Under the pieces are notes generated by a model that was not told the DNA's origin, ran no database searches, and saw nothing but the letters and a program-made list of their open reading frames with translations. Of a stretch of DNA of 64,000 nt, positions 1 through 64,000 are shown piece by piece (the first letter of the stretch is position 1; the number at the start of each line of letters is the position of its first letter). Both the position numbers and the translations under genes were made by a program. The stretch spans positions 1-64,000 of the forward strand of contig NZ_VAUA01000009.1 of the NCBI RefSeq assembly GCF_005771405.1, read 5' to 3'. The DNA comes from Parasedimentitalea maritima. Lineage in GTDB: Bacteria > Pseudomonadota > Alphaproteobacteria > Rhodobacterales > Rhodobacteraceae.

Positions 1-481
1 TATGCACAGGTTGATCCATCGAATGAACCAAACCGCCCACATATCTCTTCAGATATATAATTTGTCAAAGAGCAAGAGACAAAAACCAAACAGATGCGCC
101 AATCTCTCAGCGCGCCCGCCTAACCCCGTATCTCCATCCCCGTCTCTCCGAGGCGTCCCACTGTCTCTCCAGCGTGTCCCTCCGTCTCTCCGAAGCGTCT
201 CTAGCAGCGCCTCAGCGCCGCCGGTAAGGGGGGTTCTAGGGTGAGTACGAAGAACCCGCAACACTAAAATCACAAAATTACGAAGTTTCTTAACCCCAAC
301 CACTCAATCTCAACAAAAACAAAGACTTAAAGGGGGGAAAGGTCAGAAATCCTGACACAACTTTCAACCCAAAATCCGCCAAGCAACACAAATCCAACCC
401 CACAATCCTACCATCTAGTACAATCCACAGACCTATCCACAGACTCAACTCAAGAAAACAACAAAAACGAGTCGGAATATG
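1..481. other. Gene-free left end with short repeats
   Basis: I see no convincing gene here. The open frames on both strands are low-complexity reads through repeats. It holds three 21-bp tandem units (142-204), a repeated TCCACAGAC (424-442) and a 12-bp direct repeat AAAACGAGTCGG at 464-475 and 484-495. The second 12-bp copy overlaps the last codons of the flavin reductase gene. The stretch 250-480 is AT-rich compared with the neighbouring genes. Confidence 0.6.
142..204. repeat. Three 21-bp tandem repeats
   Basis: GTCTCTCC recurs at 142, 163 and 184, exactly 21 bp apart, each time followed by a related C/G-rich half. Units 1 and 3 also share CGARGCGT. No protein in any frame explains it. 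Confidence 0.75.
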
Positions 482-1021
482 TCAAAACGAGTCGGTATGT
501 TGGATGTAGGCGCTAAAATCCTTCAGGAAGGCCTCGATAGCCGAGGCGTTCTCTTCGGTCTCTAATGTGCGCCGTACATCCCGTGGGGTTTGCGACATCA
601 GTGGGAACTGCACAAACAACTCCGCATTGAACCTCTGTGATACCGTGCCTAGCACCAACCGTAGCGAAGCCAGCATATCCAAGCCGCGATGTGAGGCATG
701 CGCCAGAACAATTGGCTTTGCGATGATCCCGTCGCCTGACACCAGCCAATCTATCGCATTCTTCAATCCACCGGGGATGCACCGGACATGCTCAGGGCTG
801 GCCACAATGATCCCCTCGGCCTGACGCACGGCTGAAATGAACTCGCTCGCCAATGCCGGAGTATTCTCACTTTCACGGTCAGGAGAGAATATCGGCAAGT
901 CGGCCAGCCCATGAAAAAGCTCCAGTTCAATATCAAGTGGAGCCAGCCGGCAGAAACATTCCAGCATCGCTGTGTTGGTTGAAGCAGCGCGTGCACTTCC
1001 AAAGAGAGCAAGAAGCTTCAT
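482..1021 (-). CDS. NAD(P)H-dependent FMN reductase family protein
   Basis: This is a flavodoxin-fold reductase of the NADPH-dependent FMN reductase family, about 179 residues, a normal length. The N-terminus MKLLALFGSARAAS gives the GSxR phosphate-binding loop for FMN, and the middle holds the family signature ASPEHVRCIPGGLKNAIDW, where many members have a Y-N-x-x-x-P-G-x-L-K-N loop. The likely role is flavin or quinone reduction with NAD(P)H in the cytoplasm. I start it at 1021, because GGGA lies 6 nt upstream; an in-frame ATG two codons earlier (1027) is also possible, and a longer upstream extension has no family similarity. It follows the LysR gene in the same direction, 113 bp downstream, and may be its target. 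The natural substrate cannot be read from the sequence. Confidence 0.8.
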   Translation of the reverse strand: MKLLALFGSARAASTNTAMLECFCRLAPLDIELELFHGLADLPIFSPDRESENTPALASEFISAVRQAEGIIVASPEHVRCIPGGLKNAIDWLVSGDGIIAKPIVLAHASHRGLDMLASLRLVLGTVSQRFNAELFVQFPLMSQTPRDVRRTLETEENASAIEAFLKDFSAYIQHTDSF

Positions 1022-1134
1022 CGCCATTCCCAACCAGAGCTGTTCATGGGCAGCGTGTCTTTCATTTGGCTTTGCATTGGTCCTCCTTTGGCAAGGGCTA
1101 AAACAAAGCGAAGCTACCAACCGAGGACATGGGG

Positions 1135-2004
1135 TCAATGGCAGGTAAACAGATCAGCGTGCTCTTTGAACCAGGGTAATAGTACCCCCTTGAAGGCAGC
1201 CAGTTTGCCCGCATGTTGCAGATCTCGGTGGCTGAGCATCCAGATTGGAGCATATGGGGTTGTTGGTACCTGCGGCAGGGGCACCAGTCCAGGGGTCGCT
1301 CGCGCCAGGAATAAGGGCAGTCGCAAGGCCCCCATTCCAGCCTGCGCCGCTGCGATCAGGGCAACCATATCATCAAACCGACCACGGATGCGCGCATTGG
1401 GGTAGCAGGCCAGTGCTGCTTTGGGGGCGGCGGCGTGTTCTGAGAATAGAACCCAGTCTAACGGTGCACTTGGATCCTCAGAAGCGCGCCGTGCCAGCTC
1501 GGGCGTGGCGTAACAGGCACTGCGTTGATCACAAAGCCGCCGCCCAACCAGAGTATCACCGGGTTCAGCGCTGATCCGAATGGCCAAATCTGCTTCACGT
1601 CGGGTCAGGTCCAGCAGGTCGTTGCTGGCTTTTACTCTTAATTCTATTTCTGGATAGCGCAGGGTGAATTCAGCCAGCAAAGGGGCCAGCTGTGCCTGTA
1701 TCAATAGTTGCGGTGCAGTTAGGGTAAAGGGGCCAGACAAGGACCGATCCTGCCCTGCCAGCTGGCGCAACAGTTGATGCTCCTGTTGTTCCATCTGCTC
1801 CGCTGCGTCCGCCATACTATGGGCCTGCGCTGTAGGCAGGTACCCATCGGGGTGGCGCTCAAACAGCGATTGGCCCAACATGTCTTCGGCCCTCTGCACC
1901 CGACGGGCGACTGTGGTATAGGTCACGCCCAACGCTTCACCCGCGCCAGCCAGTGTCCCCGCCCGCACCAGCGCAAGCACCGTGCGCATATCATCCCAGT
2001 TCAC
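1135..2004 (-). CDS. LysR-family transcriptional regulator
   Basis: A LysR-type regulator of about 289 residues. The N-terminal winged helix (roughly residues 1-60) contains GTLAGAGEALGVTYTTVARRVQRAEDMLGQSLFER, the usual recognition region, followed by a linker helix and a substrate-binding domain. I start it at the GTG at 2004 (VNWDDM), where the family's conserved N-terminus begins. An upstream ATG at 2031 would place the coding sequence over the strong palindrome at 2015-2043, which more likely is this regulator's own operator. It is divergent from the DUF1330 gene at 2108 and upstream of the flavin reductase gene. It probably controls one or both. The effector is unknown. Confidence 0.85.
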   Translation of the reverse strand: MNWDDMRTVLALVRAGTLAGAGEALGVTYTTVARRVQRAEDMLGQSLFERHPDGYLPTAQAHSMADAAEQMEQQEHQLLRQLAGQDRSLSGPFTLTAPQLLIQAQLAPLLAEFTLRYPEIELRVKASNDLLDLTRREADLAIRISAEPGDTLVGRRLCDQRSACYATPELARRASEDPSAPLDWVLFSEHAAAPKAALACYPNARIRGRFDDMVALIAAAQAGMGALRLPLFLARATPGLVPLPQVPTTPYAPIWMLSHRDLQHAGKLAAFKGVLLPWFKEHADLFTCH

Positions 2005-2014
2005 CTGCACCCAA

Positions 2015-2043
2015 GCATTTACGCATGTCATGCGTGCAAATGC
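2015..2043. promoter_or_regulatory. Palindromic operator between divergent genes
   Basis: ACGCATG (2021-2027), one T, then CATGCGT (2029-2035) form a perfect 7-bp inverted repeat. It is extended by outer arms GCATTT (2015-2020) and AAATGC (2038-2043), with a 2-nt bulge on the right. It lies between the LysR start (2004) and the DUF1330 gene (2108), the normal place for a LysR binding site. Confidence 0.65.
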
Positions 2044-2107
2044 ACGTGTTTTCGTTTGCCGCACTTCCTTCCATGTATGCCGTGTCATTCAAACACGGAG
2101 CTTCAAA

Positions 2108-2389
2108 ATGGTTTATGCCTACGCAAACATTATCGTAACTGCGCCTGAGTCACTGGCCGCTTACAAGGAAAAGGCAGGCGACGCGCTGTCCAAACATGGT
2201 GGCCGCGTTGTACAGGCCACCCCTCAGCAAACTGTGCTTGAAGGTACTCGCAGCGAAACGGGTCTTGGTGCCATTCTGGAATTTGAAACAGCCGACGCCG
2301 CAAAAGCCTGGATCAATGACCCTGAACTATCTGAGGTACACGCCCTGCGCCGCGGCGCAGGCAAAAGCACCGTAACCCTGATGGCGTGA
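2108..2389 (+). CDS. DUF1330 family protein
   Basis: A 93-residue protein beginning MVYAYANIIVTAPESLAAYKEKAG, typical of the DUF1330 family of small dimeric alpha+beta-barrel (ferredoxin-like) proteins. Family members have no firmly assigned reaction. The start at 2108 has GGAG about 8 nt upstream; the frame is open further upstream but that part overlaps the LysR control region and is not family-like. It is divergent from the LysR gene and shares its palindromic control region, so it is the best candidate target. Two hairpins follow the stop. Confidence is high for family, low for role. Confidence 0.85.
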   Translation: MVYAYANIIVTAPESLAAYKEKAGDALSKHGGRVVQATPQQTVLEGTRSETGLGAILEFETADAAKAWINDPELSEVHALRRGAGKSTVTLMA

Positions 2390-2428
2390 CCTCCGCGCCC
2401 TGTTGACAGGCCAATGAGGGCCACCCCT

Positions 2429-2491
2429 GCGCCGCGCGTCAGCGCGGCGCTACTAGAAATACGGGCGCGGAACCATTGGTTCCGCGCCCGC
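2429..2491. terminator. Two hairpins between convergent genes
   Basis: GCGCCGCG/CGCGGCGC (2429-2450) and a longer stem GGGCGCGGAACCA/TTCCGCGCCC (2463-2491) followed on the plus strand by TTGTTTC. They lie between the ends of the DUF1330 gene and fdhA, and probably terminate transcription from one or both sides. Confidence 0.7.
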
Positions 2492-2517
2492 CTTGTTTCA
2501 TAAAACTGGACCGCAAC

Positions 2518-5295
2518 TCACTCTGCCGCGATCTGCCCTTCGGCTTTTTCCACACGCACCGCAGCGAATTTGAATTCGGGGATCTTACCATAGGGGTCAA
2601 TCGCAGGGTTGGTCAGGATATTGGCAGCGGCCTCGACATAGGCAAAAGGTACAAAGACCATATCCTCGGCAATCGCCCGGTCTGCCCGCGCCATGATCTC
2701 GATTGAGCCACGGCGGGTTGATAGTCGCACCATATCGCCCGGCTCAACTCCCATCAGCTTCAATGTTCGTGGGTTCAACGAACAGTTTGCCTCTGGCTCG
2801 ACCGCATCCAGCACTTTGGACCGACGGGTCATCGACCCAGTGTGCCAGTGCTCCAGCTGACGACCAGTGGTCATGATCATCGGATATTCAGCATCAGGCG
2901 CTTCATCCGGCGCAATAACGCTGGCTGGGGTAAACTTCGCCCGCCCTTCGGGACGTGGGAAGCCATCACCAAACACAATCGCCTGACCGGGGTCGGTCTC
3001 GTGCAGCGACGGATAGGTGATCGTCTCAGTCTTCAGACGCTCCCAAGTGATATTGTCCAGCGACTTCATGTTCAGCTTCATCTCGTTGAAGACTTCGCTG
3101 ACATCTGTGTAGCCCCAATTCAGCCCAATACGCTGCGCCAGTTCCGTGGTTATCTTCCAATCCTCACGCGCCTCACCCGGAGGTGCCACCGCTGGACGCA
3201 CCCGCTGAACCTGACGGTTGGTGTTGGAAACCGTGCCGTTCTTTTCATACAGAGTCGAAGCCGGCAGGATGATGTCCGCAAAGTTGGCGGTTTCGGTCAG
3301 GAAGATATCCTGCACAATCATCAGGTCCAGCTTGGCAAAGGCCTCGCGCGCATGGCCTGCGTCCGGGTCTGACATCGCCGGGTTTTCACCCTGAATATAC
3401 ATGCCCTTGATATTGCCTGCATAGACCTGATCAACGATCTCAGTGACGGTCAGCCCCTTCTCGTTCGAGAAATCATCGCTGTCCCAAACATCAGTAAAAG
3501 ATTTGCGAATGCCATCATCCATCACCGACTGATAATCCGGCAGGAACATCGGGATCAAACCCGCATCCGAGGCCCCTTGGACGTTGTTTTGCCCACGCAA
3601 CGGGTGCAGACCGGCACCCGGCTTGCCCACGTTGCCGGTCATTAGCGCCAGCGAAATCAGGCAGCGCGAGTTATCGGTGCCATGAATATGCTGGGAAATG
3701 CCCATACCCCAGAAAATCAACGCCGCTTTGCCATTGGCATAAATCCGGGCAACCCGGCGCAATTGCTCGGGGCTTACGCCACAAATCCCAGACATCGCTT
3801 CAGGGGTGAATTGCGCCAGATGGGCCTTCTCGGCCTCCCAGTTTTCCGTGTACTTCTCAATATAGGCCTCATCATAGAGACCTTCCTCGACAATCACATT
3901 CATGATCGCGTTCAGCATCGACACATCAGCGCCGGGACGGAACTGCACCATCTCTTCGGCAAAACGTCGCATGCCCACGCCGCGCGGATCCATTACAATC
4001 AGCTTGCCACCACGTTTGGTGAACTGCTTGAAATAGGTCGCGGCAACGGGGTGGTTTTCAATCGGGTTCGATCCGATGATGATCGCCACGTCCGAGTTTT
4101 CGATCTCGTTGAAGGTTGCGGTCACCGCGCCAGATCCAACGTTTTCAATCAGCGCCGCAACAGAGGACGCGTGGCACAACCGCGTACAGTGATCGACGTT
4201 GTTGTGCTTGAACCCCTGACGAATGAACTTTTGGAACAGGTAGGCTTCTTCGTTGGTGCACTTGGCCGAACCAAAGCCCGCAACCGAGCGCCCGCCGTGT
4301 TCATCCTTCAATCCTACCAGCCCTTTGGCCGCCAGATCCATCGCCTCTTCCCAAGTTGCCTCACGGAAATGAGTGCCCAGATTACCAGGATCGACGTTCA
4401 ACCCTTTGGGTGGCGCGTCATCACGACGGATCAGCGGTTTGGTCAACCGGTGTGGGTGGTGGATATAGTCAAAGCCAAAGCGGCCCTTAACGCAGAGACG
4501 GCCTTCATTGGCAGGACCATTGATACCTTCGACCAATTTGACCTTGCCGTCTTTGACTTTCAGCGAGACCTTACAACCAACACCGCAGAACGGGCAGACG
4601 CTTTCGGTTTCACTGTCGAAATCCTTGGAATCCCCCTGCCCGGCGTCATCCAGTACTGCGGATGGCATCAGCGCCCCAGTTGGGCAGGCCTGCACACATT
4701 CGCCGCAGGCCACACAGGAGGATTGACCCATCGGATCTGCGACATCAAACACCGGATAGGCATCATGACCACGACCGGCCATGCCAATCACGTCATTGAC
4801 TTGCACTTCACGGCAAGCCTGCACACAGAGATTACAGGAAATACAGGCGTCCAGGTTCACCGACATGGCAACATGAGTGTCATCCAGCAGCGGAATACGG
4901 GCTTTTTCAAGCTTGGGGAAGCGTGACTCCGAAACCCCGTTCAGCTCGGCCATGTCCCACAGGTGGCTGGATTTATCATGCGCCTCTTCCTGTTTGGGTT
5001 GGTCTGCGACCAGCAGTTCCATCACCATTTTGCGGGCACCTTCGGCGCGGGCGTTATTCGTGGTAACAACCATGCCTTCGGCAGGTTCACGAATACAGGA
5101 CGCCGCCAGCACACGCTCGCCCTCAATCTCAACCATACAGGCGCGGCAATTGCCGTCAGGACGGTAACCCTGCGCTGGCTTGTGGCACAGATGCGGGATC
5201 TTCAATCCACGCCCATTGGCCACTTCCCAAATGCTCATGCCTGCTTCGGCGGTGACTTCTTTGCCATCGAGGGTAAAGGTGATCGAATTGCTCAT
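2518..5295 (-). CDS. fdhA: NAD-dependent formate dehydrogenase, alpha subunit
   Basis: The catalytic subunit (925 residues) oxidises formate to CO2 at a molybdenum or tungsten bis-MGD cofactor. In order: a plant-type [2Fe-2S] domain (C37, C50, C53, C67); two ferredoxin-like [4Fe-4S] sites (C151/154/157/161 and C194/197/200/204); a further [4Fe-4S] site (C234, C237, C241, C268); then the molybdopterin oxidoreductase domains. The metal ligand is most likely Cys374 in DHCTRLCHASS, so this is a cysteine, not selenocysteine, enzyme. The His-Cys3 cluster motif found in NuoG-like relatives is absent around residues 90-130. It lies 3 nt after fdhB. The pairing with a fused beta subunit resembles the soluble FDH1 type of methylotrophs. 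No fdhD-like accessory gene is visible nearby. Confidence 0.93.
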   Translation of the reverse strand: MSNSITFTLDGKEVTAEAGMSIWEVANGRGLKIPHLCHKPAQGYRPDGNCRACMVEIEGERVLAASCIREPAEGMVVTTNNARAEGARKMVMELLVADQPKQEEAHDKSSHLWDMAELNGVSESRFPKLEKARIPLLDDTHVAMSVNLDACISCNLCVQACREVQVNDVIGMAGRGHDAYPVFDVADPMGQSSCVACGECVQACPTGALMPSAVLDDAGQGDSKDFDSETESVCPFCGVGCKVSLKVKDGKVKLVEGINGPANEGRLCVKGRFGFDYIHHPHRLTKPLIRRDDAPPKGLNVDPGNLGTHFREATWEEAMDLAAKGLVGLKDEHGGRSVAGFGSAKCTNEEAYLFQKFIRQGFKHNNVDHCTRLCHASSVAALIENVGSGAVTATFNEIENSDVAIIIGSNPIENHPVAATYFKQFTKRGGKLIVMDPRGVGMRRFAEEMVQFRPGADVSMLNAIMNVIVEEGLYDEAYIEKYTENWEAEKAHLAQFTPEAMSGICGVSPEQLRRVARIYANGKAALIFWGMGISQHIHGTDNSRCLISLALMTGNVGKPGAGLHPLRGQNNVQGASDAGLIPMFLPDYQSVMDDGIRKSFTDVWDSDDFSNEKGLTVTEIVDQVYAGNIKGMYIQGENPAMSDPDAGHAREAFAKLDLMIVQDIFLTETANFADIILPASTLYEKNGTVSNTNRQVQRVRPAVAPPGEAREDWKITTELAQRIGLNWGYTDVSEVFNEMKLNMKSLDNITWERLKTETITYPSLHETDPGQAIVFGDGFPRPEGRAKFTPASVIAPDEAPDAEYPMIMTTGRQLEHWHTGSMTRRSKVLDAVEPEANCSLNPRTLKLMGVEPGDMVRLSTRRGSIEIMARADRAIAEDMVFVPFAYVEAAANILTNPAIDPYGKIPEFKFAAVRVEKAEGQIAAE

Positions 5296-5298
5296 GGC

Positions 5299-6987
5299 TT
5301 ATACCTCGTCCGGGAAATGTTTCATGGTCAGGCGGATCGGGTTCGGTGCGGCCTGTCCCAAGCCACAGATCGAGGCATCCACCATGGTTGTGCTCAGCTC
5401 TTCCAACAGATCCTGATCCCACTTGGGCGCGTTCATCAGTTTGACCGCTTTTTCGCAACCAACGCGGCACGGGGTACACTGGCCACAGCTTTCATCTTCA
5501 AAGAACCGCAACATGTTCAGGGCCGCATCACGGGCAGAGTCCTGGTCAGACAAAACCACCACAGCGGCTGACCCGATAAAGGTGTCATGCGGCTGCAGTG
5601 TGTCAAAGTCGAGCGGCACATCATGCATCGAGGCTGGCAACAGACCCGACGATGGTCCACCCGGCTGGTAGGCCTTGAACACATGACCTTCCAGCATTCC
5701 ACCGCAGGCCTCGATGATATCGGTGATGGTTGAGCCGGCTGGCAGCAGATGCACGCCGGGGTTCTGGACGCGACCTGATACAGAATACGACCGCAGCCCT
5801 GTGCGACCGTTTTTTTCCACCGCGTTCAGACACTCTGGCCCTTCGCGGTTGATCTTGGCGATCCACAGCAGGGTTTCAACATTGTGCACCAGAGTCGGGC
5901 GACCAAAAATGCCCACCTGCGCCACAAATGGCGGCCGGTGACGCGGCATGCCGCGCTTGCCCTCGATGCTTTCAATCATCGCGCTTTCTTCACCGCAGAT
6001 ATAGGCCCCTGCCCCACGACGCAGATCGATATAGCCTTCCTCGACAAGACCAGCCTGTTCCAGCGCTTTGATCTCAGTCGCGAGGATTTCCAACACCGCC
6101 GGATATTCATCGCGCATATAGATGAATGCTTTTTCAGCTTCGACAGCCCAGGCCGCGATCAGCATGCCCTCCAAGAACAAATGTGGCGTACGCTCCAGAT
6201 AATAGCGATCCTTAAACGTGCCCGGTTCGCCTTCATCGCCGTTCACTGCCAGATAACGAGTGCCCGCATTGGCGCGCACAAAACCCCATTTGGTGCCCGA
6301 CGGAAAACCTGCGCCCCCCAGACCGCGCAAACCGGCCTCTTTGATTTTGGCTTGCACCTCTTCCCAGTCGCCATCCGCGCGCAAAGATTTCAAGGTCGCG
6401 TAGCCACCCTCGGCAACGTAAGCGTCATAGCCCTCATAATCAGGCACATGGGCATGGGTGTCATCCGCAGCAATTGCAGCCTGCACTTTTTCCGGCGTGG
6501 CGTGGTCAATATGGTTGTGACCGATTTCCAGCACCGGCGCGGTATCGCAACGGCCCATGCAGGGCGCGCGCAGAACCCGAACCTGACTTTCGTCCAACCC
6601 GTCCTTCAGCGCCTGTTGCAACTGTTCAGCACCGGCCAACTCGCAGGACAGTGAATCGCAGACCCGAATGGTCAGTGCAGGCGGAGGCGTTTCATCTTCG
6701 CGCACCACATCAAAATGGGCATAAAAACTGGCAACCTCATAGATCTCGGCCTGACCCGTGCGCATTTCCTCGGCCAAGGCCCGGATATGTGCCGCGCTAA
6801 GGTGGCCATATTCATCCTGTATAAGATGCAGGAATTCGATCAGCAGGTCGCGGCGACGCGGGTTATCACCCAGCAGGCTCTGAACTTCGCCCAGCGCGAT
6901 GTCATCAACCTGACGTCCCTTGGGCGTTTTGCGGCCCTTGCCCTTACCGGACTTCCAAACGCCTTTGCCTTGATCCAATGGTGCCAC
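5299..6987 (-). CDS. fdhB: NAD-dependent formate dehydrogenase, fused NuoE/NuoF-like beta subunit
   Basis: The diaphorase subunit passes electrons from the alpha subunit through FMN to NAD+. It is a natural fusion. The first ~150 residues are NuoE/thioredoxin-like with a [2Fe-2S] site (about C110, C115, C143, C147). Then a linker, and a NuoF domain with the FMN/NADH loop GLGGAGFPSGTKW and, near the C-terminus, the [4Fe-4S] motif ESCGQCTPCRVGCEK. I choose the GTG at 6987, which has GGAG 6 nt upstream, over the TTG at 6999; this gives 562 residues, close to the methylotroph FDH1 beta subunit. It is the first structural gene of the pair and sits about 94 bp after the LysR gene, probably co-transcribed or LysR-controlled. 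Confidence 0.92.
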   Translation of the reverse strand: MAPLDQGKGVWKSGKGKGRKTPKGRQVDDIALGEVQSLLGDNPRRRDLLIEFLHLIQDEYGHLSAAHIRALAEEMRTGQAEIYEVASFYAHFDVVREDETPPPALTIRVCDSLSCELAGAEQLQQALKDGLDESQVRVLRAPCMGRCDTAPVLEIGHNHIDHATPEKVQAAIAADDTHAHVPDYEGYDAYVAEGGYATLKSLRADGDWEEVQAKIKEAGLRGLGGAGFPSGTKWGFVRANAGTRYLAVNGDEGEPGTFKDRYYLERTPHLFLEGMLIAAWAVEAEKAFIYMRDEYPAVLEILATEIKALEQAGLVEEGYIDLRRGAGAYICGEESAMIESIEGKRGMPRHRPPFVAQVGIFGRPTLVHNVETLLWIAKINREGPECLNAVEKNGRTGLRSYSVSGRVQNPGVHLLPAGSTITDIIEACGGMLEGHVFKAYQPGGPSSGLLPASMHDVPLDFDTLQPHDTFIGSAAVVVLSDQDSARDAALNMLRFFEDESCGQCTPCRVGCEKAVKLMNAPKWDQDLLEELSTTMVDASICGLGQAAPNPIRLTMKHFPDEV

Positions 6988-7081
6988 GGTGATCTCCAAT
7001 TCGCACGAGTCTTTCCAAGCGGAATGTCATCAGGAATGAATATCGTCAAATCTGAAAATCCAAAGGCACAATAACGAATGC

Positions 7082-7969
7082 TTATCGTGAAAAACCGGCA
7101 ACCAGCTGCTTCAAGGCCCGCACGGTGGTCAACTCCGGTGTTCGGTCCAAAGTCGCTATACAAATCGGCTTTGCCTGCTCAGGCTCAATCAGCGTCAACA
7201 CCCGTGTCCCCCCCAGATCGCCCAGGGCATCGACCAGCGCCAATGGTAGGATCGTCGCCGTAGACCCAGCCCGCGCCATCACCATCGACGTCATGAACCC
7301 ATTGGATTCAGATACAATTTTTGGTGTCAGCCCAAGATCATCGAAAACCCGGTCCAGAATGCGCCGGTTCTGCATCTGTGGATCCAGCAAGCTCAACGGC
7401 AATTTAGCGGCCTCTGCCCAGCTGATGGAACCGTCGAACCCGGACACCATCTCTGTTGGTGCGAGCAGAACATAGGCTTCTTCATACAACTGTATGATAT
7501 TGACCAGATCACGGCCCAGACTGTCATCATAAGTGATGCCAGCGTCGATTGTCCCATCATACAGCCGTTGCTGGATAGACAGCGACGTGGTCACCTCCAC
7601 CCGCGCCAATATACGTGGGTGTTGGGCCAACACCTGATCAACCAGCTGCGCAGCATAGGCCGTAGCTGTGGGCACCACCCCCAGCACCAAGGTCCCGGAC
7701 ACCTCACCACGACTGGCAGCAATTTCTTGTTCCAGCGCTTTGACATCGTCCAAAATGCTCCGCGACCGTTGCAGGATCATCTGTCCTTCTTCGGTCAATC
7801 CCTGAAAACGATTGGCACGCCGTACAATTGAAACCCCCAGTCGCTCTTCCAGGTTGCGTATCCGCATGGAAAATGCCGGTTGTGACATGCCGCAATCCTG
7901 CGCGGCCTTGGCAAAATGCTGGTGTCGCGCCAGCGCGCTCAGCAGCTGCATGTCTTTCAGCTCAATCAT
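7082..7969 (-). CDS. LysR-family regulator upstream of formate dehydrogenase genes
   Basis: A 295-residue LysR protein. The N-terminal helix-turn-helix reads HFAKAAQDCGMSQPAFSMRIRNLEERLG, followed by a linker helix and a two-lobed effector-binding domain. There are two adjacent ATGs; I start at 7969 because the purine-rich AAAAAAGG then lies 6 nt upstream. It is in the same orientation as fdhB and fdhA and directly upstream, so regulation of formate oxidation is the natural inference (LysR regulators named FdsR serve this role in other formate-oxidising bacteria). The effector is not known. It is divergent from the response regulator at 8191. Confidence 0.85.
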   Translation of the reverse strand: MIELKDMQLLSALARHQHFAKAAQDCGMSQPAFSMRIRNLEERLGVSIVRRANRFQGLTEEGQMILQRSRSILDDVKALEQEIAASRGEVSGTLVLGVVPTATAYAAQLVDQVLAQHPRILARVEVTTSLSIQQRLYDGTIDAGITYDDSLGRDLVNIIQLYEEAYVLLAPTEMVSGFDGSISWAEAAKLPLSLLDPQMQNRRILDRVFDDLGLTPKIVSESNGFMTSMVMARAGSTATILPLALVDALGDLGGTRVLTLIEPEQAKPICIATLDRTPELTTVRALKQLVAGFSR

Positions 7970-8052
7970 CATAGACCTTTTTTCGGTTTGCCACATCTTG
8001 GCGTTGGATCGGACAAATGAACAGGGCAAAGGCACTCAATCGACAATCAGAA

Positions 8053-8073
8053 GCGGGGGCTGTCTGCCCCCGC
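8053..8073. terminator. GC-rich hairpin in divergent intergenic region
   Basis: GCGGGGG and CCCCCGC enclose a 7-nt loop, followed by CACCCCCGAGGATATTTTT. This resembles a dispersed roseobacter intergenic repeat. It lies between two divergent genes, so a terminator role is uncertain. Confidence 0.4.
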
Positions 8074-8190
8074 ACCCCCGAGGATATTTTTAGCTAGATG
8101 AAGGACCCCAGGCCAATGCCCCCTGCGACCTATGTGGCGGTTTGACCCGCAGGGAGGTTTTGCTAGTCTGCCCCTGCAAGGAGCCTGAAC

Positions 8191-8853
8191 ATGACCCTAT
8201 CCGCTGCAGAGATTGCCCCTACCGGCTTTACTTCGGCCTTGATCATCGATGATCACCCGTTGTTTTGCGATGCACTGTTGATGACATTGCAATCGGTAGC
8301 AGGATTGCAGGAGATCGCCACCGCCCCCTGCCTGCAAGAGGCATTGCCGCAGCTCGAACTAGCCCCGGATTTGATTTTGCTGGATCTGAACCTGCCAGAC
8401 GTTCAGGGCTTGGATGGCTTGAAGCAGCTGCGGCGGCTGACCAAGGCCCCTATTCTGGTAATCTCTTCCATGGCCGACAACCGGGTGATCAGCGCCGCGC
8501 TGCATGCTGGCGCCGCCGGGTTTATCCCCAAGCACAGCCAGCGCGAGGTGTTTCGCGCCGCAGTTGATGCCCTGCGCCGGGACGAACGCTTTTTACCTGC
8601 GGGGTATGTGCTGTTGCCAGAACAGCAAGACCAAGGTGGCACCGATGCGCTCAGCCGTTTGCGCAGCTTGACCCAACAACAAGCCCGCATTCTGCGACTG
8701 ATTTGCGAGGGGAAACTAAACAAGCAAATCGCCTTTGACCTGTCGATCGCCGAAACCACGGTCAAGGCCCATGTCACCGCCATTATGCGCAAACTCGCCG
8801 TCCAAAGCCGTACACAGGCTGTGCTGCGGGCCAAGGACGCAGGGTTTCGCTAA
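8191..8853 (+). CDS. NarL/LuxR-type response regulator
   Basis: A 220-residue two-component response regulator. The receiver domain (about residues 15-130) has the acidic pair D20-D21, the phosphoacceptor D65 in LILLDLNLPD and a late Lys in AAGFIPK. The C-terminal LuxR helix-turn-helix (about 155-215) reads LTQQQARILRLICEGKLNKQIA and AETTVKAHVTAIMRKL. It should bind DNA when phosphorylated. It sits just ahead of the FIST gene and hybrid kinase on the same strand, so the kinase at 10139 is the likely partner. The AAGGAGCC just before the ATG is a good ribosome site. Similar regulators (ErbR/AgmR group) accompany FIST and NahK/ErcS'-type genes in pseudomonads. Confidence 0.88.
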   Translation: MTLSAAEIAPTGFTSALIIDDHPLFCDALLMTLQSVAGLQEIATAPCLQEALPQLELAPDLILLDLNLPDVQGLDGLKQLRRLTKAPILVISSMADNRVISAALHAGAAGFIPKHSQREVFRAAVDALRRDERFLPAGYVLLPEQQDQGGTDALSRLRSLTQQQARILRLICEGKLNKQIAFDLSIAETTVKAHVTAIMRKLAVQSRTQAVLRAKDAGFR

Positions 8854-8963
8854 TCTGAACTCTGGATTTTTCTCTCCAAAGCGGCAACGCTATAGCTGTC
8901 GCAACCATAGTCAGAACGAAAGCCCCGAGCCTGAAACACCTCCCCGAAACCTCCCCCTCATTA

Positions 8964-10142
8964 ATGAGAACAGCCTATGCAGACTGCCTGCACCCCGAAG
9001 CTGTAGCTCAGCTTGCTCAGGGTTTGGCCCCGTCCGACACCGCGAAAACAGCAACAGATTGTCCTGACCAGGAATTGGAACTGGTGTTGTTGTTTATCTC
9101 CCCTCTGGCGGACATCGCCCGGATTGCCGCCGAAGCATGTGCACAATTTGCGCCGGTCACGGTAGTAGGCTGCACCACAGCCGGAGAAATTTCACAGAGT
9201 GGGTATGGTGAGGGCGGGATCGTCGCCGTGGGCTTCCCAAAATCTCACTTCACCACATGTTGCACATTGATCGAGACACTGGACACCCCCGAGATACAAA
9301 CCGCCTTGCACCAGATCATTCGCAACCGTCGTCAGATGACCCTGGCCGCCCCGGATTGGGAATCTGAATTCGCCTTTTTGATGGTCGATGGCCTATCGCG
9401 ACGCGAGGATACCTTGACGGCACAACTGGCCCCGGGCCTAGGGCCTGTCCCGTTGTTTGGCGGATCCGCTGGCGATGGAGACGCTTTTCAGCAGACCTCA
9501 GTGTTGTATGATGGGAAGGTCTTTGAAAATGCTGCTGTCCTTACACAGGTCCGGTCAATCTGCCCCGTGAAGGTGTTTAAAGCAGATAATCTGACCCCGA
9601 CGAATAACAGAATGGTGGTGACAGCCGCAGACCCGGGTCAGCGCCTTGTCCATGAGATCAACGCCGAACCTGCCGCGCGCGAGTTGGCCCGGATTCTGGG
9701 AAAAGATCCCGAGCAACTGTCGACCTATACCTTTGCAGCCCATCCCTTGCTGGTGCGATTGGGCGACCAACACCATGTCCGCGCCATTCAACAGGTCGCC
9801 CCAGACGGGTCGTTGGTGTTCTTCTCTGCCATCGACGAAGGCATGGTGCTGGCGCTAGCGGACCAGCAGGATATGGTGACACACCTGCAAAAGGAAATGC
9901 AGAGTTTGGGGCAGCAGAGGGCACCTGACATGATTTTGGCATGCGACTGCTTGTTGCGCCGTATAGATGCCGAGCAAAAACAACAAACCAATGCCGTGTC
10001 GCACATCCTTTCCGCCAATCGGGTGTTTGGGTTTTCCACCTACGGTGAGCAGGTGAATTCCATGCACGTAAACCAGACCCTGACCGGTGTGGCGATCTAT
10101 CCGCCCCCCGATCTGGTACCGACACAGGCTGACGTGCCGTGA
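8964..10142 (+). CDS. FIST-domain sensor protein (NosP-like)
   Basis: A 392-residue protein with FIST N (about residues 35-230) and FIST C (about 230-370) domains. The N half contains VVGCTTAGEISQSGYGEGGIVAVGF and the later FGGSAGDGDAFQQTSVLYDGKVFENAAV, both typical of FIST. FIST proteins were predicted small-molecule sensors; NosP of Pseudomonas is a FIST haem protein that senses nitric oxide and controls the kinase NahK encoded beside it. Here too the next gene is a NahK-like hybrid kinase, its GTG overlapping this stop by 3 nt (GTGA), so the two proteins are made together. Haem binding is inferred from family and context; the ligand residue is not established by sequence alone. Confidence 0.85.
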   Translation: MRTAYADCLHPEAVAQLAQGLAPSDTAKTATDCPDQELELVLLFISPLADIARIAAEACAQFAPVTVVGCTTAGEISQSGYGEGGIVAVGFPKSHFTTCCTLIETLDTPEIQTALHQIIRNRRQMTLAAPDWESEFAFLMVDGLSRREDTLTAQLAPGLGPVPLFGGSAGDGDAFQQTSVLYDGKVFENAAVLTQVRSICPVKVFKADNLTPTNNRMVVTAADPGQRLVHEINAEPAARELARILGKDPEQLSTYTFAAHPLLVRLGDQHHVRAIQQVAPDGSLVFFSAIDEGMVLALADQQDMVTHLQKEMQSLGQQRAPDMILACDCLLRRIDAEQKQQTNAVSHILSANRVFGFSTYGEQVNSMHVNQTLTGVAIYPPPDLVPTQADVP

Positions 10143-12343
10143 GCCATACATTGATCAACCCTGCCGACACGCTGGAACGACAAAACCAAAAGCTACTGAA
10201 AATCGCTGAAACGCTGATGCGCCGGGTCGAACAAAGCCCGTCAGATAGCGGCATGGCCTATGCTCAATTTGAACGCGCCGCACTACTGGAAGAGGAAGTT
10301 CGCAGCCGGACACTGGATCTGGAGCAGGCTCTGGATCAGCTGAATTTAACGCACAATGAGCTGGCAAGCGCCAATGCCGCCACAGAACGCGCCCGCGCTG
10401 ATCTAAGCAATGCCATCGAAACAGTGCGCGAGGGTTTTGCACTGTTCAATGCCCGGGATGAGCTGGTGATGTGCAACAGCCGCTTTGGCAAATGGATGCG
10501 CGACGTACACCCAAAATTGTTACCGGGGTTAAGCTTCAAAACCTACGTAAAACTGGTTTCAAGAAGCAGTTCACTGGCCCTGCCCAAAGGGATCTCACCT
10601 GTCACTTGGGCCAAACGCAGGATGCTGCACCACCGGGACAAACACGCGGTATTCAATACCCGCATTGCGGGCCAACGCTGGTTACAAGTGAGTGAACAGC
10701 GCACCACTGACGGTGGTACTGTCATTCTGCAAACTGATGTCACCGACATGATGCGTTTGGAACGGCGCGAGCGAGACCGGCTGCTGGACGATCAGGCACA
10801 GTTGATCCGTGCCACTCTGGATCATCTGGATCAGGGGGTCTGTATCTTTGACACCCATAACCTATTGGCAGGCCGGAACCAGCGCCTTGGAGAGTTACTG
10901 GCATTGCCGCTGCGCCACCTGACGCTGGGCAGTCGTGCCGGGGCGCTATTCCAGCTGTTGCAGGACCAAGGACAGTTCCCCGATCCAGATGCCGCCGACA
11001 CGTTTCATTCTTGGATTGCCCGCAAAGAAAACCGTGTACCACTGTCGTTTGACGTTTTGATCGGCTCGCGTGCACTCAGCGCCTTTGCCCAACAAATGCC
11101 AGACGGTGGTTTTGTAATATCTTTCTCTGACGTCACCATCGAACGGACCGCAGCCCGCGCCCTGGCCGAGGCCAACGAGACCCTGGAACGCCGCGTCGCA
11201 GAGCGTACTTTGGAACTGGAAGCCGCCCTGGCGGATGCCGAACGGGCCAATGCCTCCAAATCTCGTTTTGTTGCCGCCGCCAGCCATGACCTGTTGCAAC
11301 CTTTGTCAGCAGCAAAATTGTATATGGCATCGCTCGCCGAAGGCATCACCACCCCCGAATTGCAGGACCGTCTTGATAAGGCTACCAATGCGCTTGTTGG
11401 CGTCGAAGACATTTTAGAAGCCCTGCTAGACATTTCAAAGCTCGATAGTGGTCGGGTAGCTGTTGATGTTACAGATGTGTCTTTGGCGGATATACTTGCC
11501 CAACTGGGTGACGAACTGGCGCCGCTCGCAATGCAAAAGGGGCTCGATTTTCGCATTGTCCTGCCGCGCGCCACCGTCCGCAGCGACGCCACCTTCTTAC
11601 GCCGGATCTTGCAAAACCTGATTTCCAACGCTGTACGCTATACCAACAGCGGCAAAGTTCTGGTTGGAGCTCGTCGTTGTGGTGACAACCTGAGGATCGA
11701 GGTACATGACACCGGATCTGGTATCCCTTTGGATCAGCATCAACGTGTATTTGACGAATTTCACCGCATTGTCACGCCGTCCCACCCAAGCGAGGGCGTA
11801 GGACTGGGGCTTGCCATAGTCAAACGGGCCTGTGACTTGCTTGATCATCCACTTCAGCTTCGCTCAACCACTGGTCGCACGGTGTTTAGCGTCACGCTTC
11901 CTATTGTCAGCCCTCAAAAACCTGACAGCCCCCTCCCCGATCAAGTACTAGGGCCTGCCATCATGGCCCCGGCTATAGTGCTGCTGCTAGAAAATGACAC
12001 CGGCCTGCGCAAAGCTTTGACCGCAACACTGGAAGATTGGGGGCTGGAGGTATTTGCCTGCTCAAGCGAAGCAGAGGCTCTCGCACTACTACATGAAGTG
12101 GACATCGCCCCGGACCTGGTGATTGCAGATTACCAGCTCGACGACGGGCTGTTGGGCAGCGACGCAATTATCCACCTCAGACAACAGTATGGTCCGCTGC
12201 CTGCCTGCCTGATCACAGCCAACCGCGATCCTGAGGTGACCGTTTTGTGCAGTGGTATAGACGTCGGTCTCTTGCACAAGCCGATCAACCCAGCCGCCTT
12301 GCGCATTGTCTTGCAACGCAGTCTGCAGTCAACGCAGACCTGA
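10139..12343 (+). CDS. Hybrid sensor histidine kinase (NahK-like)
   Basis: A soluble 734-residue hybrid kinase without membrane segments. Order: an N-terminal coiled coil (about 10-90), two PAS-like regions (about 90-205 and 220-335), a second coiled coil, a HisKA domain with phosphoacceptor His383 in FVAAASHDLLQPLSAAK, a HATPase domain (NLISNAVRYT, DTGSGIPLDQ, GVGLGLAIVKRA), and a C-terminal receiver (about 617-734) with the Asp in LVIADYQLDDG. This matches the NahK/ErcS' group. The GTG start overlaps the FIST stop, which supports a FIST-kinase complex that senses nitric oxide or another ligand. Outputs could go to the NarL-type regulator at 8191 or to a phosphotransfer protein elsewhere. 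Confidence 0.88.
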   Translation: MSHTLINPADTLERQNQKLLKIAETLMRRVEQSPSDSGMAYAQFERAALLEEEVRSRTLDLEQALDQLNLTHNELASANAATERARADLSNAIETVREGFALFNARDELVMCNSRFGKWMRDVHPKLLPGLSFKTYVKLVSRSSSLALPKGISPVTWAKRRMLHHRDKHAVFNTRIAGQRWLQVSEQRTTDGGTVILQTDVTDMMRLERRERDRLLDDQAQLIRATLDHLDQGVCIFDTHNLLAGRNQRLGELLALPLRHLTLGSRAGALFQLLQDQGQFPDPDAADTFHSWIARKENRVPLSFDVLIGSRALSAFAQQMPDGGFVISFSDVTIERTAARALAEANETLERRVAERTLELEAALADAERANASKSRFVAAASHDLLQPLSAAKLYMASLAEGITTPELQDRLDKATNALVGVEDILEALLDISKLDSGRVAVDVTDVSLADILAQLGDELAPLAMQKGLDFRIVLPRATVRSDATFLRRILQNLISNAVRYTNSGKVLVGARRCGDNLRIEVHDTGSGIPLDQHQRVFDEFHRIVTPSHPSEGVGLGLAIVKRACDLLDHPLQLRSTTGRTVFSVTLPIVSPQKPDSPLPDQVLGPAIMAPAIVLLLENDTGLRKALTATLEDWGLEVFACSSEAEALALLHEVDIAPDLVIADYQLDDGLLGSDAIIHLRQQYGPLPACLITANRDPEVTVLCSGIDVGLLHKPINPAALRIVLQRSLQSTQT

Positions 12344-12348
12344 TCCCA

Positions 12349-12696
12349 TCAGCGGGCTGCGATTACCATGAATTCAACCTTGAATTCTGGTAGCGCTAGC
12401 TTTGCTTCACCACAGGCCCGTGCCGGAGTATGGCCCTGCGGCACCCAAGCATCCCAGACTGCATTCATCTCGGCAAAGTCAGCCATATCGGCCAGCCAGA
12501 TGGTCGTTTGCAGGATTTTTGTCTTGTCTGACCCAACTTCACCAAGCAATGCATCAATTTTTTCCAGGCAACTTTGCGTTTGTTTTGCGACGCTTTCGCC
12601 AGCGGTGCCAACCTGGCCCGCCAGATAAATTGTGTCGCCGTGCATGACAATTTGGCTCATGCGAGCGCCGGTGTGTTTGCGAGTAATCTCAGACAT
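12349..12696 (-). CDS. RidA/YjgF family protein
   Basis: A 115-residue protein of the RidA (YjgF/YER057c/UK114) family. Members form trimers that hydrolyse reactive enamine/imine intermediates to ketoacids. Visible signatures are YLAGQVGTAG, KILQTTIWLADMADFAEMNAVWDAW and TPARACGEAKLALPEFKVE, including the Arg that binds the substrate carboxylate. It is convergent with the hybrid kinase, the two stops being only a few nucleotides apart, with no room for a separate terminator. The subfamily is uncertain: CGEAKLA differs from the STVEVA type of archetypal RidA, so it may be one of the Rid1-7 variants. Confidence 0.85.
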   Translation of the reverse strand: MSEITRKHTGARMSQIVMHGDTIYLAGQVGTAGESVAKQTQSCLEKIDALLGEVGSDKTKILQTTIWLADMADFAEMNAVWDAWVPQGHTPARACGEAKLALPEFKVEFMVIAAR

Positions 12697-12959
12697 ATTA
12701 TACCTTTCAGGACAGAGTATTAGGAGAAGCTAAATACGCGAACTCCACTCCCCTTTTACTTACGGCACCCATGCGCGGGGGAACAAGCCTTTCAATTCTG
12801 CCGCCACCTCTTGGGACACTGCCACAACAGAACTTCACCCCTCATTTCCTAAAATTTTAAGCAACATTCCAAAAGTGAATTAATTCACCGTAAACACCCT
12901 GTCCCCAAATTCAGCCTGTCCTCATTCACTCTGAGGGAACTATTCTAGGGGAACGACCA

Positions 12960-13538
12960 ATGAAAACGATTACACTATCGGTACTCGCTGTAACGACCTC
13001 CATGCTGTCTGCTCATGTTCACGCAAATGAGTACGCGCCAGCCATGTCAGCTTTCTTGGAAGCAGAGATCCGGGACTGGGCCCAATCTCCAATCTTAGTG
13101 AGAGCAATTAATGCTCAGAACGAACACACCAGTACTTATGATCAGGGGATGATCGACCAGCTGGACAAAACCTGGCGCGCTGAAATCGGAACGCCTTCTA
13201 CCCCAACTATTACGCCAGTCATCGTAGGCGCTACTGCGGACTTTCTACGCGAGCAGGTTGAAGCGTCTGGCGGCCGCGTCACCGAAGTTTTCATCATGGA
13301 TGCCCAAGGTCTAAATGTGGCTGCTTCCAGCATGACCTCTGACATGTGGCAAGGCGACGAAGCCAAATTTTCTCAGACCTACAGTATAGGCCCTGATGCA
13401 GTTCACTTTGGAGATGTGGAGCTCGATGAATCCACCCAAAGTTATCAAGGCCAGATCTCGTTGACGATAATTGATCCTGAAACCGGGCAGTCCATTGGCG
13501 CAATGACCATCGGCATTGATGCAGAAGCCCTAATATAA
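12960..13538 (+). CDS. Secreted PDC/Cache-like sensor protein
   Basis: A 192-residue protein with a Sec signal peptide (about residues 1-22, cut after HVHA). The rest looks like a periplasmic PDC/Cache-like sensor fold: a long N-terminal helix, then VTEVFIMDAQGLNVAASSMTSDMWQGDEAKF, where a strand is followed by a small-residue turn and a WxGDE motif common in such domains, and finally SIGAMTIGIDAEAL. There is no membrane anchor or signalling domain. A chemotaxis receptor starts 43 bp downstream on the same strand, so this may be a periplasmic binding partner for it. A purine-rich GAGGGAA..GGGGAACG precedes the ATG. The ligand is unknown. Confidence 0.75.
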   Translation: MKTITLSVLAVTTSMLSAHVHANEYAPAMSAFLEAEIRDWAQSPILVRAINAQNEHTSTYDQGMIDQLDKTWRAEIGTPSTPTITPVIVGATADFLREQVEASGGRVTEVFIMDAQGLNVAASSMTSDMWQGDEAKFSQTYSIGPDAVHFGDVELDESTQSYQGQISLTIIDPETGQSIGAMTIGIDAEALI

Positions 13539-13581
13539 TCTCAGCCAACGCCGCTTGGCCTGGAACCGATAAGGCACTCAC

Positions 13582-15411
13582 ATGAAAATTCGAAATCCAC
13601 TAAAACCAGTGTTTAACGGCATGTCGGTTTTTATCAAATGTACCCTGCTGATTACCGCGACAACACTGATTGTGGCTAGCGTTTTGATGTTTCAGAACCA
13701 ACGGATCGTCAACAAGGCCATCGAAGATGGCGTTCTGGGCCTTGCGGCCGAAATCACTCAGGCCGCAGGCGCCCGCAATGGCGGAGCCATGCGATTTGGC
13801 GATGCCAGCGGTGTTCAGATCGCACTCGACCGCATTCTGGAAGAGTCCGAAGGTCGCGCACGTTATGCCATTGCCACCAACAGCTCGAATGAGGTGATTG
13901 CAACATCTGGTGTCGCCGATGAATCCCAAATGGGCCAACTGGCGACCCTGGCGCAGGCCTCTTTTGCAACGGGTGCAGGTGAAACCACGGGGGATGGATA
14001 TTTCATCGCCATGCCAGCAACAGCTGGGGCCAAAGGGGACAGCATCGTGGGCGCGATCGCGATCATCTGGTCACCAGATCTGGCCCTTGCTGAAGTTGCC
14101 GAAGCCAAGCTGATTTCCTACATCGTAGCAGGCGTCGCTTTCCTGATCATGTGCACAATTTCTACTTTCTTGCTGCGTTCGATGATGTCACGCCCGCTGC
14201 AGGATGTTGGCAAACTGATCGACGAAATTGCTCATGGCACTTACGATCAAGACCCAATCCATCTGGAGCGCGGTGACGAAATCGGTGCCATTGCACGGAC
14301 TGTGGAAAACCTCAAAACACAGCTATCCGAGGCCCGAGAAGTGGAGCAGCAACGCATCCAGGCTCAGGAAGGTCAAAAGAAAGTGGTCGACGATTTGACC
14401 GGTGCTCTTCAGCGGCTGTCAGAGGGCGATCTGACTGAAACCATCGACCAGCCCTTCGATCCTGAATACGAAACCCTGCGCGAGAACTATAACCTCACAA
14501 TTGAAACATTGCTTGGTATCATCGGTTCTGTCGTTGGAAACTCAGAAAAGATCCGTGGCAGTTCCGAAGAAATCAACCAGTCTTCCAACGATCTGTCACA
14601 GCGCACCGAAAGTCAGGCCGCAACGCTAGAGCAAACTGCTGCTGCGTTGGACGAATTGACCTCCAGTGTGAAATCTGCGGCTTCTGGCGCAAAAGAGGTC
14701 GAGGGCATCGTTGCCAGCGCCAGCACCACAGCAGAGCAAAGCGGCGTTGTTGTGCGTGAAGCAGTAGATGCGATGGCAGAGATTGAAAAATCCTCGGTAC
14801 AGATCTCTCAGATCATCTCGGTGATTGACGACATCTCATTCCAGACCAACCTGCTGGCTCTCAACGCCGGAGTAGAAGCTGCACGCGCTGGCGAAGCCGG
14901 TCGGGGATTTGCGGTGGTTGCCTCCGAAGTGCGGGCCCTTGCCCAGCGCTCCTCGGATGCCGCACAAGAGATCAAACAACTGATCAGCGACAGCTCGCAG
15001 CAGGTCAACCACGGCGTCGATCTTGTTGGACGTACTGGGGAAGAGCTGCGCAAAATCATCGACAGCGTCGGTACCATTTCCACCCATGTGGTTGGCATTG
15101 CTTCGGGTGCAGAAGAGCAGTCGATCGCACTGGCCGAAATCAACGCTGGCGTCTTACAGTTGGATCAGGTCACCCAGCACAATGCGGCTATGGTTGAAGA
15201 ATCCACCGCTGCAAGCCAACTGCTGCGCAATGACGCCAATGAACTGGCTCTCCAAGTGTCCGTGTTCAAAACCGGCGATGGCAACGATAATCTGGTCTCG
15301 TTTGACAGTGCACCTGCAGCACCAATGGGGGACTCAGACTTTTCAGCGCACGAGCCTGATTTCGAAACACCCGAGCCAAGACGCGCAGCTTCGGGATGGG
15401 AAGATTTCTAA
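13582..15411 (+). CDS. Methyl-accepting chemotaxis protein
   Basis: A 609-residue transmembrane chemoreceptor. It has an N-terminal membrane helix (about 15-37), a periplasmic domain of about 140 residues, a second membrane helix (about 178-200), a HAMP domain (about 200-255, plus a second HAMP-like stretch near 265-315), and the cytoplasmic signalling coiled coil. The hairpin tip is clear: FQTNLLALNAGVEAARAGEAGRGFAVVASEVRALAQRS. It should control CheA autophosphorylation. The C-terminus EPRRAASGWEDF ends in a WxxF-type pentapeptide-like sequence that may tether CheR/CheB. It is paired with the secreted sensor-like protein upstream. A terminator follows at 15439-15472. Confidence 0.93.
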   Translation: MKIRNPLKPVFNGMSVFIKCTLLITATTLIVASVLMFQNQRIVNKAIEDGVLGLAAEITQAAGARNGGAMRFGDASGVQIALDRILEESEGRARYAIATNSSNEVIATSGVADESQMGQLATLAQASFATGAGETTGDGYFIAMPATAGAKGDSIVGAIAIIWSPDLALAEVAEAKLISYIVAGVAFLIMCTISTFLLRSMMSRPLQDVGKLIDEIAHGTYDQDPIHLERGDEIGAIARTVENLKTQLSEAREVEQQRIQAQEGQKKVVDDLTGALQRLSEGDLTETIDQPFDPEYETLRENYNLTIETLLGIIGSVVGNSEKIRGSSEEINQSSNDLSQRTESQAATLEQTAAALDELTSSVKSAASGAKEVEGIVASASTTAEQSGVVVREAVDAMAEIEKSSVQISQIISVIDDISFQTNLLALNAGVEAARAGEAGRGFAVVASEVRALAQRSSDAAQEIKQLISDSSQQVNHGVDLVGRTGEELRKIIDSVGTISTHVVGIASGAEEQSIALAEINAGVLQLDQVTQHNAAMVEESTAASQLLRNDANELALQVSVFKTGDGNDNLVSFDSAPAAPMGDSDFSAHEPDFETPEPRRAASGWEDF

Positions 15412-15438
15412 AGCCACCTTGCTATGTTGAAGTCTCAT

Positions 15439-15472
15439 AAAAGGCGCGGTGCGATTTCGCACTGCGCTTTTT
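15439..15472 (+). terminator. Rho-independent terminator after chemoreceptor gene
   Basis: AAAAGGCGCGGTGCG and CGCACTGCGCTTTTT form a stem with a 4-5 nt loop ending in a T-run, 28 bp after the receptor stop. A-tracts on the other side would let it act for the opposing kinase gene as well. Confidence 0.85.
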
Positions 15473-15538
15473 CCATTTGTGTTCAAAGGGGCCAATATTG
15501 AACGATTGCCAGCCGCCCCTTCTAGTTTACATGGGCCT

Positions 15539-18316
15539 TCAGCCGATCATAGTTTCCTTGATTGCAGTCAGAAGGTCGGTCCGCATGACAGGTTTCATCA
15601 GGCGGATGTCTTCGGGTCGTAACCCATTGCCGTGGACAGTTGCTTCGTTGGCGTAGCCGGACATAAAGATGACCGGTAAATCTGCCACTTTTTCGCGAAC
15701 TGCCCTGCTTAATGCTATGCCCTTAAGAGTTCCGGGCATCATAATATCCGTCAAAAGCAGATCAAATGTCGGATCGGCTTCAAACAGGGCAAACGCTTCA
15801 TCTCCAGATCTGGCTGCGGTTACACCGTAACCCGCCTTTTCAAGCGTCGCGACGAGAATGGGAAGAACATGTTTGTCATCCTCAGCGACAAGAATTTTCT
15901 GCCCGTCTCCATTTAAACCTACTGTTTGAACCCGCTCTGTTACTGTGGCCTCTACCTCATCGGTGAAAGCCTTGAAGTAGAGTTTAAACGTCGTGCCAAC
16001 ATCTGGTTCCGAGTAAACCTGCACCATACCACCAGATTGCCGCATAAAGCCTAGGATCATCGAAAGCCCAAGACCGGTTCCAGCGCCAAGTGCTTTGGTT
16101 GAAAAGAACGGTTCAAAAATCTTATCCAAAGCTGCATCCGGAATGCCATGCCCTGTATCACTGACCGCAAGCATGACATATCGGCCCGGTTCCATCTTCT
16201 CCTGACGCGCATCCAGATAGTCCTCGTCAATACGGATATTTGAGGTTTCAATCGTCAGCTGGCCTCCCTCACGCATCGCATCTCGGGCATTGACGATCAG
16301 GTTTAAAACCGCACTTTCAGTGGAACTAATGTCGGCCTTAATCGGCCATAATCCGACTGTTAGAAACGTATTGATGTCGATGCTGGAGGGAAGAGTACGC
16401 CCGGCCCAGTTGCAGGTTTCATTCACCAGTGCATTAAGATCAATCACACTGGGATCCAGACTAGCCCTGCGCGCAAAGGCCAACATGCTGCGGGTCAAAT
16501 CGGCTCCCCGTTGGGTAGCCCTAATACCTGCATCAATCAGAGCTTGGTGCTCGGGGTCTGTTTCGTCATCTCGCAACAATTCCAGACTACCCATAATGGC
16601 CGCAAGCAGGTTGTTGAAATCATGCGCCATACCACCGGTCAGTTGACCAATGCTTTCAAGTTTTTGCGCGCGATCTGCAATTTTCCGTTGCCCTTCCAAC
16701 TGTTCTTGTGTCCGGACTTCCGCACTCACATCCGAGATGAATCCTACGGTTAAAGTGCTCCCATCGTCTTGCATATAAGCACTGGAATTTGTTTCCAGCC
16801 ACTTGCGCTGCCCCGAGCGAGAGGTGATTTGATAGCGGTGAGAATAGGGTTTGAGAGTCTCAGCGGAGGTCACAAAGAGTTGCCGAAGTGTGATCAGATC
16901 TTCTGGATCAAGCGTCCCCTCTAAAACACCCTTGGTGGTGTAGATTTCCTCGGGTGTATACCCCCAAACATCTTCGCACTGCGGGCTTACATAGATGACT
17001 TCAGACTCCCCAGTTTGCGAGAGTTTTCGACTAAGAACGACACCTGGTAAATTACTGATAAGCCGTTCTAGGCGGGCTTCAACGAGGGTGCGTTGTCTTT
17101 CTGCCCGGCGGCGTTTCGATATGTCGCGCACCACCAGAACCAGCTCCTCGCCTCCAGAGATGGGGCAAAGATGTGCTTCGCGGTCCCGCCGCTCACCCTC
17201 ATATTCCAGAGTGTACTCCCAAGACACGACGCCCTGTGTATCCTGTTGCTTACGCATATTTTCCTGGAACAACAAAAGTGGATCAGGGGGAAGAATATCT
17301 GCCAAATTGCAGCCGAGAAATGCAACCGGGTCATTGACCGGACCAAACCCTGGACGAACCCGGTATTCTAAAATGGCCCCCATTTGGTCAATGCGGAAAT
17401 AATTGTCAGGCAAGGCGCCCAGCAAAGCCGTCATTCGATCAACGCTTTCTTTGGCAACATCGTTTGCACTCTTCAGATCATTGCGCAGGTTGACCAGCGT
17501 CTTGCCAATCTGCCCTAACTCATCGCCTCGACTGGCTGCAGAAATTTCACCCTCCATATTTCCAGCAGCCAACACATCCATGTTTTCGCAGATTTTGGTA
17601 ATCGGGCGGGTGATCGTTCGGGTTGTCGCCCAGACTATGAGGAGAAGCCCCAAACCCGCCAATGCGACACCAATCAGGATATTGCGCGTCAGATCAAGCG
17701 AAGCTGCCAGAGGCGCCTGGATGTTCTCACGCACCTCCAGCACGCCGCGAACGTCACCCAGCTTCCAGCCGTTTTTTGGTGAGTCGGGGTGTGAGTTGTG
17801 GCATGAAACACAGGCATCAACCACCATCAGATCCGCGACTGCTACACGCAAAAACGTCACCCCATCCACAACCTCTTGACGTTTAAAAGTCCCCTCCGGG
17901 TTTTCATTAAGATAGGTCCAAGCCTCTTGCATAAAACCATCCATTTGACGGTCTCGCCGGCCCGGAAACGGTAAGGCACTGTATAGTGAAAGGCTGATAT
18001 CCTGATCTGCAATCAAATCACTGATATCGTGAACAAATGTGGCAGGCAATGGAACTACACCTGGGTTATCTTCGTGGTCTACCCCAACCGACAAACCCTC
18101 CACAGCCTCGACATCCACCACCACATTCCTGGTATAGTACCCGCGGATTTGCTTGATTTGGTTCGCCGCATTGGTGGCAGATTTCGTAACAAAATCTACA
18201 GTGCTGTTTTCAAGAATGCGTGGAACGGTAACCCAAGCGATACCCATACACAGTAAGAGAAATAGTGGGATTGGCATGGATAGTCTAAAAGCAATTGACT
18301 GAACCATTTTCTTCAT
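15539..18316 (-). CDS. Hybrid sensor kinase with periplasmic DUF3365/CxxCH haem domain
   Basis: A 925-residue membrane-bound hybrid kinase. Membrane helix 1 is about residues 12-34. The periplasmic domain (about 35-205) is DUF3365-like (Tll0287-like) and contains C169-V-S-C172-H173, a c-type haem motif. Membrane helix 2 is about 212-231, followed by HAMP, two PAS domains (about 300-400 and 425-535), HisKA with His565 in [18 protein letters not shown], HATPase ([28 protein letters not shown]) and a C-terminal receiver with Asp in [11 protein letters not shown]. It probably senses redox state or a gas ligand through covalent haem. It is the last core gene before the island boundary at 18510, and its partner regulator is not adjacent. 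Confidence 0.9.
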
Positions 18317-18509
18317 ACTGCCACTCCATATTTCCTACAGGATAGCGCATCCGCTCTGGCCCCAAACAGGCAGGCCTTTTGGTGGAATTGGCAGACTGGC
18401 CAGTAGGTTTGCAGAGAAAATTACCACATTTCCACCATCTGCGGCAAATTTTTGAGACTCTCGTCAAGGGGGGATGAGATGAGTAGGCTATGCACTGCGT
18501 TTCGACCAG

Positions 18510-18528
18510 CTGGCGATCCCTGAAGGAC
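18510..18528 (+). repeat. Left att-like copy of tRNA-Arg 3' end
   Basis: CTGGCGATCCCTGAAGGAC, identical over 19 bp to 33563-33581. The match ends sharply on both sides (G/A before it, G/T after it). It covers the acceptor and part of the T-stem of the tRNA. Confidence 0.8.
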
Positions 18529-18606
18529 GGCTCTGATATTTATGTTTCAAGCCTTTATGCTGTAAAACATCCCTATCTACCCTCATTGATTGCTCCTCTA
18601 TTGGGA

Positions 18607-18984
18607 TCAGCGCCTCATTCGCAGCGCTTGGTAGAGCGAAATGCCAAGGGCCAGAACTGTCAGGGAAATCCAGACTTGCCCCGATTGTTCTAGATATACC
18701 GTTCCCGTTTCACGGTCATAGCATCGACCCAACTCATTAAAGCACGTTCGCCACTTAAAATATTGAACGTAGAAGAAAAATCCGAATATGGCCGCCAAAC
18801 CGAGGGACACCAAAGAAATCAATTTTCTAACCACCAGCTCTCCTTTGATCAACTGACCCCACGTCACTCGATCGATTGACCCAATACTGTAAACTTTGAT
18901 TAACTTCACATCTGTAGGCAGAAACAAATAAGTACCCTCATAGATGTCTGCACTCAACACTGGTTCTGTTGAGCGTATGTACAA
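18607..18984 (-). CDS. Small predicted membrane protein
   Basis: I do not recognise this protein (up to 125 residues). It has two hydrophobic stretches that could cross the membrane: KLISLVSLGLAAIFGFFFYV (about 54-73) and VWISLTVLALGISLYQAL (about 104-121). The loop between them is FKWRTCFNELGRCYDRETGTVYLEQ, with two cysteines. It ends in RMRR. No ATG is available; the candidate starts are TTG at 18984 or GTG at 18960, neither with a clear ribosome site. It stands alone at the left edge of the island, 80 bp inside the att-like repeat. Confidence 0.5.
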   Translation of the reverse strand: MYIRSTEPVLSADIYEGTYLFLPTDVKLIKVYSIGSIDRVTWGQLIKGELVVRKLISLVSLGLAAIFGFFFYVQYFKWRTCFNELGRCYDRETGTVYLEQSGQVWISLTVLALGISLYQALRMRR

Positions 18985-19524
18985 GGCAGATTTGAGAGTT
19001 GAGAGCGGATGCGCAAGAAGTCCTCAGTGTCCGCTCTCACACAATTTTTAAGAACGAAACGCTCTCCTGTTGGACATCTCCTTCTCATCTACTGCCAACG
19101 TGCAACGTCCGCTCCGGGGGCCGCTGTAACCAATGCTGTGAGTGCAGAAATGAAAGCTCTCCGTAAAACTGAACGATGCGATATTTTCCTGACAAAATGA
19201 GTGTAACCTGCCAAAAAACAACCACCCTGAGTTGTTCAACCTTGAGCGAAATGCGCACCCTCAATGGCAGCTTGGGAGTACTCTGAGGTCGTTCGCCGCA
19301 GCGTCACGCTTGCTCGCTTTCGGTTATTCTGCACTCGTGGACAAAAGGTACTCAACGTTGAGACCTCTGATCTCAAGCGTACACATTTTAGCATATTTTC
19401 AATAGCCTGCTTGAAAAAACAGCCGATTTCCCGCAAGCATTCCGCAGACCAAAGTCACTTTCAAAAGCTTCCCCAAGGCAGGTTTTCTTTTTCTTGCTCA
19501 AGTAAATTATTTTAAAGGCCCATA
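18985..19524. other. Gene-poor island segment
   Basis: About 540 bp without a gene I can support. Short open frames on both strands (for example 19009-19200 plus and 19236-19436 minus) show no domain, no good ribosome site and no neighbour logic. Confidence 0.5.
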
Positions 19525-19644
19525 ATGCGCGCAGTTGGTTTCTTTCTATCGTCTTTTTTCTTATTCATTGGTGGAGCAGTTCAAGCTCAAGACGTCATTC
19601 CCCTTAGTTTTTGCCTTGATGCGCTGTCGAATGTTCAAAGCTAA
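19525..19644 (+). CDS. Short secreted peptide or truncated gene
   Basis: A 39-residue open frame with AAAGG 8-9 nt before its ATG and a convincing signal peptide: MRAVGFFLSSFFLFIGG, then AVQA as a cleavage site. The remaining ~18 residues (QDVIPLSFCLDALSNVQS) include one cysteine. It may be a small secreted peptide, or the 5' end of a larger secreted protein gene cut short by a stop or deletion. No continuation is visible in the other frames downstream. Confidence 0.4.
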   Translation: MRAVGFFLSSFFLFIGGAVQAQDVIPLSFCLDALSNVQS

Positions 19645-19849
19645 AAGTCGCAGTTAGCATCACAGTGATAGCTGCCATAAACAGTGAAACTGAGCTTCAA
19701 TAAAAATGGCTCCTGTCGGCCGCTTGCTGCGTTTTTTACAAATGCCTGCAAGTGCACACCTTATCCAGCCTTCGCAATGGATCGGCACCCCCAATTTTTA
19801 GTGGGATTGCCACAACGATAGTAGCAGGCGGGTTGGTACGAAACGAGTT

Positions 19850-21580
19850 TCACGCCACCCGTTGTTCAAGATCTGCCAGCATTTGTTTGACGTCTTCAAA
19901 CTTGGCCTTGGTTCTGATGTAAGAGTTCCGCGAACCAGAATAGTGCTGATGTTTGACCGCTCTATCAAGATGCCCCCATGGGAAGTACCCCGACATTGAA
20001 TATCCACCCTGCCCACTTGTAGACATTATTGTGGCTCGTGAAACGGCCTCCCGAACCAGCTTTCTAGTCTCTGCAGCTTCCGCTCTATTGTCTTCCCAAT
20101 CCTTGACTATTGATTGAGCGGCTTCCGCCATAGCCTGAAGGTCGTCTGTATCTGCGCTAACGGATTGCACCATTTCCTCAACCAGTCTGGGCGCGTCATC
20201 ATAGGCTTGTTGGGCGGCTTCAACGCTTTGATGTAATTTCCCGCTTTTGCAGTTGGCTTCCAGTCGGGAATTCAAAGTTTCCAATTTCTTCAGGGCACTA
20301 AGAAGTTCCTTATCGTCCTGACCGGCTTCAGAGCGAGATTTTGTGATCATAGCTGAAATTTTATTGACGGTGGGAATAAGGGTATCGTTCAACCCCGTCG
20401 TCGCCGTTTCAAACCATTCGTCTGCTGAACGACCTAACCTGCTACCCGTCGTACAATCCAAAAACATTTCCTTCGCATGCACCGCTGCGGTTTCGACGTC
20501 TTTTGCCAGTTTCGTAATCTTCTTAAGCGCGTCTTCCAGCTTGTCGACCACCTTGAAACTTCGCTTGCCGGGTGAGGCTTCGGTCGTCGTGGCGTCTATT
20601 TCATCCGCAAGTGTTTTGAACTCTGCAGTGGCCGTTGTAACACGCCGACTGGCATCGCCCAGTGCAGACGCGACAAGGCGCAGCGGAAATTCGTCGGAAT
20701 GAATGCCGTTTTTCTGAGCCTGAAGTGCAACCAGACGCTTTGTAAAGGTTTCACTTGTTTCTTCGGTGAGTTTGTTCAGGTTGAGTTCGGCCTCAGAACG
20801 GCAACGCAAAGCACCTCGCTGGTCGCCAGCTGCAAGACACTTCTTACCTTGTTGCACAGACTTAATAAGCTCGGCCGATCTTTCTTTCGAAGTCTTAGTC
20901 AGAAAATCAATAATGACCCGCAGCACATTGCCGGCTTTAGCCTGGAATTGATCTTGTTTGGCCCGAACCGCCTTTTCGTGGAAAGCAATTCCAGCAACCA
21001 GTTTTTTAAGAAGAATGCGATCATTTTTAGCAGGAAAGGCAGCAATGACTTTACGGGCCTCTCCTTTGATACTGTCCAAAACCTGAATGGTTTCGTCAAA
21101 CGCGCGCGCGGTTGTTATTCCGTTCAAAGTCTCGAGCTTGGATTGAAATTGTGGGATCATCGCATTCAAGTCTGATGGGTCCTGGACGGTTGAGCCTAGG
21201 GTCCTTTGCCACCATTCTACTGTCAGCGGATCACGCGCCGTCGCGCGACCCAAAACACCCTGATTTTTGGACTTACTGCTTAGCGCTTCCTCGCCCGAGA
21301 TATCACCATAGTTGCGGATCAGAATAATGTCGTCTTCACCGAAATGGTGTTTCTTGTCATGTTTGATCCTGAAAACAAGGTTTTTTTGTACCAGTCCGAT
21401 TTTGCAATAGGGCTTTTTTAACGCAGCCCCGGCAGCTTGGCCCATCAAGTTTTTGGCACGAGTGAGGCCTGTGGAATCGAAATCCACACCAACAAAGGCG
21501 CGGGCATCATTCCATTTGAATTGGCGGAGTTCGCGCTCATATTCCTTTTCCGATTTGTCCATTTTTGGAAATTTTGCCAT
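19850..21580 (-). CDS. Uncharacterised 576-residue helical protein
   Basis: I do not recognise a family. The first ~115 residues look like a compact alpha/beta region (FVGVDFDSTGLTRAKNLMG, VFRIKHDKKHHFGEDDIILIRNYGD). From about 130 to the end it is mostly long amphipathic helices rich in K, E, A and L, with likely coiled coils; there is a clustered KHQHYSGSRNSYIRTK basic/aromatic segment near the C-terminus. It has no signal peptide or membrane helix, so it is probably cytoplasmic. The start at 21580 (ATG) is chosen over a GTG two codons upstream; AAAAGG lies ~9 nt before it. It stands alone between two long gaps, and 10-bp direct repeats GGCACCCCCA flank it at 19784 and 22013. Its role is unknown. 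Confidence 0.65.
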   Translation of the reverse strand: MAKFPKMDKSEKEYERELRQFKWNDARAFVGVDFDSTGLTRAKNLMGQAAGAALKKPYCKIGLVQKNLVFRIKHDKKHHFGEDDIILIRNYGDISGEEALSSKSKNQGVLGRATARDPLTVEWWQRTLGSTVQDPSDLNAMIPQFQSKLETLNGITTARAFDETIQVLDSIKGEARKVIAAFPAKNDRILLKKLVAGIAFHEKAVRAKQDQFQAKAGNVLRVIIDFLTKTSKERSAELIKSVQQGKKCLAAGDQRGALRCRSEAELNLNKLTEETSETFTKRLVALQAQKNGIHSDEFPLRLVASALGDASRRVTTATAEFKTLADEIDATTTEASPGKRSFKVVDKLEDALKKITKLAKDVETAAVHAKEMFLDCTTGSRLGRSADEWFETATTGLNDTLIPTVNKISAMITKSRSEAGQDDKELLSALKKLETLNSRLEANCKSGKLHQSVEAAQQAYDDAPRLVEEMVQSVSADTDDLQAMAEAAQSIVKDWEDNRAEAAETRKLVREAVSRATIMSTSGQGGYSMSGYFPWGHLDRAVKHQHYSGSRNSYIRTKAKFEDVKQMLADLEQRVA

Positions 21581-21586
21581 GCGCAC

Positions 21587-22121
21587 AATCCTTTTTGACC
21601 TGAACAGGCAAACGAATAAAACCGGCTAAATCCAACCGCCATTGCCCAACTTGAATGCAATCTTCTGCATGTTGTCGCGTTTTCATGTTCCAATCAAGCT
21701 GTCCTTCATCCCTTAAGAGGGACGGTCACCTGAGTTGCGCTATGCCAGCGACCGGAATTACCTGACCCCAAAAAAAGGCCTTCGTTTCGCTTCGATGCCA
21801 CAATTATCAATTTTGGGTAATTGTAGCAGACCTTGGCTACACCACAGAAAATTCGCGAATGGTCCGCTGCTGCCACTCGCGACACCCTCCACGAAAGTCC
21901 ACAATGTGCGTTCATGAACTCTCATATTGCATCAGGTTTAAGAGAATACTGTCGACCTCACAAAGACAGATTTAATTCATATATTCTAATAGGTTAATCG
22001 GCAAAAAGTATAGGCACCCCCATTGACATTCAACGATCTATTTTTCGATTTGTAAACATGTCGGGCGTTTTCGGCTGACGCACTGTCATTCATTCTACGT
22101 CAGAGCCTGCCTCCGATGAAC
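21587..22121. other. Gene-poor island segment
   Basis: About 535 bp with no supportable gene. Plus and minus open frames of 60-70 codons near 21706-21917 overlap each other and show no domain. The segment is AT-rich towards 22000. Confidence 0.5.
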
Positions 22122-22586
22122 TCAGACTCCTACACCTTCAAAGGTTTCAACCGAACCACCAGCAACAAAGTGATCTAGCAACAACCGACGCTGCTCTCCA
22201 CTGGTCGCGTTCAGCACCCGAACCTCATGTTCAGTCAATTCACGCCGGGCATATCCCAGATCGGCCAAACATCTATCCACAGCACTCATTGCACCGCTGG
22301 TGCGAATACTGTCTTCTGTCGAAGCCACAACGACCGGACCAACAATGAGCCCCCCCAGCAGAACCCCGGCGACATAGCTGCCAACCACTGCGTTCTTTCC
22401 GCCTTTTGGCCCATTTGGAGCGCAGCTCAGCACTGCAGTCCGTGCTGAAGTGAAGTTCTTTCCGTTTTGAAACGGCACGGAGGGTCCCGGCATACCACTG
22501 CATCCTGCAATAGCTGCAACCATGGCCAGCAGAAGCAATTTCAGAAAAGTTTGGGATCTAAAAATCCAAGAGCAATGCAATATCAC
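22122..22586 (-). CDS. Predicted lipoprotein
   Basis: A protein of up to 154 residues with a lipoprotein signal: KLLLLAMVAAIAGC, the lipid-carrying cysteine being about residue 29. The mature part has a glycine-rich hydrophobic segment NAVVGSYVAGVLLGGLIVGPVVVA (about 65-88), as in small glycine-zipper lipoproteins, and a helical C-terminus with RRELTEHEVRVLNATSGEQRRLLLDHF. The start is uncertain: no ATG fits and the GTG at 22586 lacks a clear ribosome site. It probably sits in the cell envelope. No neighbour suggests a function. Confidence 0.6.
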   Translation of the reverse strand: MILHCSWIFRSQTFLKLLLLAMVAAIAGCSGMPGPSVPFQNGKNFTSARTAVLSCAPNGPKGGKNAVVGSYVAGVLLGGLIVGPVVVASTEDSIRTSGAMSAVDRCLADLGYARRELTEHEVRVLNATSGEQRRLLLDHFVAGGSVETFEGVGV

Positions 22587-22726
22587 CAGTGTAATCCAAT
22601 AAGTTCGCCAACAAGTTCCTCTAATTAGCCGAATTCAGGTTGTACAAACAAGACGATACTCTCCTTAAAAGCCCCTATCTAAGGCTCCCTAGTTGGACGT
22701 CTCGCGACTAGACGGTTCAGGTGGAA

Positions 22727-23052
22727 AGGTAATCCCCCCAAAATGAGTGGTGTTCAAATGTAGAGTTTTCTCGGCAAGATATCCGAGGAGATTTTTGATA
22801 AAGAACGGACGATTTGGCGACGCACAGATCATGGGCAGTCTGAAGCAGACAGAGGGCGGTGTGCCGGTCTCAGAGCTTTGCTGAGAGCATGGGATGAGCA
22901 TGCCGAACGATCTGTTGAAGGCGGCGCTTGGGAAAAAGGATTAAGCCCGCCCACTACCCGACAGGCGAATGTCGGCATGACACCCGCCCTGAAACTAAAA
23001 CGGCCACATGAGTTCTACTGCTGAGCCCCATTAAAAATTGGGGGGAATTGCC
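22727..23052 (+). mobile_element. IS3-family insertion sequence remnant
   Basis: Both ends and part of orfA of an IS3-family element remain, with most of the interior deleted. The left end near 22727 reads GGTAATCCCCCCAA, and the right end, read inwards on the minus strand from about 23052, gives GGCAATTCCCCCCAA, so the ends match in inverted orientation. The pieces of orfA between them are described separately. The exact boundaries are approximate. Confidence 0.65.
22798..22980 (+). pseudogene. Decayed IS3-family orfA
   Basis: In one frame it reads KNGRFGDAQIMGSLKQTEG then GVPVSELC, a stop, EHGMS, followed after an internal deletion by LLKAALGKK, then a second stop and a RPLPDRRMSA tail. 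This is the IS3-type OrfA helix-turn-helix (sequence pattern F-x-D-x-Q-I, L-K-Q-x-E, V-x-E-L-C-R-E-H-G-x-S) joined directly to its C-terminal EALGKK region. The middle of OrfA (about 30-40 residues) and all of OrfB are missing, so it cannot encode transposase. Confidence 0.75.
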
Positions 23053-23320
23053 GGAACACCAGTGATCTCCACGCTTTACTGAAACATCGTCCCTATCTCA
23101 GTAAGCCCTTTCTATAGCGGGTCGAGACAGTTCATTGTGTCTGGAAAGCGTAGCCTCGCCGGCGACACAGCGCCCCGATCAACGTCGCCGGAGGTGAAGG
23201 ATCTGCGCTCCGCGCCATTGGCTTTGAAAATATGCGTCGCCGATCTAATCCTACGAAACTGTCTGCTCAAAAGCATGGTCGGAGGTAAGGAGGCAGATGT
23301 TGGTTCTTTCTTAAGCAGCC

Positions 23321-24772
23321 TCAATAGGCTCCTTTGCTATGGAAAAGGCTCAAAGGCGTGCGAAAAAGAATTTTTACGTCCAACCAGAATGACCAGTTCT
23401 CAATGTAGAACAAATCGTGTTCAAATCGCTCCACTAGCTTTTGCGCCTCATCTATTTCGCCACGCCACCCGTTGATTTGAGCCCAACCGGTGATGCCAGG
23501 TGGCAAACGGTGTCGAGCCGAGTAACCCTCAATGATTTGGGTGAACCGTTCATGTTGACTAGACACTGCTTCGACCGCATGGGGACGCGGCCCAACCAGT
23601 GATAAATCCCCACGCAATACATTGAAAAGTTGGGGCAGTTCATCGATCGAGCTGCGCCGGAGGAAGCGACCGATGCGGGTTACTCGGGGATCGCCTTTTA
23701 CCACCACCTGTTTGGCCAATGGATCTGACATTTCGGTATACATCGTGCGGAACTTAGTAATCTCGATAATTCGATTGTTATAGCCATGCCGAAGTTGTCG
23801 AAACATTATGGGACCGGGGCTATCAAACCGGACCGCAAGGGCTGCAACAAGGAGTACAGGCCACAGCACAGCCAAGGCACAAAGAGCAAAGAAAACGTCA
23901 AAGAGGCGCTTGATCAGTCGGCACTTTGGAGAAAAGCTACGCTCCAGTTTTCTCATAAAGGCAGCCTGACCGGATGGAGAAAAGGTATAGTCCTTGCTGT
24001 AGTTCGACAGGCCCACCTCGACTGGAAGGACGCGGAATTCATCCAACAGCCATTTGATGCGCTTTTCTGCGGTAAAGGGAAGGGTAATTATGACCAAATC
24101 AATTTCCGAGGAGCGAACAAAGGCGACTAGGTCCTCATATCCCCCGATCTTTGGAATTCCTAATATTTGCTTGGGCGATCGCGTATCGTCACGGTCGTCG
24201 AAAATACCATACAGGCGAATATCATTGACTTGCCGGTCGCCCAGACTCCGGATGAGGCACGCAGCCTCCTCTCCGCCGCCCGCGATGACTGTTCGACGCG
24301 CAATTAATCCCGTTTCGACGACCCATCTGACAACTATCTGGGCACCAAACCGGGTTGGCACAATAGCTATCGCCAGGCTAATCACGGCTGCCGAGAATGC
24401 CAATCCATGGCTCTCAATCGGAGCCAGAGAAATTAGTCCGATGACCGGAGCAATCACACACAAAACTGAGCGTGCGATGAACGAGGCCCGATCAGTCATC
24501 AACGCACTGCTATAGCCGTTGGTTATCGCCATAATGGTGACAAAAAGAACAGCGCCCAGTCCGGCCCACCCCCCAACGATCAAAGGAGCGAACCCATCGA
24601 TCGACGTCGAGCCATAAAGCGCAAACCAAAAAGCCAATGTAAAGACTGGGAGGTCAATACATGCGGCCACGCAAGTCAGCCAAAGAGGTTCCAAAGCTCC
24701 GCGCTGCAGCCCAAAGGCTACATTTTGGGAAGCTTCGTTCAATTTGACCGCATGTCCACCCGCACTAGTCAT
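23321..24772 (-). CDS. Polyprenyl-phosphate sugar-phosphate transferase (WcaJ/ExoY type)
   Basis: An initiating glycosyltransferase of 483 residues that moves a sugar-1-phosphate from a UDP-sugar to undecaprenyl phosphate at the inner membrane, the first step of exopolysaccharide or O-unit assembly. The N-terminal half has four or five membrane helices (about 30-170) and a nucleotide-binding-like region (TVIAGGGEEAACLIRSLG). The C-terminal catalytic domain (about 283-483) shows KRLFDVFFALCALAVLWPVL, KFRTMY, RRSSIDELPQLFNVLRGDLSLVGPRP and LPPGITGWAQING. It is complete, but no other polysaccharide genes lie in the window, so it is an orphan in the island. The donor sugar is unknown. The ATG has no strong ribosome site. 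Confidence 0.88.
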   Translation of the reverse strand: MTSAGGHAVKLNEASQNVAFGLQRGALEPLWLTCVAACIDLPVFTLAFWFALYGSTSIDGFAPLIVGGWAGLGAVLFVTIMAITNGYSSALMTDRASFIARSVLCVIAPVIGLISLAPIESHGLAFSAAVISLAIAIVPTRFGAQIVVRWVVETGLIARRTVIAGGGEEAACLIRSLGDRQVNDIRLYGIFDDRDDTRSPKQILGIPKIGGYEDLVAFVRSSEIDLVIITLPFTAEKRIKWLLDEFRVLPVEVGLSNYSKDYTFSPSGQAAFMRKLERSFSPKCRLIKRLFDVFFALCALAVLWPVLLVAALAVRFDSPGPIMFRQLRHGYNNRIIEITKFRTMYTEMSDPLAKQVVVKGDPRVTRIGRFLRRSSIDELPQLFNVLRGDLSLVGPRPHAVEAVSSQHERFTQIIEGYSARHRLPPGITGWAQINGWRGEIDEAQKLVERFEHDLFYIENWSFWLDVKILFRTPLSLFHSKGAY

Positions 24773-25008
24773 GTTGACGGTTCCCCATACATTAGTTTTC
24801 CAGATCAGACGGTTTAGCCCGCAGCATAGCTATCAGCCCTTAAGGCCCAGTTATCGGAAACAAGACTGCTTACTTTCACCGAACTGTAGGGTTGGCTTCA
24901 AAACCACTTCGATAGGGAGTTCGCCTGCTACTGACCTCGGTGTAGGTCACAGGCTGTCAACCCGTCTCGTCCGGCATGATTTGCAACGAGTGAATTATGC
25001 GCAGTGGC

Positions 25009-25031
25009 TGCCAATGGAGCATAAGTGTGCA
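25009..25031 (+). repeat. Left terminal inverted repeat
   Basis: TGCCAATGGAGCATAAG followed by TGTGCA. It matches the reverse complement of 33522-33544 at 22 of 23 positions, and identity stops exactly at the outer TG. Related inner motifs follow at 25117 (ATTAGCATGCACG) and 25138 (ATAAGCATGCACA), which look like repeated transposase binding sites. Confidence 0.85.
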
Positions 25032-25223
25032 CGAATCATTAGCTTCAATCGACAGATGGTGGCGCAAGTAGTTGATAATAAATCAATATGTTCACACCTA
25101 CTTTGTGCCAAACACCATTAGCATGCACGTTGGAAGTATAAGCATGCACACTATGATCAAAGAAAAGGCCCGCCAAATGGCGAGCCGGGCACATCTTCTT
25201 TAGACCATTTACGACTGTTCCAT

Positions 25224-26165
25224 TTATCCGCTCAGGTCGAAGAGCTTTTTCGGATCAAACGCTTCCATGAAATCTGGCGCAGTGAACGGCGAATAGTCTT
25301 TGGAAATTCCGGTTCTTGAAGCGTACTGCGCAGCAAAGTGTTGTACTCTCAGTTGAGTTTTTCCCTTCAGTTTCGCGTCAATCAACGTCTCGGTCAGAAG
25401 CTCAATGACAAGGCCCCATCGATGTGAGCTGGCATGATCAAGGCGAGCCAAGAATTCGGGTGTGACAATCTCCTCAATTTCGATTTGAACTTGATCCGCG
25501 AAAGCAAACAAGAGCATGACCAGCTGCTCCTTATCGCGCTTCAGTTTGATGGTACTGAAATGAACTGGGGCCAGGAGTCTATCGAGTTGCTCGTAAGACT
25601 GAATATATTTGGCCAGAGATGGCACCCCTGACAGGATCAACATCAAGGGCCAGCGTGGCTCTTTCATCATAGATTTGAAGCTGTCCAAAAATATTCTGTT
25701 CGATTTAGCCCCTTCGTAGAATACATGCTGGCATTCGTCATAGTGAATTCCGATAACACCTTGTCCTTCAGCCTGATCAAGAACCCTCTCCCAAATATAC
25801 TCTTGGGTACGGGTCCCTTTGATTTCATACCCGAGGGCCTTCAGCGTCTTAATGCCGAGATCTTTGAACGTAACGCGCCCAGAAAGCAGGCAACTAACAA
25901 CCTGTGCGGGTCGCTCATCTGGCATGAGTGTCGCACTGTCATTGAAGTCTCTGATCAGCTTCTTCATCTCACGTGATTTTCCGACTCTCGAATCTCCAGT
26001 CACTACCAGCCCACGCACCTCCAAGTCGCTGATTTCTTGACTTAAGTAGTAATCTTCCACACACTTTTGAAAGGCCACTCTTAGCTCTTCTGCCCTTGGC
26101 AGATTTAGGTGAGCGGCCTTAAGTTGCGCAGCGACTGCAATCTTGTCCATATTTACAAAGCTCAC
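25224..26165 (-). CDS. tniB: TniB/TnsC-like transposition ATPase
   Basis: A 313-residue AAA+ ATPase of the TniB/TnsC group, which links target choice to the transposase. Walker A is G57-D-S-R-V-G-K-S64. Walker B is GIHYDECQHVFY with D143-E144. The sensor region reads LMLILSGVPSLAKYIQSYEQLDRLLAPVHF, as is usual in TniB (an arginine-finger context). The length is normal for TniB and shorter than TnsC. It overlaps the end of tniA by 4 nt, so the two are translationally coupled. Downstream only about 190 bp of transposon end remains before the left inverted repeat. It looks intact. Confidence 0.88.
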   Translation of the reverse strand: MSFVNMDKIAVAAQLKAAHLNLPRAEELRVAFQKCVEDYYLSQEISDLEVRGLVVTGDSRVGKSREMKKLIRDFNDSATLMPDERPAQVVSCLLSGRVTFKDLGIKTLKALGYEIKGTRTQEYIWERVLDQAEGQGVIGIHYDECQHVFYEGAKSNRIFLDSFKSMMKEPRWPLMLILSGVPSLAKYIQSYEQLDRLLAPVHFSTIKLKRDKEQLVMLLFAFADQVQIEIEEIVTPEFLARLDHASSHRWGLVIELLTETLIDAKLKGKTQLRVQHFAAQYASRTGISKDYSPFTAPDFMEAFDPKKLFDLSG

Positions 26166-27664
26166 TTGAACGTACCTTTGTTTTTAGGTCGACCGATTGG
26201 CAGCAATTTTTGTTCATGCTGTCTTGTGTTAGGGAGAACGACGGGCTCTGGTTCTTGAACTGAATAGATTGGTACTTCGCCCTCGTCATCGGCAGTCGCG
26301 TACTCAACTGAGACAGCGGTCAAACCGTCATTCTGATGATCTATTGCTGCACCGCCATCACCAATCGAAAGAACACCCGGACCATTGAGGCTGGAATTGA
26401 TTTCGCCGGGTTGTACCGTTCGACAATCATCGAATGACCGAACGATGCGGGCGCCTCCAAACACGTGGCTTGCTTTTGTTCGACATTCATCAAAGGTTGA
26501 GTAGCTCCGAGGCAAGTTGTTTTCGACGCCAATCCTTCTGAGCTGGTCAAATCGCTTGCGTCGCGTCGACGCGATACGATCTTCATGGATTTCTGTGACG
26601 CCTGGATGCTCCCTGCGGTGGGCCTCAGTTAATTCAAGCACTTCCGGAACAGTCATATCCGCAAATGCCGTAACCTGAAGCTGAAGCCGAAATTCACCTG
26701 CGACCCGTGGAATGATTGCAGTAGCTTCATTTACGTTATCGGGATCGACAAAAACAGAAACCTTGGTCACTGCATTGTCGTCTACGGCAATTTGAAACTC
26801 CGGAGAGTTGAACCAAATCCCTGAGAACACCCGAACACCTTCATCATTCGGCGTAACTTCGAGCTTCCAACCCAGATGAATTCGCCGTTGGTCTTCATCC
26901 ATCAACTTGAAAAGGCCGCGCGTCTTATTGAGTTCTTTGATAACCTCAGCAGGGCGCCGTCCACCCATTCCAACACCCATATGGCGCAAGGATGGATACT
27001 CATCGATGAAGAACCGGGTCAGAATACCATAGAGTTCATCTATATCGAGGACGCCATTGGCTTTGGAATCATAGCCAGGAAGTTCGCCCGCTTTTCTGCC
27101 AGTGTATCCATGGATCAGTTTAACCAAGATAGACTCAGTTGTACCTATCAAGCGTTCTACGTAGGGCTTGTCAGCAGAAGCATGAGTTCTGACAGCTGTA
27201 TATGCCGCAACTGTTCCGAGAAGGCTCTGGATGACAGGCTTGGCCCGCAGCCCAACGCCATTATCTGTTTTTACCATCCCTAAACCCATTGGCGGGGCAG
27301 GGTCTCCTTCGCAACCGTACTTGGCTTTTTCTTTCGCCTTGTCTCGCGTTGCCATCCTCAAAAGCGCAAGTGTCGCTACAGCTTTTGGCTGATCGCTTAC
27401 GATCCACGCCAGCGGCATTCTTGTCGCCACATCAATCATCACGAGCAGAGTAAGGCGCGTCCTGATTTCCGCGTCGATTTCTTCGAGCGCTTTTTTGTCA
27501 TTACTCGACAATCTCTCCCAATAACCCCGTTCCTTTGAAGAAGAGACCAACGACAATTTGCATTCATCTGCTTCGACAAGCTCACCAGGAAACAAAGCGC
27601 GAATATCTGTACTGCCACGTCCTCTTTTGTTCCGCCCGTGACGCTCACCCTTAGTTGCGACCAA
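26162..27664 (-). pseudogene. tniA: TniA/TnsB-like DDE transposase, N-terminally truncated
   Basis: The catalytic core of a Mu/TniA-type transposase. Counting from the TTG at 27664, the triad is D33 (GELVEADECK), D134 (VKTDNGVG) and E170 (DKPYVERLIG), with the usual 35-residue spacing between the last two. A C-terminal beta-barrel (about 260-350) and a charged tail follow. The DNA-binding helix-turn-helix domains that normally precede the core, at least ~150 residues, are missing. The same frame stays open upstream to about 27778, and family-like sequence (VPSQKTLTAHRSF) runs to about 27735, where it meets the cargo gene reading the other way. It lacks an ATG. Without its end-binding domains it should not work. 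Confidence 0.8.
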
Positions 27665-27732
27665 GTATTCGGTAGGATTGAGCAGGAAAGATCGATGGGC
27701 TGTCAGGGTCTTCTGAGATGGGACAATGAGAG

Positions 27733-28677
27733 GTGCCAGGTCGAAGCATACCAGAGCGGGCTGGATCGGCGCAGCGCATTATGGCGACCGTGCGCCGTGA
27801 AAATTTCGATACGCTGGAAAACCGCGTCTTCCACGCCTACGTGCGTCTCGCTGTTGATGCCGCACGTGAATGGCTGCGCGAACATCCCAAGGCAATATCA
27901 AGCGATCGCTATGCACAAGTGGAGGGCTTCAGGAAAGCCTGTCGTTCGGCCGTTCGAGCTCTTCGTGATCTGGGAGTAGGCGTTGCAGAAGCCGGCGTGC
28001 AACCGAACTATGTCTTGATGCAGGACAAGGCCTACAGGCAGGTGCAAGAAAGCTGGCTCCGTTTGCTGTCGCGTAAGAAGATCGAAGACGATCTTTGGGC
28101 ATGGCAAGCCGAAACCTGGACTGACTTTTCGGTGCTCGCAATCACTCTGGCCATCGATGAACTGGAGGAAGCGGAGCTTGTCGCACAGTCCCCGATTACC
28201 TGGAAGGAAGAAGCTGTTGGCGGGCGGTGGTTTGAGCAGGACCGACCGATTGCTGTGTTCTGGTTAAAAAAGACCGGCCGTATTGTCGAAGTGCGGTCCC
28301 GCCCTGAAAAACCCGGGGCTTTGTTGAGTGCAGCACGGGCACACGCAGCGCTGAGGATTACCGATCCAAGCCGGTCTGATGTGCCACGTAGGGTCGCTGT
28401 CTGGACGCCCCACGCCATGGAACGGTTGGATCTTCAGGAGGATGCAGCCCAAGCCGGATTGCACCTGCAACAGATCCAGCCGTTGGCTGTGAGTGAGGTG
28501 TTGCGTCACGGTTTAATTCTGATCCCGGCCCGAGGGAAGGCACAGGCTGTTTCGGCTACGCGAGGCCGGGCCACAGTTAAGGCGATTGCTCTTGGCCCGG
28601 CCGGAGATGAGCTTGCCACCGGATTCAAAGAGGTTCGTGAGTTTGTCCGCGGAGAAATCTACAGGGATACGCAATGA
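27733..28677 (+). pseudogene. DUF2357-like cargo protein, 5' truncated
   Basis: A frame of 314 codons that begins inside a protein. The opening VPGRSIPERAGSAQRIMATV then RRENFDTLENRVFHAYVRLA resembles the body of DUF2357-type proteins (accessory or nuclease partners of McrB-like ATPases), where a conserved REx-x-TxENR segment lies well inside the chain. A stop closes the frame at 27727, immediately upstream, and the truncated tniA abuts from the other side. Its stop overlaps the ATG of the next gene (ATGA), so the two formed an operon. No nuclease motif can be read with confidence. The family call is tentative; a role in defence would be a guess from context. Confidence 0.55.
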
Positions 28678-31077
28678 CACTGAGGAAAGCCTGCGGTTGC
28701 GACTTGAACGGGTGGCGTGACTTCACTGCCAGAAACTGGCTTGTTCTGCCTGGGGAAGAGGAGGAGCGGGGCCCTATTGAGATCGTGGAATGCGGGCCTT
28801 TGACGTCCGTCGTTCAAATTGGAGAAGCCGATCCTGCTCATGGAAAAAAGGCTGTTCGGTGGGTAGGCGGACCTCAGGCTGATGCGGCACCGCATGGGAT
28901 GGGCGGCGGCTGGGGGGGACATCGGCAAGCAGGATCGGCGCGTTGCAGTTAGGTCCCTGCTAACTACCGCAGACGGCGATGCAAGGCAACTTTCTGCTGC
29001 CTTTGAGAGCACAGCTAAAGGAGCTGCTTACACGGCAGTATCAATTGATGACGGAGAGGTTGACCCGGAGAAACTGCAGGAAACCTTGTTGAGTGCGCTG
29101 GCTGAGGGGAAAGTACGCAATCCGATGCTCGTGTGGCGTCCAGTTCTGGTGGCACTGCATGCAATAGAAACCGGCGTCTTATCCGAAGGTCAGAATATTG
29201 CCGTCATTTGTCACAGCAGCAAAGGCTTGTCCGTCCAGAAGCTAAACATTCGACGAGCTGACGGTCGTGGCAGTGTTCTGGCGCCGGAGCGACGGGAAGC
29301 AGCGATTTCCGTTCCTGGGGACATTGGCTACGAATGCCTTGTTCAAAACGCCCGCATAAAGGCGCTGGGGCCAGATGGGTTGTCACCAAGAACGGCCCAC
29401 CGCGCCCTGGCCAAATCGGTCGGCCGTTCCGCATTGGGTTTGGAATGCCGACCAGAGATTCTCAGAATGCCGAACGGAGACTGGGATGTGCTGGAGATGG
29501 CGGATGATAGGTCTTTAGTCCCGTCAGCGATTTCAGGCCCTTTGCCGGATCTGAGTGGCTGTGCTCTTGTCTTGGTCGAAACGGTAGCTGGGAGTTCTCT
29601 GAGGGAGCGGATCACACTTGAATTAAAGTCCCGTACTAAGCGGCCTGTCATCAGTTTGGAACCCGATGCTGTTGCCCGCGGGGCGCTGGTGGCGGCTGGT
29701 AGAGCGGGCGACGGTGACCCGGTGTATTTCGATTTTCTTCCGGTGTTGTCCACAATCGTGTTCGGGAGTGATGGTGCGCAGAGCTTCGACCTCATCAATG
29801 CCGACGAAACCTTAGAGGCAGGCCGAGTCTACCGCAGCCCTGAGCCTGCCCAATTTGCAATTCCTGCAGGTCAGCCCAGCGTCTCGGTTTTCTTGCGCAA
29901 GGAGGCAGAGAGCCGACCGCGAATGGCGACTGTTCCTCTTGAACAACAGCTTTCAGCCCCCACGCCGGTTTCACTCTGGGTCGAACAAAAGCCAGCTTCC
30001 GGGCGAGCCCGCATTGTACTGGAGGCAAGCGAGCTTGGTCGCCAGTTTGCAATAGATTGGGACGAGGCTCTTGAGGATGAGCGGAGCTGGGAACAAATTA
30101 TTGCCGATCTGGAGACGCCCCCTCCTGCGGTCCCGGATCGGCTGGTGTTGAAATGTGGTATGCACCCTTGGGAAGAAAGCACCCGATCAGAAGGTCTGTT
30201 CAGTCTTCTCGAGGCTGAATTGGAAGCAGGGAAGGTGGATTGGGCCACGTTCGCTTCGAAGTTGGCTGCCCGCCCCTTCGGTGAATATTGCATTTCAAGT
30301 GACGGAATACTGCCCAATTCTATTCCGCCGGAGACCGTCAATCGGCTCGACCAGCTTACCGAGATGGCAATGAGGGAGACACAGGCACGTATCGCTTCCA
30401 AGCCGACAGCTGCGAATAAGGACAATGCTGCCCTGCAATTTTTGACATGGCAATTCCGACGCTGTCCGAAAACCGTCGCGGATTGGCTGATTGATTGCGC
30501 CGGGTACAGGTCCTTTCCAGTAGGTAGCCATCCTTTCGTGCAGTACCAAGCAAGTTGGATCCTGATTTTTCAGGGCCTTGGCCGAATTGCTTCCGATGTA
30601 GAGACCGAAAACCGGATCATCCAGTTGTTAATGTCGATTAAACCGGAAACTTGGAGCTGGCGTATCGAAAGCGCGAGTATGGCCTTCTTGCTGTCGAGGT
30701 CAGACAGCGCCCCATTGCTATTGGATCCAGACGACTTTGAACGGCTGGTCAAGCAGGCCGTGGCAGACTTTAGGGCCAACCTTCACAGCAATTATACAAA
30801 ATTCAACTATGCACCATTCTTGACTGCTGGATTGCTACGCTACCGGCTTAAAGAGCCAATGGCGCTACTGCTGGGGCATGATCCTCTCGCTGGGGATCTA
30901 TTTAGGGCCATTGAAGCGGCAGAAACGGACCTCTTGCGTAATAGATCAAAGAAAGATCCCGGTTTTAACAGGAGAAAGGACAAATTTCTTCCCATTCTGG
31001 CAGACTTGAAGACCTACCTTGAAGGTGACGATGGCAATCCTAATCTGCTTCTGGATATCTATGGAGCAGGCCCCTGA
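28674..31077 (+). pseudogene. Large cargo protein of unknown function, frameshifted
   Basis: Two frames read as one protein of about 800 residues: 28674-28918 (RKACGCDLNGWRDF ... ADAAPHGMGGGWG) continues as DIGKQDRRVAVRSLLTTAD to 31077 after dropping one G from the run of seven at 28912-28918. I do not recognise the family. The region about 150-330 (CALVLVETVAGSSLRERITL, PVYFDFLPVLSTIVFG) has an actin/Hsp70-like flavour, and the C-terminal third is helical (LADWLI-type repeats, LLMSIKPETWSWRIESASMAF). Its ATG overlaps the stop of the DUF2357-like gene. Either the frameshift inactivates it or it is a homopolymer sequencing error. Confidence 0.55.
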
Positions 31078-31500
31078 ATTGGGGGGAGGATAAATGCGAT
31101 CTGGTCGCTTCAGCAACATGGCTATTTAATAGAGTTTACCACAGTAGACGGCTATCAAGGACTATTGGCTTTCGTCTTGGTCAATTTGGATAGTTGTTTG
31201 CAAGCCGCATCAACATCTGTGGAAACGTGGTTTTTACTCATCTCTTCATACCGGTTGAACCAGCGGCTGGTTGGCGGATGTCTCAGAAAAGGCTTCAATT
31301 GGCCTGAGGCGGCGTACGGCTTTGTTGATGGCGTGGATGATCCTTTCTTCTGTGATGACTTCATCCATCACATTTGGAGTATCCGCAGCAAGTGCAGCTC
31401 AAGCACCCATTGAGTATTTCAGCCTTCCTCTGATGGACTGTGGTGAAACCCTCAGCCATAGTGGCGTCACCTCTGCCTAAATACGTAGTTCGCTCCATCT
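31078..31500. other. Gap between cargo and tniQ, possible gene remnant
   Basis: No complete gene. On the minus strand one frame (about 31380-31255) reads VMDEVITEERIIHAINKAVR then RLRPIEAFSETSANQPLVQ before a stop, and another (to 31155) starts MSKNHVSTDVDAACKQLSKL. They could be two pieces of one decayed gene, but I cannot name it. Confidence 0.35.
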
Positions 31501-33347
31501 GTGCCAAAACCACTCCCCCTCCGCGCTGTGCCAATCCACAGGGAGACAATCCCGTCATTTCTGTCTCGAATGGCGGCACTAAACGGCGTCTGTTCTGCTG
31601 ACTTCGCCGTCGATATGGGCTTTTCACTCAAAAGGGTTATTCATCTCGAAGAAACTGTTTTGCGTGACCTCGCTGCATGTGGCGGTCTGACTGATACACA
31701 GCTTGAAGAACTAATTTCTTGGACCGGGCGAGGCATTGGCGATGTCCGGATGATCTTTCGAGGTGAGTTTTTTGTCTCTCGTGCGCTCAGGAAGCCGATC
31801 ATCCGAGGCTGTCCTATCTGTTTGCGCGAAGATATTAAAACTGACAGTGCCCGCCCTCTCACTCAAATGGCTATGCGTGGGGACTGGCAAATGCGAGAGG
31901 CCAGTCTCTGTATCACGCATCGCCATCCCTTAGTGCAGCTTTGGGAACACCGCCGCCCCGAAGATAGGTATGATTTTTCATTGCGTTTCACCGGCATCCT
32001 GGAAGACATCAAGGACGGTAGGTTGGAGCGTCCACGTGTGACACCTTCGCCATATAACTGGTGGCTCAATGCTCGCCTTGAAACTGGTGCAGACCATACG
32101 TGGCTCGCCGGCCAATCGCTTTATGCTGCAACAACATTTTGCACACTTCTGGGATCAGAACTTTTACGTTTGAAAGATCCTACCGGTTTGGATGTAGCTG
32201 CGCATCGGCAGCTCGCTCAAGCCACGGGCTTTGAGATAGCCCACCGAGGAAAAGCTGCTATCCGGGATGCATTAACCGAACTCGCTGCACTTGCTGATGG
32301 CTCCAACGACACGCCAAGTAAAGCCTTTGGAAGGCTATTCGGAAACTTGAGTCAGATCAATTTGAGTAGAGATGACTTCGCTCAATTCCGCCAAATACTA
32401 CGGGACTGCATCGTCGATATCTGGCCAGTTGCTGCTGGGGAAAGCGTTTTGGGGATTATCCAGCCTGAAAGGCAACTACATTCAGTCGTTACCGCTGCGC
32501 GAGAAGCAAACATAGGATCGGCCCTACTTGAGCAATTTCTGGTCGATGCCGGTGCGATTGATGCAGACGATGATAGACCCACCTCCCGAAAAACCTTCAA
32601 AGCCACAGCGTATGCTGACCTGCTGGCGGAAGTTCCAACATTGGTAGGCCCCACCGAAATGCAGCGAGTGATGGGAGCGACGCAGGCTCAACTGATGTCA
32701 TTGGCGGAAGATGGTGTGCTGGCGCCCCGGATCAACATCCCCACGGTCAACTCGCCGTGGCGTCCGACTGACGGCATTGCATTGATTGCCGAACTTCAAG
32801 AGTTGTCTGTCCCAATAGAACCCTCTGACAAACGGTGGGAAGGAATTCAGCAAGCCAAGAAACGCTCTGGTGCGCGCGTCGGTGCGATCATCACCTCGCT
32901 TCGTGAAGGCAAACTTCAGCTCGGTCGACGCACTGATCTTGAGGGATATGCCGGGTTTTGTGTTTTGATGGAAGAAATCGACCAGATGAGTCGTCAAAAA
33001 CAAGATCCTGCTGAACTCACTTTTCTGACTGCCGCTGTTTTTAGCCGGCCCGTTGGCATGCGCACCCAAGGGTGGTTCGAAAGACTTGCGGCTGCGGGTC
33101 ACACGCCTGCAACACGCAGGCCCCACCCGAAATGGGGGGGGGTGAACGGGTCTATGTCTCTCCTTCTGATATCGACGACTTTCACAGACGCTTTCTGACT
33201 TCTACGACCATGGAAACAGAGTTCGGACAACATCGAAGAACTCTGCTTGCGAAACTGAAAGCCGCAAAGGTGAATCCCTTTATGCCAAATGGAGAGAGTT
33301 ACGGTGCTCTTTACCTCCGCGAGGAAGTCGAAGCTGTCCTTAGATGA
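31501..33347 (+). pseudogene. tniQ: TniQ/TnsD-like target-selection protein, frameshifted
   Basis: TniQ family protein. The N-terminal part begins LPLRAVPIHRETIPSFLSRMA, the family start, and carries the zinc-finger motif C104-P-I-C107 ... C137-I-T-H140. The first frame ends at 33198 with a nonsense tail; the true C-terminus (ERVYVSPSDIDDFHRRFLTS through LREEVEAVLR) lies in another frame up to 33347. Joining them needs one more base in the run of nine G at 33134-33142. The joined protein would be about 615 residues, the size of a long TnsD-like TniQ that recognises a fixed DNA site. It sits next to the right end and the tRNA-Arg gene, its likely target. The GTG start has a weak ribosome site. 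Confidence 0.8.
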
Positions 33348-33563
33348 CTTTTTAGTTCGGCCCTTGATGCGCCCGGGAATGCACGAAATGCGCAACGAGC
33401 GTTACTAAACACCCAATCCAATTGCAGCGATCAGCACGAATGCACCCAACCGCCGCGCGGAATGGTGGATGGTGCAAAAACAAACCTATTGACAAGCGGT
33501 TTGCATGAAAGCGGGCGATTTTGCACGCTTATGCTCCATTGGCAATGGCATTTAAAAGAATAC
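33348..33563. promoter_or_regulatory. Right transposon end with repeated binding sites
   Basis: No gene. Reading inwards from the right inverted repeat, TGCA-centred motifs recur: AAGCGTGCAAAA, TTTCATGCAAAC, TTTTTGCACCAT, GGGTGCATTCGTGC and TTTCGTGCATTC. They resemble the multiple transposase binding sites found at Tn7-like ends. Confidence 0.55.
33522..33544 (-). repeat. Right terminal inverted repeat
   Basis: TGCACGCTTATGCTCCATTG then GCA; the reverse complement of the left repeat at 25009-25031 with one mismatch. It ends 19 bp before the first base of the tRNA-Arg gene (its CCA end). Confidence 0.85.
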
Positions 33564-33640
33564 TGGCGATCCCTGAAGGACTCGAACCCTCAACCTGCTG
33601 ATTAGAAGTCAGCTGCTCTATCCAGTTGAGCTAAGGGACC
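33564..33640 (-). tRNA. tRNA-Arg (anticodon TCT)
   Basis: A 77-nt cloverleaf on the minus strand. The acceptor stem GGTCCCT pairs with AGGGATC, followed by G and an encoded CCA. The D-loop begins TAGCTCAACTGGATAGAGCA. The anticodon arm CTGACTTCTAATCAG gives anticodon TCT (reads AGA/AGG arginine codons). The T-arm is GGGTTCGAGTCC. It is intact; its 3' end doubles as the right att-like repeat and borders the Tn7-like element. Confidence 0.97.
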
Positions 33641-33675
33641 GCTTGATGCCTGTTATGGCATGGGTTCAGGGGGGG

Positions 33676-34152
33676 TCAAGACGCGCTGGACAAATCCAGG
33701 TACATAAATGTCGACAAAGGGTCTTCTTCATAGGTCGAAAACGGTGGGCACTCGACAAAACCAAGCGTCGCATAAAGTTGGCGCGATGGTCTGAACTCTT
33801 CGGCCGAGCCGGTTTCCAGGAAGACACCTGTCGCAGCTTCTTTTCGGGCAAGAGCCACCAGATGCGTCAGCATTGCGCGACCGGCACCACTACCGCGCGC
33901 CTCTGATACGGTGTGCATGGATTTCAACTCCAACGCACCACCCTCCAGAGATTTCAGTGCCCCCATGGCAATCGCAACGCCGTCCTGTCGCAACAGAAAA
34001 AGCCGCGCACCAGGGGCCTCCAGATCGGATTGGCCCTGTGCGTGGCAGCTTTCAGCTGGCGATTGAGATGTCATAAGCGCCAAATGTCGATGGATCAGCC
34101 GCGCCGCATCCGGATCACCGGCCGGGGCCAATGCAATCGTAAACTCGGGCAT
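33676..34152 (-). CDS. GNAT family N-acetyltransferase
   Basis: A 158-residue acetyl-CoA-dependent acetyltransferase. The acetyl-CoA-binding motif A reads ELKSMHTVSEARGSGAGRAMLTHLVALARKE, with the R/Q-x-x-G-x-G/A signature as ARGSGAGRA. The later TGVFLETGSAEEFRPSRQLYATLGFVECPPF is typical of a branch annotated as PanZ/YhbS-like small acetyltransferases acting on small molecules. The acceptor substrate is unknown. Its ATG directly follows the stop of the complex I subunit gene (TAAATG), so the two are translated together. It is the first core gene to the right of the tRNA. Confidence 0.85.
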   Translation of the reverse strand: MPEFTIALAPAGDPDAARLIHRHLALMTSQSPAESCHAQGQSDLEAPGARLFLLRQDGVAIAMGALKSLEGGALELKSMHTVSEARGSGAGRAMLTHLVALARKEAATGVFLETGSAEEFRPSRQLYATLGFVECPPFSTYEEDPLSTFMYLDLSSAS

Positions 34153-34464
34153 TTAGTGGGTCCAGACACCACGTCGGTCGGTGGCAAAATTTGCACCATA
34201 TCCGCCGGGTCGCACATTGGCTTTACGCGTTTTGGGCTCAACCACCTGTGCGTCGATGCCGTGTGCCTCAGCATAATCAACTGCAGCTTCCTTGCTATCA
34301 AAGCGAAGGCGTACCTGTGTCTGGGTGTCACTGGACGATGTCCAGCCCATCAGCGGATCCACTTCACGCGTATTGGACGGCGCATACTCCAGCACCCACT
34401 TGCGTGTTTTTGCCATGCCCGATGTCATTGCATTTCTGGCAGGCTTGAAAATCCGCGCTTGCAT
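34153..34464 (-). CDS. NDUFS4-like complex I accessory subunit
   Basis: A 103-residue protein of the ETC_C1 NDUFA4/NDUFS4 family, the alphaproteobacterial counterpart of the 18-kDa mitochondrial complex I accessory subunit. It shows [27 protein letters not shown], then [31 protein letters not shown] and a C-terminal [27 protein letters not shown]. It binds the peripheral arm of NADH:quinone oxidoreductase at the cytoplasmic face. The start at 34464 has AGGAG about 6 nt upstream; the seven codons before it are not family-like. It is often encoded away from the nuo operon, as here. It is coupled to the acetyltransferase gene downstream. Confidence 0.92.
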
Positions 34465-34636
34465 CGCAATCTCCTGATAAATCACTGCCCCCTATATGCG
34501 CAAAACAGGGCTGCGCGGCAAGGTACCTTTTGTCTCACTTCGCCCATGATTTGCCGCAGTTTTTTATCACCTGTACGAATCCGCTTGAACAAGAACAAAA
34601 ACAGATCAAAATCGCCCGCCAGACAGGAGAGCCAGT

Positions 34637-36829
34637 ATGCCCTATGCCCATTCCGACAAAACCAACCCCGGTATGGGGGAAACGGATGTGCGTGACCGGC
34701 CCAAGCTGGAGGGCGGCAAGGCCTTTGCTCTGAACACCGAGTTTGATCCTGCTGGCGATCAGCCCACCGCAATCAAAGAACTGTCGCAGGGCGTGTTGGA
34801 CGGCGAACGCGATCAGGTGCTGCTGGGGGCCACCGGCACCGGTAAAACCTTCACCATGGCCAAGGTGATCGAAGCCACGCAACGCCCGGCCATCATTCTG
34901 GCCCCAAACAAAACGCTGGCAGCACAATTATACGGCGAATTCAAAGGCTTCTTTCCGGACAACGCCGTCGAATACTTTGTCTCGTTTTATGATTACTACC
35001 AACCCGAAGCCTATGTCGCGCGCTCCGATACCTTCATCGAGAAGGAAAGCCAGATCAACGAACAGATCGACCGGATGCGCCACTCGGCCACCCGCGCGCT
35101 GTTGGAACGTGATGATGTGATCATCATCGCTTCGGTGTCCTGCATCTACGGTATCGGCAGCATCGAAACCTACGGCGCCATGACCCAGGATCTGAAGGCC
35201 GGCGAAAGTTATGACCAGCGCCAGATCATGGGGGATCTGGTGGCCCAGCAATACAAACGCAACGATCAGGCCTTCCAGCGTGGCTCGTTCCGTGTGCGCG
35301 GCGATTCTCTGGAAATCTTCCCCGCCCACCTGGATGATCGCGCCTGGCGGTTGTCCTTTTTTGGCGAAGAACTGGAAACCATCACCGAATTTGACCCGCT
35401 GACCGGCGAACGCACCGGCACCTTTGAACAGATTCGCGTCTACGCCAACTCTCACTACGTGACCCCAAAACCAACCCTCAACCAGGCCGTCGTCAAAATC
35501 AAAGAAGAGCTGCGTCAGCGGTTGGACCAGCTCAACAACGAAGGCAAACTGCTCGAGGCGCAGCGGCTGGAGCAACGCTGCAAATTTGATCTTGAGATGC
35601 TGGAGGCCACCGGCCACTGCAACGGCATTGAAAACTACTCGCGCTATCTGACCGGCCGCGCCCCCGGCGAGCCGCCCCCCACCCTGTTCGAATTCATCCC
35701 CGACAACGCCATTGTTTTTGCCGATGAAAGCCACGTCTCGGTGCCGCAGATCGGCGGCATGTACAAAGGTGACTTTCGGCGCAAATCCGTGCTGGCGGAA
35801 CACGGCTTCCGGCTACCCTCCTGTATGGACAACCGCCCACTGAAGTTCGAGGAATGGGACGCCATGCGGCCCCAGTCGGTGTTTGTTTCAGCAACGCCCT
35901 CCAAGTGGGAGATGGAACGCACCGGTGGTGTGTTCACCGAACAGGTGATCCGCCCCACCGGCCTGCTGGACCCGCCCGTTGAAATCCGCCCCGTCGGTAT
36001 GCAGGTTGATGATCTGCTGGATGAGGTTCGGATTGTCACTGAAAACGGCATGCGCACGCTGGTCACCACCCTGACCAAACGCATGGCCGAGGATCTGACC
36101 GAATACATGCATGAACAGGGTATCAAGGTCCGCTATATGCACTCAGACATCGACACGCTGGAACGGATCGAGATCCTGCGTGACCTGCGCCTTGGTGCCT
36201 TTGATGTGCTCATCGGCATCAACCTGCTGCGCGAGGGTCTGGATATCCCCGAATGTGGTCTGGTCGCCATTCTGGACGCGGATAAAGAGGGCTTTTTGCG
36301 CTCTGAAACTTCGCTGGTGCAAACCATCGGCCGTGCCGCGCGTAACGCTGACGGTCGCGTCATCATGTACGCCGACAAGGTCACCGGCAGCATGGAGCGC
36401 GCGCTGGGTGAAACCAACCGCCGCCGCGCCAAGCAAGAGGCCTATAACATCGAGCACGGCATCACCCCAGCCACGGTGAAGAAAAACGTCGAGGATGTTC
36501 TGGCTGGTCTCTACCCTGCCGACACCGACATGTCCCGCGTCACCGCCACCATCGACAAACCGATGCACGGCGCCAATCTGGAAGCCGTTCTGGACGGGCT
36601 ACGCAGCGACATGCGCAAAGCCGCCGAGAACCTGGAGTTCGAAGAAGCCGCCCGCCTGCGCGACGAGGTGAAACGGTTGGAAGCAGTGGATCTGACGATT
36701 TCCAACGACCCACTGGCCCGGCAATACGCGGTTGAGAAAGCATCGGAAGCGGCAGTTAAGTCGCGCGGGCGGTCCACGGCTGGAAGGTCGGGGCAACGAG
36801 GCGGGAATGTGAAGCGGCGGGGGCGGTAG
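34637..36829 (+). CDS. uvrB: Excinuclease ABC subunit B
   Basis: UvrB, 730 residues, the damage-verifying helicase-like subunit of nucleotide excision repair; it works with UvrA and UvrC in the cytoplasm. Walker A is G64-A-T-G-T-G-K-T71. The beta-hairpin that clamps the strand is [18 protein letters not shown]. Later helicase motifs include [39 protein letters not shown] and QTIGRAARN. The C-terminal UVR domain (about 655-690, [23 protein letters not shown]) binds UvrC. The start has AGGAGA 9-10 nt upstream. A roughly 30-residue N-terminal extension before [15 protein letters not shown] is usual in this lineage. It is intact and supports the view that the region right of the tRNA is core chromosome. 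Confidence 0.97.
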
Positions 36830-36851
36830 CTAACGTAACAAGAGGGCAGCA

Positions 36852-36915
36852 CCTGACCTTGGGTGGGCGCAAAGCGCCTTCCCGTGGGGAAGGTCAGGCG
36901 CTGCCCGTGCGAGGC
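36852..36915. repeat. Palindromic intergenic repeat after uvrB
   Basis: CCTGACCTT (36852-36860) pairs with AAGGTCAGG about 30 nt further on, with an inner GGGCGC/GCGCC pairing, and is followed by a second small stem GCCCGTGC/GCACGGGC. The same palindrome, read in the other direction, recurs at about 44898-44947. It may also stop transcription of uvrB. Confidence 0.6.
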
Positions 36916-36947
36916 ACGGGCATTGTGCGTTCTAAGGAGATCTTGAA

Positions 36948-37226
36948 ATGATCAAACAATATGACAGCGTACAACTGAAATCCCCAGCCAATCCGTCACT
37001 GATAGATAGCACTGGAGTGGTGGTGGATGTCCTGTCAGAAAATCCCCCCTTCTACACCGTCGAATTCATAAATAGCGACGGCAGCACACGGGCGCTGCTA
37101 GACCTTGCCGCCGAGGATCTCATCTTGCTGTCTTCCTACACGCCTGCCCCAGCCACTACAGTCTCACAGTATTCAAGAGCAGCTGCTGTTTGGAAAAAGC
37201 TCAAACAGATCGTCGCCAAGCGCTAA
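36948..37226 (+). CDS. DUF4926-like small protein
   Basis: A 92-residue protein starting MIKQYDSVQLKSPANPSLID with STGVVVDVLSENPPFYTVEF next, a small beta-barrel-like fold (SH3/KOW-like) resembling DUF4926 proteins. The last 25 residues are basic and helical. A perfect ribosome site AAGGAGAT precedes the ATG. DUF4926 genes often occur beside toxin-type or contact-dependent loci as immunity-like proteins, but no partner gene is present here, and the palindromic repeats on both sides suggest the gene is a solitary unit. Function unknown. Confidence 0.65.
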   Translation: MIKQYDSVQLKSPANPSLIDSTGVVVDVLSENPPFYTVEFINSDGSTRALLDLAAEDLILLSSYTPAPATTVSQYSRAAAVWKKLKQIVAKR

Positions 37227-37290
37227 AATTTCTATCTTCCTCAGCTAATCCCTCGATCCGCTTTCGCCTTCTGCCCACTCGGCACCACCG

Positions 37291-37354
37291 GGCAGCGCCC
37301 CACCCTTCCCGTTAAACCTGAAATTTGCCTTCGGGAAAACGGGAAGGCGCTGCC
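37291..37354. terminator. Long inverted repeat between convergent genes
   Basis: GGCAGCGCC plus CTTCCCGTT (37291-37312) pair with AACGGGAAG plus GCGCTGCC (37338-37354), a near-perfect 17-bp stem with one bulge and a 25-nt loop. It lies between the DUF4926-like gene and the cupin gene, which point at each other, and belongs to the same palindrome family as 36852. Confidence 0.6.
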
Positions 37355-37369
37355 ATCCTAGCCCGCCCC

Positions 37370-37654
37370 CTACTTCAACTCCACCTCAACAAAACTCATC
37401 ACCTCATCGCCGATGTTGATCACATTGTGCTCCACGCCTTCCTCGCGCCGATAGGCGGTGCCGGCGGGCACGACGACTTCGCGCATCTCTCCACCCGGCA
37501 TGTCCAGCCGCATGTGGCAGTCGGTGACGGCAGTGATCACATAGTCCATCGCGTGGGTATGCCAGCCTGTCTCTGCCCCCGGTTCAAAATCAAACCGCGT
37601 CACCCGCACCCGTGGGTCATCAATCATCTGTATTGCTGTGGCCTCAATTGCCAT
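37370..37654 (-). CDS. Small single-domain cupin
   Basis: A 94-residue cupin beta-barrel. The metal motif 1 is GAETGWHTHAMDYVITAV, with the two histidines of HTH, and motif 2 is PAGTAYRREEGVEHNVIN. Such small cupins bind a divalent metal and act as isomerases, dioxygenases or simple binding proteins; I cannot tell which here. The ATG at 37654 has a GAGGA-type site (ATGGAGGATAAAC) 6-8 nt upstream. It ends inside the region bounded by the long inverted repeat. It is monocistronic as far as can be seen. Confidence 0.82.
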   Translation of the reverse strand: MAIEATAIQMIDDPRVRVTRFDFEPGAETGWHTHAMDYVITAVTDCHMRLDMPGGEMREVVVPAGTAYRREEGVEHNVINIGDEVMSFVEVELK

Positions 37655-37862
37655 TATGTTTATCCTCCATCTATTGTTCGCAACCTAGCGGCCAACCAGC
37701 CGGCGCTATACCTCCAGTTGACGCGAAAACACGGACCAGTCCTGCCCCTTGCCCGACTCGCACAATCGGGGCACACTAGCCCCCTACCCTCAATCACCGG
37801 CGCAATGGCCGCGCTGGTTGGATGGCTCTGCGGCCTTGCGCCTTCGCAAAACGGAGGACACC

Positions 37863-38333
37863 ATGACTATTGCCGCACGCCTGAAACACCACCTTGATGC
37901 GCAGGGACTTCCCTTTGACATGATCTCGCACCCCTATGCCGCCACCGCCAGTGGCTGCGCCGAAGCTGCGCATGTACCCGGCGATCATTTGGCCAAATCT
38001 GTACTGATTCATATGGAAGAAGGCCCAATGCTCGCGGTGGTCCCGTCAAACCACCAGGTTGATCTGACCCAGTTACAGGCGATGATGGACCGGCGCCTGG
38101 GGCTGGCCGCTGAACGCGAAATCGAGGCCCTGTTCGATGATTGCAATCTTGGCGCTGCCCCACCGGTGGGTGAGGCTTATGACGTGCCGACTATTGTCGA
38201 CAACAGCCTGTCCGGGCTGGACAAAGTCTGGTTCGAAGCAGGCGATCACAAAACACTGGTAGAAATGCAGGGTAAACATTTTGACCAGCTGATGCAGGGG
38301 GCAAAACACGGCTCGTTCTGCACCATGCACTAA
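37863..38333 (+). CDS. YbaK/EbsC-family aminoacyl-tRNA deacylase-like protein
   Basis: A 156-residue protein of the YbaK/ProX-type editing-domain family, which hydrolyses mischarged aminoacyl-tRNAs in trans. The typical features are KHHLDAQGLPFDMISHPYAATASGCAEAAHVPGDHLAKSVLI, containing the conserved lysine of the active site, then MLAVVPSNHQVDLTQLQAMM and a C-terminal GDHKTLVEMQGKHFDQLM. The start at 37863 has GGAGG 5-6 nt upstream; the longer open frame to 37749 is not family-like. The exact tRNA specificity is unknown. A 9-bp-stem hairpin follows the gene. Confidence 0.82.
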   Translation: MTIAARLKHHLDAQGLPFDMISHPYAATASGCAEAAHVPGDHLAKSVLIHMEEGPMLAVVPSNHQVDLTQLQAMMDRRLGLAAEREIEALFDDCNLGAAPPVGEAYDVPTIVDNSLSGLDKVWFEAGDHKTLVEMQGKHFDQLMQGAKHGSFCTMH

Positions 38334-38360
38334 AGGCAGCATCTGTCGTTTGCGCTCCTG

Positions 38361-38383
38361 ACAGCAGGCTTGCCGCCTGCTGT
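38361..38383 (+). terminator. Hairpin after YbaK-like gene
   Basis: ACAGCAGGC, a 5-nt loop TTGCC, then GCCTGCTGT: a perfect 9-bp stem. The T-run after it is weak, so strength is uncertain. Confidence 0.65.
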
Positions 38384-38418
38384 ATTCAGGCTATGCTCAA
38401 TCCACAGAGGTATTGCGT

Positions 38419-39018
38419 ATGTTTACAACAGTTTTTCGTTTTCTGCTGATTGCAGCCCTTGCCACCGCTCAACCGGTTATCGCCGGCGAGGGCGGCGGAA
38501 ACGAAGGTGGTGACCGGGGCGGTGGCTTCAGCACCAGCACCCTGAATGGCTCGGCCACCAGTCGGGTCGTGGATATTCTGACCCGGGGGTTTGGCAAGTG
38601 TAAACGTTTGCCAAAAATCTACCGCTATGACTGCTACTGGAAAACATACAAAAAAGCCCAGGATTTTCTACACGGCAGCCTGGTCTACTCACAGGCCCAC
38701 AAGGCAATATCGGAGGTTGAAGACACCCTTCGGCTTGTGGTGCGCAACAATGTGGATCCGAGCAAGAAACCAGTCCGGCGTGGTCTAAATACCTACCGGG
38801 CCATTAACGAAGCGGCTATTCCCGAAGCCAAAGCCCGTACGGAGCGGGCCATGGACCAGGCTCAAACTATTTTGCTGCGGGCTCCGGATAACAAACAGGC
38901 GCATTTTGCCCGCATCGCTGATGCCGTCAATTCCAACAAGGTTTTGCTTCGGTCCGCTTTGTTGCCTGGTGGCCTATTGCGGTTCGCTTGGTATCTGATG
39001 CAACTCAGGTCGGCATAA
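38419..39018 (+). CDS. Secreted protein of unknown function (paralogue 1)
   Basis: A 199-residue protein with a Sec signal peptide (MFTTVFRFLLIAALATAQPV, cut after VIA-G) and a glycine-rich start of the mature chain (GEGGGNEGGDRGGG). The rest is mostly helical. It shares its body with the protein at 40534: C-K-x-L-P-K-I-Y-x-Y-D-C-Y-W here, then VEDTLRLVV, ERAMDQAQTILLRA, HFARIADAVNSNKVLLRSALL. The two conserved cysteines near 60 and 71 of the precursor may form a disulphide. I do not recognise the family. AGAGG lies 8 nt before the ATG at 38419; a TTG two codons earlier is less likely. Confidence 0.75.
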   Translation: MFTTVFRFLLIAALATAQPVIAGEGGGNEGGDRGGGFSTSTLNGSATSRVVDILTRGFGKCKRLPKIYRYDCYWKTYKKAQDFLHGSLVYSQAHKAISEVEDTLRLVVRNNVDPSKKPVRRGLNTYRAINEAAIPEAKARTERAMDQAQTILLRAPDNKQAHFARIADAVNSNKVLLRSALLPGGLLRFAWYLMQLRSA

Positions 39019-39049
39019 CGACTTCGATACCCATCTGAGCATAAAAGCT

Positions 39050-39093
39050 AAAAAGGCAGTGACGACCCATTGGGAGCAGTCTCTGCCTTTTCT
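39050..39093. terminator. Bidirectional terminator
   Basis: AAAAAGGCAG pairs with CTGCCTTTTC, with TGAC/GTCT extending the stem. A-rich on the left and T-rich on the right, it fits both of the convergent genes on either side. Confidence 0.75.
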
Positions 39094-39112
39094 TCTATGA
39101 ACGGGGTTCCGC

Positions 39113-39703
39113 TTATTCGGTGACCGTCAGCCCCAACATCCGCCAGTTCTGCATCCCGCCGCGATAGTAGAAAATCTTATCAGCGGGATATCCAGCGGCA
39201 ATCATATTGCGCGCAGCAGTTGGCGACTGGCCACACCATGGACCATTGCAAAACAGTGCCACAGGCTTGGCAGCCTGACAGTCAAACCCGTCAAAATCAA
39301 TCTCACAGCCAAGCTCGTCCAATCGATCAGAGGCCTCGGCAAACGGAATATTGACCGCGCCAGGGATTGACCCTCCAGCAAAGTTAGCAACAACCCTGCT
39401 GTCGACCACCATAGCCTCTGGGTCGACCAACATATCCATGAGTTCAAGTTCACCAATCGCCGTCACGCCTTCGGCAGGAACCATGGGCTGTACGCAAAAC
39501 GGCGGACAGGCCCGCGAGGTCCGGGCCCAATTTTCGTCAACCCGGTTTTCGGTGTCCTGAACACGGGAAATTCCAACCGGGCCGTCTGGGGTCTGCACCG
39601 TGACCTCATTGATCGTCTTGGTGATCCCGACCGTTTCCGCCAACGCACACCCAGCACAGGTTACCGCAACACCGACAGCCGCCAGCGCATGAAATATCCG
39701 CAT
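39113..39703 (-). CDS. Exported rhodanese-like protein
   Basis: A 196-residue protein with an N-terminal signal (HALAAVGVAVTCAGCALA). The C-terminal two thirds is a rhodanese-like domain: MVVDSRVVANFAGGSIPGAVNIP matches the rhodanese CH2A region, and the active-site loop is ALFCNGPWCGQSPTAARNMI, with a C-x4-C pair rather than the simple CxxGxR loop. This resembles the C-x-x-x-C-W rhodanese-like proteins found beside periplasmic dehydrogenases. ACPPFCVQPM, before the domain, offers two further cysteines. A role in periplasmic sulphur or redox chemistry is plausible. It is followed by the bidirectional terminator and preceded by an unrelated universal stress protein. Confidence 0.8.
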   Translation of the reverse strand: MRIFHALAAVGVAVTCAGCALAETVGITKTINEVTVQTPDGPVGISRVQDTENRVDENWARTSRACPPFCVQPMVPAEGVTAIGELELMDMLVDPEAMVVDSRVVANFAGGSIPGAVNIPFAEASDRLDELGCEIDFDGFDCQAAKPVALFCNGPWCGQSPTAARNMIAAGYPADKIFYYRGGMQNWRMLGLTVTE

Positions 39704-39782
39704 TATCTATCCCTTCCATTTTCACGCACCCAAGCACGTCCGAGCGAACTACTCAACCAGAGCGCAGATAACCTACTCTTGT

Positions 39783-40193
39783 TTACCGCACTACATGCAC
39801 AGCACAGGCCGCATGACGCACCACTTGGGAAGCCGTCGAACCAAGTAACAGATCCTGCATTCCCGGACGGTGTGACGCAATAATGATCAAATCCGGGCTG
39901 TTGGTCTCAGCCCAGTCCAGAATTGAACGCCCAGAGTGACCTTCGATAACAACCCCAATTGCATGCGGCAGACTGGCTGCCAAGCTGTCGAGCTCTGTTT
40001 GCAGCGCGGCCCTGGCCTGCGCCAGATAATCAAGGGGCATATATGAAATGGCATAGGCCGGAATATGCTCCACCACATGCAGCAGCGTCACTGCTCCACC
40101 CTCGGTACACAACAGCTTGGCCAATTTGAGTGGCCCATTTATATCGCGGTCGGGATCAAAGGAAATCGGCACCAGAATTTTATGATACATCAA
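39783..40193 (-). CDS. Universal stress protein UspA family
   Basis: A 136-residue single-domain Usp protein. It opens MYHKILVPISFDPDRD and closes with LIIIASHRPGMQDLLLGSTASQVVRHAACAVHVVR, which carries the ATP-binding G-2x-G-9x-G-S/T-like motif in altered form (GMQDLLLGSTAS). Such proteins bind ATP or AMP and are induced by energy or redox stress. Upstream lies the inverted repeat TTGAT-N4-GTCAG (40244-40257), a near match to an Fnr-type box, so oxygen control by an FnrL-like regulator is likely. No operon partner is seen. Confidence 0.85.
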   Translation of the reverse strand: MMYHKILVPISFDPDRDINGPLKLAKLLCTEGGAVTLLHVVEHIPAYAISYMPLDYLAQARAALQTELDSLAASLPHAIGVVIEGHSGRSILDWAETNSPDLIIIASHRPGMQDLLLGSTASQVVRHAACAVHVVR

Positions 40194-40237
40194 TAGTCTC
40201 CTCTCTTGCGGTTTCAGGCTATTCCACAGACGGGCAA

Positions 40238-40257
40238 CTGACCTTGATACAGGTCAG
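40238..40257. promoter_or_regulatory. Possible Fnr-type operator upstream of uspA-like gene
   Basis: TTGAT-ACAG-GTCAG (40244-40257) matches the Fnr consensus TTGAT-N4-ATCAA at 8 of 10 positions, and CTGACC/GGTCAG form a perfect 6-bp inverted repeat around it. It lies about 45 bp upstream of the universal stress gene start. Confidence 0.4.
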
Positions 40258-40533
40258 CCAACGCTAAAATACAACTCGTCAGGAAATTACGCATTTGTTG
40301 TTGCCCAATACCTTGGTGTAAATATACTCGGCTCAGTCTCACATAGCCGACCCAAGACAGAATTCAGCATTGGGCACACCACTATTTAGCGCTTCGACTT
40401 CAGTTAGCGAACGCCCAACCGGTTCTTCAAACGCGTAGTGCGAAACATTATTGGGCAGTTTGTCGGACGAAGTAGGCCTGTTTGATAACGGCAGGCCAAA
40501 ACAACTGTTTTAATTAGTTAAAGGCGTACTCAC
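40258..40533. other. Intergenic region, no gene seen
   Basis: Together with 40194-40257 this is a 340-bp gap between divergent genes. Apart from the Fnr-like box I see no open frame, repeat or RNA gene. Promoters for both neighbours must lie here. Confidence 0.5.
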
Positions 40534-41091
40534 ATGTTTGCCCACTCTCTAAAAATTCTATTGGTCCTATCGCTCCCCACAATTGGCGTCGCTGCATCCA
40601 ATCCTTCGCCAAACGAGGCGGGAACCATACAACTGGCGATGTCTGACACTATAACCAGCAAAGTCGTATTGGTATTGCAGGAGGGCGGCGACGAATGCCG
40701 TGGCATCCCGAATGTTTACCAGTTTGATTGCTACCGGCAGATGTTCCGCCGCGCCGGCTCGTCCGTCAGCAAGTTCCCCGATTACGGTGAAGCGCGCAAA
40801 GCGTTCCGCCATGTTGAAAAAACCCTGAAAGCGGTGCTGAAACAATACCCGGACAAGGCAACGGCACCGCTACGCAGCAATGGGCGCACCTACAAACCCA
40901 TCCAACCTGATGCGGTAAAGTCCGCCTCTGCGGCTTTTGAGCGTGCGAGGGCTGAGGCCACGACTATTCTGCTACGTGCCAATGGCCCGATCAGAATTCA
41001 CTACGAACGTATTGCCTCAGTTGTCGGCTCCAACAAATTGATCATCCGCTCGCAGTTGTTGATGCAGGTCCTGTTCAAGCATCTGACATAA
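40534..41091 (+). CDS. Secreted protein of unknown function (paralogue 2)
   Basis: A 185-residue protein with a signal peptide (MFAHSLKILLVLSLPTIGVA, cut near AS-N). It is a clear paralogue of the protein at 38419. Shared elements are C-R-G-I-P-N-V-Y-Q-F-D-C-Y-R, FRHVEKTLKAVLKQ, RTYKPI, ERARAEATTILLRA and HYERIASVVGSNKLIIRSQLL. The glycine-rich stretch of the first paralogue is missing. The fold is probably a helical bundle with one conserved disulphide. It probably acts in the periplasm. The neighbours (universal stress protein, monooxygenase-like gene) give no clue. Family not recognised. Confidence 0.75.
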   Translation: MFAHSLKILLVLSLPTIGVAASNPSPNEAGTIQLAMSDTITSKVVLVLQEGGDECRGIPNVYQFDCYRQMFRRAGSSVSKFPDYGEARKAFRHVEKTLKAVLKQYPDKATAPLRSNGRTYKPIQPDAVKSASAAFERARAEATTILLRANGPIRIHYERIASVVGSNKLIIRSQLLMQVLFKHLT

Positions 41092-41099
41092 CGCTGGTG

Positions 41100-41420
41100 T
41101 CAGCCAAAAGTGTCGGCAACGTCATACATCACGGGCTCAAAACTGCGGCATAATTCGTGTATTTTTCGATTTCGATCCCGCATTTCCTGGGTTCTCAGCA
41201 TTGCCAGAAAATCCTCACGCCGGTTCCACTGGGAATAGTTGGCGATCCGGGTTTGGGCGTCATTGACGTGCAGGCCCGCCGAAATAAACCCGGGCTGTTG
41301 TGAAATGAATTCAGCATAAGCTTCGGTCAGCGCATCCAGCAGATCCTGGCAGGTCCCGGGGGTCATCTCAAACGTGGTGATGACCGTCTGGATATCAGCA
41401 GCTTTGGCGATTGTTGGCAT
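41100..41420 (-). CDS. Antibiotic biosynthesis monooxygenase (ABM) domain protein
   Basis: A 106-residue protein of the ABM ferredoxin-like fold: TVITTFEMTPGTCQDLLDALTEAYAEFISQQPGFISAGLHVNDAQTRIANYSQWNRREDFLAML is the whole domain, with the SAGLHVN and YSQW strands typical of the family. Members are small dimeric cofactor-free oxygenases or haem-degrading enzymes, though many have no known substrate. I start at 41420, where GGAGGAG is well placed; the longer open frame to 41633 overlaps the divergent neighbour and is not family-like. It ends 9 bp from the stop of the secreted protein gene, which points towards it. Confidence 0.82.
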   Translation of the reverse strand: MPTIAKAADIQTVITTFEMTPGTCQDLLDALTEAYAEFISQQPGFISAGLHVNDAQTRIANYSQWNRREDFLAMLRTQEMRDRNRKIHELCRSFEPVMYDVADTFG

Positions 41421-41582
41421 TGGCTCCTCCGTTGAATGGGTCCAGCCTAACCGAAGACATTGCAAAAGCAGAAGAGTTTTCAGCAATCCGCACAATAGAA
41501 ATGAAGCCTGTTGCGCGTGTTTTGACTTGTCTGTCGTTAGCCGATGGATAACATCACGTCGCACAAGTGGAACCGCCAAGAC

Positions 41583-42065
41583 ATGACAAACCCAATTCGA
41601 CCTACAGACAACGAAGCCCGCGCATTGGCACAATCCCTGATGGTCAATGCCCGATTTGCAGCATTGGGCGTTGTAACAGACGATGGCACACCTCTGGTGA
41701 CCCGTATTGCCTTTGGCCTGTGCCCACAGGGCCGTCCTGTTAGTTTGGTGTCATCCCTGTCAATGCACACCCGCGCCCTACAGGCGAACCCAGCTTGTTC
41801 ACTGTTGGTGGGGGAACCCGGTGACAAGGGCGATCCCCTGACCCATCCTCGGTTGAGCCTGATCTGCCGCGCTTCGTTTGTGCGTCATGGTGAGGACGGA
41901 TACAGCGAACTGGCCGCACATTATCTGCGCGACCATCCCAAATCCAAACTCTACATCGGGTTCAGCGATTTTGCATTTGCCCAACTAAATGTAATTGAAG
42001 GCCATCTGAATGGCGGCTTTGGCAAGGCTTTTCACCTGACCGCCGAGGATCTGGGTCAGAGCTGA
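41583..42065 (+). CDS. Pyridoxamine 5'-phosphate oxidase-like FMN-binding protein
   Basis: A 160-residue split-barrel flavoprotein-fold protein, close to the HugZ/PNPOx-like group. It shows RFAALGVVTDDGTPLVTRIAFGL, VSLVSSLSMHTRALQANPACSLLVGEPGDKGDPLTHPRLSLICRA and a C-terminal GHLNGGFGKAFHL, the last being the haem-associated GGFGxA motif of HugZ-like proteins. Binding of FMN or haem is likely; catalytic pyridoxine chemistry is not. I start it at 41583 because the upstream ATG (41544) adds a stretch that is not family-like; neither has a strong ribosome site. It is convergent with the beta-helix protein, stop to stop. Confidence 0.8.
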   Translation: MTNPIRPTDNEARALAQSLMVNARFAALGVVTDDGTPLVTRIAFGLCPQGRPVSLVSSLSMHTRALQANPACSLLVGEPGDKGDPLTHPRLSLICRASFVRHGEDGYSELAAHYLRDHPKSKLYIGFSDFAFAQLNVIEGHLNGGFGKAFHLTAEDLGQS

Positions 42066-44351
42066 TCATTTATCCATACGCATGGTCACCTGTACTTCTC
42101 CATGTACGGATTCTTCCCAAACCAAATCTATCTGATCCCGGTTGCTTCCCTGCTCCAAATCGACATAGGGCATCGCATAACGGGACGAGCCACCACTGGT
42201 TCTGATGGCCCCCAATGCAATCACGCTGTCCACGCCGCGTGATCGACCGCCAAAGGGCAACCCATCGTCAGGATCAATCGTCCAGGTTTTGGTCGCAGAC
42301 GATTGATCATGCCGCACGCGCAACGGGTTCGAAACAGCGGCACTGACATTGTGAAATGTATTACCCTCAAAAAACACGTTTTTGGTGCGACTGAAGTCCA
42401 GACTGGAAAAACTGGTATCCACCTGCTCGGCACGGTCAATTGACCCATTGATTGAACGGAACTTATTGCCGCTCACGGACATCCCGTTCAGGAAGTGGTC
42501 ACTGCCGTAGGGCTTGATCACAATGTAGCTAAACCACGGTGCAACATCCCCTGACAGAAAGACGTTGTCGGTGATCGACAGCGAACTGAACGAGAACCCG
42601 GCGGTGAAATCCGGAGTTGAATCCAGCTCATTGGTCCATTCGATAAAGCAGTTATCGACATAATTGTCCGACACCGTCGTTGAACAATAGGTGCTGGAAA
42701 TCACCAACCCAGCCGTGCGAACACCGTTTGCAACCGTATCGCCTTGAAAGAAATGGTTGCCAGTCACCGTGTTGTTCTCACCTGCCAAGATAGCAAAATG
42801 GCGGAACTTGGTGGCCCTGTTGTTGCGCAGTTTGGCATCATTGGCGTTGACGTTCAGCGCCACGCTGACGCGGTCCGGCACATCGTCGGGCTCCTCCGCA
42901 GACAGGAACTGGCAATTGTCGATCAAAATGCCCTGACAGCCCGACCCAATCGACGAAATGCCGCGATCCTTGGGCCGTGAGATAAAACAGTGATCCAGAC
43001 TGAACACCGACCCTGCCGGGGCCAACCGTATGGCACTGCAATGACTGTTGCACTGTATTTCGACCTCGGTCATGCCAAATTTGCTCAGCGAACTGAAACC
43101 GCTGAAATCCAGCATGTATTTGAAATCTTTGAAGGTAAACACCTGCGTCCCGGCCGCATCATAGAGCGGAGAATTCAGCGTCAGCTCACCCGCGCCAGTG
43201 TTCTTGGACTTCACATAGACTTCGCGCCCCACCCCACTGCCTTCAACCAGGGCCCCAACCGGAATATTGGCGATATTGGCAACGGATGTCAGGGTCCGCG
43301 AGTCGTTGGGATTATAAGTGGCCTGTGCCGTCACGGTTTCGGTATCCCAAACCGCCCCTGATTGCGCCTCGATCTGGCCATTGCGGATTATCCGCCGGGT
43401 TGAATAATTGGTCTTGTTGGGCACCGCCGCCTGCATATCCACCGGACCACTCAGACTGACCTTGCGCCCGCCCAGATCCAGCGATTCATGATCTGAATTA
43501 TTGAGCAGCGCCTGAAAGGCCTTTTTGAACCCCAAGTCTTCGCTGCCAAATGCGGAGGCATAGCTGGGGAAATCAAAATCCTTGGTCAGCAATAACATCT
43601 TATCAGTGGGCATTGTGACCGTGCCCTCAAACAATACGTGGTGGTTCAGGGACACCGTGTCATCCAGATAAAATTCACCAGCCGGCACCAGAATACGCCG
43701 CCCATCTGCTGCGTCATCTGCGGCCTCAAACGCTGGCGCATCATTGGTTACCCCATCGCCCACCGCGCCAAAGTCAGTGACATCCACCAGACTGAGCATA
43801 TCGCGCAGATAGGCGCTGGTGATATCGATGATCTCGATATCTTCAATCCGCACCACGCCACCGGTTGGCCCGGTCAGATCCAGCCCCATGTGGCCGTAGG
43901 TTGCATTGCGCCCCCAGGCCATATCCACCCCACCGCGCGCACCGGTGCCAATGATGGCACTCACCTCAACCACCGCGCCATAGCTGGTCAGGGTGGTGCT
44001 GGGACCCGTTTCAACCACACCGCCAATGTGGCTACCGCCCGACCCGCCAGCCCAAGCGGCAATACGCACGCTGGGTAAGGCACCACTGATCGCCTTGATC
44101 CGCGCCTTGACCTGCAAATAACACCCCGGCAGTAGCGGCGTTTGCCCCATATACCGCAGCTTCTGGGTCGAGGCGGTCTTTTGCAATTCCAGACAGCCAC
44201 CAAAATCCGCATCCGACGGCACAAAGGCCGCGTTAACCGCGCCGTCATAGGTATCCGACCCCGGCGTGCCATCCCCGCTGGACCACTGGTCCAGACCATC
44301 CACAAATGCAGGTGGCATCAATGCGACGCCCTCGGTGATTGCCTTGTTCAT
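42066..44351 (-). CDS. Large right-handed beta-helix protein (pectate-lyase_3/GH28-related)
   Basis: A 761-residue protein with no signal peptide. Residues 1-185 form a beta-sandwich-like N-terminal domain. LVDVTDFGAVGDGVTNDAPAFEAA (about 187-210) is the classic start of a pectate-lyase_3/GH28-related right-handed beta-helix, which then runs to about 640 as short strands of asparagine-rich turns (GILIDNCQFLSAEE, LRNNRATKFRHFAILAGENN, TVSDNYVDNCFIEW). A small C-terminal strand domain follows. Such architecture is common in phage tail spikes, capsule depolymerases and the head-spike or fibre proteins of gene-transfer agents. No catalytic residues can be assigned with confidence. It has no phage genes around it. 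A gene-transfer-agent satellite locus is a possibility only. Confidence 0.8.
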   Translation of the reverse strand: MNKAITEGVALMPPAFVDGLDQWSSGDGTPGSDTYDGAVNAAFVPSDADFGGCLELQKTASTQKLRYMGQTPLLPGCYLQVKARIKAISGALPSVRIAAWAGGSGGSHIGGVVETGPSTTLTSYGAVVEVSAIIGTGARGGVDMAWGRNATYGHMGLDLTGPTGGVVRIEDIEIIDITSAYLRDMLSLVDVTDFGAVGDGVTNDAPAFEAADDAADGRRILVPAGEFYLDDTVSLNHHVLFEGTVTMPTDKMLLLTKDFDFPSYASAFGSEDLGFKKAFQALLNNSDHESLDLGGRKVSLSGPVDMQAAVPNKTNYSTRRIIRNGQIEAQSGAVWDTETVTAQATYNPNDSRTLTSVANIANIPVGALVEGSGVGREVYVKSKNTGAGELTLNSPLYDAAGTQVFTFKDFKYMLDFSGFSSLSKFGMTEVEIQCNSHCSAIRLAPAGSVFSLDHCFISRPKDRGISSIGSGCQGILIDNCQFLSAEEPDDVPDRVSVALNVNANDAKLRNNRATKFRHFAILAGENNTVTGNHFFQGDTVANGVRTAGLVISSTYCSTTVSDNYVDNCFIEWTNELDSTPDFTAGFSFSSLSITDNVFLSGDVAPWFSYIVIKPYGSDHFLNGMSVSGNKFRSINGSIDRAEQVDTSFSSLDFSRTKNVFFEGNTFHNVSAAVSNPLRVRHDQSSATKTWTIDPDDGLPFGGRSRGVDSVIALGAIRTSGGSSRYAMPYVDLEQGSNRDQIDLVWEESVHGEVQVTMRMDK

Positions 44352-44399
44352 GTAAAACCCTTTCCAACAGCGCCAATGTGTTTGGGAGTGAGGGTTTAA

Positions 44400-44985
44400 G
44401 ACGTCAGGATTAATTCACCCCAAGCACAGCGCACGCTGGGTGGGCAACACCCGGTCGAATACAGAACAGTTGAGCTTTCTTTGGGGTGTGCCACCCAGTG
44501 GCCCAGCCCCCGCCTGACCTTCCCCTCGTGGAGTTCAGGCCGGTTCCCGCAGGGACAAACAGTGCGGGACAGTGAGACCCGTCTAGGAAATGATCTGGGG
44601 GATCATTTCAGGGTCGAACCGGCGGAGCCGTGAGGCATGAACGGGCGGAGCCCCGCGCACCAACAGATACCCCAAAACGCAACGCTGGCAGGAATTCCCC
44701 CTTGGGACGTAAGGCGTAGCCGCACGGCCCGCGCCTGACCTTCCCCACGTGGAGTTCACACTGGTTCCTGAAGGGACAAACAGTCCGGGGGACTGTTTGA
44801 AGTGTGGACGGGCGGAGCCCCGCGCACCAACAGTTCAAATCAAAAACACAGTTAGCAGGAGTTCCCCTTGGGGACGTAAGGCGTAGCCGCACGGCCCGCG
44901 CCTGACCTTCCCCCCGGGAAGGCGCTTTGCACCTCCCCAAGGTCAGGCACGGGCCTTTTGTTAGGAGCTTTAACTTGGCTCCCAC
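44400..44985. repeat. Non-coding region with 167-bp tandem repeat
   Basis: A gene-free region of mosaic repeats. GGGCGGAGCCCCGCGCACCA occurs at 44643 and 44810, GACGTAAGGCGTAGCCGCAC at 44706 and 44873, both exactly 167 bp apart. GACAAACAGT at 44554 and 44775 marks a longer, partial first unit. Each unit contains CCTGACCTTCCCC (44515, 44735, 44902), and the last ends in a palindrome to AAGGTCAGG at 44947. The minus-strand open frame of 125 codons across it is composed of the repeat and I do not accept it as a gene. Confidence 0.75.
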
Positions 44986-45711
44986 TTACAGTTTGTTCTT
45001 ACTAACTTCAGGAACGATTTGATTATTCCAAAGGCCGCCTTCGATCATCAAAGTTACATCCAGAATTTTTGCTCTAATAGCCGGGCCGCATCCTTCCCCA
45101 ACTTTCGCTAATTGGCACAAATAGTTCTCGTAAAATTTCACGTTTTCATGACGTTCATCAAAAAAATTCAACAGCCTATTTTTGAATTTTGATTGGTAGG
45201 CACTATAGGATGATTTTTCCTTCAATGCGTTACTCGCATATTGATCAAAAGGCGGAAACTCCACTGGGTTCCAAAAACTACATATTTTGGACACAAGAGA
45301 CCTTGATTTTGAAACTTGGGATCTTTTGGCTAGTTTGGATAGATTAGGGAGACCGGGTGCTGAATTCGCCTGTTTCGCGAGTTCCACGGCATATTCATCT
45401 ATTGATTTTGCGTTAATGGGGGGATCTTCTCGAACCAAGTTCATTATGAATTCTCTCCTGCCTTGTGCGAGAATTCGCTTTTTTGCTTGCTCAGAAGAAG
45501 AGCCTTTCTTGTCTACAGGACCACCTGGGATATTTCGGGACAGATTATAGTCCTTTGTGAAGGCTGAAAACCGATCAATGCAATTGAGAATAGGGAGTTT
45601 GTCAAACCCACTATTGGATAACCGGTGTTCGAAATCATGTTGCCATAACCTCCAATTCGCTAGAGTAAGAGATTCTGCTAATAAAAACTTGTCTGTTGGT
45701 TTCATGCTCAA
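44986..45711 (-). CDS. Uncharacterised protein, AT-rich gene
   Basis: A 241-residue protein of unrecognised family. It is soluble, lysine- and asparagine-rich, and mainly helical, with motifs such as LSNSGFDKLPILNCIDRFSAFTKDYNLSRNIPGGP, RREFIMNLVREDPPINAKSIDEYAVELAKQ and FPPFDQYASNALKEKSSYSAYQSKFKNRLL. The base composition is clearly more AT-rich than the neighbouring genes, a sign of horizontal gain. It stands alone between the 167-bp repeat region and ettA. The final VSKNKL and the context give no clue to role. The start MSMKPT at 45711 could be the third codon instead. Confidence 0.7.
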   Translation of the reverse strand: MSMKPTDKFLLAESLTLANWRLWQHDFEHRLSNSGFDKLPILNCIDRFSAFTKDYNLSRNIPGGPVDKKGSSSEQAKKRILAQGRREFIMNLVREDPPINAKSIDEYAVELAKQANSAPGLPNLSKLAKRSQVSKSRSLVSKICSFWNPVEFPPFDQYASNALKEKSSYSAYQSKFKNRLLNFFDERHENVKFYENYLCQLAKVGEGCGPAIRAKILDVTLMIEGGLWNNQIVPEVSKNKL

Positions 45712-45720
45712 AACTCCTAA

Positions 45721-45755
45721 ATAAAAAGGCCCGCCAAAATAGACGGGCCTTTGGG
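45721..45755 (-). terminator. Rho-independent terminator of ettA
   Basis: On the minus strand AAAGGCCCGTCTATTTTGGC followed by GGGCCTTTTTAT: a GC-rich stem (AAAGGCCCG/CGGGCCTTT) with a T-run directly after it, 10 bp beyond the ettA stop. Confidence 0.85.
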
Positions 45756-45764
45756 AATTGCACC

Positions 45765-47420
45765 TTACCGCACAAACTTCTTATGCTTCAACCGCTTGGG
45801 CTCTAGCGCGTCAGCGCCGAGGCGACGTTTCTTGTCTTCCTCGTAGTCTTCAAAGTTGCCCTCGAACCATTCCACATGGGCGTCGCCTTCAAAGGCCAGC
45901 ATATGGGTACAGATTCGGTCGAGGAAGAAACGGTCGTGGGAGATCACCACGGCGCAACCGGCGAAATCGACCAGCGCATCTTCCAGTGCGCGCAGGGTTT
46001 CCACGTCCAGATCGTTGGTCGGCTCATCAAGGAGGAGCACATTGCCGCCCTCTTTCAGCAGACGCGCCATGTGGACACGGTTGCGCTCACCACCGGACAA
46101 CAGGTTCAGCGGTTTTTGCTGATCGCCACCCTTGAAGTTGAACGAGGAACAATAGGCGCGGGAGTTCACCTGTGCATCACCCAGTTCGATGATCTCAGCC
46201 CCACCGGAAATGGCTTCCCAGACGGTTTCTTTGTCGTTCAGATCATCACGCGACTGATCCACATAAGACAGCTTGACGGTATCACCGTATGACACCGAAC
46301 CCTCATCCGGGGTTTCCTGACCGGTCAACATGCGGAACAGGGTGGATTTACCGGCGCCGTTGGGCCCGATCACGCCGACGATGCCACCGGGCGGCAGATC
46401 AAACGACAGCCCCTCAACCAGCTGTTTGTCACCATAGTGCTTGGCCAGACCTTCGACCTCGATCACCTTGTTGCCCAGACGCGGGCCGTTGGGGATGACG
46501 ATCTGGGCGCGGGTGAGTTTCTCGCGCTCGGACTGCTCTGCCAGATCGTTATAGGCGTTGATCCGGGCCTTGGATTTCGCCTGACGGGCCTTGGCCCCCT
46601 GACGCATCCACTCCAGCTCGCGCTCCAGCGTTTGCTGTTTGGATTTGTCCTCACGGGCTTCCTGCGCCAGACGCTTGGCCTTTTGCTCCAGCCAGTCGGA
46701 GTAGTTGCCCTCATTCGGGATACCCTTGCCGCGGTCCAGTTCCAGGATCCAGCTGGTGATGTCATCCAGGAAATAGCGGTCGTGGGTAACGATCAGGATG
46801 GTGCCTTTGTAATCCATCAGGTGTTGCTGCAACCAGGCGATGGTTTCAGCGTCCAGGTGGTTGGTCGGTTCATCGAGCAGCAGCATGTCCGGCGCTTCGA
46901 GCAGCAATTTGCACAGCGCCACACGACGTTGTTCACCACCCGACAGGTTGGCAATCTCAGCATCATCTGGCGGGCAGCGCAGCGCCTCCATCGAGACATC
47001 GATCTGGCTGTCCAGATCCCACAGGTTTTCAGCGTCGATCTTGTCCTGCAGCTCGGCCATCTCGTCGGCGGTTTCATCCGAGTAGTTCATCGCCAACTCG
47101 TTATAGCGGTCCAGGATCGCCTTTTTCGACGCCACACCCAGCATGACGTTTTCACGCACAGACAGGCTTGCGTCCAGCTTTGGCTCCTGCGGCAGATAGC
47201 CAACTTTGGCACCTTCAGCTGCCCAGGCCTCACCGGTGAAGTCCTTGTCCAGACCGGCCATGATCTTCATCAGGGTGGATTTACCGGAGCCGTTGACCCC
47301 GACAACACCGATTTTCACACCGGGGAGGAAGGACAGGTGAATGTTTTCAAAGCATTTCTTGCCACCGGGATATGTCTTGGAGACACCCTGCATGTGGTAA
47401 ACGTATTGATAGGCGGCCAT
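45765..47420 (-). CDS. ettA: Energy-dependent translational throttle protein EttA
   Basis: An ABC-F ATPase of 551 residues that binds the ribosomal E site and gates the first elongation step according to the ATP/ADP ratio. Two ABC cassettes: the first with Walker A GVNGSGKST, signature LSGGEQRR and Walker B LLLDEPTNHLDAETIAWLQ; the second with GPNGAGKST, LSGGERNR and LLLDEPTNDLDVETLRALE. Between them is the P-site tRNA interaction segment (WLEQKAKRLAQEAREDKSKQ...LEWMRQGAKARQAKSKARINAYNDL). The N-terminal MAAYQYVYHMQGVSKTYPGGKK is typical of EttA. I start it at 47420, with GGAG 8 nt upstream; twelve extra codons to 47456 are not conserved. Intact. Confidence 0.96.
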   Translation of the reverse strand: MAAYQYVYHMQGVSKTYPGGKKCFENIHLSFLPGVKIGVVGVNGSGKSTLMKIMAGLDKDFTGEAWAAEGAKVGYLPQEPKLDASLSVRENVMLGVASKKAILDRYNELAMNYSDETADEMAELQDKIDAENLWDLDSQIDVSMEALRCPPDDAEIANLSGGEQRRVALCKLLLEAPDMLLLDEPTNHLDAETIAWLQQHLMDYKGTILIVTHDRYFLDDITSWILELDRGKGIPNEGNYSDWLEQKAKRLAQEAREDKSKQQTLERELEWMRQGAKARQAKSKARINAYNDLAEQSEREKLTRAQIVIPNGPRLGNKVIEVEGLAKHYGDKQLVEGLSFDLPPGGIVGVIGPNGAGKSTLFRMLTGQETPDEGSVSYGDTVKLSYVDQSRDDLNDKETVWEAISGGAEIIELGDAQVNSRAYCSSFNFKGGDQQKPLNLLSGGERNRVHMARLLKEGGNVLLLDEPTNDLDVETLRALEDALVDFAGCAVVISHDRFFLDRICTHMLAFEGDAHVEWFEGNFEDYEEDKKRRLGADALEPKRLKHKKFVR

Positions 47421-47515
47421 GAGACAGCTCCGTGATGGGGGATTTCTATTTAGCAATTGGTCTAGACAAGCTGCGGGTAAAGGGCAATTAGGAACCTATT
47501 CTGAAGGATATCAAG

Positions 47516-48076
47516 ATGAAGAGATTTTTGCTGGTTCTGTGTTGTGTTGCCAGCGGGACAATAGCGCAGGTCACGAATATTGAGGCCCCCGGCAATTTGA
47601 AGTCGGAGCATGACGTTGGATGCATCTCCGTCGAACAAGTCGCTGCAGACTTCTCGCCTGCTGATCTGTTTGGTGGCATATCTGAATGCCACCGTGACCG
47701 CAGCTATGACAAAGCGGTAGAACTGATGATTGTCGCTCAGCTGCGCGGTGAGTTTGATAAGCTGCGCGTTGCGGACAAGACAGCACATCAAGCGATGCAG
47801 GTTTTGGCTCTTCAGACACAGGATGCAGGTGGACGTCGGTACCAAAGGCAAATGCAAGAAGCCTTTCAGCGTTTTGGCGGCACTGGATCGCCTCATCACA
47901 CCAAACTCTGCCAACAGGTTAAACAACAAGGCCTGCCCAGGCATTCCCCATCTTATATGATTCAGCATGGCATGAAGGCCATTACCGGATTTGAAGGTGA
48001 CGGTCTGGTGGATGATTTCAATGATCAGCGCGCCTGGGACAATCTGTTGAAGAGCTATCTAAAGTGCTCTGGCTGA
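47516..48076 (+). CDS. Secreted protein of unknown function
   Basis: A 186-residue protein with a signal peptide (MKRFLLVLCCVASGTIA, cut before QVTN or nearby). The mature part is helical, with CISVEQVAADFSPADLFGGISECHRDRSYDKAVELMIVAQLRGEFDKLRVAD (two cysteines that could pair) and a C-terminal AWDNLLKSYLKCSG. It is not a paralogue of the pair at 38419 and 40534. AAGGAT lies 8-9 nt before the ATG, a good site. Roseobacter and relatives have many such small secreted proteins; no role is assigned. The opposite-strand open frame of 168 codons (47462-47968) has no signal or ribosome site and is not accepted. Confidence 0.75.
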   Translation: MKRFLLVLCCVASGTIAQVTNIEAPGNLKSEHDVGCISVEQVAADFSPADLFGGISECHRDRSYDKAVELMIVAQLRGEFDKLRVADKTAHQAMQVLALQTQDAGGRRYQRQMQEAFQRFGGTGSPHHTKLCQQVKQQGLPRHSPSYMIQHGMKAITGFEGDGLVDDFNDQRAWDNLLKSYLKCSG

Positions 48077-48168
48077 CCATCAGACTATCCATCTAGCACT
48101 CACCCAAGAACAGGCAGCGCCCTCGGTTACACTTGGCTTCCCGGCCAAATATGTGCATCAAGCCCCGG

Positions 48169-48783
48169 ATGAAACATGGCTTTCCCTTTTTACGCCCCGG
48201 TATGACCGTTGGGTTGTTGGGCGGATCTTTTGATCCGGCCCATATGGGGCATGTGCAGATCAGCCGAGCGGCGTTGAAACACTTTGGGCTCGACCGGGTG
48301 TGGTGGCTGGTGTCCCCGGGCAATCCGCTGAAACGCCATCAGCCCGCACCACTACAGAAACGAATGCAAGCGGCCCGCCAGATCATGCGGCATCCGCGCA
48401 TCCTTATCAGCGATGCCGAGGCACAGTTGGGGACCCGTTATACGGCGCAAACATTACGGCATTTGCGTCGACTCTATCCCGGGGTACGCTTTGTTTGGTT
48501 GATGGGTGCGGATAATCTGGCGCAGTTCCATCGCTGGAAAGACTGGCGCGATATTATGGAAACGGTCCCAATCGGCGTGTTGGCCCGACCGGGAGATCGG
48601 ATCTCGGCACGGCTGTCTCCTGCGGCGCAGATCTATGCCCATGCGCGGCTAAAGGGGAATAGCAGTCATTTGCTGGCCCATGCGCAGTCACCAGCCTGGT
48701 GTTTTATCAATGTGCCAATGGTCGATGCCAGCTCTTCCGCCATTCGCGCAAACGGCAACTGGTCAGCGACGCAGGAGTGCTGA
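48169..48783 (+). CDS. nadD: Nicotinate-nucleotide adenylyltransferase
   Basis: NadD makes deamido-NAD from nicotinate mononucleotide and ATP in NAD biosynthesis. The nucleotidyltransferase motifs are clear: [22 protein letters not shown] (the GSFDP and GHV/H-x-G-H type loop) and near the C-terminus [11 protein letters not shown], the ISSTxIR-like motif. The middle has [12 protein letters not shown] and [22 protein letters not shown]. The start is taken at 48169 ([12 protein letters not shown]), which resembles the usual alphaproteobacterial N-terminus; upstream methionines at 48133 and 48151 are possible. It ends inside the convergent EamA transporter gene (21-bp overlap of coding ends). Unlike many bacteria, it is not beside rsfS or proA in this window. 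Confidence 0.9.
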
Positions 48784-49590
48784 CCCCAGACCAGCGCTGA
48801 CAACCACCAACAACCCCAACCAGGTCAGCATATCAGGCAGTTGTCCAAAGGCCGCCCAGCCCAGCCCCACCGCCGCAATCAGCTGGAAATAGACCATCGG
48901 TGCCAGTTTGGTTGCTGCCACCTTGTTGTAGGCAAACAGCAGGATCAAATTCCCCAACATTGAAAACACAGCACTACCGACGGTAAGGGCAGTTGTGCTC
49001 GGCGTCAGTTCCGGCAGGTTTGCCAAACCCAGAGGTAGCATTGCCGCAGCAGCTAATAGCAGTTGGATCAGGCTCAGCTCCAGCGGTGATCCGAGATGTG
49101 CAAGCCAACGGCCTGTGGTCAGAAATGCGCCATAAAAACTACCTGCGAGCACCGCCCACAAAAGGTTGATAGACCCGCCAAATCCCGGTCTTACAACAAG
49201 AATTACACCGGCAAACCCTACCGCCATAAGCAAAGATCGCAGCCAGGTGGTGGGTTCGCGTAAGAACAGTGCTGACAGAACGTAACTGATAATTGGGCCT
49301 ATAAAAAAGGCTGCAAACACATCGGCCATAGGCTCGGTCTTAAGGGCAGTCTGAACTGAAAAAATGCCACCAACCAAAAACAGGGCACGCAGCCACATAC
49401 GCCAGTTCTTCAGGAGCAAATAGGCCCGCCGGGGAACAAACGGCAAAAGCAATAGGCTGCCCACGACAAATCGCGACGAGGCAACAAAGGCAGGTGTTGC
49501 TATGCCGCTGCTGGTCAACAGCTTGCCACACAGATCCCCAGCAGGGATCATTGACATCGCGACGAACATAAGAATGACTGCCTGTAACAT
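48763..49590 (-). CDS. EamA/DMT-superfamily transporter
   Basis: A 275-residue inner-membrane protein with about ten hydrophobic helices in two EamA repeats. The first repeat is roughly 1-130 ([60 protein letters not shown]) and the second 140-270 ([63 protein letters not shown]). Such proteins usually export small metabolites, amino acids or purine compounds; the substrate is unknown. It is shorter than the usual ~300 residues but complete. Its last codons overlap the end of nadD on the other strand by 21 bp. Confidence 0.85.
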
Positions 49591-49671
49591 GAGGCTCCCT
49601 TAACAGGCAGCCCACTTACTAAAAACCCCTAATGGTGATTGTTTGCCGTTTTGAAACGAATTTATTAGACT

Positions 49672-51165
49672 ATGAGCAATATGGTTTCTCGTCGACATTT
49701 TCTGCTATCCAGCTTGGCCCTGATCGGAGCTCGTGGCGCTTGGGCCAACGCCCCGACCACTTCATTGCGACCTCATGCCCGGCGTGAGGCGGTCCGTATC
49801 ATTACCGCTGACGGTCTAAAAGGCGTCTTACGACGCGCGGCCCTACCGGGCAAAGTCGCCTGTGCTGTGGCCGATGTTGAAACGGGTCTGCGGCTTGAGG
49901 CTGAAAATGGGGCCGCCGGCCTGCCCCCAGCCAGCGTCGCCAAGGCACTGACCTCGTTGTACGCATTAGATATTTTGGGCGCAGACCATAGATTTCAAAC
50001 TAAAGTTATCGCGACTGGTGGTCTGCGTGGCGGTGTTATTCAAGGAGATCTGATCCTTGTTGGCGGCGGCGACCCGACCCTCAGCACCGATCATTTGGCG
50101 CAGATGGCCAAGGCGCTCAAAAGCGCCGGGGTGCGTGAAGTCAAAGGCGGATTTAAACTGTGGGACGGCGCCCTGCCCTACGTGCGCTCCATCGACCCCG
50201 ATCAACCCGACCACGTTGGCTATAGCCCGGCAATTTCGGGTCTGTCGTTGAACTATAACCGGGTGCATTTTGAATGGAAGCGCGCGGGCCAAAAGTGGGC
50301 CGTGACCATGGACGCCCGCACCGAAAAATACCGCCCCGAGGTGTCAACAGCGCGTATGAAAGTAGTGACACGCACAACACCAGTCTACACTTACTCTGAC
50401 AAAGGTGGCGCAGATCAGTGGACCGTGGCCAATGCGGCCTTGGGCAAGGGTGGATCACGCTGGCTGCCTGTGCGGCGTCCTGCCGAATACACCGGCGATG
50501 TGTTTCGCACCATGGCCCGCGCCAATGGCATTGTACTGGGCAAACCCCGCAAGCTGAAATCACTGCCAAAGGGAGAGGTCCTGGCACAGCACAGTAGCGC
50601 CGCGCTCTCTGTTTTGTTGCGCGGCATGTTGAAATATTCCAACAACCTGATGGCAGAAATGATCGGCATGTCCGCCTCAGCGGCCAGCGGGCGAAGACCT
50701 AACTCGCTGAAAGCATCCGCAGACTCCATGAACCGCTGGGCCGCTGGCAAATACGGCATGACCAGCACCCGGCTAGTGGATCACTCGGGCCTGGGTGAAA
50801 AATCTCGGATGACTCCAAATGATCTGGTTGGCGCGCTGATTGCAGCCCGAAAGGGTGGTCAATTAAAGCCATTGCTCAAACCCTTCCTGATGCGGGATGC
50901 CAATGGCAAGGTGAACAAAAACCACCCGATCAAGGTGAACGCCAAAACCGGAACGCTGAATTTTGTCTCTGGCCTGGGTGGTTTTATGACCGCTGCAGAC
51001 GGAACCGAATTGGCTTTTGCCATCTTTGCTGCCGATCAGAGCGCACGCTCGCGGATCAAACGCGCCGACCGTGAACGGCCAGAAGGCGCACGCGGTTGGA
51101 ACCGAAAAGCCAAGAAGATGCAACAAAAGCTGATCGAGCGCTGGGGGTCGGTCTACGGCAGCTAA
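49672..51165 (+). CDS. dacB: D-Ala-D-Ala carboxypeptidase/endopeptidase (PBP4, DacB family)
   Basis: A 497-residue class C low-molecular-weight penicillin-binding protein that trims or cleaves peptidoglycan peptides in the periplasm. A Tat-type signal is present: SRRHFLLSSLALIGARGAWA. The active-site serine is S88 in PPASVAK (S-x-x-K), the second motif is the S-N-N in MLKYSNNLMAEM (about residue 322), and the third is K-T-G in VNAKTGTLNFVSGL. The domain insert typical of PBP4 lies between the first two motifs. The export route by Tat rather than Sec is unusual for DacB but common in Rhodobacteraceae PBP4-like proteins. Complete, with no operon partner. Confidence 0.92.
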   Translation: MSNMVSRRHFLLSSLALIGARGAWANAPTTSLRPHARREAVRIITADGLKGVLRRAALPGKVACAVADVETGLRLEAENGAAGLPPASVAKALTSLYALDILGADHRFQTKVIATGGLRGGVIQGDLILVGGGDPTLSTDHLAQMAKALKSAGVREVKGGFKLWDGALPYVRSIDPDQPDHVGYSPAISGLSLNYNRVHFEWKRAGQKWAVTMDARTEKYRPEVSTARMKVVTRTTPVYTYSDKGGADQWTVANAALGKGGSRWLPVRRPAEYTGDVFRTMARANGIVLGKPRKLKSLPKGEVLAQHSSAALSVLLRGMLKYSNNLMAEMIGMSASAASGRRPNSLKASADSMNRWAAGKYGMTSTRLVDHSGLGEKSRMTPNDLVGALIAARKGGQLKPLLKPFLMRDANGKVNKNHPIKVNAKTGTLNFVSGLGGFMTAADGTELAFAIFAADQSARSRIKRADRERPEGARGWNRKAKKMQQKLIERWGSVYGS

Positions 51166-51371
51166 TGTGACCGGTTCGGGCCCCCACTGCCAAGGGATCG
51201 CCCGTGTCGTTGTGATCTAATACTCAACCCACAAGTTAAACCAAGCCTACAGGCCAAAGACACTTACAATCAAAGATTGTTTCTTCGGATCAGCACAGCA
51301 AAACGGCTTGAATTCCAGAAAATGTATTCTGCTTACACCTTAGTAAACGTTTACATTGGGAAATCTGATTA

Positions 51372-52114
51372 ATGAAATACAGCAATTTTGACAGTGCTGT
51401 GCGCGCAGAAAAATCACGTTCAGGCGCGGGCTGGCGAAAAATGGCTCTGATGGCAGTTGTTTTGTCGCAATCTGCCTGCACCGCAGCGGTACTGGCTACA
51501 GGTGCAGCTGATCCATTTTATTCAGCCGTAGATGACGCCGCCGAGCGTCGTGTTCAGGAAGAGTACCGGCAAAGTATCCCGGCGTCGACGTCACCGATGA
51601 CTATGCTTTAGGCCGGGCCATGTTCGAAGAAGCCAAACGGAACGACCCTGCTCAAATGGGACATCTCACCTTTCCGTCCCGGTCTGTCTGGGAAGCCAAT
51701 TATGCAAGCCTAAATGGCGGTGCCGCTCCTGCGTCAACTAGCCGATCAACTGCACCAGCGGCGGCAGCTTCGGCACCTGCAGTGTCGTCCTCTCGTGTTG
51801 CCCAGGATCAGGCCACGCTGAAGAACGCCAGCACACCTTGGGCGACACTCTCAAAAAGCTGGCCTCATGATATGCTGAACCTGTCATCCGTGGCCCCCTA
51901 TGCCTGTGGGATCAAACAGATGCAGTTCTCGGTCAACGGTGGCGAAACACAGACACAGTCGTTCTCACCCTGTACAGGCGGCAAAGCAAAAGCCAATCCG
52001 CCATATTGGACCTTTTCTGGGGATTCCATCGAGACGGTCAGCGTGACAATGACCTTTGCAAACGGGTCTAAGAAAACCAGAAACTTTACACGCGCCCAAA
52101 TACTGCAACCTTAA
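51372..52114 (+). pseudogene. Envelope lipoprotein-like gene with frameshift
   Basis: Two frames make one protein of about 247 residues. The first (51372 to about 51571) has a signal with a lipobox-like end (MAVVLSQSAC) and ends in AAERRVQEEYRQ. The second continues KYPGVDVTDDYALGRAMFEE and AKRNDPAQMGHLTFPSRSVWE to 52114. Joining needs one extra A in CAAAG at 51570-51574; as read, the first frame ends at 51611 after a nonsense tail. The C-terminal half has an alanine/serine-rich linker and a strand-rich end domain with two cysteines. Function is not recognised. It is either a broken gene or a single-base sequence error. Confidence 0.7.
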
Positions 52115-52144
52115 GTCAAGCGATGTGGTTGCAAATGTTAAGAA

Positions 52145-52172
52145 AGGAGGCGGCTGAATTGGCCGCCTTCTG
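52145..52172 (+). terminator. Hairpin after the frameshifted lipoprotein gene
   Basis: AGGCGGC, loop TGAATT, GGCCGCCTTCT: stem of 7-8 bp with a short TTC tail about 30 bp beyond the stop. Confidence 0.6.
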
Positions 52173-52272
52173 CACGCCGCCCGAGGGACACAAATAAATT
52201 CCGCTCAGAAAATGAACCGCCCCAAAGACACGCCGCCGTACTTCATGCTCAAGGTTAGCTTTGCGGAACCTT

Positions 52273-52788
52273 TCACTTCTTGTCCTCTACCACAAAGACA
52301 AGATCGCCCTGCCCGGCGTCGGTAGAACGACCATCGGCCAACATTCCAAGTTTCTCTGCAACACGAATTGACCCGATGTTGCGTTGGTCAATCTCAGCAA
52401 AAATTCGCGGTATATTCAAAGAGGTTTGCACATAATCCAACACGGCTTTGGCCGCTTCCGTCCCGTAGCCTTTTCCCCAAGTCTGACGATTGAAACGCCA
52501 TCCAATCTCTGCGCTCCCCCTGTCCTGACCATCAGGAAGTAGCATTATCCAACCCAGAAATCCCTGATCTGCGTCTTTCAGGCGAACCGTCCAGTACCCT
52601 AACCCGTCCGGATAGTTGGCTTGCATGCGTTCGGTCAGAAATGCGCAGTGTTGTTCCGGGTTGTTCCATGGCCCATCGACAAACTCGGTGACGTCGGGGT
52701 CGCGGTCCATCTTCAGGCAGTCGTCAAAATCAACCAGACCGCGTTGACGCAACTGAAGACGTTGGGTGACAATATCCGGAACAGACAT
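52273..52788 (-). CDS. RimJ/RimL-type GNAT acetyltransferase
   Basis: A 171-residue acetyltransferase of the Acetyltransf_3 (RimJ/RimL-like) group. It begins with the usual IVTQRLQLRQRGLVDFDDCLKM and carries EIGWRFNRQTWGKGYGTEAAKAVLDYVQTSLNIPRIFAEIDQRNIGSIRVAEKLGM, where QTWGKGYGTEA is the acetyl-CoA loop and NxxSxRVxEKLGM is the family's C-terminal signature. Relatives acetylate the N-terminus of ribosomal proteins or other amines; the substrate here is unknown. Monocistronic, upstream of nothing related. Confidence 0.85.
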   Translation of the reverse strand: MSVPDIVTQRLQLRQRGLVDFDDCLKMDRDPDVTEFVDGPWNNPEQHCAFLTERMQANYPDGLGYWTVRLKDADQGFLGWIMLLPDGQDRGSAEIGWRFNRQTWGKGYGTEAAKAVLDYVQTSLNIPRIFAEIDQRNIGSIRVAEKLGMLADGRSTDAGQGDLVFVVEDKK

Positions 52789-52835
52789 CGTTGGTCCTTT
52801 GCTAAATGCATATGGCGAAGGGGAAAACTCCCCCT

Positions 52836-53528
52836 CTAGAAAACCTTCAAACCAAGTCCCCGTAACAGCTCGGTGGCCTGGTCTTTAGAAATAATTGCGC
52901 CTTTGAAATTTGCTGCGCTGGAAAAACTAAGGTCCCCCAGATCAGCCTCTCTCAGATCAGCTCCGGCAAAACGTGTTGTAGACATATGCGCATCGTCCAA
53001 CCGGCACCGGTACAGCACCGCATCGCGAAAATCACAGTCCGCCAAATCAGCGCCAGAAAAATCAACCTCTTCCAGTTCATACTTTCGGAAATTCATCTTC
53101 CTAAGAAACGCATTGGACAAAGTGGATTTAGAAAACTGAACACCCAGCGTCCGTGCCTCGCCAAAATTGGCGCCTGTCAGTTTGCAGTCCGTAAAACTCG
53201 CTGCCGACAAGTAGGCACCCCGCCAAACAGAAAGCGACAGGTTGCAGTTGTCGAACCTTGCTTCGGAAAAATCACCATAGCTGAAGTCACATTTCAGGGC
53301 GCGACAGGATTTAAACGTAGCGCCTTCACAGGACAAATTTGTGAGGCTGCTCTCTGAAAAACGGCATTCTTCGAAAGAGCATTCGGTGAAATCCAACCCA
53401 GACAGATCCACACCAGTAATGTCGATCGACTGAAACGATGTTTGATCCTGTGACAGGCTCTTTTCGAAATCACGTCGGGTGAACCGCAGCTTTTCTTTTT
53501 CCATCAGTAAATTCAAACATATAGGCAT
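52836..53528 (-). CDS. Pentapeptide-repeat protein
   Basis: A 230-residue protein in which a five-residue pattern A/S-x-L/F-x-x repeats through most of the chain: DLSGLDFTECSFEECRFSESSLTNLSCEG and later GADLADCDFRDAVLYRCRLDDAHMSTTRFAGADLREADLGDLSFSSA. Such repeats fold into a right-handed quadrilateral beta-helix. Known members include gyrase-protecting proteins and scaffold-like proteins, but nothing here shows a specific role. It has a short charged N-terminal region and ends in EAT-type helix KDQATELLRGLGLKVF. It is not secreted. A few codons upstream of MEKEKLRFTRRDFEKSL (MPICLNLL) may not be translated. Confidence 0.88.
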   Translation of the reverse strand: MPICLNLLMEKEKLRFTRRDFEKSLSQDQTSFQSIDITGVDLSGLDFTECSFEECRFSESSLTNLSCEGATFKSCRALKCDFSYGDFSEARFDNCNLSLSVWRGAYLSAASFTDCKLTGANFGEARTLGVQFSKSTLSNAFLRKMNFRKYELEEVDFSGADLADCDFRDAVLYRCRLDDAHMSTTRFAGADLREADLGDLSFSSAANFKGAIISKDQATELLRGLGLKVF

Positions 53529-53580
53529 AGGTCCCTGGTGACCAGGGCCACCAGATACTCTTTAGCAAGTACAAATTAGA

Positions 53581-54003
53581 TCAGGTCACATGTCGTGCCC
53601 GCGCGCCGCGCTCAATCGCGGCGGCATGTAGCCGGTCTATGTTCAGCTCGTATCGGATCTCAGCCAAAAACTCCAATTCGGTCTCGGCCAGTTTCCCATC
53701 CGACGCTGCGACATCACAAGCCAGCGCATAGGCTGTCTCGTGTAGCCGTTCGGGCAGGTTATCGCGGATCAGGCCAAATAGCGCATCCAACCCGTCCTCT
53801 TGTTCAAACAGGTCGAACACGGTCTGCGACATCCGTTTGATCCGATCGATGTCATAGTCGGCAAAGATCGGCAGCATATTCACCGCTGACTGAATCTCCA
53901 TCAGTTCAGAGGTGCGAATATTTTCGTCCGAAGCCGACACCGCCACCATGATCGCAACAAGACAATCCTGCGGGGTAAGCGGGTGTGGGGTTGGCTCGGT
54001 CAT
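53581..54003 (-). CDS. TerB-like tellurite resistance family protein
   Basis: A 140-residue helical protein with the two metal-binding-type repeats of the TerB family: VAVSASDENIRTSELMEIQS and AYALACDVAASDGKLAETELEFLAEI, each with an acidic D/E cluster at the start of a helix. TerB-like proteins bind divalent ions and act in phage, colicin or stress-response complexes, or simply as COG2979-like cytoplasmic proteins. No other ter genes are present, so a tellurite role is not supported. The last residues ERGARARHVT are basic. Complete. Confidence 0.78.
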   Translation of the reverse strand: MTEPTPHPLTPQDCLVAIMVAVSASDENIRTSELMEIQSAVNMLPIFADYDIDRIKRMSQTVFDLFEQEDGLDALFGLIRDNLPERLHETAYALACDVAASDGKLAETELEFLAEIRYELNIDRLHAAAIERGARARHVT

Positions 54004-54092
54004 ATGCGCATCCTTTTATGCTGTCTCTTGCAGAGGATAGGATAGGCAGCCTGCGGGATAGGTTCAACTGTTGCCTTTCATATTGGCGACAA

Positions 54093-54551
54093 TCAGCCCT
54101 GCGCTGAGAATTGGTATTCGATGTCCTCAAAGCAGCCATTTGGAAACCCATAGGCAAAGCGCAGGCCTTCACCCCCCGCAACAGTGCCATGTTCTGCGCC
54201 TCCAGGAATGTAGATCGCAACGCCCGGACTGATATCATGTGGCATGCCATCAATTGTGACAATTCCGGCGCCCTCCAGACCAAAATAGAACTCGGCCGGG
54301 TCATGACGATGAGGTTGCAACCGGCCACCGGCCTCAAATTCTGCAATACCCAGAACCATGTCACGCGGAGTCTCAGCTGTGCCATTGATCAGCGTGCGCC
54401 AGCGCACTTCGCCATAGGTCGGATCAGTGCCGCCGGACAAAGGGACATGGGCCGCGTTCACCGCCAAAGGCGCATGCGGCAGGTTACTGGCTTGGTTCAG
54501 CACCTCAGTTTCACCAATCTCAGCAGCAAACCCATACAGAATCTCAGTCAT
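54093..54551 (-). CDS. DddW-like cupin, candidate DMSP lyase
   Basis: A 152-residue single-domain cupin. The metal motif lies in GGRLQPHRHDPAEFYFGLEG: H81, H83, E87 and Y89, with H121 in IPGGAEHG further on. These match, in kind and spacing, the metal- and substrate-binding residues of the DMSP lyase DddW of Ruegeria pomeroyi, which is also about 152 residues long and is divergently transcribed from a LysR regulator gene, as this gene is. DddW splits dimethylsulfoniopropionate to dimethyl sulphide and acrylate. The start has AGGAG 9 nt upstream. The identification rests on residue pattern, length and gene order and could fail if this is a related small-molecule cupin. Confidence 0.65.
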   Translation of the reverse strand: MTEILYGFAAEIGETEVLNQASNLPHAPLAVNAAHVPLSGGTDPTYGEVRWRTLINGTAETPRDMVLGIAEFEAGGRLQPHRHDPAEFYFGLEGAGIVTIDGMPHDISPGVAIYIPGGAEHGTVAGGEGLRFAYGFPNGCFEDIEYQFSAQG

Positions 54552-54647
54552 AGCGCAGTCTCCTCTTCCTGCCGCCAGTTAGGGGGCTAGGCGGAGCCAG
54601 TTCAATAGGATAAAGCTGCATCACAACATACGCTGAGTTTATGATAT
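54552..54647. promoter_or_regulatory. Divergent promoter region with LysR-type box
   Basis: This 96-bp spacer separates the cupin gene and the LysR gene. ATCACAAC (54620-54627) and GTTTATGAT (54637-54645) form an imperfect inverted repeat that includes a T-N11-A element, the usual LysR binding pattern, just before the LysR start. Confidence 0.5.
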
Positions 54648-55535
54648 ATGCGACAACTTCCAGGCTTCTCAGGTCTCACTGCTTTCTACGCTGCAGCACG
54701 TCATGGAACTCTGACCGCAGCCGCACAGGAATTGAATGTATCACAACCCGCCGTATCGCGACGCATCGCCGCGCTAGAGGCGGATCTCGGGTGCCTGCTG
54801 TTTGACCGATCACATAAACCTGCCCAGATAACTCAACAAGGCAGGGACCTGCTGCAGGCGCTGCATAGTGGATTTGGTCAGATTGAAAGCACCGTTGCGC
54901 AAATTCGGCAGGCGGCTCTGTCGCGTGTTGTCACAGTCACCGCGCCCTCTGGGTTTGTGGCTTTCTGGCTGATCCCTCGGTTGGGGCAGCTGGAAGAAAG
55001 CTTCCCGGACCTGACCATTCGCATCATAAGCCAAGAGTATGGTGAGGCCGCGCGCCCTGGCGACGTTGTGATCCGGTTTGGCCTGCCCGATCTGGAAGCC
55101 TCTGAGGAAAGACGCCTGCTCAGCACTGAGGTTTTTCCGGTCGCCAGCCCCCTGTACCTGGATCGTCGCGGCATGACGCCCGAACAACATGACCTGTCCA
55201 GCGTGACCCTGTTGACGATGGAAGCCGCGCGCAGTCAGTGGCATGACTGGCCCAGCTGGTTTCAGACCGCCGGAATGGCGATGCCGCGGGGGGTGCGTTC
55301 TTTGGATTTCAGCTCTTACGCAATGCTGGTGAATGCGGGCTTAGCTGGCCAAGGGGTGTTTCTGGCCTGGGGTGGGGTACTGGACACCTTTCTGCAAACC
55401 GGAGCACTGGTGCGCCTACACGGTCCCAGCGCAACTTCCCTACGCGGTTATTTCGCGACAGCGCGGGATGGGCTGGCTGCCGGGCAGGATGTGCAGAAAA
55501 TTCTGGATTGGATCACAAAAGAGGCCTGTAAATAG
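54648..55535 (+). CDS. LysR-family regulator (GcvA/AmpR-like) beside the cupin gene
   Basis: A 295-residue LysR protein of the GcvA-like group, judged by the opening PGFSGLTAFYAAARHGTLTAAAQELNVSQPAVSRRIAALEADLGCLLFDR. The effector-binding domain holds VTVTAPSGFVAFWLIPRLGQLEESFPDLTIRI and a late VNAGLAGQGVFLAWGGVL. It is divergent from the DddW-like cupin gene, the arrangement seen at the dddW locus of R. pomeroyi, where the LysR protein activates dddW in response to DMSP. The same role is likely here if the cupin is DddW. It ends about 120 bp before lysK. Confidence 0.87.
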   Translation: MRQLPGFSGLTAFYAAARHGTLTAAAQELNVSQPAVSRRIAALEADLGCLLFDRSHKPAQITQQGRDLLQALHSGFGQIESTVAQIRQAALSRVVTVTAPSGFVAFWLIPRLGQLEESFPDLTIRIISQEYGEAARPGDVVIRFGLPDLEASEERRLLSTEVFPVASPLYLDRRGMTPEQHDLSSVTLLTMEAARSQWHDWPSWFQTAGMAMPRGVRSLDFSSYAMLVNAGLAGQGVFLAWGGVLDTFLQTGALVRLHGPSATSLRGYFATARDGLAAGQDVQKILDWITKEACK

Positions 55536-55656
55536 CGCCAATGTGGTGCTGTTCATTGACTCATGCTGCACTAGCACAATAGACCGGGCCAGTCGGCTGC
55601 ATGGGGCAGCTGGATACGCGATGCGGCCCAATTGAGGCCATCCGATGGAGAACACT

Positions 55657-57303
55657 ATGTCTGATCTGCGCGAAACTGCTCTGAAGAGCAAAGCCTGGCC
55701 GTTTGAAGAAGCCCGTAAGGTGCTCAAACGTTATGCCAAAGGCGCGCCGGAAAAGGGATTTGTCCTATTCGAAACCGGCTATGGCCCATCCGGTCTGCCG
55801 CACATTGGGACCTTTGGCGAAGTCGCCAGGACCACAATGATCAAACGCGCGTTTGAAGAGATTTCCGACATCCCAACCAAACTGGTGTGTTTTTCGGATG
55901 ATCTGGATGGCATGCGCAAGGTGCCCGGCAATGTGCCCAATCCCGAGGCACTGGCCGACCATCTGCAAAGACCGCTGACCGCGGTTCCGGATCCATTTGG
56001 CACCCATGAAAGCTTTGGCCACCACAACAACGCCATGCTGCGCCGCTTTCTGGATACCTTTGGCTTTGAATATGAATTCATTTCAGCCGCTGAGTTTTAT
56101 GGCTCCGGCCAGTTTGACGCGGTGCTGAAGCGCGCTGTCGACAAATACGACGAGGTCATGGCGGTGATGCTAAAATCGCTGCGCGAAGAGCGCCGCCAGA
56201 CCTATTCCATCTTCCTGCCAATCCACCCGGAAAGTGGTCGCGTTCTTTATGTCCCAATGAAGAAAGTCTGCGCCGAGACCTACACCATCACGTTTGACGA
56301 CGACGGCAAGGAATGGACCCTACCCGTCACCGGTGGCAACGTGAAACTGCAGTGGAAGCCGGACTTTGGTGCTCGCTGGGCGGCGCTGGGTGTCGACTTT
56401 GAAATGTACGGCAAGGACCACAGCACCAACACGCCGATCTATGACAGCATTTGCCGCATTCTGGGCCACCGCGCACCGGACCATTTCACCTATGAACTGT
56501 TCCTGGATGCCAACGGGCAGAAGATCTCAAAAACATCCGGCAATGGCATCTCGATTGACGAATGGCTGACCTATGCCAGCTCAGAAAGCCTGTCGTACTT
56601 CATGTACCTCAAGCCTAAGACGGCCAAGCGGATGCACTTTGATGTGATCCCCAAGGCAGTGGATGAATATCACCAGCAACTGCGCGCCTATCACGGGCAG
56701 GACACCAAGGGGCAGTTGAACAACCCAGTCTGGCACATCCACGGCGGTGACGTACCGCAGTCGGATATGGTGGTGCCATTTGCCATGCTGCTAAATATCG
56801 CCAGCGTCTCTAACGCGGAAGATAAAGAAACCCTGTGGGGCTTCATCAACAAATATGCCCCTGATGCAACGCCGGAAAGCAACCCGACATTGGATCAAGC
56901 CGCAGGCTTTGCGGTGGCCTATTTCAATGACTTCGTGAAACCGGCCAAGACCTTCCGCCTGCCAACAGATCAGGAACGCACTGCGCTGTCCGATCTGGCC
57001 GAAGCGTTAAAATCGCCCGAAGCAGCATTGGCGGCAATTGCCAAGAAGAATGAGATCGACGGCAAGGATGATGCGTTGCCCGAGGTTGATTTTGGCAGCG
57101 ATGATTTCCTGCAGTCAGTGGTCTTTGCCATCGGCAAAATCCACGGGTTCGACCCACTGCGCGCCTGGTTCTCGGCAATCTACGAGGTGCTTCTGGGTGC
57201 GACCCAAGGCCCACGCTTTGGTGGTTTCATCGCCCTGTACGGTGTCGACGAGACCATCGCCCTGATCGACAGCGCGTTGAACGGTGATCTGGTCAGCGAC
57301 TAA
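55657..57303 (+). CDS. lysK: Class I lysyl-tRNA synthetase
   Basis: LysRS of the class I type (548 residues), which charges tRNA-Lys through a Rossmann-fold catalytic domain, unrelated to the common class II enzyme. The HIGH-like motif is H49-I-G-T52 in [13 protein letters not shown], and the KMSKS motif is K289-I-S-K-T-S294. The C-terminal ~200 residues form the helical anticodon-binding part. Class I LysRS is found in most archaea, in spirochaetes and in many alphaproteobacteria, which agrees with the proposed organism. I start it at 55657, where GGAG lies 6 nt upstream; the ATG at 55645 gives four extra residues. A strong terminator follows. Confidence 0.95.
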
Positions 57304-57327
57304 GGCTTAGCATCGGTTTGAAGATAG

Positions 57328-57355
57328 AAAAGGCGTCCCTGCGGCGCCTTTTTTG
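57328..57355 (+). terminator. Rho-independent terminator after lysK
   Basis: AAAAGGCG, a 9-nt loop, CGCCTTTTTT. A compact stem with a strong T-run, 25 bp after the lysK stop, and just before the end of the convergent transporter gene. Confidence 0.85.
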
Positions 57356-57359
57356 TTGC

Positions 57360-58247
57360 TTAGCTGGGCGATTTGGCTGCTGTGGGCTTATCACGGAAAC
57401 TGACCAGATAGGCCGCGATCAGCACCAGACATGTGGCCGGTACAAAGGCAAGACCCGGCCAGATCTGAAACACCACCAGATCCGCACCCACGGCAAAAAT
57501 CAGCGACAGGTATTCCACCCCGGCCAGCTTGGCGGTTTCGGCGAGTTTCAACCCAAGCGTCATGCAGATATGGGCAAGACCGCCGGCCAAACCTGCGCCA
57601 ATAAGATAGCCATAGGTGACAAGATCGGGACTGGCCCAGCCTAACGGGAGTGAACACAGCCCACCAATCGCGCAAACCAAGGCAAAGTAAAAGGCGATGG
57701 CGCCGGGGTGTTCGGTTTTGGTCAGGTCACGGATCTGCACCTTGGCAAAGGCGGTGATCACTGCAGTGACCAATCCCAGCATAACACCAAGCAAATAGCC
57801 GTCGCCTTGGCTGCCCTCTATCGCGGGAACGGTAATCACCAGCACGCCGACAAAGCCCAAGACAACGGCCAGGATGCGGGTTCGGTTGATCTCTTCTCCC
57901 AGCATGATGCGCCCAAGGATCAGCATCACAATGGGGGTCAGATAGCCGATCACCGTGCTGTCAGCGACCGGCAGGTATCTTAGCGAGGCAAAAGACGTCG
58001 CCATGGCCGCCAACCCCAACAAGCAGCGTAGGATATGGGACCCGGGGCGCTTGGTCAGCAATCCGGTTGGGAGATCTCCGGTCAAGTGCAAATAAATCAC
58101 CAGCGGCAGCAGAGCGACAGCGCTGCGCCAAAAAATGATCTGCCCCAAGGGGACGGTTTCTGTAGTCAGCTTTACAAAAACCACCATAACGGTGAAGAAA
58201 AAGCTCGCTGCTACACGTAGGGCAAGGCCAAATTGATCCTGTGACAT
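57360..58247 (-). CDS. EamA/DMT-superfamily transporter (RarD-like)
   Basis: A 295-residue membrane protein with about ten helices in two EamA repeats. The first repeat runs to ~130 (FFFTVMVVFVKLTTETVPLGQIIFWRSAVALLPLVIYL, LPVADSTVIGYLTPIVMLILGRIMLGEEI) and the second from ~150 (GVMLGLVTAVITAFAKVQIRDL, GLAGGLAHICMTLGLKLAETAKLAGVEYLSLIFAVGADLVVF). The opening Q-I-I-F-W-R-S motif is typical of S-adenosylmethionine or drug/metabolite exporters of this family in alphaproteobacteria, but substrate is not proved. The gene is alone and converges with lysK. It starts at an ATG after a TTTGG-rich, weak ribosome site. Confidence 0.86.
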   Translation of the reverse strand: MSQDQFGLALRVAASFFFTVMVVFVKLTTETVPLGQIIFWRSAVALLPLVIYLHLTGDLPTGLLTKRPGSHILRCLLGLAAMATSFASLRYLPVADSTVIGYLTPIVMLILGRIMLGEEINRTRILAVVLGFVGVLVITVPAIEGSQGDGYLLGVMLGLVTAVITAFAKVQIRDLTKTEHPGAIAFYFALVCAIGGLCSLPLGWASPDLVTYGYLIGAGLAGGLAHICMTLGLKLAETAKLAGVEYLSLIFAVGADLVVFQIWPGLAFVPATCLVLIAAYLVSFRDKPTAAKSPS

Positions 58248-58549
58248 TCCAAATCTTTAGGTGATTGAATTGGTTTGGCTGGTCCGGGTTCTCGTTACTA
58301 AGCGTGAGAAATATACAGCTCGAGATTAAAAGCGCGGCAGAAGCTAATGTCCAGACTACACGTTCATGTTTACCGCCCCGCTTGCAGAGCAAAACATTGC
58401 ACCCGATTGACGGGCCGGTGACATAAAACCATTGACTCGATTTGCTCGACACCTGTTTGATCGGGGTAAGGTTTGGAACGTTTACATTTGGCTATATCGT
58501 AAAACGGTGCGCCCCCGTTGGCGATGGTTTCAAGAGAGCGAGTTATATA
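58248..58549. other. Intergenic region, no gene seen
   Basis: About 300 bp between divergent genes. The frame open from 58442 into the methyltransferase gene is not family-like before 58550. No repeats or RNA genes seen. Confidence 0.5.
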
Positions 58550-59380
58550 ATGGAAATTGATAGTCCCAGTGCATCTTTTATTGGCACGATCCCGGCAAAT
58601 TATGACCGCTATCTTGGCCCGTTGATATTTGAGTTCTCGGCTGCTGACATGGCAAAACGGGTGGCAAGCGGGCTAAATGGTGCCGCTCGAATTCTGGAGG
58701 TGGCATGTGGGACAGGCATTTCGACACGTCATCTGTCTGAAAAGACCCCTGGTGGAACCGAAATCACCGCAACAGACCTGAACCAGGCCATGCTGGATTT
58801 TGCCGCTGAGAAAAATGGCGCGCTTGAGGGGGTAACATACCAACAGGCCGACGCTTTGGCCTTGCCCTTTGCGGACAATGAATTCGATGCCGTGGTTTGC
58901 CAGTTTGGGGTAATGTTCTTTCCGGACAAAGCCGCAGGTCTGGCAGAGATGTCGCGGGTTCTAAAACCCGGCGGTCAGTTGACCATCACAATCTGGGATC
59001 GCTTTGAGGTCAATCCGGCTGTCGGGATTGTCGATAGTGTCATTAAAAGTGCGTTTGACACCAACCCACCGCGCTTTCTTGAGGTGCCCTTTAATCTGCT
59101 CGATGTCAGCGCAGTGGAAAGCCTGTACCATGGCGCGGGGTTCCAGGACGTTGACGTCACCCATGTCAGTGAAGCGGTAAAAGTGCTCGACCATGAAAAC
59201 GTTGCACGCGGTTTCCTCACCGGAAATCCAACAGTGTTAGAGGTAAATGACCGCGGTTCTGTAGACATTGAAACCCTCATCAAGGCGGCTAGCAAAAAGC
59301 TGGAAGACACTTTTGGACCGGTGCCGGTCGCATTGCCGTTTCGGGAAATTACATTTCAATCCAGAAAATCAAAACCGTAG
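58550..59380 (+). CDS. SAM-dependent class I methyltransferase
   Basis: A 276-residue methyltransferase of the Methyltransf_11/UbiE-like group. The SAM motif I is ILEVACGTGISTRHL, followed by the acidic loop end ITATDLNQAM, the D-A-L motif GVTYQQADALALPFADNEFDAVVCQFGVMFFPD and the post-motif LAEMSRVLKPGGQLTITIW. The C-terminal part (YHGAGFQDVDVTHVSEAVKV and after) would form the substrate lid. The substrate is unknown; quinone and small-molecule methylation are both possible. I start it at 58550 (MEIDSPSASFIGTIPANYDRYLGP, a typical N-terminus of this group). The ribosome site is weak (GAGAGCGAG). Confidence 0.85.
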   Translation: MEIDSPSASFIGTIPANYDRYLGPLIFEFSAADMAKRVASGLNGAARILEVACGTGISTRHLSEKTPGGTEITATDLNQAMLDFAAEKNGALEGVTYQQADALALPFADNEFDAVVCQFGVMFFPDKAAGLAEMSRVLKPGGQLTITIWDRFEVNPAVGIVDSVIKSAFDTNPPRFLEVPFNLLDVSAVESLYHGAGFQDVDVTHVSEAVKVLDHENVARGFLTGNPTVLEVNDRGSVDIETLIKAASKKLEDTFGPVPVALPFREITFQSRKSKP

Positions 59381-59478
59381 ATGGAACGCAGATAGGAATT
59401 TTACGCACTCTGTCCTTGCGATGGTATTGGCGGTTTTTCTGCGGTTAGCGACACTGTGTAGGTTACACCAATGGCCTT

Positions 59479-60387
59479 TCACAGGCCCCTTGTTAATCGG
59501 TCAAATTTTTGTCCAACCCGACCGGCGAACCCAGGCTTGCGGCGGGCTACAATTGTCACCGATCCTGACCGCGACCGGATAAATTTGCTTCCCTTGGGGT
59601 CATAAATTGCATCCGATCTTCGGTTCGATGACTTCGTAGCGAAGCACTTCGAGAAGATCAATTCACCACCAGCAGTTTGAATTGCCTTCGTCAAACTTTC
59701 CTGTGTGAAAAAAATCGTATGGGGATCATGTCGGTAATTCAAAACCAGGTGACTTATTCCGCCTTGAGGCACCTCGATCAACAAGCTCCCATTTGCCTTC
59801 AAGCAGCTAAATAGAACAGTCAGCGTTTCCACAAGTCGCTCGGCGACAAGGTGCTCCATCGAGTGTGAAGATATGATCGCATCAAACGAGCCGCGAGGTA
59901 GATCATCCAGATTTTCATATCGGGTGGCACCAATATGAGACAGGTATTTTTGGCTATCTAGATCAGGTTCGAACGCAGCAAGTGTTTTTGCCTGCGAGAT
60001 CGAAAGAAAATAGCCGGGTCCACTGCCGAAATCCAATATATGCTTAAGTGGGTTTCTTAGGCTTTCGAGCACTGAAAGTTGCCGATTGGCACGAGCAAAG
60101 TAACGCGAAAGGCGTGGACTTTTGCTCCGCATTTCAGGGGAGAAATATTGCTCTGGTTCAATTTGTCTATCTCCCCGATTGGACCGAGAATATTGAACGC
60201 TGTAAAAGTTATCTAGCAATACATCGGCATCTACGAAGTACCCCAGGCCACACGCGGTGCAATACTCAATCGTACTTGATGCAAATGGTTCAACTTCAGA
60301 TGGGTAGCTACTCGCGTATTCAACTGAATTATCACTACAAACGGGGCAGGTTTTTGTTTCGCTCAACGATTTGAAGGGAATATTCAT
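59479..60387 (-). CDS. Zinc-ribbon SAM-dependent methyltransferase
   Basis: A 302-residue protein with an N-terminal zinc-binding segment (C14-x-x-C17 and C43-x-x-C46, in KTCPVCSDNSVEY and IEYCTACGLGYF) and a class I methyltransferase domain (motif I HILDFGSGPGYFLSISQAK, then FEPDLDSQKYLSHIG and GSFDAIISSHSMEHL). This order is that of the sugar C-methyltransferase/NodS-like group (Methyltransf_13 plus Methyltransf_23), which act on nucleotide-sugar or polysaccharide substrates. The gene is more AT-rich than its neighbours. It stands alone, with no other glycan gene nearby. The tail GFAGRVGQKFDRLTRGL is basic. The substrate is uncertain. Confidence 0.8.
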   Translation of the reverse strand: MNIPFKSLSETKTCPVCSDNSVEYASSYPSEVEPFASSTIEYCTACGLGYFVDADVLLDNFYSVQYSRSNRGDRQIEPEQYFSPEMRSKSPRLSRYFARANRQLSVLESLRNPLKHILDFGSGPGYFLSISQAKTLAAFEPDLDSQKYLSHIGATRYENLDDLPRGSFDAIISSHSMEHLVAERLVETLTVLFSCLKANGSLLIEVPQGGISHLVLNYRHDPHTIFFTQESLTKAIQTAGGELIFSKCFATKSSNRRSDAIYDPKGSKFIRSRSGSVTIVARRKPGFAGRVGQKFDRLTRGL

Positions 60388-60679
60388 TTTTTGAACAGAT
60401 TAATCAAAACTCCAAAGTGTTTTTGCCAGTTGCGTTTCTTATGTGAAGTATGAACCTTAGGTATTTTGGTTCAGGAACAATATCCGAGTAACATAGATAT
60501 ACACTGTGTCTTGATGTTAAGCCGCGCTTTGTCTCAAAAAATATGCACGGCTCAGTTTTATGTATATCCTTTACTACGCTTAGCAGCACTATGACTTAAA
60601 AAAACCAATTGCAACCGGCCCGCCTTTGTTACAGCTTCCCACAATTGTGTTCGCTTCCGCTGATTTTCCAGTTCGGCAG
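60388..60679. other. Intergenic region, no gene seen
   Basis: About 290 bp, AT-rich, between two minus-strand genes. I see no gene or clear hairpin. Confidence 0.5.
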
Positions 60680-61249
60680 CTATGCCGCAACGATAATCCG
60701 GGCATCTAAGGCGTTCAGGTGATCGTCAACCAATCGCAATTCAGCAGAACCTAAGGACTGATGGCGCGGATAACGTGGCGCAGAACGGTCGTTCAGTATG
60801 GGAGCCGTCCAGCCATCCGTACTCGCAAAAAACTCTGCCACCCCGTCTTTACCAAATACCTGAGCATAGCCCTGCACCACGACATCCAAGTAACTCAACA
60901 GAATTGGGTGCTGATCTGTAACCGCTTGCTGACATGCCTGCGGCACCGCATAGACCGAAATTTCAGGGGATTGCTGCATCTCATGCTGGACTGCGTTCTG
61001 TGTCGGCAACCGATCATACGCGAATTCGCGTTGATCCAGCGCCTGCCAGTCCGCATTCGGAACCGCAGCGATCAACCCGTCGATTTCGCTCTCTGCACAG
61101 GGAACAGCGGTCAGAAAGGCGACCTCGCGCAGGGTGGTGTGTGCCCAACTGCGACGCCAGCCTCTCAACCGTGCGGGCTGTGGGTCGTGATAGTCGTGGG
61201 TCGCCAGGTTCACCAGGCTTCCATAGCCAAAGAAATAAGGGTTGGACAT
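60680..61249 (-). CDS. Gamma-glutamylcyclotransferase-like protein
   Basis: A 189-residue protein of the gamma-glutamylcyclotransferase (GGCT) fold. The substrate-binding loop is FFGYGSLVNLATHDY, the usual YGSL(N) motif at the N-terminus, followed by LRGWRRSWAH and VPCAESEIDGLIAAV. The catalytic glutamate should lie in the segment LDQREFAYDRLP. Relatives cleave gamma-glutamyl dipeptides or glutathione to 5-oxoproline. The gene is divergent from the Rrf2 regulator at 61356 with about 105 bp between. It may be controlled by it, but nothing proves this. Confidence 0.82.
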   Translation of the reverse strand: MSNPYFFGYGSLVNLATHDYHDPQPARLRGWRRSWAHTTLREVAFLTAVPCAESEIDGLIAAVPNADWQALDQREFAYDRLPTQNAVQHEMQQSPEISVYAVPQACQQAVTDQHPILLSYLDVVVQGYAQVFGKDGVAEFFASTDGWTAPILNDRSAPRYPRHQSLGSAELRLVDDHLNALDARIIVAA

Positions 61250-61323
61250 CAGGGTTGGACCTCACATAGCGTCAATCTGTCTTATTGATGTATGTCAAAC
61301 CGCTTTTTGAACGGCTGTGCAAT

Positions 61324-61336
61324 ATTGAATTACAAT
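61324..61336. promoter_or_regulatory. Possible operator upstream of Rrf2 gene
   Basis: ATTG-AATTA-CAAT is a small perfect inverted repeat in an AT-rich stretch (GCAATATTGAATTACAATTAG) 20 bp before the Rrf2 start, consistent with autoregulation. The arms are short. Confidence 0.35.
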
Positions 61337-61355
61337 TAGTGATTGGAAGAGTGAA

Positions 61356-61802
61356 ATGCGTATAACCAAAAGAACCAACATTGCAGTACGATTGTTGATG
61401 TATTGTGCAACCAACACTGACCGGTTGGTGACCAAATCTGAAATTGCAGAATGCTGCAATATCTCTGAAAACCATCTGGCGCAGGTGATCAATCAGCTTA
61501 GCCAACTGGGCATTCTGCACACCCAACGGGGACGCAACGGCGGCATGAGCCTGCAGAAACCCGCCACCGACATCCGCATAGGCGAGGTTTTTCGCCAGGT
61601 CGAGGGCGACCTGCCAATGGTCGAGTGTTTTGCTGATAACGACAATACCTGTCCGCTTACCAATGCCTGTCGTTTGAAACTGGCCCTTACCGACGCTGCG
61701 CACGCTTTCTATGCGTCGCTGGATGATATCACCCTTGAATCTCTGGTCTGTGACAACTTCGACCTGATGAAAATCCTGCAACCCGTCAGCTGCGGTCGTT
61801 AA
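61356..61802 (+). CDS. Rrf2-family regulator, NsrR-like
   Basis: A 148-residue Rrf2 protein. The winged helix is MRITKRTNIAVRLLMYCATN with the recognition region SEIAECCNISENHLAQVINQLSQLGILHTQRGRNGGMSL. The three cysteines that hold an iron-sulphur cluster in NsrR are present: C91, C99 and C105, in VECFADNDNTCPLTNACRL, with spacing close to the NsrR C-x8-C-x5-C form. NsrR proteins sense nitric oxide and repress NO-detoxifying genes. A second cysteine pair (C33, C34) in the recognition helix is unusual. It sits apart from any known NO reductase gene. A nitric-oxide theme also appears at 8964-12343. Confidence 0.82.
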   Translation: MRITKRTNIAVRLLMYCATNTDRLVTKSEIAECCNISENHLAQVINQLSQLGILHTQRGRNGGMSLQKPATDIRIGEVFRQVEGDLPMVECFADNDNTCPLTNACRLKLALTDAAHAFYASLDDITLESLVCDNFDLMKILQPVSCGR

Positions 61803-61822
61803 ACCGCAGCTGCTCTCTGGCT

Positions 61823-64000
61823 CTATTCCCGTGACCGCAATTGCCCTGCCGGACGCGCCGCCAGAGGTTGCCAGGCGAACACCAGCCCGGCCAACAGGGT
61901 TGCCAATACACCACCGCTGACAATGGCCAGCGCACTGGGCCAGATCACTTGATAGCTGATCTCGAACACATAGGTGTTCACCGCCCAAGCCCCGGCAATA
62001 CCGGCCGACAGCGCAACGACGCCAGCCCCCGCGCCTAAGATAACGGAGCGGAGCGCGAAACTGGACAGGATGCGTGCACGCGAAGCCCCCAGCGTTTTTA
62101 ACAATGCAGCTTCATAGCGACGCGCTGGCTCGCCTGCGGCAGCGGTTCCCAGCAGAACCAAAAACCCAGTCAACAGCGTTGCCGCCGCGCCGTAAGCCGT
62201 GGCAGAGGCAATCTGCCGCAGAACCTCGGACACACGCTCAATTGCGTCCCGCACCCGGATGCCTGTCACATTGGGCATGTCACGTCCCAGATCCCGCAGG
62301 ATCAGTGCCTCGGCCTGTTCCTCGGCATAAACTGTGGCGATAAAGCTGTGGGGGGCCGCAGCCAGTGCCTGTTCATTCAGGACCAGAACAAAGCCCATTC
62401 CGGCGTTAGAGAAATCGACATCGCGCAGGCTGGTGATTGTCGCCGTGATGTCACGGCCCATAATGTTCATCGTCAGGGTATCCCCCAGCGTCAACCCCAG
62501 CTCCTCGGCCTCTTCTGCAGCAAAGCTGATTTGGGGTGGACCGGAATAATCCTCGGGCCACCATTCGCCAGCTGTCAGTTTGGTTTCCTCGGGCTTTTGG
62601 CCCGCATAGCTGATCCCTCGGTCGCCGCGCACCACCCAGTGATCCCCTGCCACTTCGCGCGCAGGTTGGCCATTGATCTGAGTGACAACACCGCGCAACA
62701 TCGGCGCGCTTTCCATTTTGGAAACCTCCGGATCACCATTGATCCGCTCTGCAAAGGCAGGCATCTGATCCCGTTGGATATCAACAAAGAAATACGATGG
62801 CGCCCGGTCCGGCAAGTTGTCCCCGATGGCGCGGCGCATATTGCCGTCAATCTGGCCAATCGCAGCCAAGACCGTCAGGCCCAGCCCCAGTGACAACACC
62901 ACCGGTGTGGCCCCATCCCGTGCGGTACCAATCGCAGACAGCGCCCAGCGCAACGCCGGGCGACCCCGTGTCAACCGGGTGCTGCGCCGCGCAGCGATGC
63001 CGAGCAAGAGTGCGGCCAACAACAACACGGCCAGTGCAGCGGCCAGCCCAGCCGCCGCCCAAAGCGTCAGTTCAGGCGATCCGCTAAACCAGGCCGCAGC
63101 CCCAACCAGCAACGCCAGCGCCAGTGCAGTGGCAAACAGGTAACGCGCTGCAGGCAGGTGATTGCGGCCACCAAAGGCATCCCGAAACAGCTCGGCCGCG
63201 CGGATGCGTTCAGCACGCGCCAAAGGCCACAGGGTAAAGATAAAGGCGGTCAGCCCGCCGTAAATTGCCGCCTCAACCAGCGCTGATGGGTAGAAAGAGA
63301 AATCAGCGGGGAATGGCAATTGTGCCGCGATCAGCGGCCCAAACAGGACTGGCCCCAAGCCACCAATGACCAGACCAATGGCTATGCCCAGCAGGGCCAG
63401 CGCGCCAATTTGCAGGAAATAGGTCATGAAGATTGTCGAGCGATCCGCCCCAAGGGTGCGCAGCGTCGCGATGGTTGCGGTTTTGGTGGCCAGATAGGCC
63501 CGCACCGCGGCCGATACCCCAACGCCACCCACAGCCAATCCGGACAGACCAACAAGGATTAGAAACGAGCCCAACCGTTCGACAAACCGGGTGATGCCGG
63601 GGGCACCGTTGCGCGCATCGCTCCAACGTAGCCCGCTGTCCGAAAACTGGCTCAATGCGGCTTGTTTGGTGGCGTCCAGATCGGTGTCATCAGGCAGCTC
63701 AAGACGATACTTGGTATCAAACAAGGTGCCGGGGGCCAGCAGTCCTGATGTCTGCAACGCCTGCGTCGCCACAATTGTACGTGGCCCAATGGAGAACCCC
63801 GACGCCGCAGCATCCGGCTCGATCACCAATTCCGCCATCAGTCGGAAATCCTGCGTGCCAAGCTGGAAAATATCACCAACCTGCAGGCCCAGACGGGCCG
63901 ATAGGGCCAGCTGCATGACCGCCCCCGGTACGCCACCTTCCCCGGCCAAGGCCTGTTCCAATGGGATATCTGGCGACAGAACCACCGTTCCGGTCAGCGG
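61823..64000 (-). CDS. FtsX-like ABC transporter permease (partial)
   Basis: A permease of the YbbP/lipoprotein-release-like family. The 720 residues visible include FtsX-like domains with two groups of membrane helices (for example GSFLILVGLSGLAVGGVGVSAAV, LGIAIGLVIGGLGPVLFGPL, ATALALALLVGAAAWF, AAALAVLLLAALLLGI, SATAYGAAATLLTGFLVLLG, SVILGAGAGVVALSAGIAGAW) and a large periplasmic domain between them. Two FtsX helical domains in one chain are seen: residues ~130-260 and ~590-710. The N-terminus lies beyond the window's right edge; the frame is open to 64000. An ATPase gene and a lipase-like partner (YbbA/TesA in enterobacteria) probably lie upstream, outside the window. Confidence 0.85.
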   Translation of the reverse strand, partial: PLTGTVVLSPDIPLEQALAGEGGVPGAVMQLALSARLGLQVGDIFQLGTQDFRLMAELVIEPDAAASGFSIGPRTIVATQALQTSGLLAPGTLFDTKYRLELPDDTDLDATKQAALSQFSDSGLRWSDARNGAPGITRFVERLGSFLILVGLSGLAVGGVGVSAAVRAYLATKTATIATLRTLGADRSTIFMTYFLQIGALALLGIAIGLVIGGLGPVLFGPLIAAQLPFPADFSFYPSALVEAAIYGGLTAFIFTLWPLARAERIRAAELFRDAFGGRNHLPAARYLFATALALALLVGAAAWFSGSPELTLWAAAGLAAALAVLLLAALLLGIAARRSTRLTRGRPALRWALSAIGTARDGATPVVLSLGLGLTVLAAIGQIDGNMRRAIGDNLPDRAPSYFFVDIQRDQMPAFAERINGDPEVSKMESAPMLRGVVTQINGQPAREVAGDHWVVRGDRGISYAGQKPEETKLTAGEWWPEDYSGPPQISFAAEEAEELGLTLGDTLTMNIMGRDITATITSLRDVDFSNAGMGFVLVLNEQALAAAPHSFIATVYAEEQAEALILRDLGRDMPNVTGIRVRDAIERVSEVLRQIASATAYGAAATLLTGFLVLLGTAAAGEPARRYEAALLKTLGASRARILSSFALRSVILGAGAGVVALSAGIAGAWAVNTYVFEISYQVIWPSALAIVSGGVLATLLAGLVFAWQPLAARPAGQLRSRE

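Follow-up and report, generated by a model that had tools for sequence, protein, structure and literature searches.

Tn7 has several TnsB sites at asymmetric ends and a 5-bp duplication, features also seen in the Rhodobacteraceae family discussed here. By published descriptions, the roles of its TnsA, TnsB, TnsC and TnsD also correspond to those proposed in this family; Tn7, however, targets glmS, whereas this family targets tRNA genes and carries tniQ at the end opposite tnsABC. Closer in target choice are the type I-B2 and I-D CASTs and their kin (Tn7744, Tn7575 and the CyCAST Tn7745), which, as described, likewise combine a long, HTH-rich TnsD/TniQ C-terminus with insertion downstream of tRNA genes and use different tRNA genes inside one group. 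These elements are described as having fused TnsA-TnsB and CRISPR-Cas, whereas in the Rhodobacteraceae family the putative TnsA is a separate ORF (loci L098, L099 and L100) and a crude scan of seven elements found no CRISPR array; CyCAST, moreover, is described as inserting 30-33 nt beyond the tRNA, in contrast to 10-20 bp, mostly at tRNA-Arg(TCT/CCT), for the present family. The I-B2/I-D TnsD proteins and the Rhodobacteraceae TniQ are set apart here on published descriptions. The tni modules of Tn5053/Tn402 share the naming and domains of tniA, tniB and tniQ, but they are characterised by the resolvase gene tniR and res-site targeting, whereas here the site is a tRNA gene, no resolvase occurs among the seven window ORFs searched, and relatives carry a TnsA-like ORF. 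A survey of 6,549 Tn7-like elements notes apparent integration of elements of this sort downstream of tRNAs (PMC8649781), and the words Rhodobacter and Alphaproteobacteria are absent from its main text. The initial annotation of our locus knew of no described element with this layout and site. However, tRNA-targeting TnsD/TniQ has already been published for cyanobacterial elements; what the Rhodobacteraceae family adds is a new branch within a type of transposon that is already known.

Within the 64-kb stretch of DNA analysed here (the window), we interpret an 8.5-kb segment, with a probability of roughly 0.87, as a decayed member of a Rhodobacteraceae Tn7-like family that TniQ would steer to a position behind tRNA genes. 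The segment is bounded by inverted ends at 25009-25031 (plus strand) and 33522-33544 (minus strand) that are complementary at 22 of 23 positions, in agreement with the 23-bp ends with one mismatch noted initially. With up to three mismatches allowed, the pattern occurs at just these two places in 64 kb and in 0 of 100 shuffles, which rules out a chance inverted repeat. The left end contains an outer TnsB-type site, CATAAGTGTGCA, at 25020-25031, followed on the same strand by pattern matches to a second site, CATTAGCATGCA, at 25116-25127 (offset 107), and a third, TATAAGCATGCA, at 25137-25148 (offset 128); the right inverted repeat holds the outer site CATAAGCGTGCA, and a TTGACA motif matches at 33489-33494 on the plus strand (offset 50). 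Across seven elements, TTGACA recurs at offset 49-52 in all seven, and three left-end sites at +11, +106-108 and +127-129 are found in five (the window, G479, G561, G377 and G555), giving these five the several transposase sites at asymmetric ends that are a Tn7-like trait; in G441 and G493 the same pattern finds a single left-end site and matches neither the second nor the third. Exact 5-bp duplications flank three of the seven (G479, G493 and G441, the last counted after both ends were shifted outward by 2 bp, as suggested by a 28-nt repeat), and no clean duplication was seen at G561, G377 or G555. In the window, GTGGC at 25004-25008 is a candidate target-site duplication that agrees at four of five positions with ATGGC at 33545-33549. 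These latter bases open a 19-bp spacer (33545-33563) that ends at the CCA end of an intact tRNA-Arg(TCT) gene (33564-33640, minus strand), the proposed attachment gene; the 19-bp distance is the one given in the initial annotation.

Between the ends lie the parts of a Tn7-like transposition machinery: a DDE transposase (TnsB/TniA, truncated in the window), an AAA+ ATPase (TnsC/TniB) and a TniQ/TnsD protein. The tnsC-like tniB (25224-26165, minus strand) is recognised by Pfam TniB (PF05621, E 6e-9) and by its relatives, and has the Walker A motif GDSRVGKS. On the same strand, the tnsB-like tniA (26162-27740; first start codon 27664, 5' limit approximate and set by eye) retains D33, D134 and E170, with an rve match at E 5e-5 that falls under the Pfam cut-off. 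The tnsD-like tniQ (31501-33198, plus strand) matches PF06527 (E 1e-15) and has C104, C107, C137 and H140; the TniA and TniQ residues noted initially are all present. An AlphaFold model of a TniQ relative (pLDDT 87) has as its best match the solved TniQ 6v9p (E 1.1e-4, TM-score 0.27 over the whole model); when PDB sequences were searched using the TniQ profile, nothing matched at E<=0.01. The cargo comprises two plus-strand genes, C1 (27736-28677), which encodes ~311 residues from the C-terminal part of a protein of ~498 aa, without a Pfam match, that we take to be DUF2357/McrC-like, and C2 (28674-31077), which encodes a protein of ~800 aa; searches of the cargo against Pfam, NCBIfam and PADLOC returned nothing.

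The relatives show what a full member looks like. Among 26 genomes with such a TniQ that were searched for TniA, six carry the full gene set on the TniQ contig, and in all six the putative TnsA, TniA and TniB point toward one end and TniQ toward the other, which bears out the opposite-end layout first seen in the window. The tnsA-tniA(tnsB)-tniB(tnsC) genes occupy the tRNA-distal end and the long TnsD-type tniQ the one next to the tRNA; 16-38 kb separate the two, and no tRNA was found at the TniB end in the five full sets whose far flank was examined. A separate ORF of 243-256 aa precedes tniA in L098, L099 and L100; of these three, TnsA models match only that of L099, weakly and below the cut-off, and a profile built from the three ORFs matches in all six full sets. 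Many copies are orphaned or decayed: full sets are few, six of the 26 genomes (G515, G474, G395, G106, G215 and G408) have no TniA match at E<=1e-10, and in G545 the sole TniA match lies ~680 kb away from TniQ.

The TniQ clade to which the window belongs spans 35 tree rows, and for 29 of these an intact tRNA gene is located no more than 600 bp away, every one of the 29 convergent with it, 3' end to 3' end. The remaining six, which lack an intact tRNA, are L164, which adjoins another element's end, L194, which adjoins a truncated tRNA-Arg, L165 (G555), with no tRNA, and L039, L169 and L172; among outgroup TniQ rows, none of 14 is within the same distance of a tRNA. All 24 placeable element ends, from 32 tRNA-adjacent loci, are 10-20 bp from the tRNA; these loci were picked for a nearby tRNA and a TniQ C-terminus and so yield no rate, which is instead the 29 of 35. 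The tRNAs are mostly Arg(TCT) or Arg(CCT), with Met, Gln, Trp and Gly also used, and tRNA-Arg(TCT) as the sole site is thereby ruled out. In Pseudorhodobacter turbinis (NZ_CP039965.1, the one record examined of 33 matching plasmid records) a TniQ likewise stands beside tRNA-Arg(TCT). The relatives support the earlier proposal that the long TniQ recognises the tRNA-Arg 3' end: the association and the close spacing point to TnsD/TniQ-directed insertion at a conserved gene, but the distance is not fixed and the targets extend to six tRNA types. A class-wide draw of 385 genomes matched at E<=1e-60 only in the window's own genome, so that at this threshold the clade seems not to extend beyond the family, and phage records gave no match.

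A sister TniQ clade is located behind nrdJ. Across the 35 labelled rows of the TniQ tree, the target class switches a single time (3-5 changes in shuffles), and end type changes at least six times (44 typed rows), a count that holds without L169, L099 and L109, called type I without by-eye confirmation, and that comes from loose patterns by which L177 was called mixed and left out and L191 was missed. End types I, II and III occur 23, 4 and 1 times at tRNA genes and 1, 2 and 2 times at nrdJ; since each type is found with both targets, the target follows TniQ and not the transposon ends. The particular tRNA used is scattered near-randomly over the tree, and TniQs 90% identical sit at tRNA-Trp and tRNA-Arg(CCT). 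Elements also stack in tandem at the same site. We offer tentatively, at somewhat less than even odds, the idea that one TniQ lineage reads features common to many tRNA genes (T-arm, CCA end) while favouring Arg(TCT/CCT), near-identical selectors serving different tRNAs, and that the split layout is a modular-exchange device: because tniQ lies opposite tnsABC and elements pile up at one site, recombination could swap the selector among transposase and end types.

The initial annotation implicitly treated the window copy as a working element, a position that we do not share. Its TniA frame covers the C-terminal two thirds only, and alignment shows 260-261 N-terminal residues of three of three full relatives (724-759 aa) to be missing; tnsA is absent, and we place the junction of truncated tniA and truncated cargo gene at approximately 27720-27740. 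A G9 run (33134-33142) puts tniQ out of frame, so that the final ~75 residues of TniQ continue in a second frame (33114-33347, plus strand); this terminal part has a counterpart in 23 of the 25 loci used for comparison. The cargo consists of the 5'-truncated C1 and of C2, frameshifted at a G7 run (28912-28918). The two G-run frameshifts could be sequencing errors, the missing tniA/tnsA stretch less easily so. A live, compact element with split genes, functional as is, would accord with the conservation of both ends and of their spacing and with an intact TniB and TniA catalytic triad, but the losses in TniA and tnsA and the frameshifts in TniQ and C2 make this improbable. Judging from the reading frames, the copy is decayed and has probably lost autonomous movement.

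Two further explanations concern how the family reaches its site, and we consider each very unlikely, more so than a live window copy. A CRISPR-guided element like those of type V-K, with a guide RNA directed at the tRNA gene by sequence match, would suit the PADLOC results, in which TniA and TniQ score best against CAST models, and V-K elements do use tRNA sites according to a review. However, a crude scan with exact 22-mers revealed no CRISPR-like array in seven elements, the window ORFs include no cas genes, exact matches to the 130-bp tRNA flank reach no more than 10-15 nt in the five elements tested and do not exceed each element's longest control, and TniQ here has ~614 aa, as opposed to the V-K TniQ, described as having the two N-terminal domains only. 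Alternatively, the transposon may by chance have landed in, or travelled with, a tRNA-integrated island, tRNA 3' ends being island hot spots; the same-genus tRNA-Arg flank indeed carries other material, which in three genomes ends in what looks by eye like a tyrosine-integrase C-terminus. In G248, sequence on the tRNA side is 96% alike down to window position 33552, past which the sequence is unrelated; leftward, a shared marker was next found at ~21000-21800, and an empty site for the window insertion was not found in the same genus. Against chance stand the narrow placement of 24 of 24 ends at several tRNA types, the outgroup without nearby tRNAs, the exact duplications in three of seven elements and the lack of an integrase among the seven window ORFs searched.

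We therefore favour a Tn7-like family homing to tRNA genes through TniQ. We infer that TniQ binds the tRNA gene, probably its 3' half, through a C-terminal row of helix-turn-helix-like modules that would read tRNA bases; TniB/TnsC would be recruited next, and TnsA with TniA/TnsB on the ends would insert the element by cut-and-paste movement, always the same way round and 10-20 bp beyond the tRNA, giving a 5-bp duplication and leaving the tRNA whole. The three end types and two targets form a natural cross, and together with close TniQ pairs at different tRNAs they make the TnsD-type site rule directly testable. Such tRNA-directed, gene-sparing insertion could serve genome engineering in alphaproteobacteria, and the family may explain part of the island traffic at Rhodobacteraceae tRNA-Arg genes.

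In a quick tree of 75 TniQ rows (each of at least 100 bits and at least 400 profile positions), the TniQ of the window element (25009-33544) falls in a clade of 35 (SH-aLRT 98), 29 of which have an intact tRNA gene within 600 bp, as do one of the 40 rows outside the clade (L050) and none of the 14 outgroup rows. The loci examined were fetched, mainly the better-scoring ones and with many weaker matches left out, from a TniQ search of 248 genomes of the family (matches at E≤0.001 in 53) and a nine-row profile search of 390 genomes of the order (matches at E≤1e-30 in 115). Where a tRNA gene lies close downstream of TniQ (32 non-redundant loci), the two are always convergent, and the tRNA is Arg(TCT) at 18, Arg(CCT) at 9, Met at 2, and Gln, Trp and Gly at one each. 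The initial annotation had raised the question of whether relatives always lie about 20 bp beyond tRNA-Arg(TCT): a nearby intact tRNA is indeed usual in this clade, but other tRNAs are used too, and the spacing is 10-20 bp (most often 14; 19 in the window) in the 24 loci with a placeable end, a count that sets aside L180 and seven more of the 32 loci, whose end type is different or mixed. Six clade rows lack an intact tRNA: L164, whose element end adjoins that of another element, L194, L165, and the unexplained L039, L169 and L172. At L194, and also at L049, TniQ ends beside a truncated tRNA-Arg gene, 3' part only, which suggests that the tRNA end was later damaged or duplicated.

In a sister TniQ clade the 3' end of nrdJ is a second, protein-gene attachment site, on which five rows converge (L051:6087-8348, L197, L199, L205 and L054); the neighbour in L051 is a ribonucleotide reductase gene by Pfam, which we take to be nrdJ. 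Three types of transposon end, separated by pattern as I (..CTTATG..TTGGCA), II (..GATGTCGAACAACA) and III (GGTG..GGTG), occur 23, 4 and 1 times at tRNA genes and 1, 2 and 2 times at nrdJ. Target class changes once on the TniQ tree (35 rows; 3-5 changes in 200 shuffles), whereas end type changes six times (44 rows; 10-13 in shuffles), so that end type also carries some tree signal. This difference is our strongest evidence, from sequence comparison, that TniQ sets the insertion site. The earlier proposal that the long TniQ recognises the tRNA-Arg 3' end is supported in that the target follows TniQ on the tree, but not in its restriction to arginine, as Met, Gln, Trp and Gly tRNAs are also used.

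The anticodon takes 10 changes across 30 rows, scarcely below chance (21 of 200 shuffles need no more), and TniQs that share 90% identity are found at tRNA-Trp (L189) and tRNA-Arg(CCT) (L177, L190), while a pair 83% identical lies at Arg(CCT) and Arg(TCT) (L045, L173). TniQ therefore probably reads features common to these tRNA genes (T-arm, CCA end), yet prefers Arg(TCT/CCT). A model of TniQ from the Pseudophaeobacter EL27 relative (mean pLDDT 87.2, pTM 0.66) best matches solved TniQ proteins (6v9p, E 1.1e-4, TM-score 0.27 normalised to the query length); its C-terminal half appears, by eye, as a row of small helix-strand modules that weakly match Xis- and MerR-type proteins (4j2n, E 0.5, probability 0.98). 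The predicted modularity agrees with the description of TnsD proteins, in PMC10293859, as having long C-terminal regions bearing several HTH domains.

The opposite placement of TniAB and TniQ noted in the window recurs in all six genomes where TnsA-TniA-TniB and TniQ map to one contig (elements of G479, 39.6 kb; G441, 38.7 kb; G561, 26.6 kb; G377, 44.1 kb; G555, 22.9 kb; G385, far end off the contig): TniQ is directed to the near end and TnsA-TniA-TniB to the far end, with 16-38 kb between. Downstream of TniQ lies a tRNA in G479, G441, G377 and G385, a second element in G561 and no tRNA in G555; none of the five far flanks fetched holds a tRNA. A genome of the neighbouring TniQ clade (G067) has the same layout, yet without a tRNA or clear end. 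Among 26 genomes holding TniQ of this kind, TniA is matched at E≤1e-10 in 20 and not in six (G515, G474, G395, G106, G215, G408); G493 and G424 have TniA fragments only, and the sole match in G545 is ~680 kb away from TniQ. With TniA absent, fragmentary or remote in so many genomes, many copies are decayed or orphaned, like the window's.

Elements also abut one another. In G561 (C21, 67-71 kb) two stand in tandem, the second beginning ~2 bp beyond the right end of the first; in G377 (C11, near 45.8 kb) the element comes after a fragment of TniQ and an old right end; and at L176 a type II end stands immediately after the type I right end, ahead of the tRNA, an arrangement resembling a recombination product of two elements. 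The G441 element contains a second, different TniQ (G441:C2:297292-299091), ~6 kb from the tRNA-end TniQ, which may serve another target route; its close relatives L052, L201, L202 and L204 have no recognised adjacent element end.

In the window itself, the initial annotation is borne out. The inverted ends (25009-25031 and 33522-33544) are complementary at 22 of 23 bases and unique in the window even with three mismatches allowed; TniB (Walker motifs), TniA (D33, D134, E170) and TniQ (C104/C107/C137/H140) are all present; and tRNA-Arg(TCT) (33564-33640) lies 19 bp from the right end, its CCA end facing the element because the gene is on the minus strand. Full TniA relatives (L099, 724 aa; L098, 740 aa; L100, 759 aa) have 260-261 N-terminal residues more than the window ORF and are preceded by a TnsA-like ORF of 243-256 aa, and cargo gene C1 (from ~27736) matches just the last ~311 residues of a 498-aa ORF in G104. 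We infer that a single internal deletion, with its junction at ~27720-27740, took tnsA and the starts of tniA and C1. The TniQ frame is lost at a G9 run (33134-33142), and its final residues, for which 23 of the 25 loci compared have a match, lie in another frame. Cargo gene C2 is likewise split at a G7 run; both frameshifts might be sequencing errors. The window copy is probably unable to transpose unaided. Its cargo (27736-31077) resembles part of an operon in G104 (L265) that encodes a helicase-like protein, a coiled-coil protein, an AAA ATPase (names by eye), C1 and C2, and that looks like a defence operon; neither C1 nor C2 is matched in Pfam, NCBIfam or PADLOC. The genome that holds the window has, at another place, a second and distantly related TniA-TniB-TniQ set (G000:C2:210509-214031).

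In the window, G479, G561, G377 and G555 the left end has three TnsB-type sites, at offsets 11, 106-108 and 127-129. With the pattern used, G441 and G493 have the outer left-end site only; all seven right ends carry a TnsB-type site at offset 11 and TTGACA at 49-52. Of 24 type I loci, 22 retain this TTGACA, ~50 bp inside the right end (window 33489-33494); a 25th locus, L041, has a type II variant end and is left out of the count. Judged by eye, the motif has no -10 box at the expected distance. Exact 5-bp duplications flank the elements of G479 (AAATT), G493 (AGCGC) and G441 (GAACA, with the repeat taken from AGTCAGAG); the window's flanking 5-mers are GTGGC and ATGGC, and G561, G377 and G555 have no clear duplication.

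Because of these duplications and the end-to-tRNA spacing, it is unlikely that the transposon reached the tRNA by hitch-hiking within integrase islands. Direction by a CRISPR guide RNA is also unlikely: a crude scan of seven elements found no CRISPR-like array, and the matches to the tRNA in five elements (10-15 nt) never exceed that element's longest control. In three same-genus genomes (L144, L145, L149) the tRNA-Arg(TCT) flank bears, by eye, an apparent tyrosine-integrase C-terminus, and the site is therefore a hot spot for unlike islands.

Homing of Tn7-like elements to tRNA genes is already known. CyCAST uses TnsD to home to a site 30-33 nt beyond tRNA-Leu (PMC10293859), I-B2 and I-D elements with fused TnsA-TnsB use TnsD with different tRNA genes (PMC11406308), and insertion downstream of tRNAs is mentioned for Tn7-like elements (PMC8649781). 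The suggestion that no element of this layout and site had been described holds for the branch but not for the kind: the open-licence literature searched gave nothing on Tn7-like elements at nrdJ, on TniQ with tRNA-Arg, or on Tn7-like elements with tnsA at alphaproteobacterial tRNA genes, and the family may be described elsewhere, outside that literature. The literature searched does not describe the branch itself, its preference for tRNA-Arg with spill-over to other tRNAs, or a target independent of end type; with a probability of roughly 0.87, the window element is a decayed member of this family-restricted branch of tRNA-homing Tn7-like elements.
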